A stretch of 64,000 nucleotides of DNA, from positions 248,001-312,000 of the forward strand of contig BCIV01000011.1 of NCBI GenBank assembly GCA_001600055.1, in the 5' to 3' direction. Position numbers and translations under genes: made by a program. Shown piece after piece: positions 1-64,000 of the stretch. Origin of the DNA: Filobasidium wieringae (Eukaryota; Basidiomycota; Tremellomycetes; Filobasidiales; Filobasidiaceae). The number at the start of each line of letters is the position of its first letter. Position 1 is the stretch's first letter. The notes beneath the pieces are model-generated. The model worked only from the letters and a program-made list of their open reading frames with translations, was not told the DNA's origin and searched no databases.

Positions 1-994
1 TCAAGATCTTGATTTGACATCGGCTTAATAAGAAGGACACGTAAAAGGCAAGACGGAAAGAGAAAGGGTCCCAAGGATATCCCACCCAACCCGTGCACGA
101 ATCACTCAGTGGACGAACGCAGGTTCCCTCGTAGATGAAGGTCCTAAGACTGTCTTTTAGCGACTGGGCCTTGCTTCCCTCTTGTTTCATATAGACTATA
201 ACCAGTCCTGTTACTAACAAACGGCGGGGTCATCGAGCTTTTGGGCATCCCGTTGGCCTGGCCCTGATAAATGGCCGCGAAATCTTTCCTCCTGATCCAG
301 GGTATCGAAAGTGTTACAGTCCCATTCCAAGCTCACCGGCCCGGTCTTGAACCGTATGTGTGTGAGCTTGGAGTGGAGGTCTATTGGCTACGAGGGTGGG
401 ACCCACGAAAAAACAACCCCTCCTACGAACCACAAGTTATCTGGTCCGTAGGTTAGGTGTCTGGGGCCACCGGGGGACCACAAGTTATCTGGTTTGTATG
501 TGTTGATGGGTAGGTCAATACGCGCAGATCTCACCACAGACAAAAGACAGGCAGGCTAGGCAGGTTAGCAAAAAGACACTCTTCTACGTAACCGTCGATT
601 CCGGTCCGTTGATAGCCTTGAAGAACTAGGTCTCCAGCCTACCATAGGGGAACCATCAGTTATCTGGTTTATCCCTAGGCCGGCTGATGGTCTGTACCGA
701 CTACAACCGCACTTTGTAGTAACAAACGGCGCGTCTATAGACAATTTGGGGGCACGCGCACAGCTCACAAAATCAACAAAACGAAACTTGTGTGAGATCG
801 TGTATCAATCGATCTTTTCGATCTTTGACCTGTCGGGCCTATCACTCTAGTGGTAGTACTCTCCTTGGCTCTCCACTTGATGACCGTCTTTAGGTTGTAT
901 CGCTATGCCCTCGACACTATCACCACTTCTTACTGAGTCTCCATGACAGCCTTCTCATCTACCTGAACTCCAACAGGAAAGACAAAGAACGACA
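1..994. other. gene-poor left edge with short repeats
   Basis: No open frame here has the composition of a protein, and I recognise no gene. The stretch holds short dispersed repeats (listed separately) and a modest tRNA-like resemblance at 833-914 that I rejected. The last 200 bases are the probable promoter and leader of the ERF2-like gene. Confidence 0.5.
429..493 (+). repeat. 17-bp direct repeat pair, third degenerate copy at 652-668
   Basis: ACCACAAGTTATCTGGT occurs exactly at 429-445 and 477-493, and as a 15/17 match at 652-668. A second word, TAACAAACGGCG, occurs at 215-226 and 720-731, flanking all three. The arrangement suggests a degenerate repeat element or an old local duplication. 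No coding capacity or terminal inverted repeat was seen. Confidence 0.6.
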
Positions 995-3185
995 ATGCAA
1001 TCACCGACCAAACCATATTCTTCTCCACTCGGATCCGTCTTCCTGAACGCCCGTCTACCGCCTGCAGCACGGGCTGTCAGTCCGGCCAATTCTGTGGGAT
1101 CTCGATATCAGGGCAGAGCATTTGGACAGGTCGCTTCTGATTCAGAGCCGAGGAAGGAGGAAAAGGATGAGAAGGTTGGGCAGGACGGGGAGGGCTTTGC
1201 GTTGAGCGAAGAGGGGAGGGTTGTAAACCCACAATTACCGCAAGGCCAATCTTGGAGACGATTCGAGAACCAATATCCACCCGTAAAAGTTTCTTCCTCG
1301 GCGCACAACGACGGCACGCAGTCTACCCCATCCCGAATCCGACCACCACCTCCTCAACTATATGACCTGTCCCAACCTAATCCTATCCCTTTCTCCTCCT
1401 CCAACAACACCGATCTAGACTTGGGACCACAATATGTACAGTACGCGAGTCGCAGAAACACCTTGGAAGAAGAGGGCTCGGATATGGGTTCTCCTAGACG
1501 GGAAGGGACTGTAATAACCATAGGGAACAGCACCGATCGGTTAGTCGATCTCAGTGGGTTCTTATCAACCAACAAAGCGGGAAGGGAACGCCAAGAAGAA
1601 TCCGATCATACCAGAGTAGCCAGGGATGTATTCGACAACGAGACGAGAAGAGAGAACGGTCCACGATATCCCCCTACTATCTTGTCTGACAAACAGCAAC
1701 CAGGGTTATTCGACCTTACTCTTCCTGGACGGACCTCTACCACACAACATCCTTTGACACCGATGACCACCTCATCCCCTACTCGTCCTTCAGGATCTTA
1801 TCACGATTCGACTCAAACAGGTCCTTATAGACGTAAAACCCGTACACCAAAATACAAACATCTGAATTCCCTCCCCCTCTCATCCACCCGCTACTTCTTG
1901 GGCGGTAAACTTCTGACCGGTGGAGATTCCTACTGGCCTCTTATCGGATCGATCGTGCTTGTACTGGGGATGTCAGGATTATGGTTAGGAACAACGGGCG
2001 TATGGGTATGGAGGGAAGGGTTGGGAACGAACGGCGGAAGAGGGGGGATAGGAGTTACGATCGTTTTCGCCTATTTGGTTGGGGTGGTTGTGAGTAGTAT
2101 GATTGCTACTGCATTCAGAGATCCAGGTATGTCCCTTTATCTATAGACATATCTTTCGTAATATTTACTTATGCGAATGGCTCCGGCCTGGGATAGGAAT
2201 CCTTCCTCGGAACTTGGATCTGACCTACCCGATCGCCTATACCTCGTCGACGGGCACGCTCGTCCCACAGACCAGGGAAATGCGTATCAAGGGGGGATCC
2301 ATAACGGTAAAGTATTGTGAAACCTGTAAACTCTATAGGCCCCCGAGGAGTAGTCATTGCCGGCTCGTAAGTCAGGTCGATCGTAGGCTAGCAAGAAAGG
2401 GGAGCTGATACTTTCATGCTCTTAACGCTAAATGGTAGTGCGGGAATTGTGTAGAGGGAATAGATCATCATTGTTCTTACTTGCATAATTGTGTTGGAAA
2501 AAGAAATTACACCAGCTTCATTACCTTCCTCACATCCGCTGTAAGCCCTCATCCTGTCTCGTTCTTTGTTGCATGATACTGATCCCCTTTGCTTCCCGTT
2601 CGACGTATCTGTGGATATTTCAGGTCGTGGCGGTCATTTACATCGTGACATTCTCCGCCATTCACTTCAAGCTCCTCACAACGCGACAATCGATCTCCTT
2701 CCGCCAAGCGCTGAGTGATAGTCCAGGGAGCGCGGTGGCTTTCAGTATAGGGGTTCTTGTGGTTTGGCCCTTGTTAGCGCTTTGGGGATATCATTTGAGA
2801 GTGAGTGTGGAACTAGAGGGAACGATCGCGATCTGATGCTGATGGGCGAGGTTTGACTGGGGTAGCTAATGTTCCTAAACTCGACCACGATCGAGCAAGT
2901 AAGTGCAGTTCCGGAACCTTGCATGAGTCGTAGCTGAGCCGATTCGTGCGGCGCTAGATCAGAAAATCCGCCTCCCGAGGCTTGATCCCAACAGGTGGAG
3001 CTCCATCCACAAACCCCTTCACCTATCATTCCTTCTACGTCAACTTTATCCACGCTTTATGTAGACCTTTGAATCCTAGTTGGGTGGATGCAAGCGGGTA
3101 TGAGGTGGATGACCGTAGATTGATCAACCCGGGTGTAGTGAGGGCTTATGAGAAGGACAGGAGGAATAGAGGAAGTGGGTTGTAA
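995..3185 (+). CDS. ERF2: DHHC palmitoyltransferase, Erf2-like
   Basis: Predicted protein S-acyltransferase, probably the ER/Golgi Ras palmitoyltransferase Erf2 or a close paralogue. Exons: 995-2126, 2197-2366, 2439-2540, 2624-2800, 2866-2898, 2958-3185 (613 aa). A long serine- and proline-rich N-terminus of about 300 residues precedes a membrane pair near residue 310. A cysteine-rich domain follows ([15 protein letters not shown], then CGNC) with the catalytic motif [10 protein letters not shown] at residues 443-452, and two further membrane segments. The residues after DHHC (SYLHNC instead of the common PWVNNC) resemble fungal Erf2 variants. The N-terminus is far longer than in the 359-residue yeast Erf2. 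The family is certain; orthology to Erf2 is inferred from the motif and topology. The ATG chosen is the first in the frame. Confidence 0.85.
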
Positions 3186-3940
3186 TTTAGCACATGTACA
3201 GGCGAGGTCTATACTAATGATACGTACGGTGTTTCAAAACGATAGGGGTATGCGTGAGTGGCGGAAGAGTCGATGTAAGACATTGATGAAACGCGTGAGA
3301 AAGCGCGTTACGCGTCCAGATGATTGTTTAGATTGTTGTTACCTCTTGCGGTAATGATATCGTTCAATCTCGTTGCCTGACATCGATATCATCCACTCAC
3401 CATCCATCACCACCGTCGACCTCCCCGTCTCTCTCTTGGTAACACACAACCAAGCAGAAGAAAGAAGGCAGAGAAGAGCCTTTCGGGAAAGCGCGGAGTC
3501 CCAATTCCTTTCCCCCTTCCTCGCGACTTTGTTCCTTTGACTTTGTCTTACGAATTCAATTCACGATACGACACAAGAGCATGCAATCGATCTAGACGAT
3601 CTCTATCACGATATTTGGCCAAGTGCACGGAAGGCTGTGGGAATAGAACAGCTGGTCGAGGAATTAATTGTCGAGGAGATCAGAAATCGATGGGTCTCTT
3701 TGGATTAGGTTCGACGGACAAACATAACAAACAACAGTTGTTGGGTCCTTGGGGTTCTTGCGATCTGGTCGCTTCCGGAATCAATCAGCATCGCCATCTG
3801 ACATCATCAGCTCGACTTGCTCAGCACCTTACGACTTAATCTAGGCTAGGATCTCACAAATAGATCTTGGTAAAACATCACCATCGCATCGACATAACAA
3901 GAATTATCAGGTCGCTACCCATCACACATAAACGAAAACA
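3186..3940. promoter_or_regulatory. intergenic, CDH1 upstream region with two ACGCGT boxes
   Basis: No gene is seen. Two MluI-type ACGCGT hexamers lie 19 bp apart at 3291-3296 and 3310-3315, about 630 bp upstream of the CDH1 ATG. In fungi this hexamer can bind the G1/S factor MBF, but the distance is long and function is only a guess. The open frame at 3537-3839 has no family resemblance and probably lies in leader or promoter. Confidence 0.4.
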
Positions 3941-6927
3941 ATGTCTACTAAATCTCCTATCCTTCCTTCAAGTCAACAAAATCTCTCTCCTATAATGATT
4001 TCCGCAAGAAGATCCCCTCGAAACCATCCCACATCGACTCCCTCTTCCTCCACACCTTACCATCCTCATGCACATGCGCATGGACATGGGCATACCTCTT
4101 CGTCTCTCATGACCTCCTCCACTTCCTCACTTACTAGCCCACAAGGACTTACGAGGCCTCTCACAAATACTACGACCAACCAGCCTAACACTCCTGGGGG
4201 AAAACTTAAAGCCATCCCTTCCCCTAAAGAACGATTAGCCGAGCGAGCAGCGGGAGCAGGGGGTTATGCGTTAGGCATGGTTTCGAATGTCACAGTCAAC
4301 GGGTCTCCAAGTTCAACTAGCAGTGGGAGCGTTGGGAATGCTCCCTCTGTGGGCATCTATGTTCAGGCGGGACAGCAAGCCAGTCCAACGCTCTCGACTG
4401 GAACGGGGATGGGGAAATGTCACTATTCACCTTATCACACTCGATCCACACCTCACTTGACAAACACTAGCTCAGGGTCATCCAGCAGTAGTCCACTTAT
4501 CCTGACGCCAAGCGGATCGTCGAGCGGATTACCAGCCGTATCTATAAGAGAGAAATCGACGCTAGGCAAACCAAGAAGATCCATCCACTCCCCTGCCGCT
4601 TCCTCCTCCTTGTCATCACTTGCTCCTCCATTGCCTCTCACCCATGCACCTTCTGAATTACGGAGCTCAGAAACAGGATCTGTTCCTAAGTATCGATCGG
4701 GTTTGTCGGTGGAGGGGATACTTATGCAAAGCTCGGCAGCGGATAAGGTCAATATGGCTGGGAATGGAGGTTTCATGGGAATGGGAGGGAGAGGAAAGGG
4801 GAAGGGGATAGATTATGGGGACCGGTCAGTAGTCGTTTTACTAGAACTTCTTGACCTAGATGAGAGCGTAAATACTGAATTCAATGATGATCGGATTTCA
4901 GGTTCATCCCGCAACGAAGCAATGCTGATCTACATGCCTCTTATTCCTTACTACCGGATGGACCGGAAGCTTCTTCGGGATTCGTACCTAGTGGGATTCA
5001 CGGGGAAGGCATGGCTGCTTCGCTGAACGCTAGGAGAGCAGAGATTGATAGAAGCAGAAAGAAATCGCAGATGGCTGGGGGAGAATCCTTGAGGGGTAAG
5101 TAATGGATAATTGGGTCTGAGTGAATTGACGAGCTGATTGAGCGATAACCACAGAGGATGCGGATAGAACGTATTCGAACCTTTTGAAGACGGAATTATT
5201 CGGACCTGCTAGTATTGAACGGCCATCACCGACGCATACATCTTCTGCTCCTACTCTCCCTATTCGGCCACCTACACAACCTCTATCTTCAACACCGTTC
5301 AATCATCATCCACCAGGATCGAACGGCGATTTTGTCTTGCCGCCTTTACCCGCTCATTCGCCCAGTACGCCTAGAACTCACCCGGTCGGTGCATTTGCTG
5401 CGGTTGGACCGAGACATTCCCGTTCGACACCTATCATAGGTGACCCGCCCGTCACACCGACGAAAAGAAGGGTTCTGGATTTCTCCTCACCCACATCCGC
5501 CTTGAAGTCTAGCCCTACTTCACGGACCGGGGCAAGTCCGGGAAATATCAGCTTAGGACAAAAAAGTAGTACGGGCCTAGGAAGGGGGCTTGACGATATG
5601 ATGCATGAAAAATACAGCTTGAGTCCGATGGGAAGGGATAGTCAGAAATTGTTGATTGGATCGAGGAAACCAGCGAGATATATCTCGAAGACGCCTTTCA
5701 AGGTGTTAGATGCGCCGGATCTGGCCGTGAGTCGTCAAGGAACTTGCTATTCGAGCTATGCAAAACCCAGCTGAACCAACCTTTGATATGAATCAGGACG
5801 ATTTCTATCTCAACCTGGTTTCATGGTCGCATAGCGATTTGCTAGCTGTCGGACTGCGTAGCTCGATCTATCTGTGGTCCGCTGCAACACAGGAAGTGAC
5901 GCGAATGTATGATTTCAGTGATGACACCCCTTCACATGCGCCTATAGATGAGATTACAGGAGTAGAATGGACAAATAGGGTAAGTCGAAGCTCGGGAATG
6001 TGCTGTCGATGATTGCTTATTAAAGCTCGTTCTGTTGTAGGGAAGCACACTAGCAATAGGTACGAAGAGTGGAAAGATTGAAATATGGGACTGCGAGACA
6101 AGTCGTCGAATACGGACGATGACGGGTCATACGAACCGAGTGGGAGCGCTAGCTTGGAACGGTCATATCCTCTCCACAGGATCAAGAGATCGAACGATCC
6201 TGCACAGAGATACACGGATGAGGGAACATCATTTCGAGACGCTGAAAACGCATCGTCAAGAAGTTTGTGGACTGAAGTGGAACCCCACGACGAACCAGCT
6301 AGCTTCGGGAGGAAACGATAACAAGCTTTACATTTGGGACCGAACGAACCCTACACCCTTGTACAAGTTCACTCAACATTGTGCTGCTGTGAAGGCTATC
6401 GCTTGGAGCCCGCATACGAATGGATTACTAGCTACCGGAGGAGGAACGGCGGATAAGAAGATTAGGTATTGGAACACTATCACTGGGAACCTGCTAAGTG
6501 AATGGGATACTGGTTCACAAGTGAGTCGCATTAGCCGAGTGGTCGATCAGAGTGTTTGACTCATCTTGAATTCTCCTTCTAGGTGTGTAACCTCGTCTGG
6601 TCGAAAAACTCTAGCGAAATCGTTTCCACACACGGGTACTCGGGCGGAGCAGTATCAAATCAAATCTGTCTCTGGAAATATCCCAGTATGACCCCCGTAG
6701 CGACCCTCACGGGGCATACCTACCGTGTCCTCTACTTGGCAATGAGTCCTGATGGACAGACCATCGTGACTGGTGCCGGGGACGAGACTCTTCGGTTCTG
6801 GAACGCGTTTCAGAGAGGAAGGAACGCGGAGGCCCCCCGAGAGGAGAGGGGGGAAGAGGCGACGGTCTTGTTGAGGGAGAAGAAGAAGGAGGAGAGCGAG
6901 TTGAATCCGTTTGGAAGGATTCGATGA
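3941..6927 (+). CDS. CDH1: APC/C activator Cdh1 (Fizzy-related, WD40)
   Basis: Substrate-recruiting activator of the anaphase-promoting complex, working from mitotic exit through G1. Exons: 3941-4824, 4902-5095, 5155-5726, 5797-5979, 6041-6520, 6583-6927 (885 aa). The C-box DRFIPQR (residues 294-300) is created across the first intron. A YSLSP..SQKLL block and the [18 protein letters not shown] signature precede seven WD40 repeats, and the protein ends in the IR tail (GRIR) that docks on the APC/C. The YSLSP and KVLDAP features place it with Cdh1/Hct1/Ste9 rather than Cdc20. The N-terminus is unusually long and low in complexity, with a histidine-rich patch near residues 43-50 and many Ser/Thr-Pro sites typical of CDK control. 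Family and subfamily calls are strong. Confidence 0.93.
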
Positions 6928-7149
6928 GAGGGGAAAGCGTCCACTACCCATACGATCCATCTTTCTTTACGCTTGTCATCCGTTTTGACCTCTTTGTAGA
7001 GAGTTGTTCTCAACCACTTTATGTAGCCGATACTCCTTTGAGTTGTTCGTACTTTGTATCGTAATCTACCTTCCGAACATCGAATAATGATACAACCGCT
7101 GAGATCTGAGTACATAGATAGTTTTCCGGTCTACCAGGAGGGAGATCGT

Positions 7150-7926
7150 TCATCGCTGCTTCTTCCCGTCGGTATCGTTCTCTTGCTTCAGCACGGCATC
7201 AATATCCCTCAAGAACCACCCACTGAGACCCCACCCTATCAAACCAGCAGGGATCATCATGAAGATAGCCGGCCAAGCCGTCTCTGGTACCACTCCGAAC
7301 GTCAATGGCTCGACGATCAGGTCGAATATTAACGGAATCGTCTCCTGTTCCAAATCCAGATGTGAAGATGGGCCCCAACGGAGAGGAGAGGAAGGAGGGA
7401 GGTATATAGGAGCGCTGGTATGTGTTAGGATGAGGAGACGGTCGTGTGACGATCGGACGGACGAGCCAGAAGGGTTCCATGGGATCACTTTTAAAGTGAA
7501 ATCCGCTGGGGTCTGGAAATCGAATCGGATCAAATTATATGATTCGTTACAAGAGGATTAAGGAGAGACCTTACGGTAGCGGGGTAGGAGACTCGGGCGG
7601 TCCATGATGCTTTTGACGATGAGGTGAATTGGGAGAGGAGAAGACCGATCTTGTATTCCTTTAGCTCGGGGTTCATTGTAGAGTTGATTCTCCTTCGGAT
7701 TCTCGGATTCACCATCATATCAAGACTAATCATACGAATGAAACTCAGCTCAGGGTGTATCGATAGAGGGAAAGAAGGGGACGAACGTTTCAGGAGAATA
7801 AAAGACTTTGGCGGATCGTGCGTCTTCCCCCCCTGACCGGGTTTGGAAGTTGATTATCTCGGTATTGGCTTGAGCGCATTTCATCAAGGTTGACCATGTT
7901 AAGAGTAGGAGCAGTATTAGTCTCAT
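7150..7926 (-). CDS. PGA1: small type I ER membrane protein, possible Pga1
   Basis: Exons on the minus strand: 7926-7787, 7725-7575, 7512-7150 (217 aa; both introns 61-62 nt, phases join). The protein has a signal peptide of about 20 residues, a lumenal domain beginning NTEIINF, one membrane segment near the end (AWPAIFMMIPAGLIGWGLSG) and a C-terminal KKQR that fits the KKxx ER-retrieval signal. This topology, the size and the NTE start after signal cleavage resemble Pga1, the partner of Gpi18 in GPI mannosyltransferase II. The resemblance is from memory and the sequence is poorly conserved, so the function is tentative. It is convergent with CDH1 and divergent from the gene at 8231. Confidence 0.45.
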
Positions 7927-8230
7927 CTTACGGCTGAGAAGGCATTTGAGAGGGAAAGGGAACAGGTTGAGGTCGAGGTTGAGCGATCGACTGTGCTGTG
8001 CGTTGATGATGAATACCTGAACCTATATATGCGTTATTCTGACTGACGAGATATGCGTTATTTAGCGAGTAAGACATTGTAAACAAAGTCGATTCCCATC
8101 AAAAGTCAACAAATTCAATCGATTTCGAGATCCTTTGCCTCGACTTGAACCTCTTTTCAGGGAAAAACATGGTGGAGAGGGATGCTTAGAAGTATTGGCC
8201 ACATCATCTATCCATTCTAGACGCCCCAAC

Positions 8231-10698
8231 ATGTCGAACCGTCCAGTAACCGTGATGGACCGATTGCCGGTCCGCAAGATCTCTTCGACGCCTGTACAAC
8301 CATCACGACCATCCTCCATCTCATCCGAAAACAACCCTATCGTAACGAATAAGCACGACTGGAACGACTACTCTATTCAAGATCCCGATACGAAAAACAG
8401 AAACCAAATCGAGTTCACGACGAAACGAAATGAAATGGCCCCGACACGAAACCCACTTACGGACAGATCAGGTCTGATCAAAACGGATAGCAGACTGGTT
8501 TCCGATCGAACCACTCCACGAACACACTTAAACCCCGCTATAAACAACATCAATACATCCTATTCTGGTCAATCGAGGTTCGAAGATGCCATTACACCCG
8601 GCATCGAGCGATCCCCATCTCGATCGAATTCGAAGGAACCCCTATTCCATCATCAACAAAGCTTACAATTACAAGCACAAGCACAACAATCATCCGACCA
8701 ACAGCAAATCTCATCATTTCACCCATTATCCAACCTTCCATACAATCAATCGCTAGGTCTAAGCGTCGAGATCGAAGATCCCCTACCTGTTTCATCTCCT
8801 TTCCTAGAACCTTCCCTTTCCTCTACGAACGGACCCAGATTACGTAAATCCAGTTTCACATTCGACGAGATTGACGAGCAAGAATCGAACCGCTTTTCCA
8901 CCGCTGTTATGGAATGCGCTGGAGTGTCTCGGACGGAGAGAGGCTCGCCGGGATATGAGATCGAGCTGAACGAGAGGGGGAAGAAAAGGAGGATGGACCG
9001 ACCTAGTACGGGGACGAGCACTATTGAGAGGTTGACTATGCGAAGCGGAAGTTTAGGATCTGACTTACGAGCGCGTCCGTTCCTCGGTCGACTATCGAGA
9101 AAGTTGAGCGAAATTGGTCTGGGAGGGAAAGAGGAATGCGAATCGGTAAAGATGGATGAGTTGAAAGGGGGTGAAGCTAGTACACAGAATTCAAGAAAGG
9201 GGAGTGCGAGTGGAAGTGGGAGTGGGAAGAGAGAGAAATTGTTCCCGGAACTTTATGGAGAGGTACTCGATTCCCCCCCTCTTGAGTTTCCTGCTCAAAC
9301 TCCCGCTTCCGCTGCGAAAGAGCATCTCAGGTTGGAAATCATCACCAAAGGAGGAAACGACATTTCCCCTTCTCCTACCCGAAATGATCAGCTTCACAGG
9401 ACCGGATCCCATCCAACTACTTATCCAGGGGAAGATTTTACGCCTCTTTCGATGCGAGGAAAGTATCCCTCGACGGCGGGGAGGGATAAAAGGAGAGATT
9501 CAGCTACGAAAGAAGCGAGGATGGAATTAGCCGTCAACGCTATGATGGGTACGAAACGGACTTCTACCCTCTCTCCTCGCTTGCAGGAAACGGATGAGGG
9601 TAGGAAGAGGTTGGTCAGGCGTGCGAGTGAGATGGGGGAGTTGAAAGCTCGGAGCGTGTTGACAGACACAGGAGGAAGAAACAGTATCGCTTGTCCTGAA
9701 CGTGGTGAAGTCCTGGGAACTGAGCGAGCAAGGGCGTTGTCTGATATCGCAGCTACACCTCCGATTTCGCCAATCAATACCAAAAACGATAAACCATTCG
9801 AATTCAAGCCGGAATCTGCCCGTCCCTCGCCTTTGTACACCTTTCCTCCTAAAGCAGAGAATTTGGAGAACCAGAATGAAAATCAAGATCTTCCACCTTT
9901 ACTCGTGGCAGCACCGGTGAAAGTCATCAAACAGAAACGATCGGGTTTTATGAACTTTTTGAGGGAAAAGATGACGCTACGTTCACCTATCCAGAACGAG
10001 ATTGGATCACCGGATGAAGAGAGATTATCCGACTCTCAGAGGATCCAACTAGCCTATCTGCTTACATCGGAGAGGGACGAAATTCTTCGCACGGATTCTC
10101 CAGTCATCAATCATAACCGAGTAGGACCTAAACGTGCTGTCAGCCAGTTCGTTGCTCCTCCAAAAGTACGATCGAGCGTCACAGGAGGCAAGAAACCGAG
10201 ACCTACTTCTATGTTGGTCGCAACTCCGCCCAGACCGATCGGGATGACGGCTTCTCATAGCTCTCAATCGTTAGGAGCTAAAGAGAAGGGCGCGGGGTTG
10301 GCGGCGTTGGAATTCACAGTCGATCCTAAAAAGACGGTCTCCGTCATCGCCATGAAGAGTCAGAATCCTTTACCTACTCTAGGTGCTCTTGGGGATGAAA
10401 AGGCTCGAATACGTGAATTAGAGCTCGAAGTGAGTCGACCTCGAGACTTGCGCTTGACCGCTTTCTGACTAGCGGCGTGCATTTATAGTTAACACACACG
10501 AAATCAGCTTGGCATAGCCAAATCAAAGACCTAGAAGATCAGCTGGAAGGATTGAAGAGAGCGGTCGTAGCCGCTAAGCAGGATACCGTTGCCTTGATTG
10601 AGAAATCTCAAGGCGGATGTTCCCGTTGCGGATGTTATTGCGCGGCGCAGAGGGATCTCGACCGTGAGCCTCGGAATGGTGGTTCGCTGAACATCTGA
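8231..10698 (+). CDS. serine-rich protein of unknown function with C-terminal coiled coil and Cys cluster
   Basis: Not recognised. Exons 8231-10429 and 10489-10698 give 802 aa; an upstream in-frame ATG at 8135 is possible. Most of the protein is disordered and rich in Ser, Pro and basic residues, with many Ser-Pro and R-x-x-S sites. Near residues 570-590 a short basic and hydrophobic patch (KRSGFMNFLREKM) looks like an amphipathic helix. A predicted coiled coil spans the intron (IRELELE, then IKDLEDQLEGLKRAV) and leads into a compact cysteine cluster, CSRCGCYC, close to the C-terminus. The overall build resembles fungal cortex or signalling scaffolds, but no named domain is seen. The intron acceptor TATAG at 10488 was chosen because later acceptors introduce stops. 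Confidence 0.75.
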
Positions 10699-11158
10699 CA
10701 TGCATGACGTGAGTCGTACGCAGAATGATCAGACAGGGACTTTATTGATGAGCTTATTGTTTCATGAGTAGAAGACATTTCGACTACGGTCTCTGATCTT
10801 TAACGACTCCGGCTCGATAGTCGGTCATTTTTACGCGCTCATTACGACTCTGTTAACTCAAGTACCTCATTATCTCGCAAGCTAGCATTTTGTCGCTGTG
10901 AGAAAGCATTATCGATTGTCATACTACCCGTGGCTATCAAAGCATCCTGTAATGTCAGCATAGACAGACTGATTTCCGCATACTCTGTTAAACACATGCC
11001 CGCTTTTCCGTGATTATCGATAAGTTGCTTCAAAACCCATCGAGATAATCGTCCATCAGTCCACCACATCTAGTCTAAAGTTATATCACACTCTTTCACC
11101 TGTGTAGCTCATCTGATAGCACAAGCATTTATCGACAAGTCGCCCCAATCAGTCCAAC
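10699..11158. other. convergent intergenic spacer
   Basis: This lies between the 3' ends of the serine-rich gene (+) and RPP1 (-). I see only AT-richer 3' untranslated-type sequence and no supported gene. Confidence 0.5.
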
Positions 11159-12679
11159 TCATATCTTGATCTTCTTCTCCAAGGCCTTCCCATCCCCCAC
11201 CAATTCTCCTTTCTCCGTTTCCAAATCTTTTCTTTTTCTACTCTGTTCGTCCTCGCTACCGACGGCGGACTCTATGAATCGGGGAATAGATAATACACCC
11301 TTGTATGTCTGTCGTGCGTCTAATTCCAAAAGAGTTATGAAAAAGGACTCAGCAGGGGTTGTTGACGTACGAAAGGGAAATGAGGATGAACGGCTTACGA
11401 GCTCGAAGTAAGACTTTCTTTGGGGTCTCTAACACCGCCTCTCTAGCTTGGTTCGCAGGCATACCTAACATGATCGCCCTGTTCCCTCCAGGATTACAAA
11501 CATGATCAACACCCCCTTCCTATCCCTGTGCTCATACTCAAGGGCTCACAAATTGATCAACTCCCCCGCTCCCCTTAATCCTTCCCACCCTCTTTCCGCA
11601 CCCGAAGGTCCGGAGGAAAAGATGATTCCCCCTCCACCTTTCCCTCTTTGCTTCACTCCATCTCTTCCTCCGCCACCAGAAACGGCCATGATAACTCTTA
11701 CTGCCTCGCGAGCGTTTTGCAGGAAATTTTGAGTCTGTTTGAGAGGGTCTGACGCGTCTGAAGGGGAGAGTATGGGGGAATATATTATTTCAAACTATTC
11801 CATGTATCTCGAGCCAGTATAAGCCCTTTTTCCTCCTCTTCTTGTTCAGGGAAAATTCCATCGAGGAAAGGGGTAAGACGTACGACAGCTCCATTCCTCA
11901 AAGCGGTCCTGACCAGACTTCTCCTCATTCCCCTAAACGGCAACCTAGCTCCATCCGCTTGGATCGTTATGACACCTACTTGATTGGGAGAAGGTTTAGT
12001 CAGGTCCGTACAAGCTTTGTTGAATGCTTCTGGAGTTGTTGGTTGTACCGAGATTAGGGTATAGGTCGATAAGGCAGGGGTGGATGATGCGTTCTGTCCA
12101 GTTGAAGAGAAAAGATGGTCGGAGAGGTTAGCATGATTGGGATGAGTGAATGAAAGTAAAAAAGAAGGGGACGTACGAGACCGTGTGTACTGCTATCGTC
12201 GAGTACCAGGTGAAGCCTTGAGAACTGATCTAATCTTGCCCCGACTGCTCCTGCTCCTGGTCCAGTACCTTCTATCACTTCAGTCTGCGTTTTGCTCCTA
12301 GTGAGATGGGGGAACGGAAGGCCATTCTTGAACGGGGAAGGAGAGATCGATCCTGCTTTACTAGGTGTGGTGGTTAAAGCAACCGTCTTGTAGCCCACTG
12401 AGGACGATTCAAATTGTAATACATATCCATGAAGATCAAGATCAAACTACGATTAGCGACTCAGTCTTCTTATCTTTCGTAAAGGAGAAAGAGAGACAAG
12501 GACGTACGATATCCCAATCCCCCGACTAGCCCCGTGAATTTTTCTCTGTTCTCTCGTGTGACGTTGTCCCAGCATGACGACGTGCTGGAGGTATTTGGGC
12601 TGGGCTTGTTTGATTTGCTTGGTTTTCCCGAGGATGAGGAGGCCGTGGGTTGAGGAAAGGGCACGTAGAGGTCGTACAT
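11159..12679 (-). CDS. RPP1: RNase P/MRP protein subunit Rpp1 (Rpp30)
   Basis: Protein subunit of nuclear RNase P and RNase MRP (tRNA 5' processing, pre-rRNA cleavage), with a TIM-barrel-like PHP fold. Minus-strand exons: 12679-12508, 12397-12177, 12093-11884, 11794-11550, 11478-11399, 11319-11159 (362 aa, phases join). Recognisable blocks are MYDLYVPFPQP at the start, LGYKTVALTT, SRLHLVLDDSS, VGVITIQADGARLPFR, RNGAVFEIIYSPIL and GELINLAIMLGM, each at the expected position in the Rpp30 family. The C-terminal tail is basic (SRKRKDLETEK). A glycine- and lysine-rich insertion near residue 260 is looser than in other species. It is divergent from MRC1, with about 780 bp between start codons. Confidence 0.88.
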
Positions 12680-13462
12680 TCTGTGTCTTTCCGTTAGGAT
12701 TCGGTGAGAGGTAAGACAGAGATGTCAGTTATGAGAGATGTGAAGGTAAGGGGTGTGAGAGGTGTACTGCAAAGATACGGTGTTTGCGGACTTGTTAAGG
12801 AGAACTTGTAGTAGTGAATTGAAGACCAAATGTTACGAGGACATATCGTCATATCGATTTCTGCTAAACGGGATACAACTTTGAAAATCATGTATGAACC
12901 ACTTCGACCCACTCGGCCACTTGGGCGAGCACCCTTCTACAAGAGCCATCGTATCACTACAACACAACAGCTCTCGACAGGAGAACTCTAAAGATCGAGC
13001 AGGAGATACGGGACCACCTTGGACCTACTTCCCTGTACAAAGTCCTCTCACCGGCAAAGGCGAGAGGAAAGGGAATGCATTTCACTCGCCCCCGTTGATG
13101 CTTGGACTGGTTCCTGTATGAATGAGGAGTAGTCCTTGCCAGATCAAATGGGGGATGAGAGAAAGGGAAGGCAAGGGAGGTGAAGATACGATGTCAGTCC
13201 CTGGTTTGGTCGATTATATACCAGAGCAAAGAAATTACCAGTGCAAGGACGTCAAGTATCAGTTCAGATATGGCGTGGAAATTCCGCGAATACTGAATTT
13301 AGTACCTGTAGCTCGACGCGTCGCGACGAAAGTAAAATACGCGATTTTAATCATTTAGGACGCGTCCAACGTTCATCAGCGTTCAGCTCAACATCTTCTC
13401 GTTCTTAAGTCCTCTCCCTCACTCTCACCTCATTCCTCTCTCTACGGGTTGAGCTAATAATC
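12680..13462. promoter_or_regulatory. shared upstream region of RPP1 and MRC1
   Basis: This is the divergent promoter. No supported gene is present. The MRC1-proximal end contains two ACGCGT boxes, listed separately. Confidence 0.6.
13316..13365. promoter_or_regulatory. paired ACGCGT (MCB-like) boxes upstream of MRC1
   Basis: ACGCGT occurs at 13316-13321 and 13360-13365, 98 to 147 bp before the MRC1 ATG. The first sits within CGACGCGTCG and the second within GGACGCGTCC, both extended palindromes. MCB elements bind MBF and drive G1/S transcription in yeasts, and replication-checkpoint genes are known targets. Use here is inferred from position and pairing only. Confidence 0.55.
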
Positions 13463-16400
13463 ATGGCAGAACCACTCACACCCCCACGTAAAGCCGTACG
13501 GAAAACGTACGGTCGATCGAAACCGTCCGCCTCTATCCCCTCGACTCCCCCACCTCTCCCTACTCTTTCTAACCCCGCAACACCCCTCGACTTCAAATTC
13601 GGTAACAACCACGGTTGGCGTAAGATACTAAAATCGGTCGAGGAAGAGAAAGAAGAGGATAATATCAATGCCCGTGAAGTGGATCCCCGTGAAGTGGCGT
13701 TGAAGAAGATCAGGGAGAAAAAAGAAGAGGAGAGGGCGAAGGAATTAGCTCTGAATCAAGCCAGAAGGAGTCGGATCAGACCAGGGCATGTGGGCGAGAC
13801 GGAAGATGAACCTGCTCCCTCTTCTCAACCAAACCCTGGGGATTCTCCGCCTAGGAAAAAGGCGTGGGGATTTACGAAACCTGATATACAAGGGGTGGAG
13901 GAGCAGAGCTCCAGTTTACCTCCTCTCACTTCTTCCGATCCTGCTCCTTATGCGGCAGATGCGGAGATGGAAGAAACGTTTCCCGTGAGGAAAGCCGGTG
14001 GAAGGCGTGTGATCCCTTCTCCCTTTGCCTCTACCTCAAGAAAAGACAGTCGAACACGAAGACCTAACCTCGCCTCCTCAGACTCGAATTCGGATGAAGA
14101 ACACAGCCAAACAAACCCTACGTCCAACCCCACCTCCCCCATCATCTCTCGGGGGACTAGAAAGAAAACTCGCCAGATCTCCTCGGACGAGAGCGAGAAC
14201 GAACTTCCAAAACTTGGAACGGATCCTGAAATCACTCCGGGACGTACCAAACCTCTTCGTCGAGGGGTGAAGAGCCCGAGCAAGATCTTGGATAGACCTG
14301 CGAGGAGGGGATCACCGGATAGTCCGACTGCTAGGTATACATCTAAGGAGCCGGGTATGAGCGATAGTGATGAGGAATATGAGAGGAGAAAGACGAAGGG
14401 GAAGAAGGGGAAAGTTAAGGTAAGTTTCGTCTTGCAAGGCAAGGATGGGTGCTTGATTTTGAACTGAACGTAATTCGGTCTAGCCATTGACGAAGAAAGA
14501 GCAAAAAGAGGTTTCGAAGATGCAAGCGGAAATCAGAGCTAACAAGGCCGTCAACATCAGTGCAAGACATACGGGCCAGGATGGAATGGAGCATCGTCCA
14601 AAGAATGACATGAATACGTTCTTTACGAATGTCGAGTACGCGTTCAATGGGTCGAAAAAAGAGCCCGTCGTCAAAGATCTACAGCCGATGACCGCATTTA
14701 ATCCCTCTGGCTCCATATCGCAGTCAAGCGCCGTGCCGCTACTCACGATGGACTTGGATATCGAACTGGATGAGAATAGGAGACACCTCAAAACCCCCGA
14801 AGCAGAGGAGGATATCGAGAGGTTTAGTAGCAGCGGGGTCCCTGGGAGTAAGAAACGGGGAAAGGAAGGCAGGATACATAGTTCTCCTACAAGGCAAGGG
14901 AGGAAGGGGGAACTACAGTTCCGGAGTAGATATGAGGAGAAGGACGATCATCTACCCGGACTGGACGATGGGGCCGATAGGCTACGGAGAATAAAGCTGG
15001 AGACTGCTGCTCGAGACAAAGCTTTAGAATATCAGCGTCAGCAAGAAGAACATGACGATGACGACGAGATCGAAATTGTTGATGAGCCGACACCCAAGGC
15101 TGGTCCTTCCAAAAAGAATCCGCGAATGCTTCAACCTTCCGCTAGTGCTATCTTGCACCAACCTCGAAAGGTTCAGAACGGGATGTCCGCACATCAGAAG
15201 TTGGCTGCTCTGGCAGGAAAGGATCACAAGAAGATGGGTAAAGTCAGTTTAACTTCAGAGAGCATGTTACAGTATGCGGGGAAACAGTATGCTCATGCGG
15301 AACAGAAGTCCACTATGGGTGGAGCGTTGCCACGTGGAATGGATAGGAGAAAGGTGCAGAGCGTTTCGGCCGCTATGATGAATCAGGACTTGCTCTTGAA
15401 ACAGAGAATGCAGGCTGCTCTGGCTAGAGAACAGAAGGAAAAGGAGAGCGGGATGAAGGCTAGGAGGTTGGAGGATAAGAAACCAATCGATCTGACTGGA
15501 TTGGCTGCGATGGCTAGCGCTCGTGAAGGAGTGGAGGATTGGGATGTCAAGAGTGAGAACGATGACGAGGAGGATGAGGACTACAAACCTGAAGTCGGGG
15601 TGGATGGAACTGTGACAGAAGATCAGTCCGATCAAGAGGAAGACGCCAAATCGATCGCCTATAGCGGTGAAGAAGATAATGTACCGGCCGAAGATGAGCT
15701 GCAATATCCTTCCCCTGTCGCCACCGAAGCGGACGAAGAGGCGGAAGGGCCCGTACTAAGAAAATCTCGAAAAATTAGGGAGCGAATACGAGATAGCGAT
15801 GATGACGAGCCTCGAATGGAAGAGCAAAGGACGCCACGCCCGCTAGCTAAGGCTTCATCAATGGTACCAGTCGTTCCAGCGGTGACAGGAGAACCGAACT
15901 CTTCCAGTCTTGAAACCCTCGAGGCCGACATCGGGTATGGCGGCTTTGACGCCGATGGAGACGAAGGTCTAGGAGGCGGATTTTCTCAATTCTTTGGGGC
16001 AACGCAGGCGCCTGCTGCTGGGGTAACTTTCCGTACCAGGTCTTCGACGTGTTGAGGCTGATGTTTTACCTTCATCAGGACGAAGATTTTGGCGGATTTA
16101 CACAGCTGCGACATGATGACGCAGAGACCCTCTTGGCTCCGCAGGTAGATATGCCGGATCCTTCTATCTCGGCTACAGCTAGAAGACGAAACGAAGCCCT
16201 GTTGGAAGGTGAGATGGAACTAGACACGGACGCCGTCGAGGCGGAACCAGTTCTTGTCAAGCAGTACATCAATCAAAATGGGTCCGTTCAAGCATTTTCC
16301 CGATTCTTCGTAAAGCATGCTCACCAAAGCGCGAATTTACAGCCTCCTCACGCAAACTCGCCCACTTGGTCGAGCGCCGTTGACAAAGGCGGACACATCT

Positions 16401-17923
16401 ATCAGTCTCATCAGTGACGATGCAATGACCGACCTCCCGTCCATGCCGTTAACGGCTACCTATCGATCGGGTCAACCAGGTTCGGACGTCAACCCTACTA
16501 CCCCATCTGAAGGGAGCTTATCGAGGAGGTACAAATCTCGACAAGCATCCCCTGGCCAAGTTGATGAACCAGAGTTGGATAGTCCTATACCGAGTTCCCA
16601 GTCCAGACGTGACACCGAGACCACGACAACGCGCCCGCTGGCAGTCGAGACACCTCAACCTAAGCAAAGAAACGCTTTGACGGATGTTTTAGAGGCTGCA
16701 AAACGGTTCCCGAAAGCTGACGCTGCCACGCGGGCGTTCGGACGGACTTTCTTGGAAGGTGAAGCTGAGGAAAGTGAAGACGAGAATGATTACGGATGGG
16801 GAGGAAAGAAGCGAGACGATGACGAAGATGAGGATGCAGATCCAGATGCTGTCGTCGAGAACCTGGTTGATGACAAGGAAATCTCAGAACAAGAACTCCA
16901 AGAACAAAAGCAATTGGCCGATAAACTGCTACGGTCAGCGCCCATGACGGAATCGATATCAACTGTGTATTGACGTGCCCCGGTTCATCTTGCAGGGAAA
17001 TTCAAGCTGAGGATGACTCAAAAGCTGAGAAGTTGGCGCGAGATGCCACCGAAGGAAAATTGAGAGGACGACAGAGGGATGGAGCACTTGGCGAATTTGA
17101 CCTGTCCGATGATGAAGACGAATCGCAAAGGAAGCGCAAACGAGAGCATCGCAAGTATGAGCGAAAGCTCGAGAACGATGAACTCAGGCATATGGGTAAG
17201 CTGCGAGCTTATGTTGCCATTAATACGCTGTTGACTGATCTTAATGATTATGGTCCCAGCGCCTGATGCTCCATTTCGGCATACATACGAAGCCGATCTC
17301 GCCATCGTCGCTGACGACGACGATGAAGAGGAAGACATGGAGGATGTAGAGAGGATCCCGGTCGGATCATCGCGCGAAAGATCCCCGTCAGAGGAGGTTG
17401 TGGCCACCCGTGAAGATATCGCAAGACGATTCAAAGAAGCAGGGGCTGAAAACAAGCTAAAAAGAAAGGTGCTTGTGTCTCATAAGTATCATCGTCGATT
17501 TCCGGCTGATGATCGCGTTCATTTAGCTTTCAATCGTATCGCTGGATGATACGGATCATGAGGCATCCGGCTCTGAGAATGAGTCGCAGTTCACAATCAA
17601 GCGATACTCATCTCAACAGATGCAGCGACCGGTGGGTTTGGCGAAATCCGAAGACAGGATCATGTTGGACTGACAAATCTTACTTTCAGCCATTGCCCTC
17701 CAGAGATACGGCCAAGTTTGAGAAATATGCTGTAGAGCAGCGTACACAGGACACCAGGAAAGTCGGAGGAATGACGGCAGTATCCGGAAATTCGAATAGC
17801 AATAGAGCGCCAGTGCGAAGAAACGCGAATCCGAGTCGCAAGAACACCAAGAGCCTGGTCAGCTCACGCACAGAAACCAGGTCTTTGACTAAGGTCATGA
17901 GCAAAGCCGATGGTTTCGTTTAA
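13463..17923 (+). CDS. MRC1: replication checkpoint mediator Mrc1 (claspin)
   Basis: Mediates Rad3/Mec1-to-Cds1/Rad53 signalling at stalled forks and helps fork progression with Tof1-Csm3. Exons: 13463-14419, 14484-16022, 16079-16281, 16343-16933, 16996-17195, 17260-17468, 17527-17631, 17690-17923 (1345 aa, phases join). Diagnostic parts are PLTKKEQKEVSKMQAE, the segment YINQNG..LLTQTRP that is joined only after splicing, and the MRC1-like domain: FLEGEAEESEDE, then YGWGG, acidic stretch, LVDDKEISEQEL, DRRRDGALG-type FDLSDDEDE and KRKREHRKYERKL. Numerous SQ/TQ sites fit ATR-family phosphorylation. The fourth exon's upstream intron uses a GTCCGT donor, chosen because it alone restores the family motif. 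The family call is firm. Confidence 0.9.
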
Positions 17924-19015
17924 TTCGGCTATAATCGCCTTTACCTCATATAAATTTCGCATCACCTTCATCTTGTATCCCTTCCTCTATATACCTGACT
18001 ATCAGCGATCTCGATATTTGTAACAATGTAGCCGAGTATCAAATACCAAAACACCTCAAGTGCATTTCCGGCTATGTTGATGCCAAGTGTGCGAGCGTCT
18101 ATACGCCGGTTTCGTACACACCGGTGAAAGTAGTCTGTCAGCGGAAGACGAATAGAGAATAGGAGATAGAGAGTCACTGTCACGTACCTCCTCTCAGCCG
18201 GCCATCTATCTCCTAGACTTTGCCGCCAACGCAAGCTTCCGACATCGAGCCTCCCTCTCTCTCTGCAATGTTTTCTTTTGTGCCGCAGGTGGTGTGGGAG
18301 GTGACTGTCAGAAAGTCAAGGTAGGTAATCGTTATTGTTGTCGTTGTCGACCTGTCCGGCCCAGCAGTTGTATTACCATACTTCTGCCTCTGAGTTCTTT
18401 ATCGCAGCCAGCCGCCGAGTGCGCAAAGACTGATCCACTTGGACCTCGTGCTTCTGTGCTTTCTATAAGTAGCAGTAGCGTTCAAGACGAGACAAACGAT
18501 CAAAAGAAATAGGGGAAGAGTTGGGTGAAACTGAGAGGATTAGGTGACAACCAGACTCGGCTTACTTGTGGACGCTCGTTCGTTGTGGCAGATTCCAAAG
18601 GTCTTTTCTTGTTGTTTGATGCCATTGGTCTGTGTTTTTAATGGCCATCAGGTGCTCCACATAGGTTTGAATATGGGAAGCGTGGGGATCTTATACGCTG
18701 ATGGGTTTCGAAGTACGTACAGCGGGGCCCAGAGGACATCTCCCGTTATGACCGCCAGGATATTTATGGCCGCAAAGCACTTGTATATCTAAATTCGAAG
18801 TGTCTAGCCCGTGACCATCTCACAGCCTTGTTTGGAACCATGTACCTTAGTGCGCCTATGGCATACTTCGACCCGCCATCTTCATGGCGAATCTGATCGA
18901 AATGTGATTCGAATGTCATAAAGTTGGTCGTAAAGCGATTCGCATATCATACAGGATACGAAAGTGAGACTCTGCGGCCTCAACTTTGTTAGAATAACGT
19001 GTGCGGCTGCAACCT
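17924..19015. other. intergenic, no supported gene
   Basis: This convergent spacer lies between MRC1 and the pinin-like gene. A minus-strand frame at 17968-18234 contains a hydrophobic run (ALEVFWYLILGYIV), but I could not place a credible start or family. The rest shows nothing beyond 3' untranslated-type sequence. Confidence 0.4.
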
Positions 19016-20239
19016 CTAATACTCGACCTCATCACCCTCTCTTCCGCCAAGGCCGCCGTCATCGACCTCAATATCCATCTCACTTTCAGGTTCCTTCTTT
19101 GTTTCTTCCGCCTTGATGCTTTCTACCTTGATATCTTGGTCAACTTCCATACTTTTAGCCAAGTCTCCGACCTTCTTTTCCTCGTCCTTTCGTTTGAGAC
19201 CGTCCAACTGTTCTTGAGCATTAGTTCTTCTTTCACTCAAACTCGCAAGTTTCGCTTTGGTATCGGCTCGGAAAACCTCTAGCTCAGATCTGTCTGTCGC
19301 TACAAGGTCGCGAGCTAAATCCTCTTGTTTATCTAGTATGTCTCGTTGTTCCGATGTAAGCTTGCGTGGTCGCTATCAATGGAATATTGTCAGTCTTGCT
19401 GAGAAGATAATAAGATCAGGCAATACATACATAATAGAGTGGCTTCGGTTGAGCTGCTGTCACCGGGTCCCGAGCTGGGCCTAGGGCCATAAAGACAGCC
19501 TCAGACGTTTTGGTCTCAGGTGATTTGCTAGTCCAACTAGAAGTAGTCAGCAAAAAGCGAGACACCTGTGGCAGCTGTCTAGCCCGAGCTTTTGTCTGAA
19601 ACGGACAAAGTTTCAATATATAAAATTGAAGTTCTAAGCTGTTATTGCACTCACGTTCATCTCTGCTTCCCTCAGTCCATTTTGCAATCGTTCGTATTCG
19701 TTCCGGGAAGATCTTACCTCCCTTTCTAACCCGTTGATTTCTTGTACACGTTGCGATTCTCCTTGCAACTTGTTGGCAACTCTCGAAGCGATCTCCTCGC
19801 GTGCTTTGGCCTTTAAAAGTATGATGCTTAGACTCGCAACACGACGACCTAGTAGGATCTGAAACTCACTCTATCGCTAGCCGCCTTAGTTTTCTCCTCC
19901 TTGGTAAATCGATTGAGCTGCCCTAATAAATTACCAAACAAACGCTGACCGCGTTTCTTTTCCTCTGTATTCATCGTCCTCTGACGCCTGGGGGTCGAAC
20001 AGAGAGCTGTCAGTATAAGTCCGTTGAGCTCGAATTGACAAATAAGCTTACTTAGGAGCAGGCTCTTCTCGCGTATCTCGGCTGCCTGATACAGGGCCAG
20101 ATGTGGAGTCACCTGTGGAGTTACCAGCAGTGTGTGCAATACTCATCTTCCGTTCCGGGTGTACAAAGACAGCTGCACTCTGAGCCGTTGGAGGCAATGC
20201 CGGTGTTGGGTCGTCGATAGGCGATTGAGATCGAGACAT
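19016..20239 (-). CDS. pinin/SDK/MemA-domain splicing-associated protein
   Basis: Predicted nuclear protein of the pinin family, linked to the exon-junction complex and splicing. Minus-strand exons: 20239-20052, 19987-19870, 19810-19655, 19595-19431, 19372-19016 (327 aa, phases join). The pinin/SDK/memA core is clear: EEKKRGQRLFGNLLGQLNRF, followed by a long charged coiled coil (ASRVANKLQGESQRVQEI) and the conserved ARQLPQVSRFLLT block ending KPLYY. A second coiled coil and an acidic tail close the protein. A 61-residue disordered N-terminus precedes the domain. Downstream on the same strand as UAP1, about 380 bp apart. Confidence 0.85.
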
Positions 20240-20621
20240 ATTGCCAGTTCTTGCTATGGGGATGTGACAGTCAGCGACCCTGAGATACGATTTTGAGTTA
20301 TAAAGGCTTACTTCGCAGACTAAATTAGTGACGATGTGAAAGCTCAAACTACCCTTTACCTTCTAGCTGTCATGATCATATGGTCTAGGAAGCGGACGGT
20401 GCGAGATATGAGTATGATGCTTGACCTCAGACTTTTCGCTTATTGCATATCTTGCCGTCGACGTCGATACCGCTTCTGCATACAAGCGCTGGGGTACTGA
20501 AACATCGAATTCGAGACATAAATGCAATGGTATAATGAAGTTACTAATGATATGGAGTGCAACAGGCTAGGCAGTCCTCGACGGCTAAACTCTTTTGCCA
20601 TTTGCGGATGATTGACTCCCT
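20240..20621. promoter_or_regulatory. pinin-like gene upstream region / UAP1 3' flank
   Basis: 382 bp between the UAP1 stop and the pinin-like start, both on the minus strand. No gene or clear motif was seen. Confidence 0.5.
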
Positions 20622-22171
20622 CTAAATGTCTTTGACATCATTGAGGATCATGGAGCTCTTGATACTCTTCCCCTTCAAGCTCTCCAATCCCTCTCCAGCG
20701 TAACTGACAGAAGCAGAGATCTCGACTTCGGCGGCCTCGGCAATCTTACAGCCGGCCGCTTTCAACCACCTTGCATGTTCGTGCAATATATCGCGCCTAG
20801 AGGTCTCGGGATCGTCACTGCCAGTACCGGGGGCGTTCTTGAGAGGAGAAAACTCTTCCTGCCTCGCGACCTCAAGAACGGCCAAGTGTTCGGTATAAGG
20901 GAAAACATCAAAGACAAAGAGCTCCAACTTCATCCCGTTGGGTTTGGAAGGTTTGACGATTTCCCCAGAGTTGGTATCGACATGAGCGATCTTCTTTCGA
21001 GCGATATGGAAAGCCATTCCTTCCTCAATCTTCTCCATCTTCTTCAGGAAATCCAAAGTGAAGTAATGGTTTGCGATATTGGCTGCCCGGAAACTCAATT
21101 CGCCCGTCTTCTCGTCCTTCATCTCCGCCTCCCTCTCGCTAAGCTCCGAGTATTCTACCACATTGTATTTTCCTCCCTTGACTGCTAACACACCTACGCT
21201 CTCCTTGGGATAGGTTTTCCTAACAACCTTGGCACCGCATTCCGAGCCCTTCTCGATCGCGTAACCCAGGAAAACAGGATCGGCCACTTTGACTAGACAG
21301 TTGTCGACACAGTACGCGTGGACATATTTGATCCCCCGAGCTTCCATGTGAGCGATAACTGACTGGTTCTCAGGAAGGTAAGAAAGGGGTTGACGGAGAG
21401 CAGAGTAAAGACCTCCGTTGCCATCTGGCGCGACTGCGATGGTCGATTTGTCTTGTAGGAAGATCTTTCCATCGTCGGTCAAAGCGGGCAGAACACCTAT
21501 GATACAGTAGACCAGTTGTATGAGTGATAGCGCTGGATACTAACAGGCCTTTACGGCTTACCTTGGTTGAAGAAAACGACATCTTCCTGATCCAACCCGA
21601 AATACTCATTCTCCTTGAAGTACTTCTCCGTCTCTCCCCGAGTAGGTCCACTAGTCATGACATACCAGACCACTTTCCCTCCCTTCTTCGTCCCTGCAAG
21701 CTCGTTCAGCTTCTTGATCCGTTCGCCTTGCATTTGGAACAAGCTCTTGTGCGAAGGGAGCGAAATATCGTAACAACCTTTAGGAGCGGAGGAACCTAGT
21801 CGAGTTCCTTGGCCTCCTGCCATAAGGATCAACCCAACCTGACCAGATTTGATGGCGGAGAGTCCGGTTTGATACCATTTCTCCTTGAGGGGTTTGGAAG
21901 CTTCATCGACGAGGGAAGCGGTATCCTTGTCGGGAAGGGGAGTGATCTGATCATCACCGTCGTTCGAGTTGGAGGCTTTGGCTTTCTCTTCCTTCTCAGA
22001 CTGTACGGCGGTCTGGAAGATCCGGTTTACTCGGGGGACATCTATACTAGCTATTTGGTCGAGGAGGGATTGTCGTTCCGTTTCCGAGAGGGAGTCGTAG
22101 AAAGTAAGGAGATGGGATTGGTCGTGTTTCTCAAGGTAGGACTTGGTGTCTTGATAGTTTGATGCGGACAT
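20622..22171 (-). CDS. UAP1: UDP-N-acetylglucosamine pyrophosphorylase
   Basis: Makes UDP-GlcNAc from UTP and GlcNAc-1-phosphate in the cytosol, feeding chitin, N-glycan and GPI-anchor synthesis; orthologue of yeast Qri1. Minus-strand exons 22171-21562 and 21496-20622 (494 aa, close to the 477 of yeast). The nucleotidyltransferase signature LILMAGGQGTRLG..APKG lies near residue 113. Further family blocks are WYVMTSGPT, the uridine-binding NGGLYSAL, the YCVDNCLVKVADP region and the substrate loop KPNGMKLELFVFDVFPY. One 65-nt intron falls inside the catalytic domain. Two TATA-like sequences lie 75-95 bp upstream. Identification is secure. Confidence 0.95.
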
Positions 22172-22853
22172 CTTGTTATATGGATTTGTGATTGCAATGA
22201 AATGGGGGATATGAATGATTTTTGTACGGGGAGTGGCCGTTCTGGACTATATAGAGTGGAGTTTATATAGGGGTCGTCAGCATTTTGATCAATAATGTTT
22301 ACATTTTGATGAGCTGTTTGTTATCGGATCCGACTCACCCTTGATGCGAGGGTTTTTATAGGCTACACAGGTTTGCGCTGATGAGACTGATAATAATCTA
22401 GTATACTTGAGTTCCTATTATATTCGGCCAGATCGAGAATGGACAATCAGGGGTTCTTGGTTGAGACTGCTGATGAATGGAAGGTCAGACGTTGATGTTA
22501 TCGCGACGTGCGAGTGAGAACGCATCAGAAAGCGGATTCTATGCGTTTCCACTCGGGGTATGTGAGCTTGTCTGGTAGCTGGTAGACCAAAAAAGAGTTA
22601 CCCCCGGGAGATGGTGACATCTTTGACATCTCTGAGCGATCAGGCTCATCAAATAGGAATCCTCTTCTATCTTCAACCTCTGAAACTTGTGGAATATTAT
22701 AGGAGTGATCAGGATTTGGACCAAGGTTGGCCACGGCACGTTCATCCAGATATTGATATTCAGAATTCCTGAGTACAGTAAAGGTCGACCCGGTAGACTT
22801 GCTAGAATTGCTAGTATCCGGTACCAAGACAACATATACAAGCTCCAGCTAAG
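22172..22853. promoter_or_regulatory. divergent promoter of UAP1 and TAP42
   Basis: Two TATATAG-type boxes (about 22246-22253 and 22264-22270, minus orientation) lie upstream of UAP1. A 100-codon minus-strand frame with an ATG occupies 22525-22827, starting 27 bp from the TAP42 ATG. Its protein has ordinary composition but no recognised family, and I do not call it a gene. Confidence 0.5.
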
Positions 22854-24396
22854 ATGTCAAACCAAGGCTCTTCCTCCTCCCTGACGCTTCCAGCTCTTTT
22901 CTCTCGCACGCTCAAGTCCCTCATTCCCATATTCACCGACGAGCTCTCAACCTCTCTTCCCACAGTGCAAGATACCTTACATAATGCCATAACCGACTTG
23001 GATCTTGCCATCCGGATGATGGCAACTTTAGGAGTTTTCTCTGATAACGAGGAAATGGAGGATGTAGGGGATTCTGAATTGGTCTATATGACTGTGGAAT
23101 GGATTAAAGCGGAGGTTCAGGGAAGAATCAATGGGGACGGTATCAAAGGACGACTAGCTACGTTAGAATCAAGCAAGGTAAGTAACCTTACGCCAATACT
23201 CATTTATCTCAATCCTTACGGAAATACGATTCAACAGTCATCATACGAATCATTCCTCTTTCTCCTAGAATCATACTCCTTCCCAACTCCCCCAGGACTC
23301 GAATACCCTTCGTCATCCACCTCTTCTTCCTCATCCAGCGCATCGCCTCGTGATCCTGCAGCGCGAAGGGAGGCCAAGATAAAACAATATAGACTCGAGA
23401 AGGAGTGGAAGGATAAAGCCGGAGTGAGTCGATTCGGATCGGTATACTTCGCCTTAGCGAGAAATCAGCTAAAGCTGAATCGGAACAGGCCGCCATACCT
23501 GGAACCTCCGTATCGTCTTCCCCATTACCAGCTATTCTAGCCATCCTTAATGATTCCGAATCAAACTCCGAGCCTACTACAAACAATTCGAACCGATTAA
23601 ACATCTCTAGCCCAAGTACATCTGTCAACCCATCTTCTTCCCTTCGTAGCCCGATGCTATCGCTCCTTACCCTCCTCCTCATTCAGTCCATCTCCACCCT
23701 CAACTCAACTCAGGCGGAACTAGATCTGCTGAACGGAGCTAATATGTCTGCGCAGATAATCGAAGAAGATCAAGAGAGGAGGGAAAAGGAGAGGAGAGAG
23801 CTGAGACGGAAACAGGAAGGAGAAAGGGTTGGGTTAAAGGAGGAAGAGAGGTGGAGGTTAGATCTGGATCTTGTTAGACGAAGACAAGGGGGGAAGGTTG
23901 GGGGACTGATTGACGATCGTGGAAAGGTTCGTTGGAATTGTCTGGATAGTTTTGCGTTGATAGTGGTATTGACCTCAATCGGAAGGACAGCCAATGCAAC
24001 CGTTTACGATTCTTCCATCGATGGGATTACAGAACCTTTCGGATCAAGCGAGATTGCAGGCGGAGGTCTTTAGGTCCCCACATCGATTGCCCACCATGAC
24101 GATCGATGAATACCTCGAGGAAGAACGTCGACGAGGCAACATCATCACTGGTGGAGGGTGAGCTAGCCCCCTATCTCTCTCTCATATAGAGAATTGATGT
24201 GTCTTCTTCTGTTTCCTTTAGAGCGGCATCAGAAAACGCACCTACTTCAACAGAGATTCTACAGCTTGCTTCAGAGCAGGATGGAACGCGCGACGCAGAA
24301 GAAAAGGAAGAGGAGAAGAGGAGAAAAGAGGAGGATTGGAGCGTTTATACCGAGTTGAACAAGAAGGGTGCTGGGAATACTATGAACAGGGGTTGA
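22854..24396 (+). CDS. TAP42: TAP42 / alpha4 (IGBP1) phosphatase regulator
   Basis: Binds free catalytic subunits of PP2A-type phosphatases in the TOR pathway. Exons: 22854-23177, 23238-23423, 23489-23926, 23991-24157, 24222-24396 (429 aa, phases join). Family evidence: helical N-terminal repeat region with YESFLFLLESY and the basic segment RREAKIKQYRLEKEW. A central serine-rich insertion follows, then LLLIQSISTLNSTQAELDLL and DDRGKPMQPFTI. The C-terminal signature LPTMTIDEYLEEERRRG is the best conserved block. The tail is charged. The first intron is in frame without a stop, so retention would insert 20 residues; I removed it because splicing gives the conserved helix spacing. Longer than yeast Tap42 (366 aa) owing to the serine-rich insertion. 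Confidence 0.88.
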
Positions 24397-25823
24397 GAGG
24401 TAGAGCTATAGCAGTTCACATAGATTCAGCTCGCGCTCGTCACGACCTCATCGAATACATTTTCTGCTTCGGAGTTGTCTCGCTTCTCATTTTGACAGCT
24501 ATATTTCCCTAGTCTCGTCAATGATACCCTGGAACCTCGATATCAAGCTATCATGGTATCTTACCTAATGGATACGCGAGAGTCAGGTCTGCTTTTACTT
24601 ACAGGCCATGCTCGTCTCGGATCAGGGTCTGGACTTCCTTATTACAAGCACGGTCTTTTTCGACTTACATCCCTTGAGCAAGGTAGCTCCCCTTCTTCGT
24701 AATTCATGATTCCTTCTTGAGAGGAAGTTTGACAAGTACCTTAATATTCAGAGGATGTTTGACCCCTGATGTCGACTGGTGCTGCACCGATGCTTCGTCG
24801 CTGATAGCATTTGGCCATGCGGTGTCCGCCAAATCAACATGCCACCTATTTCTCTCATACATCGATCGTGCTTGTCATGAGCTACCTGAACAAAACCAGA
24901 TCCCATTCATCTACCCCCTTCCTACGCCTAGATAGTACTGCCATCCTGCTCTATGGATCTTCGTGCATCATCATGGTCACACACACGGAACCGGTTGTTG
25001 AACCGTTTCATATGTCCACTCTTCTGGAAAGTTTTTTTCATTACTACTTGTCGCATTCAGACATGAAAATTCGATGCATAGGACAAACGCTTCTAATGTT
25101 CTGATTTCTGCGACGACAAGTCGAGATGCTGTACTGCTGAGATATATCCGGCCCGACTCGGAAAGCGAAAGAGTGAGAGAGTCTGGATAAACTGCAGTAA
25201 TTTCGGCGATCGCGCAAGGAATGTGGCGAGATGTCGAAATTGCCCAGCAATGAATTGAGACATGCAGGACTGACAAATGCTTCGGGCAATGTTTTGCTCT
25301 TCCATCCACATGAAGATTCTTCGAGAGGAGTTGGAATCACTGATGACTCTGCGAACATCAAGCTCAAGTATGAGTGTGCGTGGCTTCGTCCCAACAGTTT
25401 CACGGTCACAAGATCACAAGAACGCGCACAACATCTCGCATTGAAAGTCGTCGGTCGTTTTTTAATCATATGAAAGCTATCTGGTTGGAGTCAGTATGAG
25501 TTGAGACCATACTCCAATACGCTGAACAAGACTTGGAAGCTCTCACATGTAGTCGCTATCCTGAGCAGCCGTCAGACTGATTGAGAACCTGCTGATGACG
25601 CGGCGCTAAAAGTCAGGACCTTACGGCCGGAATTAACTGCCTCCGCGTAATGAATAGACCCAGTCCCCGGAGTGCCAGCTGATCGTGAGGTGCTGGGCGC
25701 ACGAGTATATAACCCTCACATGCTTCACACCGCTATACACGTTGCATATTGGGGATTCTGACCGCGACTACGAACTACCAAAATACCAGAGCACCAAAAG
25801 GCATTACACACCTTGTCGATATC
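24397..25823. other. 1.4-kb intergenic region, no supported gene
   Basis: I see no frame with family resemblance. The longest, minus-strand 25044-25469 (141 codons), has no recognisable motif and could be chance. A good TATATAA box at 25706-25712 lies 112 bp before the glutathione transferase ATG and marks that promoter. Confidence 0.45.
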
Positions 25824-26751
25824 ATGTCTAAGCCATCAGTAACTCTTTATACCCACAGGGGACCAGGGTTAGTCTGTCACAACTTGAAGTGCATAACGTC
25901 AAGCTGAACATCTCCATACAGCCCCAACCCATACAAGGTCTCATTTTTGCTCGAAGCTCTAGGCGTGTCTTACGAATGTGTCGGCCTCGAATTCGGTGAT
26001 GATCCCGAAAAAGGGGTGAAGAGCCAGAAGTACTTGAATATCTGCCCGAACGGAAGAGTTCCTGCTATTGTCGATCACGACAACAACGATCTGGTCGTTT
26101 GGGAGGTGAGCCTATGTGACCATTCTTTCTTTCTTCCTTCTGAAACGATGAACCTTGTCGATCACAGTCTGGAGCCATTTTGTATTACCTCTGTGAGAAG
26201 TATGACAAAGAGGGCAAATTCTTTGGAAAGACCATCGAGGAAAAGACCGAAGTTATGGGTAAATAGCGTATCAATTTCATTCTACGCACTGCTGCGTACT
26301 AATCACAAGTGGTTTGCCATCATGTGTAGTCTGGCTCACATTCCAACTCAGTGGACTCGGGCCCGCCCAAGGCCAAGTCAACTGGTTCTTGCATTACCAC
26401 GAGAAATCGACCGGAGAAGCTGCTGGCGATTCCATCCATAAGCGATACCGGGACGAATGCGACAGACTATTTAAGGTCCTCGAGAAACGTTTGGGAGAGC
26501 AGGAGAATAAGGGAGGTTTCGTTGCCTTGGACAGGCTTACGTAGGTCTTTTCGATCGCAGCAAAAACCGTCAAACCCCAACTTACACCCCAATTTTCATA
26601 CAGAATCGCCGATCTTGCTTTCCACTCTTGGCTGCGTATCGCTTACTTTGCAAAGATCAACTTCGATGGTTACCCCAAGCTTCAGACTTACGTCGACAAG
26701 CTCGAGGCCATGGATATCGTTAAGAACGCATCCGCTAAGATGCCCCAATGA
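25824..26751 (+). CDS. glutathione S-transferase, Ure2-like
   Basis: Cytosolic glutathione transferase of the fungal Ure2/YfcG-type group. Exons: 25824-25867, 25922-26105, 26168-26258, 26330-26540, 26604-26751 (225 aa, phases join). The N-terminal thioredoxin fold runs SVTLYTHRGPGPNPYKVSF, has the cis-Pro loop NICPNGRVPAIVD, and the glutathione-contacting ESGAILYYL created across an intron. The all-alpha C-terminal domain contains WLTFQLSGLGPAQGQ, a hallmark of this subgroup, and IADLAFHSWLRI. There is no prion-like N-terminal extension, so a nitrogen-regulatory role like that of yeast Ure2 is not indicated; detoxification or a peroxidase role is more likely. A TATA box sits 112 bp upstream. 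Confidence 0.92.
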
Positions 26752-26904
26752 GCAGAGAAGCGTGAAGATAAATTTGTCATTGTACCATGAAGCCGTATCC
26801 GGATGAAAGTGATGCCAACCTTGTCATGTAGTTGGCAATAACGGCTGGTGAAACAGCCAGTAAGCTGAAGATGACCAAGAATGGTCAACCTTGAGTCAGG
26901 AAAC

Positions 26905-27837
26905 TTAGATCCAATCATCTATCGTATTACACATGGATTGGAAGGCCTCTCTAGAGGAGAAGAAATGATCACCTCCTGGAATTCTTTTAACCCGTAACGA
27001 AGCTGCCGTATCCGAAGTGACTTTCTTGATGTAGTTCGTGTAGTCCGCTTCGGCGGTGAACTGATCTCGATCGCCATAAAGCAAAAGCATCTTGCTCTTC
27101 TCCCCCTGCGCGTGACACTGCTGAGTAAGGGTAGCCTCCATTGCCTGAACATAGGTGCCGAATCTGAATGGAATCAAAAACATGGAGGTGAAACCCATGG
27201 GTGGCGAGATGAGCAGGTATCGATAATCGAAAGGATTACGGCGTAAGCTGGATAAGGCCGGACAAGCTGATGCTGCCAGTGCTCCAAAAGAATAGCCCTA
27301 GAATAGGAACGATCAAGCACAGACGTAGGCAGTATTAGAGATAAAAGGACATACACAACAAAATATCGTATATACAGATTCCGTTGAGTCTGTCAGGTCG
27401 ATAACGGTATTCACTTGATCCACCTGGTTCTTGATCAACCAATTGACGACCTGGGCAAAGTCGTGCCGTTCTGGCTCTCCCGTCCAGGAGGCTCTCCCTC
27501 CAGATCCCTCCGTGCCTCGTGAGTTATATAGCAGAACGCTGATTCCCTGAGCTAAGAAACGCTCTGCTACCGATTGAACAACCCTTCGATTTAAAGCTTA
27601 GTCATGGAAGCGTTTTCTCAGTCAGATATGGCTCACCGGTCGTGCATGGAACCCCCTAGGTAAGGATATGGATGAGACACAACTGCCCATCTCTTGCTAG
27701 AACTCGCTGCTCTCCGTCATCTTAGTACGGGTGTTTTCAAAACACAAGGGGTCTTATTCACATCCTTTCTTTGCCCTGTACAATCTCCCTTCCAGCGATA
27801 TTTGATCATTTTGTACGGGTATTCGACACTCCATCAT
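26905..27837 (-). CDS. alpha/beta hydrolase fold protein
   Basis: Small serine hydrolase-like protein of unknown substrate. Well-supported minus-strand exons are about 27690-27637, 27583-27355 and 27297-26905; a first exon starting at ATG 27837 is likely, but its splice junction is not resolved. Family marks, in order: VVSHPYPYLGGSMHDR, VLLYNSRGTEGSGG, the nucleophile elbow GYSFG (Ser), the acid region LLLYGDRDQF and the catalytic His in IPGGDHFF. It resembles the uncharacterised fungal and bacterial hydrolases with the SHPxPxLGG oxyanion loop. The triad appears complete, so it is probably active. It is convergent with the glutathione transferase and divergent from GCN1. Confidence 0.75.
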
Positions 27838-28218
27838 GTAGGATGGAGGGAGGGTACGAGAGAGAAGGATGCGTGGCTTATGAAGCTTCTGGGTTGACGA
27901 CAATTGAGGAGCCGCAGTATTCGAATTCTGTGAAGGAAGGATCTATATGGAGGATATGAAGGGGCAGGTACATCAAACGTCATCTACGGTTCCGCTTGTA
28001 GAGTTATCCCGCGCTTCTAATTGGAACCGGCGGCTTCAAGCGAAGTTGAAACTCTAGATCGATCGTTTCACCCATGAATTCAGGCCTTTGAGCTGTACAA
28101 GTGGCCAGCAAGAAAGACTGAACTGTATCACAGCTTCGTTTGTACCACCACCTCATATCGAGAATCTGCAATCGTGTCGTCAAATAGAGCTTTCAAGAAG
28201 CTCCAGAAGCGCCCTGGT
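27838..28218. promoter_or_regulatory. divergent region between hydrolase and GCN1
   Basis: 380 bp serving both divergent genes. No clear motif was seen. GCN1 might start slightly upstream if a non-canonical first exon exists, but no in-frame ATG is present before 28219. Confidence 0.4.
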
Positions 28219-31200
28219 ATGCGCGCTGAATCAAAAGTAGAGGAATGGATGAACAAACCTGGAGAGGCCTCCGGTAGTGAAGACGAAGAAGACGTAGATG
28301 AGGAGGGAAGTCAGCCGGGCGAAGACGATTCCGACTTGCTCGACGTAGACTACGTCGAGCGACAGATATTTACCGGCCGTACGGGAGCCAGACTGAATTT
28401 CCTTAGGAATGGATTCGAAGTAACGCCTCAGAGTAAGTACTGCTTTGCCTTTTTTCTAGCACAGCTTGCCGTTTGCTGATTCTTGAGTTTTGATTGTGTT
28501 ACAGTCGCATCTAATGCTGAAGCTGCTGATCTGGTGAATGTTTTAACGCAAGCACTGCTGAGGTTATCAGACGAGAAATCGCACGAGGCTATCATCCAAG
28601 CTTTACTGAAACTGGCTATAAAGGAGAATGAGGCAGAAGGCGATGAGAAGAAGGATAGAATATGGAGAATGCTTGTTAAGTTCGCTCATGACGAGTTGGA
28701 GCGAGCCAGTTCGCCCAGTCGAACGTTAGTATAACATCACTCAAACAAACAATCTTTTTAGCTCACTGTCTGCATTCATCAGCGTCGCAACTGCTACTCT
28801 GTATCCTTTGATGACCCTTTCCCACACTCTCTTCGATACTCTAGCGAAAACGCAAGCAGATGCTTCTTCCAGCGTTCTATTCAGGCCCATAGTTATTGCG
28901 GTCGCGTATGCTTTGGACGGAGTTTTGACTCCCAGAGAAGGGAAGGCCAGGTTGAAGGATACAGTTAGGCAGGGAGCTTTGGTCAAGACAAGGCGTTTGA
29001 TTCGAAGCGTAAGCATCTCAAGATTTTTTCAACAGATAGCCTATCTTCATACAATCATCCTTTCATAGAACTATCGACTGATACCTCAAGTGGTGGATCT
29101 GCTACACGATTCACTGAGCAAATTCGGCGATCGCCTAGTGCCTATGTTGGGTGTAACTATGGGAGTATCGATTCGTCTCAAAGTTCTACCCAAGCAGAAA
29201 GATACGGACCAGGAACTGTTGAAGGACAAGTATGCGCGAGAGCAGAAGGATCGAATGATCAAGGTGTTTGTCGAGCGAGTATTAGGAGCAAAAAGCCCTC
29301 TTCCTCGGAGAGTATATGTACGGCCTCCAGCTTTTGATCGTTTCTTGAAAACAAAACTGAGTAGTCTTAACATGTGATACAGGGCGCGTTCGATGATTTA
29401 TGGACCACGCTGGCTGATAAGGATGTGTTCTTCGAGACGATCGTACCAGTCGTGGATAAGCTGTTGATCAGGAGCCCAGAAACCGGTTTACCAAGTGAGC
29501 TGTTGGTGCTGTGGTATTGGCCGTCGGGCAATAATTGACGAAGCTTCCATCTGATTCAGTCATCACCCATATCTGTGAGGCATCCGTAGTAGACATGTCT
29601 TCTTTGGTCCCAAAGAAACTCGTTCCCGGAATTATCTCTGCCTCAAAATCTGCTAAACGAGAAAACCGCTCGGCTGCAGTATCTTTCTGTCAGTCCTTGG
29701 CAAAACGACTGGACACGGAAGCTCAAGGTCGTTTGATGGGCGAGATCATGGCTCTTCCAGCAACGGGAAAGAGTACCGGACCGGACAACCGAATAGCATT
29801 GTTCAAGATGGCTGAAACCCTTTCTGCGAATGCTTTCACATCTGGGATCGCAGTCACAGCGCTCATACCACTATTGTCGAAAGAAGCGAATGAAACCGCC
29901 GCGGAGACATTGTGTGCAGCCTTGACGCCTCATCTGGCTCTATGCATCGCTGAGGACATTGGTCAGCCTGACGAAAAGCTGGTCGCCACCTTGAAGAAAG
30001 ATTTAACGTCGATGAAGACAACTTTGAGACGTCAGATCTTATTGGTGGTAGCCGACGCTCTTTGGTCGAGTGGAACCGCAAGCAATTGGTCTACTGCAGG
30101 TACTCGAATAGCCGAGTCAATTATGCCTAGTCTTGAAACCAGCTTCAAATCTGCTGCTGCCTTGACAACTGCCTCTGCTGTGAACACTTTGTTAGAGCCA
30201 TACATGGCTGTCGCTTTAGTGGCTGGCCCTCTGACAACCCATCTCTCCACGAACCCAAAAATCGCTGCTCTACAAAGCGCTATGACTGGATTGATGACAC
30301 TCAAACCTAAGGCATCCTTCCTGCTAAGCGACAAGACCTGGCGAAAAGTACTCGCAGACGAAACGGACCCTGCGCAAAATGCGAGAATTAGAGTCTGGTT
30401 GATCCGTGCTACTGAGGCAGCTATTGAGCGGAATGCGGGAGTCAAGGTCGATAGTTCCATTCGTTTGGCGACGATCGCCCCGCTAGTCGCCTCTATGTTC
30501 GAAGGAGTGGACCTAACGACAAGGCAATCTGCTTCGGAAGCTATACTCAATCTGATCGTCAAACAACCCAGATCTTTTGGGGATCATCTGGTACAGAGTA
30601 TTGACAGTTGGCTCGATCACCGAGCTGCAGAAACTGCTAGTCTCAGCGATCAGCGAGAAGTCGCTCTACGTTCTCAACAAATTCGGTTGATCAATCAGGT
30701 TCTGGTCGCATTGATCAAAGCTCGGCCGGAGACCAGCTCCTCGGCGAAACATCCAGCTGATAGTCTTCTGCTTCAAACCATGTTGCTCTCCCATCACCCT
30801 TACCTGGGTAGCAGCGCATCTCAGGTCTGGCTTGATACAGCTGTCACGGCCGGTCGGGATCCTGCTCTCATCGCCCAATCAGAAATGACCGAGATCACCG
30901 CAAAAATCCGCCAAACTTTGCAAGACGAGCATGCTACGACGGCACGCAAACAAGCAGGGTTAAGGGCTTTATCCACTGTGGTGTTCATAGCACCTCATCA
31001 TTACATCCCAGCAATCGTACAGGAAGTAACAGTTGATCTCGATCCGACTAGTCTGGACTTCATTGGAGAATTTGAGCTTGGGGTGTGGCAAACACCAGCG
31101 GACGAGACCTTCGTTGACGTTTTAAGTCAGAAGAAGGACGCTGCTCTGAACAAAAACAGCAAGAACTATGCTCAAGATAAATGGGACCAGGAAGTTAGGG

Positions 31201-34200
31201 ATTCTATTGCCAAGAAGAAGGCGGGTGGTACCTTGTCTAAGCAGGATCAAGCTCTTGTAACGGCGCAGGTCGCTAAAGAGGCTGCTGTTCGTGAGCAGAT
31301 GCAGCAGCTGCAAGAGAAGCTTGGGCGAACTTTGAGCGTTATTAGAGCATTGCTGAATGGTCGCACTGACACCTTCGATAACCACCTGCCGCAAATCCTT
31401 AGCGTTGTGATCGCTACAGCGATCGGACCAGCCGCATTTCTGGTTGGAGAGGAAGCGTGCTCTCTGTATCTGGTGAGATTCTCATTTGACTTCGTTGCCA
31501 CTTACTCGCATCCACTGACTGCCTCTGTAACCAAAATAGGATCTAAGTGTAGTCTGTGAAGACGTCGATCTGAATACAGCGAGGTTTGTGGGTGTGAACC
31601 TACTTCGCGCCCAAGGCAGTCAGACGATTCCCGAGAATCTTGCGATCGAGACTGTAAACGGTAAGTCATGGTATAGATCATAGAGAGATGTTTGCTTCCT
31701 GATTCTACGAAACTTTTTTTTTTTTGAATTCAGAGCAATGCTTGCGTGTCCTTCATAGCTTGCATACTAGCAGTCACCAAGGGCGTTTCACTCCTGCAAC
31801 TCTCGTTTATATCTTGCCTCTGCTTTCCTTGGTGATTCAGAACAACGGTCTTGGCGATGTGGACGAGAAGCGCGAGAATGCAGCCGAGCAGCTCACACTT
31901 GTTGTGGAATTACTGTCCAACATCGTTGGTAGCATGACGCCACTGAACTACCCTCGTATCACCGTTGCCAAGGACCTTATATCTGTTTCTGAGAAGCAAC
32001 CCAGTCAAGCCAAGGCTGGTATGGCCGCTCTTGCAAGGCTGGGCGAGACCATCCAAGACAACGCTACTGCCGAAGAAATCCAGGCATTGATTGGCGGAAT
32101 TCTCAGCCAAGAATCTTACGTTCGAAATGGATCTCTACAAGCGCTTCAACCTCTTGACTTAACGGAAATGGCGTTCTCAGTCGAGATATTCATCGGTCGG
32201 TTTGACAACGATGAACCTAATGTGGTCTTAGCGGATGCGATTTGGGAGGACAATGGTCTGGACGTGACCGATGACTACCTCGGTAAACTTTTACCGTTCC
32301 TTCAGCATGACGTTGCTGTCATCCGTAACGGAACTGCCCAAGCGCTTGCGGAAGCTACGGCTCAATTCCCAGAGAAGGTCAAGCAGGTTCTCGAAGGTTT
32401 ACGATCCCTATATGTCGAGAAGGCACGATTACTGGCTCCAGAGTTTGACCGTTTTGGTATGGTTATCCCTGAGTCTTTGGATCGACAAGATCCGTCTCAC
32501 GTAAGAGTAGCTGTTGCACGAGCTTTGCAAGCGCTCAGTCCTCTAATGGAGAAAGCCCACGTGCTTGCATTGTTTGATTTCCTTGTCATCGAGGAGGCTT
32601 TGGGCGATCGAGCTTCGGAAGTCCGTCAAGCTCTTCTGGCAGCTGGAGTTACTGTTGTTGACGAACATGGAAGTAAAGTGGTCAGCGAGTTGATTGCCCG
32701 ATTCGAGGCGTACCTCGCTCAACCTATCAACGCCTCTTCTGAAGCGGATTTCGTGAAGGAAGGCGTTATCGTTTTATTCGGACGATTGGCGAAACACTTA
32801 CCTGCCGGAGACAGACGAACTCCAATCATTATCGATCGTCTCCTTCTGGCATTAGAGACTCCTTCGGAAATTGTTCAAATTGCAGTCGCAGACTGTCTTC
32901 CACCGCTAGTCAAGGTAGCTGCGGATCAGACCGAGTCGTTCATTGAGCGTCTTTTCGAGACCTTAATCACCGGAGCGAAGTACGCGGCCAGACGAGGGGC
33001 AGCATACGGTCTTGCAGGTTTGGTGAAAGGAAGAGGGTTGTCGGTTCTGTCGGAGAACGAATTGATGGACAGACTCGCAGAGGCTGCGCAAGACAAAAAG
33101 AACTATCAATCCAGACAAGGTGCCGTATTCGCATACGAGACTTTGACTGCAACTTTGGGTCGAGCGTTTGAGCCATATCTAATTTCTGTCGTACCTTCGC
33201 TTTTGACCCTCTTTGGTGATTCCCAAGCTGATGTTCGGGAAGCGACATCTGACGCTGCCAAGGTCATCATGTCCAAAATCTCTGGACACTGTGTTAAGCA
33301 GATTCTTCCTCTCCTTTTGTCTGGATTGGAAGAAAAGCAATGGAGAACCAAGAAGGGTTCCATCGAGCTTCTCGGAGCAATGGCGTTCTGCGCTCCTAAA
33401 CAGTTATCTTACTCCTTGCCGACTATCATTCCCCAACTGACCGGCGTCCTCACTGACTCTCACGCCCAAGTCAGGACTGCTGCCAATACCAGCTTGAAGA
33501 CTTTCGGCGAGGTGCTCAGCAACCCAGAAATCAAGAAGTTGCAGCCCATCCTGCTGAAAGCATTGGCGGATCCCACGAGCAAGACCGCTCAAGCGTTGAC
33601 TTCATTGCTTGCTACTTCATTCGAGCATTACCTAGACTCGCCTTCGTTGGCACTAGTTGTCCCTATCCTTGATCGTGGTCTCAAAGAGCGCAGCTCCGAG
33701 ACCAAGCGGAAGTCGGTCCTTATCGTGGGCAACATGGCGTCCCTGACTGAATCTCGCGATTTCATACCTTATCTGGGACAATTACTGCCTCTTATCCAAT
33801 CGGTTTTGGTCGATCCCGTCCCTGAAGCTCGAGCCACTGCTGCTAAGGCCTTAGGAACTCTGGTCGAACGTCTAGGTGAAGAGAACTTCCCATCGCTTGT
33901 TACGAAGCTGCTTCAGACATTGCGATCAGATACTTCAGGTGTTGATAGGCAAGGAGCTGCTCAAGGTTTGAGTGAAGTTCTTGCTGGATTGGGAATCGGA
34001 CGTATGGAAGGCTTGCTGCCAGATATCATCACCAACGCTTCGAGCCCCCGTTCGTATGTCCGTGAGGGATTTATCTCGCTTCTCGTTTATCTGCCCGCTA
34101 CCTTTGGTCAACGTTTCGCGCCTCATCTTGGGCGTATCATTCCTCCAATCCTTGGAGGGTTAGCTGACGAATCAGAATACGTACGCGATGCGTCGATGCG

Positions 34201-37200
34201 GGCCGGTCGAATGATCATCTCCAATTACGCCAGCCGGGCTATTGAACTTTTGTTGCCAGAGTTGGAGCGAGGAATGCTCGATGCCGCTTGGAGAATCAGA
34301 CAGTCCTCTATCTCGCTTACTGGAGAACTCTTGTACAAGGTTGCCGGTATCAGTGGGAAGGTTGAAATCGAGGAGGACGAGGCGCCTGCCCAGCATGCCG
34401 AGACGGCCCGTAAAGCACTCACTGAAGCACTTGGTCAGGATGGACGCGATCGCGTTTTGGCTATCTTGTATATCGTCAGGCAGGACAACGTCGGTGCCGT
34501 TCGCCAGGCTTCCATCCATATTTGGAAAGCCTTGGTCCATAACACTCCTAGGACCACTCGCGAGATATTGCCCACATTGGTTAAGATGATTATCGATCTC
34601 ATGGGAAGTGAAGCTGCTGAGCAGCGCGACACAGCCAGCCGGACTTTGGCCGAGCTGTGCCGTAAGAGCGGTGAACGAATTTTGGCCGAGGTCATTCCAA
34701 TGCTTAGGAATGCTGTCTCTAGTCCTATCGCTCGCACAAGAGAAGGGGCATGTACAGCTCTTATCGAAGTCATGGAAACCTCTAACTCGGACCATCTTGA
34801 GGTACACGAAGATACTATCATCGAAGCTGTTCGTATCGCATTAGTGGATGAAGACTCCGCTGTCCGGGTGGCGGCCGCAGGCGCATTCGATGCTCTCCAG
34901 GAGATCATTGGAGCTAAGGCCATTGATCAGACCATCCCTTCGTTATTGGAAGCGATGGCTACACCAGGTCAAAAGTCTGAGGCAGCCTTGATGGCGCTCA
35001 AGGAGGTCATGAGTGTCAGTTTTGATCTCCGCATTTTCTTGTTACCTGGGCACTGAAGCGATTTTTCCTGCTGTTTATAGGTTCGAGCTACGACAGTTTT
35101 CCCGACATTGCTGCCTACACTAACAGCACAGCCTATCTCGGCATTCAACGCTCGTGCTCTCGCAGCGCTGGTGACGGTGGCAGGAGACGCCCTAAGCAAG
35201 CGACTTTCCGCTGTCTTGAAACCTCTGGTCAAGTCTCTTGAGCAAGAGAAAGATGAGACAATTAGGGAAGAAGTACAGACTGCAGTACGAGCTCTGTTGT
35301 CGTCGATCGAGGATGAGGAAGGAATGGAGTCGTTGCAAACTTTGCTGCTTGGATGGTAAGTGGTAGCGATCGAATCTTCACGATTCATGCTAAGTTCAGC
35401 AATCATTACAGGTCAAAGCATACTTCTCCCATCAGACGAGTTCAAGCTTGTAACATGCTCGCTACACTATGCGAGGTCGCCGAAGTGGATGCGTCAGAAT
35501 ATCGCGTGGACTGGGTCTCGCAGCTCTTATTATTGTTCAGCGACTCCTCCGAAGAGGCCGTTGATGCAGCCTGGGCCGCTCTTGATGCTCTGATCAAATC
35601 CATCCCCAAGGAAGAGCTAGAGGATTTGGTCGTGCCACTTCGACGTGGAATTGAAAGTGCAGGACCTCCGGGTCAGCATGTGCCAGGTTTCTCACGGCCG
35701 AAGGGCGCCCAGGCTGTCGTGCCTGTTCTATTGGCCGGTCTACTGAGCGGCACGGAGCAACAGAAGGAGCAAGCCGCTTTTGGTATTGGTGACCTCGTTC
35801 AAAGGACGTCTGACGCTGCGATCAAACCGTATATCATCCAATTGACCGGCCCCCTCATTCGAGTTATTAGTGGTGCTAACTTGGCTGCGCAGATCAAGGG
35901 TGCAATGTACGTAATTGTGTTCTTCTTGCCATTGCCATCTCACTAACGCGACGTTGTCTCATGCTGTAGCCTTTCCACTCTAACCGTACTTCTGCAATCC
36001 GTACCTTTGCTTGTCCGACCCTTCCATCCTCAGTTGACTCGTACTATGATCAAGAGCGTATCAGACCCTGCGAGCTTTTCGGTTCGCAGCAAAGCTGCGG
36101 CTGGTTTGGGAGAGTTGATGAAGCATCAGGTTAGTAATGCACTATCCCTACCGGAATGCTCTGCTAATGATTTGGAGTGATTGACAGCCAAGAGTGGACC
36201 CCGTCGTCACCGAGCTGCTTACTTCTGTGAAGCAGGTAGAGACTGACATCGCCCCATCCGTCGTTAACGCTTTGGCTGTCGTCACTGAATCGGCTAGCAA
36301 GAACATGGGATCCCAAATCAAAGACAACCTGAACGATCTTGTCGAGGAAGCTGAGGGCGCTACAGGTCAGTCAGAGCTCGATTTGTATCGCTGAAATAAC
36401 CCTGATGTCAAATCGTTTCTAGGTGCGTATTCTACTTCTATCAAGAAGCTCAAATCCGCACTTTCAGGAGAAAGCAAGGCCGCCGCTCCAGAAAAGCCAT
36501 CGTGAGTTTTTGTCTTCGGACGTGTCGAGGTGCGTTTGCTGAGACCAGCTGTCCATCATAGCCCTCCTCCCGCTCCCAAACCTGTTGCTGCACCAAAGCT
36601 CGCCAAGGTTGAACCTCCTGTACAAAAGGCAGAGCCAGTCCCAGAGCCTAAAGCCGTGAAGCCAGAGGCGTCGGCAAACAGCGAAAGTGCAGCGGGATCT
36701 TCCCGGAAATCTGAAGACAAAGCTGCTTTAATCCCAATCAGCGGTCCTCCTAAATTCACCTCAAAGGAAGAGCATGCCAACATTACCTCCACCACTCCTG
36801 CGTCTTTCAGCGACATTCCCCCTATCCTCAATTTTCAGCAAGAGGACGTGAAGATCGAGTTTGATCCAGCGTTTCAGGGGCAGAGCGAAATGAAGGGAAA
36901 ACTTTGGGTAACTGAAGCGTGAGTTCTCACCTTCAACCTGTCAGTCTCCTTCTTGTCTGACCTTTTTCTCCTGTCTATGACAGTGCTGTCTCATTCTTGG
37001 TTGATCCTTCGAGATCATCTGGATTCCAGTTGGACTTCCCTGCTATCACTCTGCACGCCGTCTCTCGAAATGCGGAGACTGGCAATTGTCTTTACTGTCA
37101 GATCGCTGACCCCTCTGTGGACCCACCGGCACCTTCTTCAGAAGATGATGAGGAAGAGTATGAGCCGATGAGGGAGATGAAATTTTACGTCAAGGATGAT

Positions 37201-37517
37201 TCATCTCGTTAGTAGCTGTTTTTGCATTTTTGAGCGATCAGCGAACTAATTCAGTTTACCTGACAGTCGACAAATTATACAATTCTTTCACCGACGGAGC
37301 GAACCTTCACCCAACACCGAGCGACCCGCTGATGCCATCATTTCCGGCAGCCTGGGCAGGTGGCGCCGTAGGTGGAACGAATTTGGATTTCGGTTCCGGA
37401 GGCTGGATCACCGCAGAGAATGCGCATGAGCATAACTTCGATGAGGAGGACAGTGAAGAACAGGAGGACGAGGAATCCGATGAGGATTCGGCGGAAGCAG
37501 GGTCTCAGACCGATTAG
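28219..37517 (+). CDS. GCN1: Gcn1 translational control HEAT protein fused to a C-terminal pICln domain
   Basis: Gcn1 sits on collided ribosomes and activates the eIF2alpha kinase Gcn2. Sixteen exons: 28219-28432, 28505-28724, 28762-29008, 29069-29311, 29383-29494, 29560-31472, 31540-31660, 31734-35014, 35081-35355, 35412-35906, 35970-36129, 36188-36365, 36423-36501, 36562-36918, 36984-37207, 37255-37517 (2793 aa, phases join). Residues 1-2512 are HEAT repeats, including the eEF3-like centre and, near 1780-1890, the Gcn2-binding stretch (GLADESEYVRDASMRAGR, AAWRIRQSSISL). Exon 14 continues through a Pro/Lys/Ala linker (about 2513-2572) into a pICln PH-like domain: PPKFTSKEEH, FSDIPPILNFQQEDV, GFQLDFPAITLHAVSR, REMKFYVKDD, acidic tail. 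No ATG exists for a free pICln. At the junction a TGA overlaps the donor, so intron retention would yield plain Gcn1. Confidence 0.85.
36502..36561 (+). other. intron joining GCN1 to the pICln domain; donor overlaps a stop codon
   Basis: The last GCN1-like exon ends CCA TC, followed by donor GTGAGT; unspliced, the same bases read TCG TGA, a stop. The 60-nt intron has a CTGAG branch-like element and ends CATAG. Splicing joins in phase to CCTCCTCCC and opens the pICln frame. All splice signals match the genome's norm. Confidence 0.75.
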
Positions 37518-37796
37518 AAGGAATAGAATGCGAGGAGCATGGGATGGTTGTGTTTGCATTATAAGAACTGTTTGTAATTACTTAGCATCCTCGAAATCAC
37601 TAATATGCATTGAGCAAGTATGTTGCATCCGGTGGTCCGGGACTTCGGATGCAAAAGAAGACAAAGTCAACAAGCGATGCCTGCATGATTGATGGTTAGA
37701 ACGTCAAAGACTTTGTCGTTGTCCAGATATCCGTTAGGTCACCAGTCAAGTGTCAAATTCCAAGAATCTCAGATTTAAACGATCAAGCGTCCAACC

Positions 37797-39733
37797 ATGC
37801 GCTTTGCCGAATACCACTGCCCTCATCAGCACGCTCCCGGTGCCTCTTCGTCGAAATTACGACCTCCTTCAGATCCATCCTCGGCGTATGGTCTGCATCC
37901 CTTGGAATCGCTCTATTTCTGCGACCACTGCGATGCCATAAGGTGCCCTTCGTGTGTCACTCAAGAGATTGCAACATACTATTGCCCAAACTGCTTGTTC
38001 GAGGTTTCGAGCGGAAGCGTACGAGCGGAAAAGTCTCGGTGGGTGGAGAACTCAAATCTAGCCGTCACGTTGTTGATTCGTGGACTGACAATTTATTGGT
38101 AGATGCGCAAGGAATTGCTTCTTATGCCCAAGTCCTGCATGTTCTGCTATACTGGCGGTAGTCCCAACCGAGCAGACGAGTGATCGCGATCGGCTTATCA
38201 GGTACACACTGGCTTGTCCGACATGTAGATGGAACAGTAGAGGACTGGGAGAAGATTGGATATTCGATAAACCGACCGGGATAGGTCGTACGTTCTGAGC
38301 TCACGTAGATACCTGATGAGGATCTAACGATTGCATTTCCTTCAGACGAAGTTTTGGATCGAGAGAAGCGTAGATCAGATACCGTCGAATTCGATCATCT
38401 CCAACTACATTTCGACAAATACCTTTACACTCTTCGTTCAGCATTGAATCCCAATAGTGCGGCGAATGGTCCTCAGCAACCAACTGCCCCTCTTCCTTCG
38501 AACGATCGTCGACGACAACCCAGCCGTAACACTGCTGCTGCAGCTATTGCTGTGAAACTTGCCGCGCGCAAGGTCAGCGAGTCTAAGTTTTTCAAGCAGA
38601 CGGAGGATAGGATCCGACCTAAGAAACCTCAGATCCTACCCGTGCCGAAAAGTGAAGATCCGCCTGTGTATCTACCGAGACGTTCGTGGGGACCTGACGC
38701 AGACAAAGTGGCGGACCGATCCTTAAAGTCAGAAGATTCGCTTTTGGATGCCTTGCAAGGTCTAGATGGGCTTAACCTCGATCAGTGTGAAAACGTGCCA
38801 GCACCTTTGAATTCTGTCTGGAATATGCCTTCATTACGCGCTTCCGGTCTTAAGGACCTCGAACCTGAGAGGGTACCGCTACGAGCCAAGCTCACGAAAC
38901 GGTGTGCGGTCTGCAATCGCTCTGTTCTCAGGCCGGAGCCTAAAGCACAAAGCCTGAAGTATAAAGTCAAATCATTCGCGCCGATTTATATTCCTAGCAT
39001 CGAGCTAGGGAACAGAAGGAGATTGTCAAACAATACGACAGATCAGTCTGGAGACGTCTCGAGGAGAATGGGGTCTCTGCCACGAATAGCTGAGGAGAAA
39101 CAAACGCTCGATACACCTTTGAGACGCGGAGAAACTGTAAGCAAGCCTGACCGAGACACAGGTAGAGGATCCGTTCTAATCTATCCTGATGTTTCAGTAT
39201 GCCTTTCAATTAGCGTTTACAAATCCTTTGTTGACGCCTACGACTATCAAGCTTTCCTTGATACATGTTAGGCCCCTAACAGATTTGGAAATCGTCATGC
39301 ACAACACTGAGTTCGGACAGGAGGGATTCTTGGATGAACCTGAGCGCGATGGAAAGGGGATTGAGGACAGGACGACCGCTCGGTCTGCTGCGCCAAGCCG
39401 ATCAGGCGTAGAACAGCGTGACCATATCTCCAAAGTTCCCTTCTCAGTCCGTGTAGGAGAGTGGGCCAAGTCTAACCTACAAGTAGGCCAATCTGACACT
39501 ATCCCTAGCCCGATCTCTATTGACCTAGTTTTGCATTCCCTTGGACATAGTTCGATCTCGATGTGTACATGACGTATCCCTGCGATGCACAAGACATCCT
39601 TACCAACAGCGCTTCCTCTTCCTCCTTAGCTTCAGCTCCGATACAGACCTCCTTCAGAGCTTTCCCATTTCAGGTCAGAATAAACCTAGGTTACGTAGAG
39701 CATGTACCGGTCGATAGCGTAGATCTTGCCTAA
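37797..39733 (+). CDS. dynactin subunit p62 (Dctn4)
   Basis: Pointed-end subunit of dynactin, the dynein cofactor. Exons: 37797-38038, 38103-38284, 38346-39136, 39198-39482, 39551-39733 (560 aa, phases join). The N-terminal zinc-binding region is diagnostic: LYFCDHCDAIRCPSCV, EIATYYCPNCLFEV, CARNCFLCPSPAC and YTLACPTCRWNSRG. A second cysteine pair (CAVCNRSVLRP) and the beta-rich C-terminus (YAFQLAFTNPLLTP) follow. The final exon may end differently: a GTCAGA donor at 39673 could extend the protein into the frame at 39742-39930, so the stop at 39733 is provisional. It starts 280 bp after the GCN1-pICln stop on the same strand. Confidence 0.8.
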
Positions 39734-39926
39734 TCTATGATATGACACCCTCAACCAAGTGGAAGCGCGTGAACCATAGCGCGTCCGAGCGGCTCCCGGA
39801 TGGGCGGTATCCTGAATATCGTGAAGTCGTCAGGCAATGTGCTTCTCGATTGCCTTGCGAGAAGTGGACTGTTCAATTCACCTCAAACAGCTTTCCGGCC
39901 ACACTACAAAGAAGCACCTACCAAAA

Positions 39927-40714
39927 ATGAGGTGAGTTATTCTGCCCGAATCCGTCGAGCTTTTATAGACCTAAAGTGATTCTATCCACAAGTCAACTCG
40001 CCAACATGAACAAATCGGATATGGACGAGGGTCAGATCAAAGAGATGGAAGAGCATGAGATCTCTCAGGGTCCTCTTTCGGTTCTACAACAGAGTGTGAG
40101 AAATAACACGCAAGTCCTGATCAGTTTGAGGAACAACAAGAAACTGTTGGCGAGGGTGAAGGCATTTGACAGGCACGCCAATATGGTAAGTCTCCCCGTT
40201 CTGGCAACTCGATCGTTGGTGTTTCAGACGTGACATGCTGGGGGCGAGTAGAGAAACTAGGCTCCACGAAATTACGCTTATAGCAGTGATGCTGGAGCTA
40301 TCCCTCACCTTCGAGCGATAACTATGTGAAACCACCTTTGCCGACTTATGCTGACCCAGAAACATGTCTTTGCAAATGCAGGTACTAGAGAACGTGAAAG
40401 AGGTTAGTTGAGTTAGATTCACATAAAATGCCGGAGCTAATTTATCGCTCGGTTTGACTAAAGATGTGGACCGAGATACCAAAGGGAAAGAACAACAAGC
40501 CTGTGAACAAAGATCGATTTATCTCGTACGTGTCAGGCTAGGTAGCAAGTAGCATCCGACGTATTTAACGCTACCATTTACGATAGAAAAATGTTTCTTC
40601 GTGGAGATTCAGTGATTTTGGGTAAGTCAGCTTCTGCTGCCATCGGATATGGGAACGCGTCGTTGACTTGGATCGTTACTATCGAAATCGACAGTCCTCC
40701 GAAACGCTGCTTAG
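39927..40714 (+). CDS. SMD2: spliceosomal Sm protein D2
   Basis: Core Sm-ring component of U1, U2, U4 and U5 snRNPs. Exons: 39927-39931, 39993-40185, 40382-40402, 40464-40525, 40587-40621, 40695-40714 (111 aa, phases join). The first coding exon is only 5 nt (ATGAG), joining to give [14 protein letters not shown], close to the start expected for basidiomycete SmD2; a 21-nt microexon encodes VLENVKE. The Sm1 motif is [21 protein letters not shown] and Sm2 is [14 protein letters not shown]. The C-terminus ends AA shortly after Sm2, slightly shorter than human SmD2 (118 aa). The 196-nt second intron is longer than usual here. Its 3' end lies 72 bp from the convergent IPK1 stop. Confidence 0.92.
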
Positions 40715-40786
40715 TTATCGAGTTTTCCATCATGCAACGACCACTATTATCTACGATCTCGGCAATGGATCTATCGCATTGTATCA

Positions 40787-43020
40787 TTATAAAATATGTT
40801 GCTGGTCAGCGGTATCCGTAAAATCCTTTCCAGTCATACGAGGTGCTGCTCTCAGCCATTCCAAGAAAACCTTGTGCTCGTCCTCTATCGATTGCAATCG
40901 TTTTGTTTCCCTTGTAAGTACGGCCGTGGTATCCGAGCCTAGGGGTATCATCGGTAAGACCGGGATCGTTTTACCACGACGCCCGCCCGCTCCGCAGAAT
41001 ATGGTTGTTCCATCGTCGTGCTCCCGGTCGGTTTCCTGCTTCTTCCATCGAGCAAACTTCGACATCGGTTTGATGTCTAGATCCACCAAACCGATGGAGT
41101 ATTTCTTGACGTCTTCTTTGGGCCAGGCTATGATAATTGAACAATCTTTAAAGATAGCTGATATAGTATATGCTATCCGCTTTCCTCGAGTGTCCGAGAC
41201 ATGCGGCCAGGCCTTCAATAGCGTCGCAAGTTCTCCCGCTTCCGCTTCTTCTTCTGCGTCCGGGATCTCGTTGTCTTTGAAAGAGAGTCTGTCGTAGCCT
41301 TGTTGAAGTTGAAGGAGAACATCGAGGACTCTACTGTCTCCGAGTATATCCCCTAGCATATGTGATAGCCGGTTTCCAGAAGTAAGAGATTGATCAATAT
41401 TGTCGGAAAGGCCGTCCTCAAATACCCTCAAATTATTGCCAGCTTGACCAGCATGCCAGTCGCGAACAAGATACTGCAGAGCGGTATACCTAGGCCGATA
41501 GTCCGTTGAATACAGATCTATCGGGCAAAATCCTGGTTGTGGTTCATTCCCGCTACGTTTCAAGCAGTACCGGCAAACAGGTCCACTTGAAAATCCTACT
41601 TTAGGCTTGAGCTCGACCGCAAAATACCCTTTGCCTCTGTGTAGATTCTCAGTCAAAGTGATCCAAGCGTGGGGTCCACTGTCAAGGTCTGCGTTCTTCC
41701 CCTTTGTCCGATGCGGCGGTCGGAATGGGCGACTCAACGCATCCAGTTGCTGGACCCAGCTGGACTTGACGCTGATATGTTCGTTCAACGGTAGAAGGCG
41801 TTCCGCTTGAACCCCACACAGCACCTGCCGGAGCCCGGTCTCGGTCCAATACACGTTGGCCGGTGTAGGGGATTCCGACGATACCTTCTTTATCCTAAGT
41901 ACTTTTCCCTTGAAGAGGACGTCTGATCCCTCATAGGCGAAGACCACGTTTGCACCACCTTCCGCAATATATTTCCATTCTTTCGGATCGGTAGATTCAA
42001 GCAAGTGATCGGTAGCAACTCGTTTTCGGGGAGATTCCGGCGATGTAGATACTTTTCGCTTGAGACTGGTCGAGCTTAAGCAAGACGGTACCACTGGTTC
42101 TGACTCCGGAAGAGAGTCTTTTTGTTTGAGACTAGTCAAGCTTGGGCTGGAGGGTACCACTGTTTCTGACTCTGGAAGAGAGTCTTTTTGTTTGAGGCTG
42201 GTCGAGCTTGGGCTGGAGGGCGCCACTGGTTCCGAGATCTCTTCGTAGTCATTAGATTCTACGATCTCGAGCTGCATCTCGACATCATTCGGAGATGATT
42301 CATTTCCACCGATATTCGATTCCGCATGACTCGCCGTTGAGATAGCCCAAGGAGGAATGATGGTCGGAGGAGTGATGTCTTCCCTTCTTCTTGGTATCGA
42401 AGGCCTCATTGCGAGGACTCGTTCACGTGCGTAGTTCCAGGATCGAGGCGAAGGGCTAGGTTGGAGGTCCGACCCGATAGAAAGTGCCCGTAGAGGAGTT
42501 TGAGGAGGCCGTACTGCGGTTACTGGGGTCGAATGAGTTGTACGGGTCGAATGATTTGAGAGGGTCGAAGGGCTTGGTGGAACAGATATAGCTTCCACTC
42601 GGGAAATTGAATCTTGAATATATAGGAGCTCTTCGTCGTCCGTATCCGATCTGGTAGCACTGATCGGAATCGGAGATTCCTTTCCTCCTGGATGCCGAAT
42701 AGCAGGAGAAAGGAAAGCTAGAGCTGGTGGCCGTCGCTTTGATTTTGGAGATCCTTTCTGCATCTTCCTCTTCTCCCATTCATCTTCCCATTCTATCTTT
42801 GCAGTGATCGAGGATCAGAACGTCAATAAGGTGATGACGAACCAACACGATACTTACCGATCCTCGTGCAGGATTGAGCCATGGGACATTGATAGAACAC
42901 TCTGCCTCTGTTTCTCTCAGTCTTGCTAGTCATGCGCTTGAACAAGAGATTGTGACCAGGACATCTGGGAGTGGTTGATGGCCTCTGAGAAGCCGGTTCA
43001 CTATTGACGAACTCGTTCAT
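40787..43020 (-). CDS. IPK1: inositol-pentakisphosphate 2-kinase with N-terminal GRF zinc finger
   Basis: Converts IP5 to IP6 (phytate), needed for mRNA export and signalling. Minus-strand exons 43020-42858 and 42792-40787 (722 aa, phases join). Residues 20-60 form a GRF-type zinc finger: CPGHNLLFKRM, NRGRVFYQC, C, then IEWEDEW completed across the intron by the TAG acceptor. A disordered linker with three 22-residue repeats follows. The kinase spans about residues 265-720: G-loop EGGANVVFAYEG, catalytic RIKK, ELKPKVGF, zinc-binding CRYC and the terminal SIIIAW..IGLVDLDIKP. The kinase is complete. I know IPK1 mostly as a stand-alone kinase, so the GRF module, usually found on DNA-repair enzymes, is notable. 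Divergent from the importin gene. Confidence 0.88.
42051..42245 (-). repeat. three tandem 66-bp units in the IPK1 linker
   Basis: Three imperfect 66-bp units encode 22-residue repeats of the form E-x-V-x-P-S-S-P-S-x-T-S-L-K-Q-K-D-S-L-P-E-S; the third has diverged. GAGAGTCTT recurs exactly 66 bp apart (42112 and 42178). The repeats alternate Ser-Pro with basic residues and are likely to vary in copy number between strains. Confidence 0.8.
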
Positions 43021-43442
43021 CGCCTAGCAATCGTCAAGCATGTCAAGGTCGTCTTGATCAACATGGATCGACCCTTGTGACTTACAGTAGATAGAACGGA
43101 CAGTAATCAGTGCCCATTGGTCAGCATCATAACTACAAAGTTGGTCTTGACGATATTATTGCGACCACACGAGATGAACTGACCGAAGCGACTGCTAGAG
43201 CTGCTAGAGCTGCTAGGCGATACTGACAAGATCAATAACACCTCCACTTTGGCTTTTTGGATCCGTATGTCGGTATGATTCATATCAATATCACCGCATC
43301 ATTGTCTACAAGAGCTAGAAGCTAGAAGGCTGCCGGCCCTGCAGGACTGTTTTAGACCTTCTAGCAAGAACATATCACAACAGTGTCACGGCACAATCTT
43401 GCGTAACCCATTCTGGACGTGTCGCAGTACAGGCCCAACGAA
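43021..43442. promoter_or_regulatory. divergent promoter of IPK1 and importin with CTGCTAGAG triplet repeat
   Basis: 422 bp between the two start codons. CTGCTAGAG is repeated head to tail at 43192-43217 (third copy ends differently). No gene is seen. Confidence 0.5.
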
Positions 43443-46400
43443 ATGACCTTACAAATGCCCAGGGTCTCACAAGCAGACCTCGAGCAAGTCGCTTCGGTCA
43501 GTTCATTCCGTGCTCCTTTACGTCGATGAAACGCCGAAGCTGAAGGTCTCTGTAGATGGTATTGCAAATGCACGCTCCAGAAGCGCAAGGAAACCCAGCA
43601 ATTGCTAAAGCGATGAACCAGGAGCTGCTCAAGGTACATGCATCAGACGAAGCTTGGGGATTAACAGAAGGGTTGTTACAGCATCCAGTAAGCCCCTGTT
43701 CTCTGCTTCTCATCGTTCGCATATGCTAATGTCCTATTCTCTTCCAGAGCCAAGTCGTCCGCTTCTACGGAGCTCAAAATGCTCATATCAAAATCGGTCG
43801 GTATTGGTAAGTCCCGTTCGATCACGATTATATACCGCATTTGACTTACCAGCATGGTCTGAGCAGGGAGACATTGCCGAGCGAACTTCACCCCGTCTTG
43901 TTACAACAAACTCTCGATTTGACGAATCAAGCTGCTTCTCCTACCTCTCCTTACCACGGTCAGAATGGGATTGTCCTTCGAAAGCTGTTCAGTGCGGTGA
44001 GTCTTCTCAATTCGAACATGCTCTCTTTCCCCCTACTGATCAGCTCGTGATAGCTCGCCAGTTTGATTCTCCGTTTGACACCCTCTGGATGGCCAAACCC
44101 TCTTCTGCATGTCCTCATGAACCTGAGTGGCAATCACGTTCCTCGTAGCCTTACGCTCGAATGGCTGGAGATTGCTATAACAGATATCCAAAAAGGAGCT
44201 ATGGTCGAGCCTCGAAGGTAAGTCCGTATCCTCATTCGTCACCAAGTAATTCACCTACTAATCAGGACTTTCAGGTCTCAGCTCGCCGCGGCTATCTCGA
44301 AAGAAACACCGGTCGTCCTGCGTTCCATAACTGAGACATTGACGGGATCCGGAGAGGATGCTTCAGAAATCACAGCGGCTTTCAAATGTTTAGAGGCCTG
44401 GGTGAATTGGGGTCTTACATCCGAGTGAGCTGCTCCTTACTGTCCTGTACTGATAGTTTCTTTTACTAATTGCTCAAACGGGTGTAGGGAACTGTCCGAA
44501 ATTTTACCAGTGCTGTTACGGACGTTAAATACGCAATACATATCTGAAGCGTCGTCTGTTTTGGTCGAAATCTTGACGCATTCCGTGTTTCGGGACGGAA
44601 AGGCCACGAAAATAACGACCGAACCTCTTTTAGAATGGTTGGCAGCTCGAGGAAGTGGAATAGTAAAAGAAGCTGCAGTCAGTAAGTCGAGCACGCCAGG
44701 GATTTGGTGCAGAGAACTGATAAAGCGATCTGGGCCAGATGGAGATGTGGACTCGGAGGAGTTGAACGCTGTTGTAAAGCTCGTAGAAGCTTTGACGGAG
44801 CATTCTGCGACTTGGATGGCTGGCAAGATGGAGGATCGGAGAACACGAGCTTTTTTTGGAGTTTTACTGGACCTGACTGGATTCCCTGGAGTCGCCGGAC
44901 GAGATGAGAATATAAGTGAAGTGAGTATGGGACGCAACTCGTTGAGTAGCTCACGATTGACGAATACTCGTGACAGACCACGTTGGCGCTGTATGCTCCA
45001 TTACAGGAGGAGATGATCGACCATTCAGCGTTTCAACAGGAAGTTGACAGTTCCCCTTCTTGGGCAATCGCAAAGCAATTCTTCAAGGAGGCGGTCAACC
45101 GGATACGAGCGAAGGTCAGATGGCCAGTGGAGCAGCTCAATAAGGAGGCGTTGTCAGCGTTCGAAACGTATAGGCGAGATGCGGGGGAGATCATGATCAC
45201 CGCGTAAGTGCCTGAGGACAAGCCTAAGCGTAGGCGATTCCGCTGATCTTCTCAGACGATAGCTTCTATATCATGCGGGACGATCTTTTGTCCGATTTTC
45301 TTACGCTTCTGATCAACCAGTTGAAGGAGGGCTCGGCAACCCCTTGGCAGGTAAGGCACGCCTGACTCCGCTTCAACAGGAATTGACAGCTGATCACGTT
45401 TGCTTCAGGAAGTGGAAGCGACTCTGCATTGCATTCGGTTCTCTGCAGAAGCGATTCCCTTGGGTGAAGAGAAGGTATTGCCTAGCCTTTTCAGTGCGGA
45501 GGTGTTCTTGCGTCTGCCACAAGGTGAAAACAAGCGCATACAGCTCGGGCTGATACGGACAATCCGTAAGTTGACGAGTCTGATGCTTCAGCACCAAACA
45601 CAGGCTGATGATCAGGTCACGATTAGGTGCTTACGAGGAATGGTTCAAATATCACAGCGATAACGTGACCGTGGCGTTACAATACCTCGTCTCCTCATTG
45701 GATGACAAGGACCTTGCTCCCGAAGCTGCGATCGCGCTGAAATCAGTCTGTGATTTATGTCGGGGCACTTTATCAAACCATGTGGCGGCATTTGGACAGC
45801 TACACGGAAAAGTAGCGAGCATGGGTGTGAGTACGGTCGCCCTTTTCGTGTCACATTTCGCCTACTCATAATTCATCACTACAGCCAGCGGAACAAGTCA
45901 AAGTCACAGAAGCTATCGCAAGCGTCTTGCAGGCGGTTCCACCATCCGAGGCGGTCCAACCTGTACTAGTCAGTCTACTCGCACCTTTGGAAGTTTTGTG
46001 CACACAATTCACCGAGCTTTTCTACAGGCAATAGCTCAACCCGTGCTCAACAGATTGCAGCAATGTGTTCAAGCAGCCGCCCAGGTCAGTGATTCATGTA
46101 TGGTGGTCTAGTAGCCGGTCTCAACGACTATTCGTGACAGGCTCCCGATGCAGCACGAGTCATTGTCATGCAGCAATTGGAAACACTAACAGCCTGTGCA
46201 AATGGTCTTACTCCATCGGACGAGGACATGTTTGATCTGGAACCGGAGGAGACTGCGACCACGAGCCGGGTTTTGGAACAAAGTCGACAGAACGGGGATC
46301 TTGTCAAGCTCAGAACGGAGCTATTGGAAGCTGTGACGAAAATACTTGAAATTTGGGGCGGCGACATCGAGGTGGCTTCTGTGAGTTGATGTTTGGTGTT

Positions 46401-47706
46401 CGCCTCGCCTCCATCACATCTGATGATTCTGCTACGTTAGACCATCAACGGATTTATGAAAGCCTCCACTGCTCCACCATCCTCTCAAACCCTTCTCTCC
46501 CTTCCGATCGCTCCTCTCCTCTATCTGATTTCCTCGATTGCACAGAAGAATTACCTCTCCATCTGGCCAAGCACCGCGACGACTTTGATCTTCCGTATGG
46601 CCCCTACTCCAGGCATCCGACGAAAACTCGCTACGCATCTGCATGGAGATACCGGTGGAGTGGAAGATGAGCAGGAAAGGGAGAACAGGGAGAAGGAAGA
46701 GTTGGAGAATGTTGTGGCTGGCGCGATGAACTCACTTGTTTGGGCTACAGCGGCGGTCATCAAGGATGGAAGCAGTATGCAGAGCGTCAGTCATGAGTTT
46801 GGAGTCGTTTGGTTGAGGTCTGGATGCTCAAGAAGTGTGTGGATATAGAATCCGGACATTGCGGAGAGTTTCTTCAAATTTTTATCGGCAGTGAGTTCAG
46901 ATTGGGCGGTACCGAATGGACCGTGTCTGATTTCCGATCTTCCAGGTGGTCACCAAGTTTCCCGGCTCTTTTTTGAGGACGACGCCGGACACACAGTCTG
47001 CTTGTATGGGCCTTGCTACCTTGGCGCTGAGTGCCACGGAACAGTTCACTTTGAGAGGAGCTATCGAGTTTTTCGTGAGTTTGAGGATCTCGACACTCGG
47101 GTGGGAGATGATGTACTGATCCGGAAGATCGAAACAGGTATCGGTACTGAACACTTCACGACATGCTCCTCAAGTTTTAGCGGAAGCATATCTTCCAGTC
47201 GTCATCGCTCACGGTCAACCTGTCCTGTACGCCTCCATATTAGGGGCAGCGTTGAACAGCCCAAGATCTACGATCCCGAACTTTGCCGAGTTGATGGTCG
47301 CTTTCGTTCAGAGAGTACCTAACGAGACTAGAACTTGGGTAACGCAGATGATGCAAGAGGTGAGTGGCTAGTCAAGGGATGTTCTCTTGCAACGTTGTTG
47401 GCTGAACGGGATGGGTGTATGGTCAGGAGGGATTCCCCGGGGGTCAAGCTACGGTCGAGGCAAAGAAGAAGTTTCAGAGTACGATGATGGCGTGAGTTCC
47501 GAGCGGGCTTCCCCTCTTATCTCCCACTCGTGTTTGCTGACGTTTAGAGGTACTGCGCGAACGTCGTTTCACGTTGACTCGTCTTTGTTGTTGTTTTTTC
47601 CGTTAGCGCGCGAACACCTAAACGGATTCGAGAGGCTCTGAACGATTTCGCTTTGGTTTGTCGAGGGTTGGCAGGTACAGTGTATGGGAGTGCGTCTACG
47701 CTTTAG
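43443..47706 (+). CDS. importin-beta family nuclear transport receptor (importin-13/Kap111-like)
   Basis: HEAT-repeat karyopherin, predicted to carry cargo through the nuclear pore under Ran control. Twenty exons, the first 43443-43496, then 43556-43687, 43748-43806, 43867-43996, 44054-44217, 44275-44424, 44488-44920, 44977-45203, 45263-45350, 45409-45565, 45627-45826, 45885-45968, 46028-46084, 46141-46380, 46441-46785, 46849-46890, 46946-47074, 47138-47359, 47427-47491 and 47607-47706 (1025 aa; all phases join). The N-terminus (SQADLEQVASMVLQMHAPEA, DEAWGLTEGLL, RFYGAQNAHIKI) is the importin-beta N-domain. The blocks NLSGNHVPRSL, WEVEATLHCIRFSAEAIP-like and YEEWFKYH point to the importin-13/transportin-SR group (yeast Mtr10/Pdr6). 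Which member it is cannot be settled by eye. One of the most intron-dense genes in the window. Confidence 0.82.
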
Positions 47707-48544
47707 ACAGAGATGGGGTGTAAGACGTAGAAGGACGGATCATATGAGTGAAACGACTGTCATCAAAGCCGAGTTGACGCGGTTGACGTCAGGAAAACGT
47801 GCCGTTTGCTTATTTTGTTTATCGCACGCGAGCGCGCCACCGACGTCGTTTTGTTGGTTGCTGCACGCTCTACGGCTTGGCCTGAGCCTCCACGCGCGCG
47901 CTTGGTTGGTTTATGCAGCTGCAGCAGATTCCAGGCATTTCACGCTCTGCTACCTGCTACCACACTGACTACCACCCATCGCTATTGCTACCACCAGCTG
48001 CCAGTGCCATACTCTCATTCCTGCCTACCATATATCCTCACACCATCACACCATCACAGAATTCTACTCACTCCCACTCACTCTATCCCAACTCTCAATT
48101 CCAAACGACTCCTCCAGTTGACCCCAGTCGGGCCGGAACATCCCGAAAGAACAAAATCACATTCCACCTAAAGATCTTCCAGGACTGACTACTCGGTGCT
48201 CGTTGATCATCTCATTGTCAACCATCTTATAAGCAAAACAAAAGGTGAGCCTTGGTTTTCTGTTTGATTGTCGGGCAGAACCATGTCGGGGTCCTTTATC
48301 CGGGACAGACGAGCGAGTTGGGTCGGAATCTGGGGGAATCAAACCGTTTTGACCTACTACGAACGTGGGGAACGTGACCTCTTGCCGCCGGCCGACCCCA
48401 CAGTGGGGAGGAAGAGTTTGAACGTTTGCTATAGCTGCTATGGACGATATAAAGGAAGGACGAGAGCTGACCTTTTCTGACTGTGCCCCTTCTTGAAAAT
48501 TCGTGATTCGCTTCGGTCAAACGTGTGTGTGCCTACCCGAAATC
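47707..48544. promoter_or_regulatory. TPS2 upstream region
   Basis: A TATAAA box at 48448-48453 lies 92 bp before the TPS2 ATG. A tandem GAACGTG (48361-48367 and 48370-48376) lies about 75 bp further upstream, and a CT-rich tract covers about 47980-48070. A 65-codon ATG frame at 48283-48480 overlaps the TATA box, so it is probably not transcribed as an upstream ORF from that promoter. Confidence 0.5.
48448..48453 (+). promoter_or_regulatory. TATA box of TPS2
   Basis: Perfect TATAAA, 92 bp upstream of the chosen ATG at 48545. TATA-containing promoters are typical of stress-inducible fungal genes, which fits trehalose synthesis. Confidence 0.55.
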
Positions 48545-51500
48545 ATGCATCCCAAACCATCCATGTTTCCCAATCTCGACAAATTCGACGATTGTTTCGA
48601 CAGCGAATACCCTCTCAAGATGGATAACATGGTACCTGACCCCTCCCCTACTCTCCCTCTCACCATCGAGGAGATACAACAACAAATCGATCATCTCGAG
48701 CAAGCTCACAAGGAGAAAGGGTTCCCTCTTTCCGGAAGGATCATTCACGTCTGCCACCACTTGCCCGTCGAGATAACCCGAGTCTTGACCCCTCCTGCTC
48801 CATCGGAATCCGGACGAAACTCCCCTGCTTTGAGCCAAGATGGTTACATGTCCCCCTCGCTTCGATCAGGAAACAACTTTTCCGGAGGAGTCCTTCCCCC
48901 TCAGAGAATGGAGGAGTTCAAGGAACCCCACAGTACTACCGTCGTTGCGAGCGATTCTAATTGGAAGTTGGCTAGTAGGAGAGGACACACTGCCATGATC
49001 TCCGGTATGCGATCTCTTTCTTCCACTCACGAGCAGATCGTTGTCGCTTGGACTGGAGACGTCTTGCAAGAATACGCCAAGGACAACAAGCGACAGAACT
49101 CTACGGTCATCCCACAACGACCTACGCCTAGACGATTACAGTCCATCGCTGCCCCCAAGACCGCTCCTGGAGTCGAGACCCTCGCCGAGCCTAGTCTCGT
49201 CATGGGTAGCAGCCCTACTCCTCCGGAAGTCGAACGCTCCCTCCCAGTCGATGAGCAGGTCTCAGTCTACCTGCCCGAATTGTCCGAGGAGGAGAAGAAG
49301 GGATTGCTCAGCGAGTTGGACAAGTTTAGTGATCACGAAGCACAAAAGGACAAGGCTGGGAAATTGTCTTACGCTCCCGTCTTTGTTCCGCGAGAGATTG
49401 CCAAGGGTCATTACGAGGGTTACTGTAAGACCAGTAAGTGTTCAATGACGAGCAGTGATGAACAAATAACGATTGAGCGCGACCACTGATCTCACGACTC
49501 CCCCCTGCCTTAGCTCTCTGGCCTCTGTTCCACTACTTGCTCTGGGAAGATTCCCCCGTCTCGCTCCCTGCTCCCGACCCAACATGGATCGCTTACCAGG
49601 AGACTAACTTGTTGTTCGCCAAGCGAATCGCCGAGATCTATAAGCCCGGTGATTTGATCATCGTTCATGATTACCATCTCCTTCTCGTACCAAAGATGGT
49701 CAGAGAATGTCTTCACCAGGTCTCTCCCTACGCACCTTCCTCCGGCGAAGAAGGTGCCGAGCCTGAGGTCGTCGTGACCGGGAACCAAGCCGTCCCGATG
49801 GCTGAGGATGGAAGGACTCCCGTGACTGCCGATGGAAAGCCCGCAAGCCCGATGACCTTGGGTAACTTGGGTGGAGAGACCAGGGAACAAGGTGAACTGG
49901 CTATTGGAATGTTCATTCACACTCCTTGGCCCAGTTCAGAGATCTTCAGGTGTTTACCCAGTAAGTCTGCACCAAGATATTCGAAAGCTATCTGTGACCG
50001 TCCCTAATGAATCAACTTGTAACAATCAGAACGAAAGGAAATCCTTGAGGGTATCTTGGGAGCCAACCTCGTTTGTTTCCAGACCTACTCTTACTCTAGG
50101 CATTTCGCTTCTACTTGTATTCGTGTTTGTGGATACGAGTCCACCCCCGGTGGTATCGACGCCAACGGCCAGGTCACTGCTGTTACTTACTGTCCTATCG
50201 GTATCGACGTCGATAGGGTTACCTCTGACCGGTATGTTGCAAAGCGCTGAAGACCTAGCAAGTTACTGATTTTCTTCCACCTTCTGGTAGTGACCGATCT
50301 GGTGTTGATCCCAAGGCCAATGCCCTTCGTGCGCTTTACAAGGGCAAGAAGATCATTGTCGGACGAGAGAAGCTGGACGTTGCCAAGGGAGTCTACAACA
50401 AGTTCCAGGCGTTTGAAAAGTTCTTGCAGGTTTACCCCGAATGGAGAGGCAAGGTCGTCCTTATTCAGGTTACTACCCCAGCTCTTTCGGAAGCTCCTAA
50501 CCTCGAGACCAAGGTCGCCGAGTTAGTCAGTCACATCAACGGTGCTTACGGTACTCTTGATTACGCTCCTGTCCATCACTAGTAAGTCTCTCTATTGGCT
50601 CAACCCGACACAGGTGCTGATTATCCTGTTCCGATATCAGCCATCAAGCCATTGACCGAGATGAATACTTCGGCCTCCTTTCCGCTGCCGACCTCGCTTT
50701 GATTACTTCCTTGCGAGATGGTATGAACACCACTTCCATGGAGTTCACCCTTTGTCAAAACAAGTCCAAGAAGTCTCCTCTTGTCCTATCCGAGTTCATG
50801 GGAACCGCTTCTTCCTTCACCGCTGCCCTCCAGATCAACCCTTACGACTTGTTGGGAGTCGCACACGCTATCAACAAGGGCCTTCTTATGTCTGATAGCG
50901 AGAAGGAATCCCGTCACGCCGAGATGCTGGAGAGCGTTAACAGGCATACCAGTCACCACTGGGCACGTACCCTGTTGAAGCAGGTCTTGGAGAACGTCGG
51001 TTCTGAACACCAAGCTCACCAGACTCCTGCTTTGGACAAGAATGCTTTGCGAAAGGCCTACCAGAAGGGTACCAAGCGATTGATGTTGTTCGACTACGAT
51101 GTGAGTTGCTTCGATTGAACTTGGGTTGGGCGGTCACTCATGATGCCTTTTCTTCTTTTCAGGGAACTTTGACTCCTATTGTCAAGGTCCCATCGCAGGC
51201 AATCCCTACTGAGCGAACGAGAAAGGCCATCACTGCCCTTGCTGCTGACCCTAAGAACGTCGTCTGGCTCATTTCCGGGCGGGACGGCGCCTTCTTGGAG
51301 GAGCACTGGGGCATGGTACCCAACCTTGGTCTCTCCGCTGAGCACGGGTCTTTCATCAAGATGCCCGGTAATTCGGACTGGGTCAACATGACCGAAGCTC
51401 TCGATATGAGTTGGATGTCCGAGGTAGAAGAGATCTTCAAGTACTACACCGAACGAACGACGGGATCTACTATCGAGCTCAAGAAAGCTTCAGTCACCTG

Positions 51501-52119
51501 GCATTACCGTCAGGCCGATCCAGTTTTCGGTGAATTCCAGAGCAAGCAATGTTTGGACTTGCTTGAATCGAACGTCGCTCCTCGACGTCCCATTGAAGGT
51601 GTGTAATCTCTATGGAGATTCTGAAGCTTGCTCCAACTGACCACGTTCGCATCCTTGCAGTTATGGTTGGCAAGAAGAACATCGAATGTCGAGTATTGGC
51701 TATCAACAAGGGGGAGATTGTGAAGCGGATTATGTACCAGAACCCAGACGCCGACTTCTTGTTCTGCGTTGGTGATGACAAGGTAAGCAGGATAGCAAAA
51801 AAGCAACAGCTGACGGATTGTGCTTACGAGATTGACTTCTCACCCGTAGACTGATGAGGACATGCACAAAGCTGCGCGAAGTCTGTTGCCAATGGGAGGC
51901 AGGAACCCCGACGGCAAACCTGTTACCATGAAGCCACCCGTCGCTGTGACTGCTTGCCTTGACGAGGAAGAGGCTGCTACCTTGCCTGAAGTCGAGCTCA
52001 AGATCACTCCCGCTGGATTGTTCTCTGTTAGCGTGGGTCCTCCTTCCAAGAGGACGCTCGCTAGTGCACACTTGACCAGCCCAGAAGAGGTAGTGTTCGC
52101 TATGGAGGGAGTGATGTAA
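48545..52119 (+). CDS. TPS2: trehalose-6-phosphate phosphatase Tps2
   Basis: Dephosphorylates trehalose-6-phosphate to trehalose; important for heat tolerance. Exons: 48545-49433, 49514-49960, 50030-50231, 50291-50581, 50641-51100, 51163-51598, 51661-51782, 51850-52119 (1038 aa, phases join). The N-terminal GT20 synthase-like half (HDYHLLLVPKMVRE, FIHTPWPSSEIFR, VGREKLDVAKGV, SLRDGMNTTSMEF) is followed by the HAD phosphatase: motif I FDYDGTLTP split by an intron, WLISGRD, and motif IV FCVGDDKTDEDMH. All catalytic aspartates are present, so the phosphatase should be active. A roughly 60-residue Pro/Glu/Gly-rich insertion interrupts the GT20 half between KMVREC and IGMFIHTP. The first ATG of the frame was chosen; a second lies six codons later. 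Confidence 0.93.
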
Positions 52120-52378
52120 CGAGCTCGATAATAATTAGACGGATACTTCTAGTTTTGGATTGACAAAATCCTGACATAGCATGACCACCTGTACCAGTAG
52201 TACTAGTAGATGCCTGCAGGGCGAAATCAAACATATCTTCCACTTGGCTTTGAACATCACGAAACGAGTTTGCCAAAGAACGATATATCAAAAACAGTCC
52301 CAAATCTAATGGTTACAACCCGATTCCGTTCGCAGATACACTAACACTGCCATTTCCGATTATACGTGGAGACTCAGG

Positions 52379-54488
52379 TCATTTGAAGAAGGCGACCAAG
52401 ACGCGACCCATCGTGGTGATAGACGTCTTCATCTCCTCTTGGCTAGCAGAGGAAAATGCCAGACGGAAGAATCCCATCTTCTCGGCACCCTCGTGAGGTA
52501 CACCAGGCTGCCCGTCAAAGATGTAACCAGGAGCGAGAAGGACCTATCACGAGGAGATTGTCAGCTTTGCGACACATCATCCAGACTGTGAGAATTGCAT
52601 ACCTTGTTCTCTGCGAGTTCGACCCAAAGCTTCTCGATCAAAACCCTAGCAGCATCTTCTCCCTTGGCCTGAAGAGGGTAGAAGTCTTTGTGATTCTCGA
52701 GGTGAACCGCAAGCCATACGAACATTCCCGCGCTAGGAGGAACGAAAGACACCAGTGGGAGACGAGACTTGTAACCTCGTTTCTCATCCATGACGCTGGC
52801 GCCCATACCAGGAGCGGTCTTTTCGTAAGCGGTGACCCACTGGATGTTATCAGAAACCGCGATCTTCTGGTCGAATTCGAGGTGGAAGATATTCTCCAAT
52901 AGGTCGCACTTGAAGATGACGAAACAATGTCAGTAATGGTGTGAGATAAGAGTTCATCCATTTGCTCACCATCCAGTCTCGTCGCATGGCATAAGTAGCC
53001 TTGATTCCTCTCAACCAACGAATGTAACCATCGTAACCCCAATCGAGCATCAGCTTGGTGACTACCGCCTGACCGAATCCGTTAGGGGTAGAAATCATGG
53101 ACTCGCATCCCCGGAGGAGTCGCTCAGCGCTACATACAGAAAATTCTGTCAGATCCGCAAGACTCATGTATAGCGAGATTGCACAGACTCACAACAAGGG
53201 GCTCGTGGTAAACCAACCCAATCTCGAACCAGGAGCAAGGGTCTTGGAGAAGGTATCCAACCTGATGACTCGTCCTTGATAGTCGAACTTCAAGTAACTA
53301 GGAGGAAGTTTCTTGAAAAACTCCTCGACACCCTTCTTCTCGTCCTTGAAGTTGTCGTATGCTCGTAGAGCTTGTCCATTGGCTTTGCCGGCTTGAGGAA
53401 TCCATGGATCGGCGTAGAGGAAATAGTAAGGTTCGTCCTCAACGATGATCACGTCTGGAAGCCAGCTCGTAATCAGCAAGCTGTCTAGATACGTGAGCAA
53501 GAATTCCATAACGTACCGTACTTGACACATAGATCGTAGATGATCTTCTTCCTCTTGGCCAACATGGTACCTCCCGTAGGGTTCTGACCGGTAGGAACGG
53601 TATACAAAACCCTAGGCCTTTTCCTCCCCTCCTTCTTCTCATCCCAAGTGCTAAGGATTCGGTCAAAGTCCTCAGGAATCAGACCCTCACCGTCGATCTT
53701 AACACTGAAAAGCGAAGAGAGATCAAGTGATGAATTTCGGATCGCCGACTGATCGCTAAGGAAAAGATCTACGTACGCGTATTGCTTGATATCGAGTGGT
53801 TGGTAAGAGTTCATAGCACCAGGATAACTGAATTCTTCGATCAAGATAGCATCTCCTCGTTCCATCAACATGTTGACGACCTGGTTCCATCCTGCCGAGG
53901 CTCCCACGTTGACCTGAACTTGCCAATCCGCATATCCTGGTTGATAGACTTTTTCGACGAAATTCCTGATGAATTCCTTCAAGGCTGGGTGTCCCTCGGC
54001 AGAAGAGTATTGCAGTAGAGTGGAAAGGTCGACGGCATCAGGATTGCCTTTCGCTTCTTCCGGATTTTTGGGGATGGTGATGGTTTTGGTAGGCTTCTTA
54101 CCAAAGAGCCAGGACAAGAAAGATTGTTCCTTGACGGTGTCCTTGTTTGAGTCTCCAGTCAGTGTGGGAGGTTTCTTGGCGAGAGCATCAGGGGGATAAA
54201 TCTCGGCTGAGATGCTTGCAAACTGTAATACGACCAGTAGATTAGTCAGCGAATCAGAGCTGACTGCCTTACGGCGAAAAGAGGACTGACGGGAAAGATA
54301 GCTGGGTTGGGCAACCCTCCTGCGAGGGAAACCATTCCAGGGACTCCGGCATATCTGTATAATCCTTTGAGAGAGTTCGCGGTCCTCGATCGAGCCAACA
54401 AGTTCAAGTGATGGCTAAGGTCGATCGCCTCAGGGAGATTACCTTGCTTGCGCTGGTCGGGTTCAGCAAAGGCGAAAGCGGCGTCCAT
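52379..54488 (-). CDS. ARO8: PLP-dependent aminotransferase, Aro8/Lys-type
   Basis: Fold-type I aminotransferase acting on aromatic amino acids or 2-aminoadipate. Minus-strand exons: 54488-54273, 54222-53777, 53704-53517, 53454-53193, 53129-52970, 52908-52603, 52543-52379 (580 aa, phases join). Key blocks: MVSLAGGLPNPAIFP, LLQYSSAEGHPALKEF, GASAGWNQVVNML, YTVPTGQNPTGGTM, VIIVEDEPYYFL (PLP Asp region), the Schiff-base lysine in DTFSKTLAPGSRLGW, the phosphate-binding Arg that follows, and VLLAPGYIFD. A Lys/Pro-rich insertion (KKPTKTITIPK) near residue 100 is typical of the fungal Aro8/Aro9 group. Substrate preference between Aro8 and the lysine-pathway enzyme cannot be decided. A TATATAG element lies about 97-103 bp upstream. 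Confidence 0.88.
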
Positions 54489-55529
54489 TGTTTATTGCGT
54501 TTGCGTGCTTCTGAGTATAGATGATGTGATGCAGGACTCTGTGAAATGGAGGATTGAGGGATGGCTATGGCGTGACCTTTGGTCTATATAGGATGCCTAT
54601 CTGTGTATGACCAACACATGCTTCGCTATCTTCCAGAGGCGCACGGGCGAGGCAACGGAGCTGACCGAAACCGAAAACCATCGCAAGGCGCTCCCGAAAG
54701 CGGTCGATGACTTATCAAGTCGATCGCGCGGGCTTGTCGTTTCATGTTAGAGACATCCTGCTAGCTGCCAGGTCGCTGATGATGGGTAGCCATACGCCTG
54801 CTTGAATATCGTAGCCACGCTCATTTTATGCGTAGCAGATGTGGAATCTGTTTCGGCGACAGATAGCTTTGGTCGCGGCTTTGCAGCTAATACAGTAGCC
54901 TTCTAGAACAGTGGAAAACACGAAAGGCCTTGCTGTTCAAATTGGTCAAATCTCTGTGGCAATGAGGGAGTATGTGGAGTACCTTTCCTTCTGATAGCAA
55001 ACTACTTAGAACCGACACTTCGGGTGTCTGGCAGAACAGAGATTACCGAGAGATGACTCCGTCAAAGTCATGTGTCTCCGGACATACTCTTATGAAAATA
55101 ACGCGATGACAATCGCTGAGGATGTGTACCCGTAGGTTAGATCAGATAGGGACTGTGATCTGTTCGGTTGGAAACCGAAATATGTGCTTGGATGTCCGTG
55201 TTCGAACTGATTTGTATGTCGGCCGGTAATTACAAGCTTATGGATCCCCCTGTCTTCCTCCCGCCCAGAAAGAAGTGGATGAGGGCTAGATTTTGCTGGG
55301 ATCTATCAAGGGAAGACACATATTCCAAAAAGATATTGTCCACAAGATGCTCTTTGTGTCATGCTGGTCATTGAGAGAAGCTCTCAAGCCATTGCGACTT
55401 GCCAGCTATGGGCATGACTCCCAGAATAGCACGATCTGAAACGCGAATTTATTCCGATCCGCGGTGCAGTTTGAATATCCATCCGCCTCGATTCACAACT
55501 CGAGGTCGACGTGCGATATTCAATTCGTC
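54489..55529. promoter_or_regulatory. 1-kb divergent region between ARO8-like gene and VMA16
   Basis: Holds the TATATAG box (about 54585-54591, minus orientation) of the aminotransferase. No further gene or repeat is supported. Confidence 0.5.
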
Positions 55530-56719
55530 ATGGAATCCCAACTCATCTCATCAATTCTTGCCTCCCTGACTACCATCGCTTCCGAAACACTAGAAGAGAG
55601 CAGAATGGGCTATCTCTCATATTACCTCTACGGGCTGGGACTCAGTTGGGTCACGGTATTCATTATCATAGGGTTGTACTTGCTCCTTACGGGTATGTTG
55701 CTTAGCCCGGGCTGAATGGGGTCATGATTAAACTGACAACATTACACATCACGATAGGCCAAGGAGAAAGCTTCAACCCGGGGAAGTACTTGGAGGAAAC
55801 TTCGCCATATCTGTGGGCTCTTTTGGGGATCTCGTTATGTTTGGGCATGTCGGTGGTGGGAGCAGGATGGTAAGTGAACCTCTTTGTCTGATCATCAATG
55901 GCGAGCTTGACCGTTCATCTTGAATCTTCAACGCTTTCAGGGGTATCTTTATCACCGGAGCTTCGATATTGGGAGGAGGTGTGCGCGCACCTAGAATCAG
56001 AACGAAGAACTTGATCTCTATCATTTTCTGTGAAGTTGTCGCTATCTATGGTTCGTACAATCCTTTCTAGAATCCTTGCCGATCGGCTGATTTCGTTTCA
56101 TCTATACTTACAGGAGTCATCATATCCATTGTATACTCTTCCAAGTTGGCTGGAGTATCAGACGAAGCTCTGCGAAATCCATCAAACTATTACACTGGAT
56201 TCTCTCTTTTCTGGGGAGGATTGACAGTCGGTGAGATCAATCTCAGAGCTTGTCTTTTACATTTGTCTCATATCCCCTTCACGCGATTCTAGGTCTGTGC
56301 AACTTAATGTGCGGTATCTCGGTCGGGATCACTGGAGCTACCGCTGCTATCTCGGACGCAGCCGACCCATCTTTGTTTGTGAAGATCTTGATCGTCGAGG
56401 TAAGTCTCCGATTCCTTGCTCGACGAGAAGGGGTATTCCGATCCAGTCTCGTCCTACTGGATGTTAGTGATTGTGTTTTCTGATACTGACCGTATCTACC
56501 TGCTCCAGATCTTCGGATCCGTTCTAGGATTATTCGGTTTGATCGGTATGTACCGATGCAGTCCAAGTCGTTTTCTTTTTCTTTGCTGAGTGCAGCTGCT
56601 TTTTGCAAAACTACAGTCGGTCTCCTAGTCGTATGTCAGAATTCCTCGATTCTCACTGATTGAGCCAAACTGATCCCACTTCTCTCGCGCAGGCCGGAAA
56701 AGCCGAAGAGTTCGCATGA
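55530..56719 (+). CDS. VMA16: V-ATPase V0 proteolipid subunit c''
   Basis: Rotor-ring proteolipid of the vacuolar H+-ATPase. Exons: 55530-55692, 55758-55869, 55941-56050, 56114-56230, 56293-56399, 56509-56545, 56617-56630, 56693-56719 (228 aa, phases join; yeast Vma16 is 213). Five hydrophobic segments are visible. The proton-carrying glutamate is in [14 protein letters not shown], and further conserved runs are [32 protein letters not shown] and [20 protein letters not shown]. Exon 7 is a 14-nt microexon encoding GLLV between two ordinary introns. The extra N-terminal segment ([18 protein letters not shown]) distinguishes c'' from c and c'. Confidence 0.93.
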
Positions 56720-57735
56720 ATCAAGTCGATGCGAACACCTATAGTCCCATATACCACCGATAAGATGAACGTGTAGCCTGTGAGCGTGACGTATGTTCGA
56801 TAGAGGCGAACGATATGCAGTATATCGCAATCGGTTCTAGTCATGGGCTGATCTCTCATGAGAGACATTTGAAGTCGAAATGAGTCTAGTGTCGTTTCGC
56901 TTACATTGCCTACCACTCTCTGTGTCATACACCTCCCTTGTCAGCAGCTCCTCGTTAACATAGGACATTCTGACGGAGCGTTACGTTTCGTCGCCGAGAC
57001 CTCTAAAGACCTTAAATATTGTGCGTACTGTTGAGACCTACCTAGCAGGCACGCCACACCACACCACTTTCGATAAGTGAAGTAGGAGTATCACGCGATT
57101 TCAAGGTGATCTTGTGCGGGATAGCTTGATCTCTGGTAAAGCTAGACCTTCAGGGCTGGACGGGGGTTCGATACTCAGGCCCAATCTCCGCCCAATTGCA
57201 TATTCTTTGTGCTCAAATTGGGGATAAGTCTCCCGACCAGTTTTTCGAACTGCCTTGTTCTGCTGTGCTTGTCTTCGAACGATTCCTAGATGGAAGCTTA
57301 TGTCCGCACAAGGACAAGACGATATGCGCATGTCCACCGGGAAGCCATAGGCCATTGTCGCAAACAACATAACAATCGCAACATGTATAATAGATTACAC
57401 CACCTGAGACATCAAAGATCGGTGCAAGTCTGCAGATTTGCAGCTGCGCACTAGTTGTTCACTATCATTGAAGCTCGACGTCACCCGTCAACTAGCAGCT
57501 CGATTCACCCATTGTACGATTTAACGACCATCATGAACTGCTGAAAGGACTGTGCCGCCTCAACTGAAGACCCTTCCACGACTACTCGACGAAACAAAAT
57601 CTGCTGTCAATGTTGGCCGCCTAAAAAAGCCGATTTGCATCGTCTCCATTGCTTATAAGAGGAGTGCCCATCACTACCACACACCTTACGATCATACTCT
57701 ACAGCTTCAAGGATAGAATATAGAATCTTAAGATA
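56720..57735. other. 1-kb intergenic region, no supported gene
   Basis: No frame resembles a known family; minus 57101-57370 (89 codons) is unremarkable. A TTATAAG box at about 57653-57659 lies near 80 bp before the FunK1 ATG and probably marks its promoter. Confidence 0.45.
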
Positions 57736-60565
57736 ATGACCACTCGATCTCAGACTTCTTTCATCCGAGACGCACAAACTCGGAACGTTCAAGGTCCGAA
57801 CCTCCAGATCCAAACAGTGCAAACTGAAAACGCTCGGAACCATGATTTACAGGCCTTACAAGATCAACTCGGAGCAGCTCGGATTGAGGAGCGTCCCGTC
57901 GAAACGCCTACAGTAGAAAGCCTCAACACTGAGGACGTACAAGCTCGACCGAGGAATGCCTCTGGACGTTTCGAGAGCAGCAAATGCTACACAGCATACG
58001 GAAAGCTGGAAGAACTTACCGACTTACAAGAGCAGTTTCGCGATGTGGGCTGCCCATTCGATAAATTCACAAAACAGTATGGGCACACTGGCCATGGAAG
58101 AAAGTTGAAAAGGGCAGAGAAGATTTCCGGTTTGGCAAATTTCACTGGAAGTCAGAAACTTATGTTCCGGTTTCGGTATACCTCGTTCAACAGGCCAAAA
58201 CCATCCTCGGCCGCCGCGATTGCAGGCTTCCTGACAGACGAGGCTGCCCCCTGCCTGAGCGCAGTCGATGGTCACGGTGAGGATCATGCGGCAACTAGTG
58301 AAGCTACGGACGGACCGGTAAAAGCAAGGATCCGGAAAAGCTTGCATACGAAGTTCCGACCCCAATTCGTCGACATCAAACCATCCATTGGGCCTGCTGA
58401 GCAGGAGTTTCATCATCTCTGTTTCGCTGGGAAAGCTTACTTGAAATCAGTGGGGGGGAAAGAGCGGCTAGACAACTTTCGCAATCAACGTAAGCTTTCG
58501 GACGAAGAGATCTTTGAGCAACTCGGCGTTTCCATATCAATCCGGAGTCTAGAAGATCATACTTCAATACGTTACTGCCAGTTGTGGAACGGTATAGCCC
58601 GAGCAGTGGTTGGGCCCAGCTACAAGAATCTTTGTCATTGGGTTGGGTTGACTTCTCCAGAGGGTGATCCGGAGATGTCGGGACTCAGGCCAGATCTCAT
58701 CGTGCTAAAGAACGGTCGCCAAACTGTGTTCGATTCAGCTCTCAAGGTAGCGGTGTATTGTATGACAGAAATGGCCAGTGTGGGTGAAGGCAAGCTCGAG
58801 CGCTCCTTCGACATGGATATGGAGAATTCTGTTTTGCAGATGTTCAAGTATTCTGTAAGTCTCACTGTTTTTTCCTAGGATCGTTTTTCTAAGTTAGACC
58901 CTGTCTAGGCCCGACTTGTTCTCAAGAACCCGATTGCAGGACCTGTGTTCAGTTTCACTTGGAACGGCTGTCGAATCCGGTACAGGACCGTCACTCCCGA
59001 TTCTTTCAGTTCCTCTCGCTTGATTGACGTCAACCAAGAACAACATCAGCTGGACCTTGTTAAGATGGTAATTTTCCTATGCGGTCCCGTAGAACAGATT
59101 CTGCCAAGTTGGCAGCCCCAGTCGATCATCCGTGCCAGCCGGCCTGGCGGTAATGAGCACACTGAGGAATTGGCCTGGGAATATGACGGGACAGACTCTT
59201 TGATCCACAGTCGGGGAGGGCTACTGGATCGGGTCAGTGTTTGGAAGGGCTTTGCTGGCTCCCTGATGAAGCCCGCAGTCAGCAAGGTCAACTGGTTGGA
59301 TCCAGCGCTTGCGAAGCATCAGTTCAAAATACTATGTCTGCTGCAGGGCCAGGACCCTCTAACCCTGTTCCCCGACGCGGGACCCACTAGTGAGGCGCAG
59401 AGACTTGACATAATCGAGGAAACCTCATGGCTCGCCGATGTGAAAAGTTGGGTCACTAAGCCGCTCGCTTATGCAGATATAAGGGACCCTCAAGGATGGC
59501 TAGATGCACCCAAACGACCTGATCCTGAACATGACGATCCTCGGTTTCCACCGAAAACACTCGCAGTCCTCTTTACGGACGGCCCCGCCGATACAGCCAT
59601 CTCCAAAATCAAGGAGCTCGACCTGAAGCAGTTTCTGGGTCACCTTATTGACCTTATTGCCGAGCTGTGTTACACTTCATGTCATGGTGTTCACCATCGT
59701 GACCCGAACCGCGGGAACATGGTCGTAAGACAGACATCAAACGGTCTCAGAGGGTGCTATATAGATCACGGCAACGCAGCTTACGCCGGTGAGCGTCGTC
59801 GGATGGCCACGGACCTCCAGGATCACAAGAACGCCTGTGAAGAAGACGCTAGATCGGCAAACGTCTTGTTCATGTGTCTTGACTCGCTTGCCGGACAGGA
59901 TCTGCTCACGAACCTGAACGAATGTGAGGCACGGCTGGAACAAACTCTGAACAAGCCTGCTACGCGTCCGGGTGAGTTGGCTTTAGTGGATTTAGATTTG
60001 CGGAACGTCGAGAAAGCTCGTGGGGCTATCAAGGCACACGTCCTGCATCGTTACATCAGCGATCTCGAATCACTGCTCTACTGGTTCTGCTACGAGGTGA
60101 GTGATTGCCTCCCATGACACGAAAGTCATCGCCTTGACTGGATTCAGTCGCGCTAGCTCGGATCTAGAATCCATTTGGATGCCAATCCAGCAATTCAATT
60201 GGCTGAAAAGGTTTACAAGACCAGAACGTGGTTAGCAGGTTTAGATGACGTACGTATCTGATCTACGGACTACCAAACTTGATTTCTGAAATCGATGGAT
60301 TTCGTTCTGAAAGATGATGACCGAGATAATTCAAGGGCACACCGCCGAGGGTGAACTCAGCATAGTGCGACAAATGGTCTACGATCTGGCTAAGACAATT
60401 CAATCAGCCCGTACAAGTCTGGATCAAATGGATCGCGCAACTCTCAAGCCGGCACTGACGGAAGTCGAGAAGGACTGCTTCTTTCAATGTTACGACATCG
60501 CATCCAAGGCCAAATCTAGCTTGCGAAAGAAACCCACGCCGATCACGCCGATCAAAGTCAAATAA
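57736..60565 (+). CDS. fungal-type protein kinase-like protein (FunK1)
   Basis: Member of the FunK1 family, kinase-like proteins expanded in multicellular basidiomycetes; substrates unknown. Exons: 57736-58854, 58909-60096, 60157-60249, 60314-60565 (883 aa, phases join). The catalytic loop reads HHRDPNRGNMVV, with the catalytic Asp and metal Asn present. The DFG position reads DHGNA (IDHGNAAYAG). A C-lobe tryptophan block (DLESLLYWFCYE) follows. The N-terminal 200 residues are disordered and glutamine-rich. The conserved upstream FunK1 segment (LRPDLIVLKNG, FSFTWNG, LIDVNQEQ) is intact. The third exon's acceptor CGCTAG was chosen because the nearer TCTAG shifts the frame. The 1-kb spacer before it and its lineage-specific family suggest a more variable segment, with no sign of decay. 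Confidence 0.82.
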
Positions 60566-61102
60566 GCATGATTGATGTATGTCACTGCTGACCCAAGAAA
60601 ACGAGGAGTCTATTACATATATCGTGGAGCTTGATTGAGTCATGCAGCAAGCTGCAACAATATCTAGCTTTGTAGTATTTGTAGTCAACACGATATTGAG
60701 GGCTACATTAAACGATAATGAAGATACCCCACATCGCGAGCGTGATGCCTAGGTCTTCAGACGACTCCAAACCCCCACTGCTGCGAACTCCTAACTGAAT
60801 TATCGAGGATCACCTCAAACGTATCTATGCATATGGATGCAATTGATAAACACGTCACGTGTAACGCCAAGGCGGAGCTGTGCATAGCGCGGGCGTGATG
60901 ACGAACGAAGTGTGCAGCAGGTGCAGTAGCCATTATAATGCATAGTCCTTCCGTGTTCCGATCAGAATGCTCCTCACAGTCACACCAACTCTAGACATAT
61001 CAAGTACTATAGCGCTATAGCAGCTAGTAACATCACTAACAGTAACAGCCCGACTAGACAACCAGACTGCAGAACCCCTTCACAACAGACTCAATCCGAA
61101 TC
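60566..61102. promoter_or_regulatory. Het-C upstream region with 14-bp perfect palindrome
   Basis: The palindrome CTATAGCGCTATAG lies at 61007-61020, 83 bp before the ATG. A TATAA element is at about 60934. No gene is seen. Confidence 0.5.
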
Positions 61103-64000
61103 ATGATTTCTAGGTCCAGTCTGATTTTGCTATTCTTAACGGTGCTGGCTATTTCCTGCATCCAGCCTGCTGCCGCATTTGGTGCAGGTAACATCCCCTC
61201 CTACGCCTATCTGGAGGGAAAGGTCTGTCAATTCGCAACTCCTGATTGGGTCTATCTTATCGTGTCTGACTTCCTTTGCTTGTTCAGGCTTTCCGCCACG
61301 GCGATATTGATGGTGAGATTCGACCAGGTTATAGCTGAGAATTTCCACAAATAATTATATATCGTCCCAGATGTGTTGCAGAAACTTGCAAAGACAGCTG
61401 GGGGTGGGTTTCTCGCTTTTGGATCAAAGAAATTTGGTGGATTGGATACCAAAGTGAGCAAGACTTCTTGTTTGCAAAGCCTTGGTATATGCTCAGGAAG
61501 GACTCTACGTTTCATGCATTAGCGTGTTTACTTCGGTATGTCTCCGTTCCAGGCGCTGAGGGTGTACACTGCTCATCATTGTTGACGAAACTTACAGGTA
61601 GCTGGCTCAGGGATTATTCCCAGGCGGTAGACACTGCGTGAGTCTCGATCCCGCAACCTTTGTTGTGAGCTAGGCCACTAAATCCATCTCATTTGTGTCA
61701 CCAGCGGTCTCAAGAAACTGCCTTTGCAGTCCATAATCAACGTCATCATGGTTCTAGGATTCCTAGGAATGGGTTATGCAACTGCTGAGTAGGCACACGA
61801 GTATGCACTGCTTTGAAAATCAGAGCTGATCTCTTGTGATTGGTAGGTTCGAAGTCACCAAAGAACGCCTCGGGTGTTATCTTCCAACGGAACATATCGG
61901 TAAGACGGCTATCGTTCCTGAGAACCTTCAAGACTACCATAGGATCTAACACCCTGTTCTATCTGATAGACAACCCTAAGGGTTATCCAGAAGACGCTCA
62001 GAGATACGATCCGCGATTGAGAGGTCCTGTTGACCCTCGTGAGCTCGAGGTTGACCCTAGAACCGGTATGAAGAACTGTTAGTATCTTACGTCCGGTTGC
62101 AATGGGAGCCAGACTGATCGTTCTATTCCGGCTTGCAGATATAGCGAACGGTAATAATCACTTCCCTTTTTTGCGGAAGCTAGATACTGAACCCGATTTG
62201 CTTTAGAGGACGGAACATGGGATACCTCCAAGTCTTTAGTCCGCCGGGTGTTGACCGCGTGTATCAACGCGGGCAGACAAGCCCGTTCTACAGGAAACGA
62301 GGACACGTTGTATGAGGCATACAGGCTCCTTGGTTCGGCTGTAAGTATTTGCTCGAGCTGACTGGTGCCTAAGTCGACGCTGAGATGTTTCTCACAGCTG
62401 CATACATTGGAGGATTGTGAGCTGGTTCTGCGGGATATACAGGCCGGTCGGTACTAAATCCCTTCGTTCTTCCTTAGTCACCTCGCACTCCAACTGGTGC
62501 GAGTTGGCTCTGCAAAACATGGGTCATCGCGAGGTCTTTGCCCATGTGGGACGCAACGCGACCGTGCATGCTCCAAATGGCCAGAACGTCCCTATCTTGG
62601 TTACTGGGACCTTTGGAGGAGACGATTTCATCCACTCCTTACTTGGAGAAGCGGGTGACCATCTCAGTTCCGCCAGTGTCTCTGATCTGAACACCAAGGT
62701 TGCTTCCGCTCGATCCGCTGGGAACAACAACAACGATATTCTCCGTCAGCTATTCACCAGCTTGCCTGGTAGTACTGGAGGCGATTTGAGTCGTGAGATG
62801 AACGAGGTCGAGGGAATGAGGGCCGGTCCGGGTGGAATGGATCCCGACATGATGACGCCACAGCAATTACACGACACCCTCTGGAAGATCATGTCCTTCC
62901 GTGACAGCGTTTCGAAGAAGATTGAAAACACCCTCGAGAGGATCCCCGGTCTCGGATCCCTTGTTGAGAAGATCACCGACAGCATTTCGATCTTCATCTT
63001 TACCACTCTTGAGCCATACATGAAGCCAATCATCAAGCAGGCTACTACTGGTCTGGCACAAGGAAGTGCAGAAGTCATCTCCTCTCACGATCAACTCGAA
63101 GTGTTCCACGATCCCAATGCTTCTGATCCTACTCACAGTTTCTTGGCCAAAGACCACTTCGGAACGATTTTGAACGAGCCTGCGGGTTTGGTCGCCCAGG
63201 TCATCGTTGAGTACACCGTAATCCAGGTCGTCAAGGCTTGGGACGACAACTCGGTCGATCCCAGGCATCTTGCGGATGATGTCATGCAGTGTCTGTTCCA
63301 TCCCGCTTTTCACAATAGTAACTGTAAGCCCGCTTGATCGAATCTCTTAGGCTAGTTTACAGCTGATACTTAAGGACGGGTCAATCCAGCGGCGATCCAG
63401 CGTCAGATGTTAGAGAAGATGAGGCAGTGTGAGTCATCAGTCTTTCAACCAGTACAGAGTCTTCACCGAAACGCTGCCTTGATCAACAGGGTTCCAAGGA
63501 CAAGGGCACAACCAAGGAGAGATTATCAAGCGATTGACCGCAGACTCCGTTCAGAACCACAAGAACGTCCGAATCGGCAACAACAATGCCAACACTAATC
63601 ATGTACATGGGGCTCTTCCAGATGGAGGCCTGCAAAGTGTTCTTTCGCAGAACAACGTTCATGTCGTGAGTGAATTCAGACCCCTTAAGCGGAACCGCAC
63701 TACATCTGCTTTCTCTTTAGCCTGGCGCCGCGATCTTGAATGCGGGACAGGATGTCCTGGGAGGCAAGATGCCTTGGCAACAAGGGTTCGGAACCGGGAC
63801 TGCTGGGGGATCAACTGCTTGGAGAGACATGGACAATCAGGCTGGCGTTGCACCTCCCATTCACGCTAGCGGATACCAACAGTCCCATTCCGCCTATGGT
63901 GCCCCCTCATCCAACTTTGATGACACCGGCAGTACTGGTTACGGCAGGCCTCAACAACAGCCTGCATACGGAGGCGGCAATAATTATAATCGGCCTTCTC
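61103..64000 (+). CDS. Het-C family protein (partial, cut by window edge)
   Basis: Homologue of the fungal heterokaryon-incompatibility protein Het-C, a secreted or membrane-associated glycine-rich protein; its cellular role outside allorecognition is unclear. Exons: 61103-61222, 61288-61312, 61371-61453, 61523-61535, 61598-61637, 61705-61788, 61847-61899, 61970-62077, 62139-62150, 62207-62340, 62398-62416, 62478-63323, 63390-63428, 63490-63665, 63721 to beyond 64000 (phases join). A signal peptide of about 25 residues is followed by FRHGDIDDVL, RVYFGSWLRDYSQAVD, MVLGFLGMGYATAEFEV, EHIDNPKGYPEDA, RYDPRLRGPV and LEDFTSHSNWCELAL, all strongly conserved in Het-C. The C-terminal part turns Gly/Gln/Asn-rich (GQGHNQGE, NNNANTNHVHG, YGRPQQQ). 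Exons of 13 and 12 nt are present. The stop lies outside the window. Confidence 0.92.

Follow-up and report, generated by a model that had tools for sequence, protein, structure and literature searches.

Gene organization at the GCN1-pICln locus

The window analysed here is a stretch of 64,000 nucleotides from Filobasidium wieringae. On its plus strand, GCN1 and pICln sequences are connected by splicing in a model of 16 exons with one uninterrupted frame, 2,824 residues long when counted from 28120 (Table 1). Residues 1 to about 2,500 of this chain are Gcn1, and the remainder ends in pICln. The coordinates given for such a chain by an earlier sequence-only reading were right, in that the spliced frame passes from Gcn1 into pICln without interruption. 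The ATG at 28219 is the earliest in-frame ATG past 28120, and the full-length product starting there is predicted to contain about 2,790 aa (~300 kDa). The 5' end of the Gcn1 model is uncertain, as are the donor choices 29311/29317 and 35005/35014, which allow four combinations; the junction with pICln is unaffected by these alternative donors. Besides the junction intron, the model contains 14 introns of 37-73 nt with GT...AG ends. The shortest of all 15 introns (37 nt) lies at 28725-28761. Rfam models gave zero matches in the window.

Table 1 Features of the GCN1-pICln locus (positions in the window)
Feature	Position	Strand	Basis or remark
Gcn1 body, HEAT-repeat exons	28219..36365	+	Spliced model and domain matches
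Gcn1 exons, first six	28120-28432, 28505-28724, 28762-29008, 29069-29317, 29383-29494, 29560-31472	+	
Gcn1 exons, next six	31540-31660, 31734-35014, 35081-35355, 35412-35906, 35970-36129, 36188-36365	+	
Exons around and after the junction	36423-36501, 36562-36918, 36984-37207, 37267-37517	+	
Nearest upstream in-frame ATG	36305..36307	+	Inside the preceding Gcn1 exon
Last Gcn1 exon	36423..36501	+	AYSTSIKKLKSAL, then low-complexity SGESKAAAPEKPS
Junction intron	36502..36561	+	60 nt, phase 2; donor GTGAGT, acceptor CATAG
In-frame TGA within donor GTGAGT	36503..36505	+	Gcn1 ends here if the intron is retained
Linker rich in Pro/Ala/Lys/Glu	36562..36732	+	About 55 residues, ATG-free; codon score
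pICln N-terminal part	36733..36918	+	PISGPPKFTSKEEH...TPASFSDIPPIL...
pICln PH-like core, exon two	36984..37207	+	Similarity searches
pICln final exon	37267..37517	+	NLHPTPSDP, GGWITAEN and acidic tail; stop TAG 37515-37517

The Gcn1 part resembles yeast GCN1 and the eEF3-like HEAT family in having the Gcn1_N domain (PF12074, 154.6 bits) and the HEAT core (PF24987, 276.9 bits; EF3/GCN1 HEAT models). A query made of the Gcn1 end plus pICln matched five of 7,987 scored candidates, these being the candidates with the most words in common, among which linker words may have displaced relatives; the C-termini of all five are those of ordinary Gcn1. The best species-named match among the five is the Gcn1 of Cryptococcus sp. 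DSM 104549, with 63% identity over its residues 1045-2231 (the longest match), 67% over 2232-2449 and 36% over 364-1003.

The similarity to Gcn1 reaches about AYSTSIKKLKSAL in the last Gcn1 exon and stops there. The codon score of this exon is +9.9 bits in the model frame, compared with -9.9 and +0.5 bits in the other two. When aligned with four unfused relatives (P0005 was left out), the chain breaks off 90-93 residues before their ARPARE-type end. The canonical C-terminal end (..ARPARExR..) is absent from the Gcn1 of the window. Unlike canonical Gcn1, the protein has lost its final ~90 residues, ARPARE motif included, and runs into pICln. As to the RWD-binding region (yeast 2052-2428), the C-terminal HEAT region of the window Gcn1 aligns to residues 1958-2410 of a Gcn1-bearing PDB chain. 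A candidate for the missing C-terminus on contig C18, the sole genome-wide match (E 0.057), was rejected.

The pICln part was matched by the Voldacs profile PF03517 at 80.5 bits against a gathering cut-off of 22.1, in agreement with the earlier description of a Pro/Lys/Ala linker followed by a full pICln with its acidic tail. Solved pICln PH-like domains were also matched (8g1u_C, E 3.3e-13; 1zyi_A, E 9.1e-11). With pICln/CLNS1A, the methylosome subunit, this part has in common the PH-like core, the TPxSFSDIPPIL block and the acidic tail, but it has no start Met of its own and is preceded by the linker and Gcn1. An ELSEVGR-type segment, present in the Agaricomycete proteins, is missing, and the C-terminus is an acidic stretch. 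In stand-alone pICln proteins, a Met lies 12-16 residues ahead of the conserved SxEEH block in 13 of the 13 aligned, which were drawn from 15 matches after P0019 and P0020 had been left out for a truncated or divergent N-terminus. At the usual start position, the window reads DKAALIPISGPPKF (DKAALIPIS), without a start Met. An independent pICln of ~200-290 aa with its own start was therefore not found.

Junction intron and coding linker

The junction intron contains a CTGAG branch-like site close to its 3' end, and its splicing removes an in-frame stop. The unspliced frame stays open past this TGA, so that stop readthrough would also get to pICln in frame. When read unspliced, the 19 codons after the TGA have a weakly positive codon score of +3.6 bits, which counts against an intron, and composition thus leaves room for the unspliced route. 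Since the TGA lies in the donor of a 60-nt intron and the frame after it is open, the fusion hinges on splicing or stop readthrough, and one or the other is predicted to choose between Gcn1 alone and Gcn1-pICln. Splicing would drop the Gcn1 stop and join the shortened Gcn1 through a ~55-residue linker to a complete pICln, and retention of the intron would yield Gcn1 alone.

We then scored the linker by Gcn1 codon usage. In the pICln frame, positions 36563-36730 gain +22 bits, a value that none of 5,000 dinucleotide shuffles attained in any of the three frames. Among the controls, the best window had 4.8 bits for Gcn1 read off frame, 0.8 for three putative intergenic stretches taken on both strands, and -12.9 for the introns when concatenated; Gcn1 read in frame has a mean of 17 on a codon scale trained on this same Gcn1. 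All four consecutive pieces of the linker (33-45 nt each) score positive. When amino-acid content was ignored and synonymous codon choice alone was considered, 24 of 5,000 random versions reached the value of the linker.

The claim that no ATG occurs in any frame before the conserved start of pICln holds for the plus strand, where none was found at 36406-36773, between the ATGs at 36405 and 36774. By length, this ATG-free run of 369 nt ranks eighth among the gaps between the 985 plus-strand ATGs of the window and is on its own notable but not extreme. As the linker is coding and free of ATG, the start must come from the Gcn1 frame unless a non-ATG codon is used. Ribosomes in the linker would accordingly arrive either from Gcn1, by splicing or stop readthrough, or from a non-ATG start.

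Copy number and comparison with other species

To place the locus in its genome, we searched the assembly (19.76 Mb, 33 contigs) and found one pICln locus and one Gcn1 locus. A separate and intact pICln gene, named in the sequence-only reading as evidence against a fusion, was sought genome-wide in family and DNA searches and with a protein of Cyclocybe as query, and only the locus in the window was accepted. A match on contig C16 (E 0.067, 29% identity) lies in a long low-complexity reading frame and was not accepted as a second pICln. Further HEAT matches to Gcn1 are partial, on contigs C7 and C4, with 24-32% identity.

The same reading had proposed a search with the linker plus pICln in other Tremellomycetes. 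With this query, 15 of 1,230 candidates among short proteins matched, all of them separate pICln proteins of 180-288 aa. They come from Agaricomycetes (the class to which we take the named sources to belong), Rhodotorula and unnamed sources, none being named from a Tremellomycete. With the pICln core as query against proteins of 945-3008 aa, none of the 656 scored candidates matched at E<=1. No second Gcn1-pICln fusion thus appeared in the protein searches. The fusion could extend beyond one species, since the database may contain few close relatives.

One look-alike was found in the PDB. Chain 8i9x_LR (2,898 aa, 'Ribosomal protein L19'), presumably from Chaetomium thermophilum, consists of Gcn1 HEAT repeats followed by eL19 at 2731-2824. 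Chains of 192 aa containing eL19 alone exist under the same molecule name (7olc_LR), so the join in 8i9x_LR is probably a gene-model artefact in which neighbouring genes were merged in annotation. It shows how claims of Gcn1 fusions can go wrong. The two cases are alike in that Gcn1 HEAT repeats precede the product of another gene; they differ in that the joined domain of the window has lost its own start codon and that its linker is coding. By title, we found no paper on a Gcn1 gene fusion in fungi, and none combining Gcn1, Chaetomium thermophilum and L19. Another PDB chain, 9l5r_c (592 aa), is named sterol reductase and is joined to SmD2; it and 8i9x_LR are both probably merged gene models of the source genome.

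Probable fusion, alternative readings and possible role

Together, our results suggest that the locus is one transcription and translation unit in which GCN1 carries the only pICln found in the genome; we give this explanation as a whole a probability of about 0.72. That the fusion is the encoded product is, judged from sequence, quite probable. The natural fusion claimed by the sequence-only reading is well supported by the coding linker without ATG, the lost Met, the single pICln locus and the lost Gcn1 end; this support comes from sequence, and on this point the claim has to be softened to admit a possible internal start at 36305. We infer that the cell makes the full-length product and that this product is stable. 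It would combine two known families in a new domain architecture and not be a new kind of system.

One alternative is that a transcript begins in the 3' end of Gcn1, is translated from the ATG at 36305 and is spliced at 36366-36422 and 36502-36561. The predicted product has 323 aa (34.4 kDa) with a short Gcn1-derived N-terminal piece, and such a start would equally explain why the linker is coding and why pICln has lost its own Met. However, a promoter would have to lie in a conserved coding part of Gcn1, and the absence of the canonical Gcn1 end would go unexplained; we consider this alternative unlikely.

Alternatively, the fusion could be a precursor whose linker is cut once synthesis is complete, whereupon Gcn1 and pICln act apart. 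Ubiquitin-ribosomal protein fusions provide a model for such processing, and the low complexity of the linker is consistent with it. As to the encoded product, this alternative overlaps with the preferred explanation of one translated unit. We know of no protease site or processing domain in the linker, which counts against cutting, and its chance appears to be small.

It is also conceivable that two genes lie in tandem, with Gcn1 stopping at the TGA and pICln on its own mRNA with a start that was missed. The earlier claim that there is no promoter-sized gap is weak in this respect, as the 227 nt from the TGA to the start of pICln at 36733 are similar to the 279-nt gap that separates pICln from the next gene. 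The start could be a non-ATG codon, for which six in-frame near-cognate codons are available (36530, 36536, 36539, 36656 and the ATCs at 36731 and 36737), or it could be hidden by an assembly error, since one base change makes either ATC an ATG and a sequence error there could mask the start. However, the linker ahead of the two ATCs is strongly coding in frame, unlike a 5' UTR, which disfavours a hidden start, and the junction fits a good phase-2 intron. Two tandem genes are therefore a rather improbable explanation. Finally, an assembly artefact joining two loci is barely credible: although the data are those of one assembly, the join lies in the linker of a consistent coding frame with a normal intron, and the stretch is present once in the genome.

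If GCN1 and pICln do form one unit, its possible function deserves consideration. Gcn1 is a collision sensor and pICln is the chaperone by which new Sm proteins are taken off ribosomes, and natural fusions often flag proteins that work together. We know of no earlier link between Gcn1 and pICln, their shared mention being a proteomic list. On the release of Sm proteins from the ribosome, PMC5463183 and PMC6385987 both cite Paknia et al. 2016. SmD2 is thought to be held by the ribosome after translation until SmD1 and pICln free it (PMC5463183), Sm proteins (SmD1/D2) are described as released from the ribosome by pICln (PMC5463183, PMC6385987), and new Sm proteins are delivered to PRMT5 by pICln (PMC8287938). 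A ribosome-bound pICln is thus sensible, since pICln is reported to release Sm proteins from the ribosome.

One possible mechanism is that the Gcn1 HEAT solenoid would keep pICln on ribosomes that are translating or have collided. There, pICln would take newly made Sm proteins (SmD1/D2) and hand them to the PRMT5 methylosome. This role for a Gcn1-held pICln is tentative. The factor site and the P-stalk of the ribosome are not the peptide exit. According to published work, ribosome binding needs the N-terminal three quarters of Gcn1 (PMC11088878), yeast Gcn1 residues 2052-2428 bind the RWD domain of Gcn2 (PMC8040806), and on the leading ribosome the C-terminal arm of Gcn1 gets to the factor site and appears to touch the P-stalk (PMC8040806). 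Simple capture of a nascent Sm protein on the same ribosome is disfavoured by this position of the arm; capture might happen on nearby ribosomes within a polysome, or through general enrichment.

It is tempting to speculate further that all pICln is a tail of Gcn1, which would tie snRNP assembly to ribosomes and to collision or amino-acid stress, and that the spliceosome sets the amount of pICln, since the stop that releases pICln-free Gcn1 lies in a splice donor. From the anatomy of the junction, intron retention would give pICln-free Gcn1, so that splicing capacity could tune the supply of pICln. This is a doubtful extension; if true, there would be a feedback among snRNP supply, splicing and pICln. 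The fusion, if true, would offer a concrete way for translation stress to affect the supply of spliceosomes.

The genome contains a PRMT5 gene and three RWD-domain loci, so partners for both pathways seem to be present as judged by these matches. RWD domains are carried by Gcn2, Gir2 and Yih1 (PMC8040806, PMC11088878). A search for the SMN Tudor domain gave no match in the genome and was uninformative, as its control was unmatched as well.

A gene for SmD2, a client of pICln, begins on the plus strand at 40006-40185, with further exons following, ~2.5 kb beyond the stop codon of pICln. At least one gene separates the two: a dynactin p62 family gene lies between them on the plus strand, spanning at least 37797-39271. 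The proximity of pICln and SmD2 is possibly due to chance or possibly reflects a functional cluster. An inositol-pentakisphosphate 2-kinase domain (159.6 bits) is encoded on the minus strand at 40790-42814.
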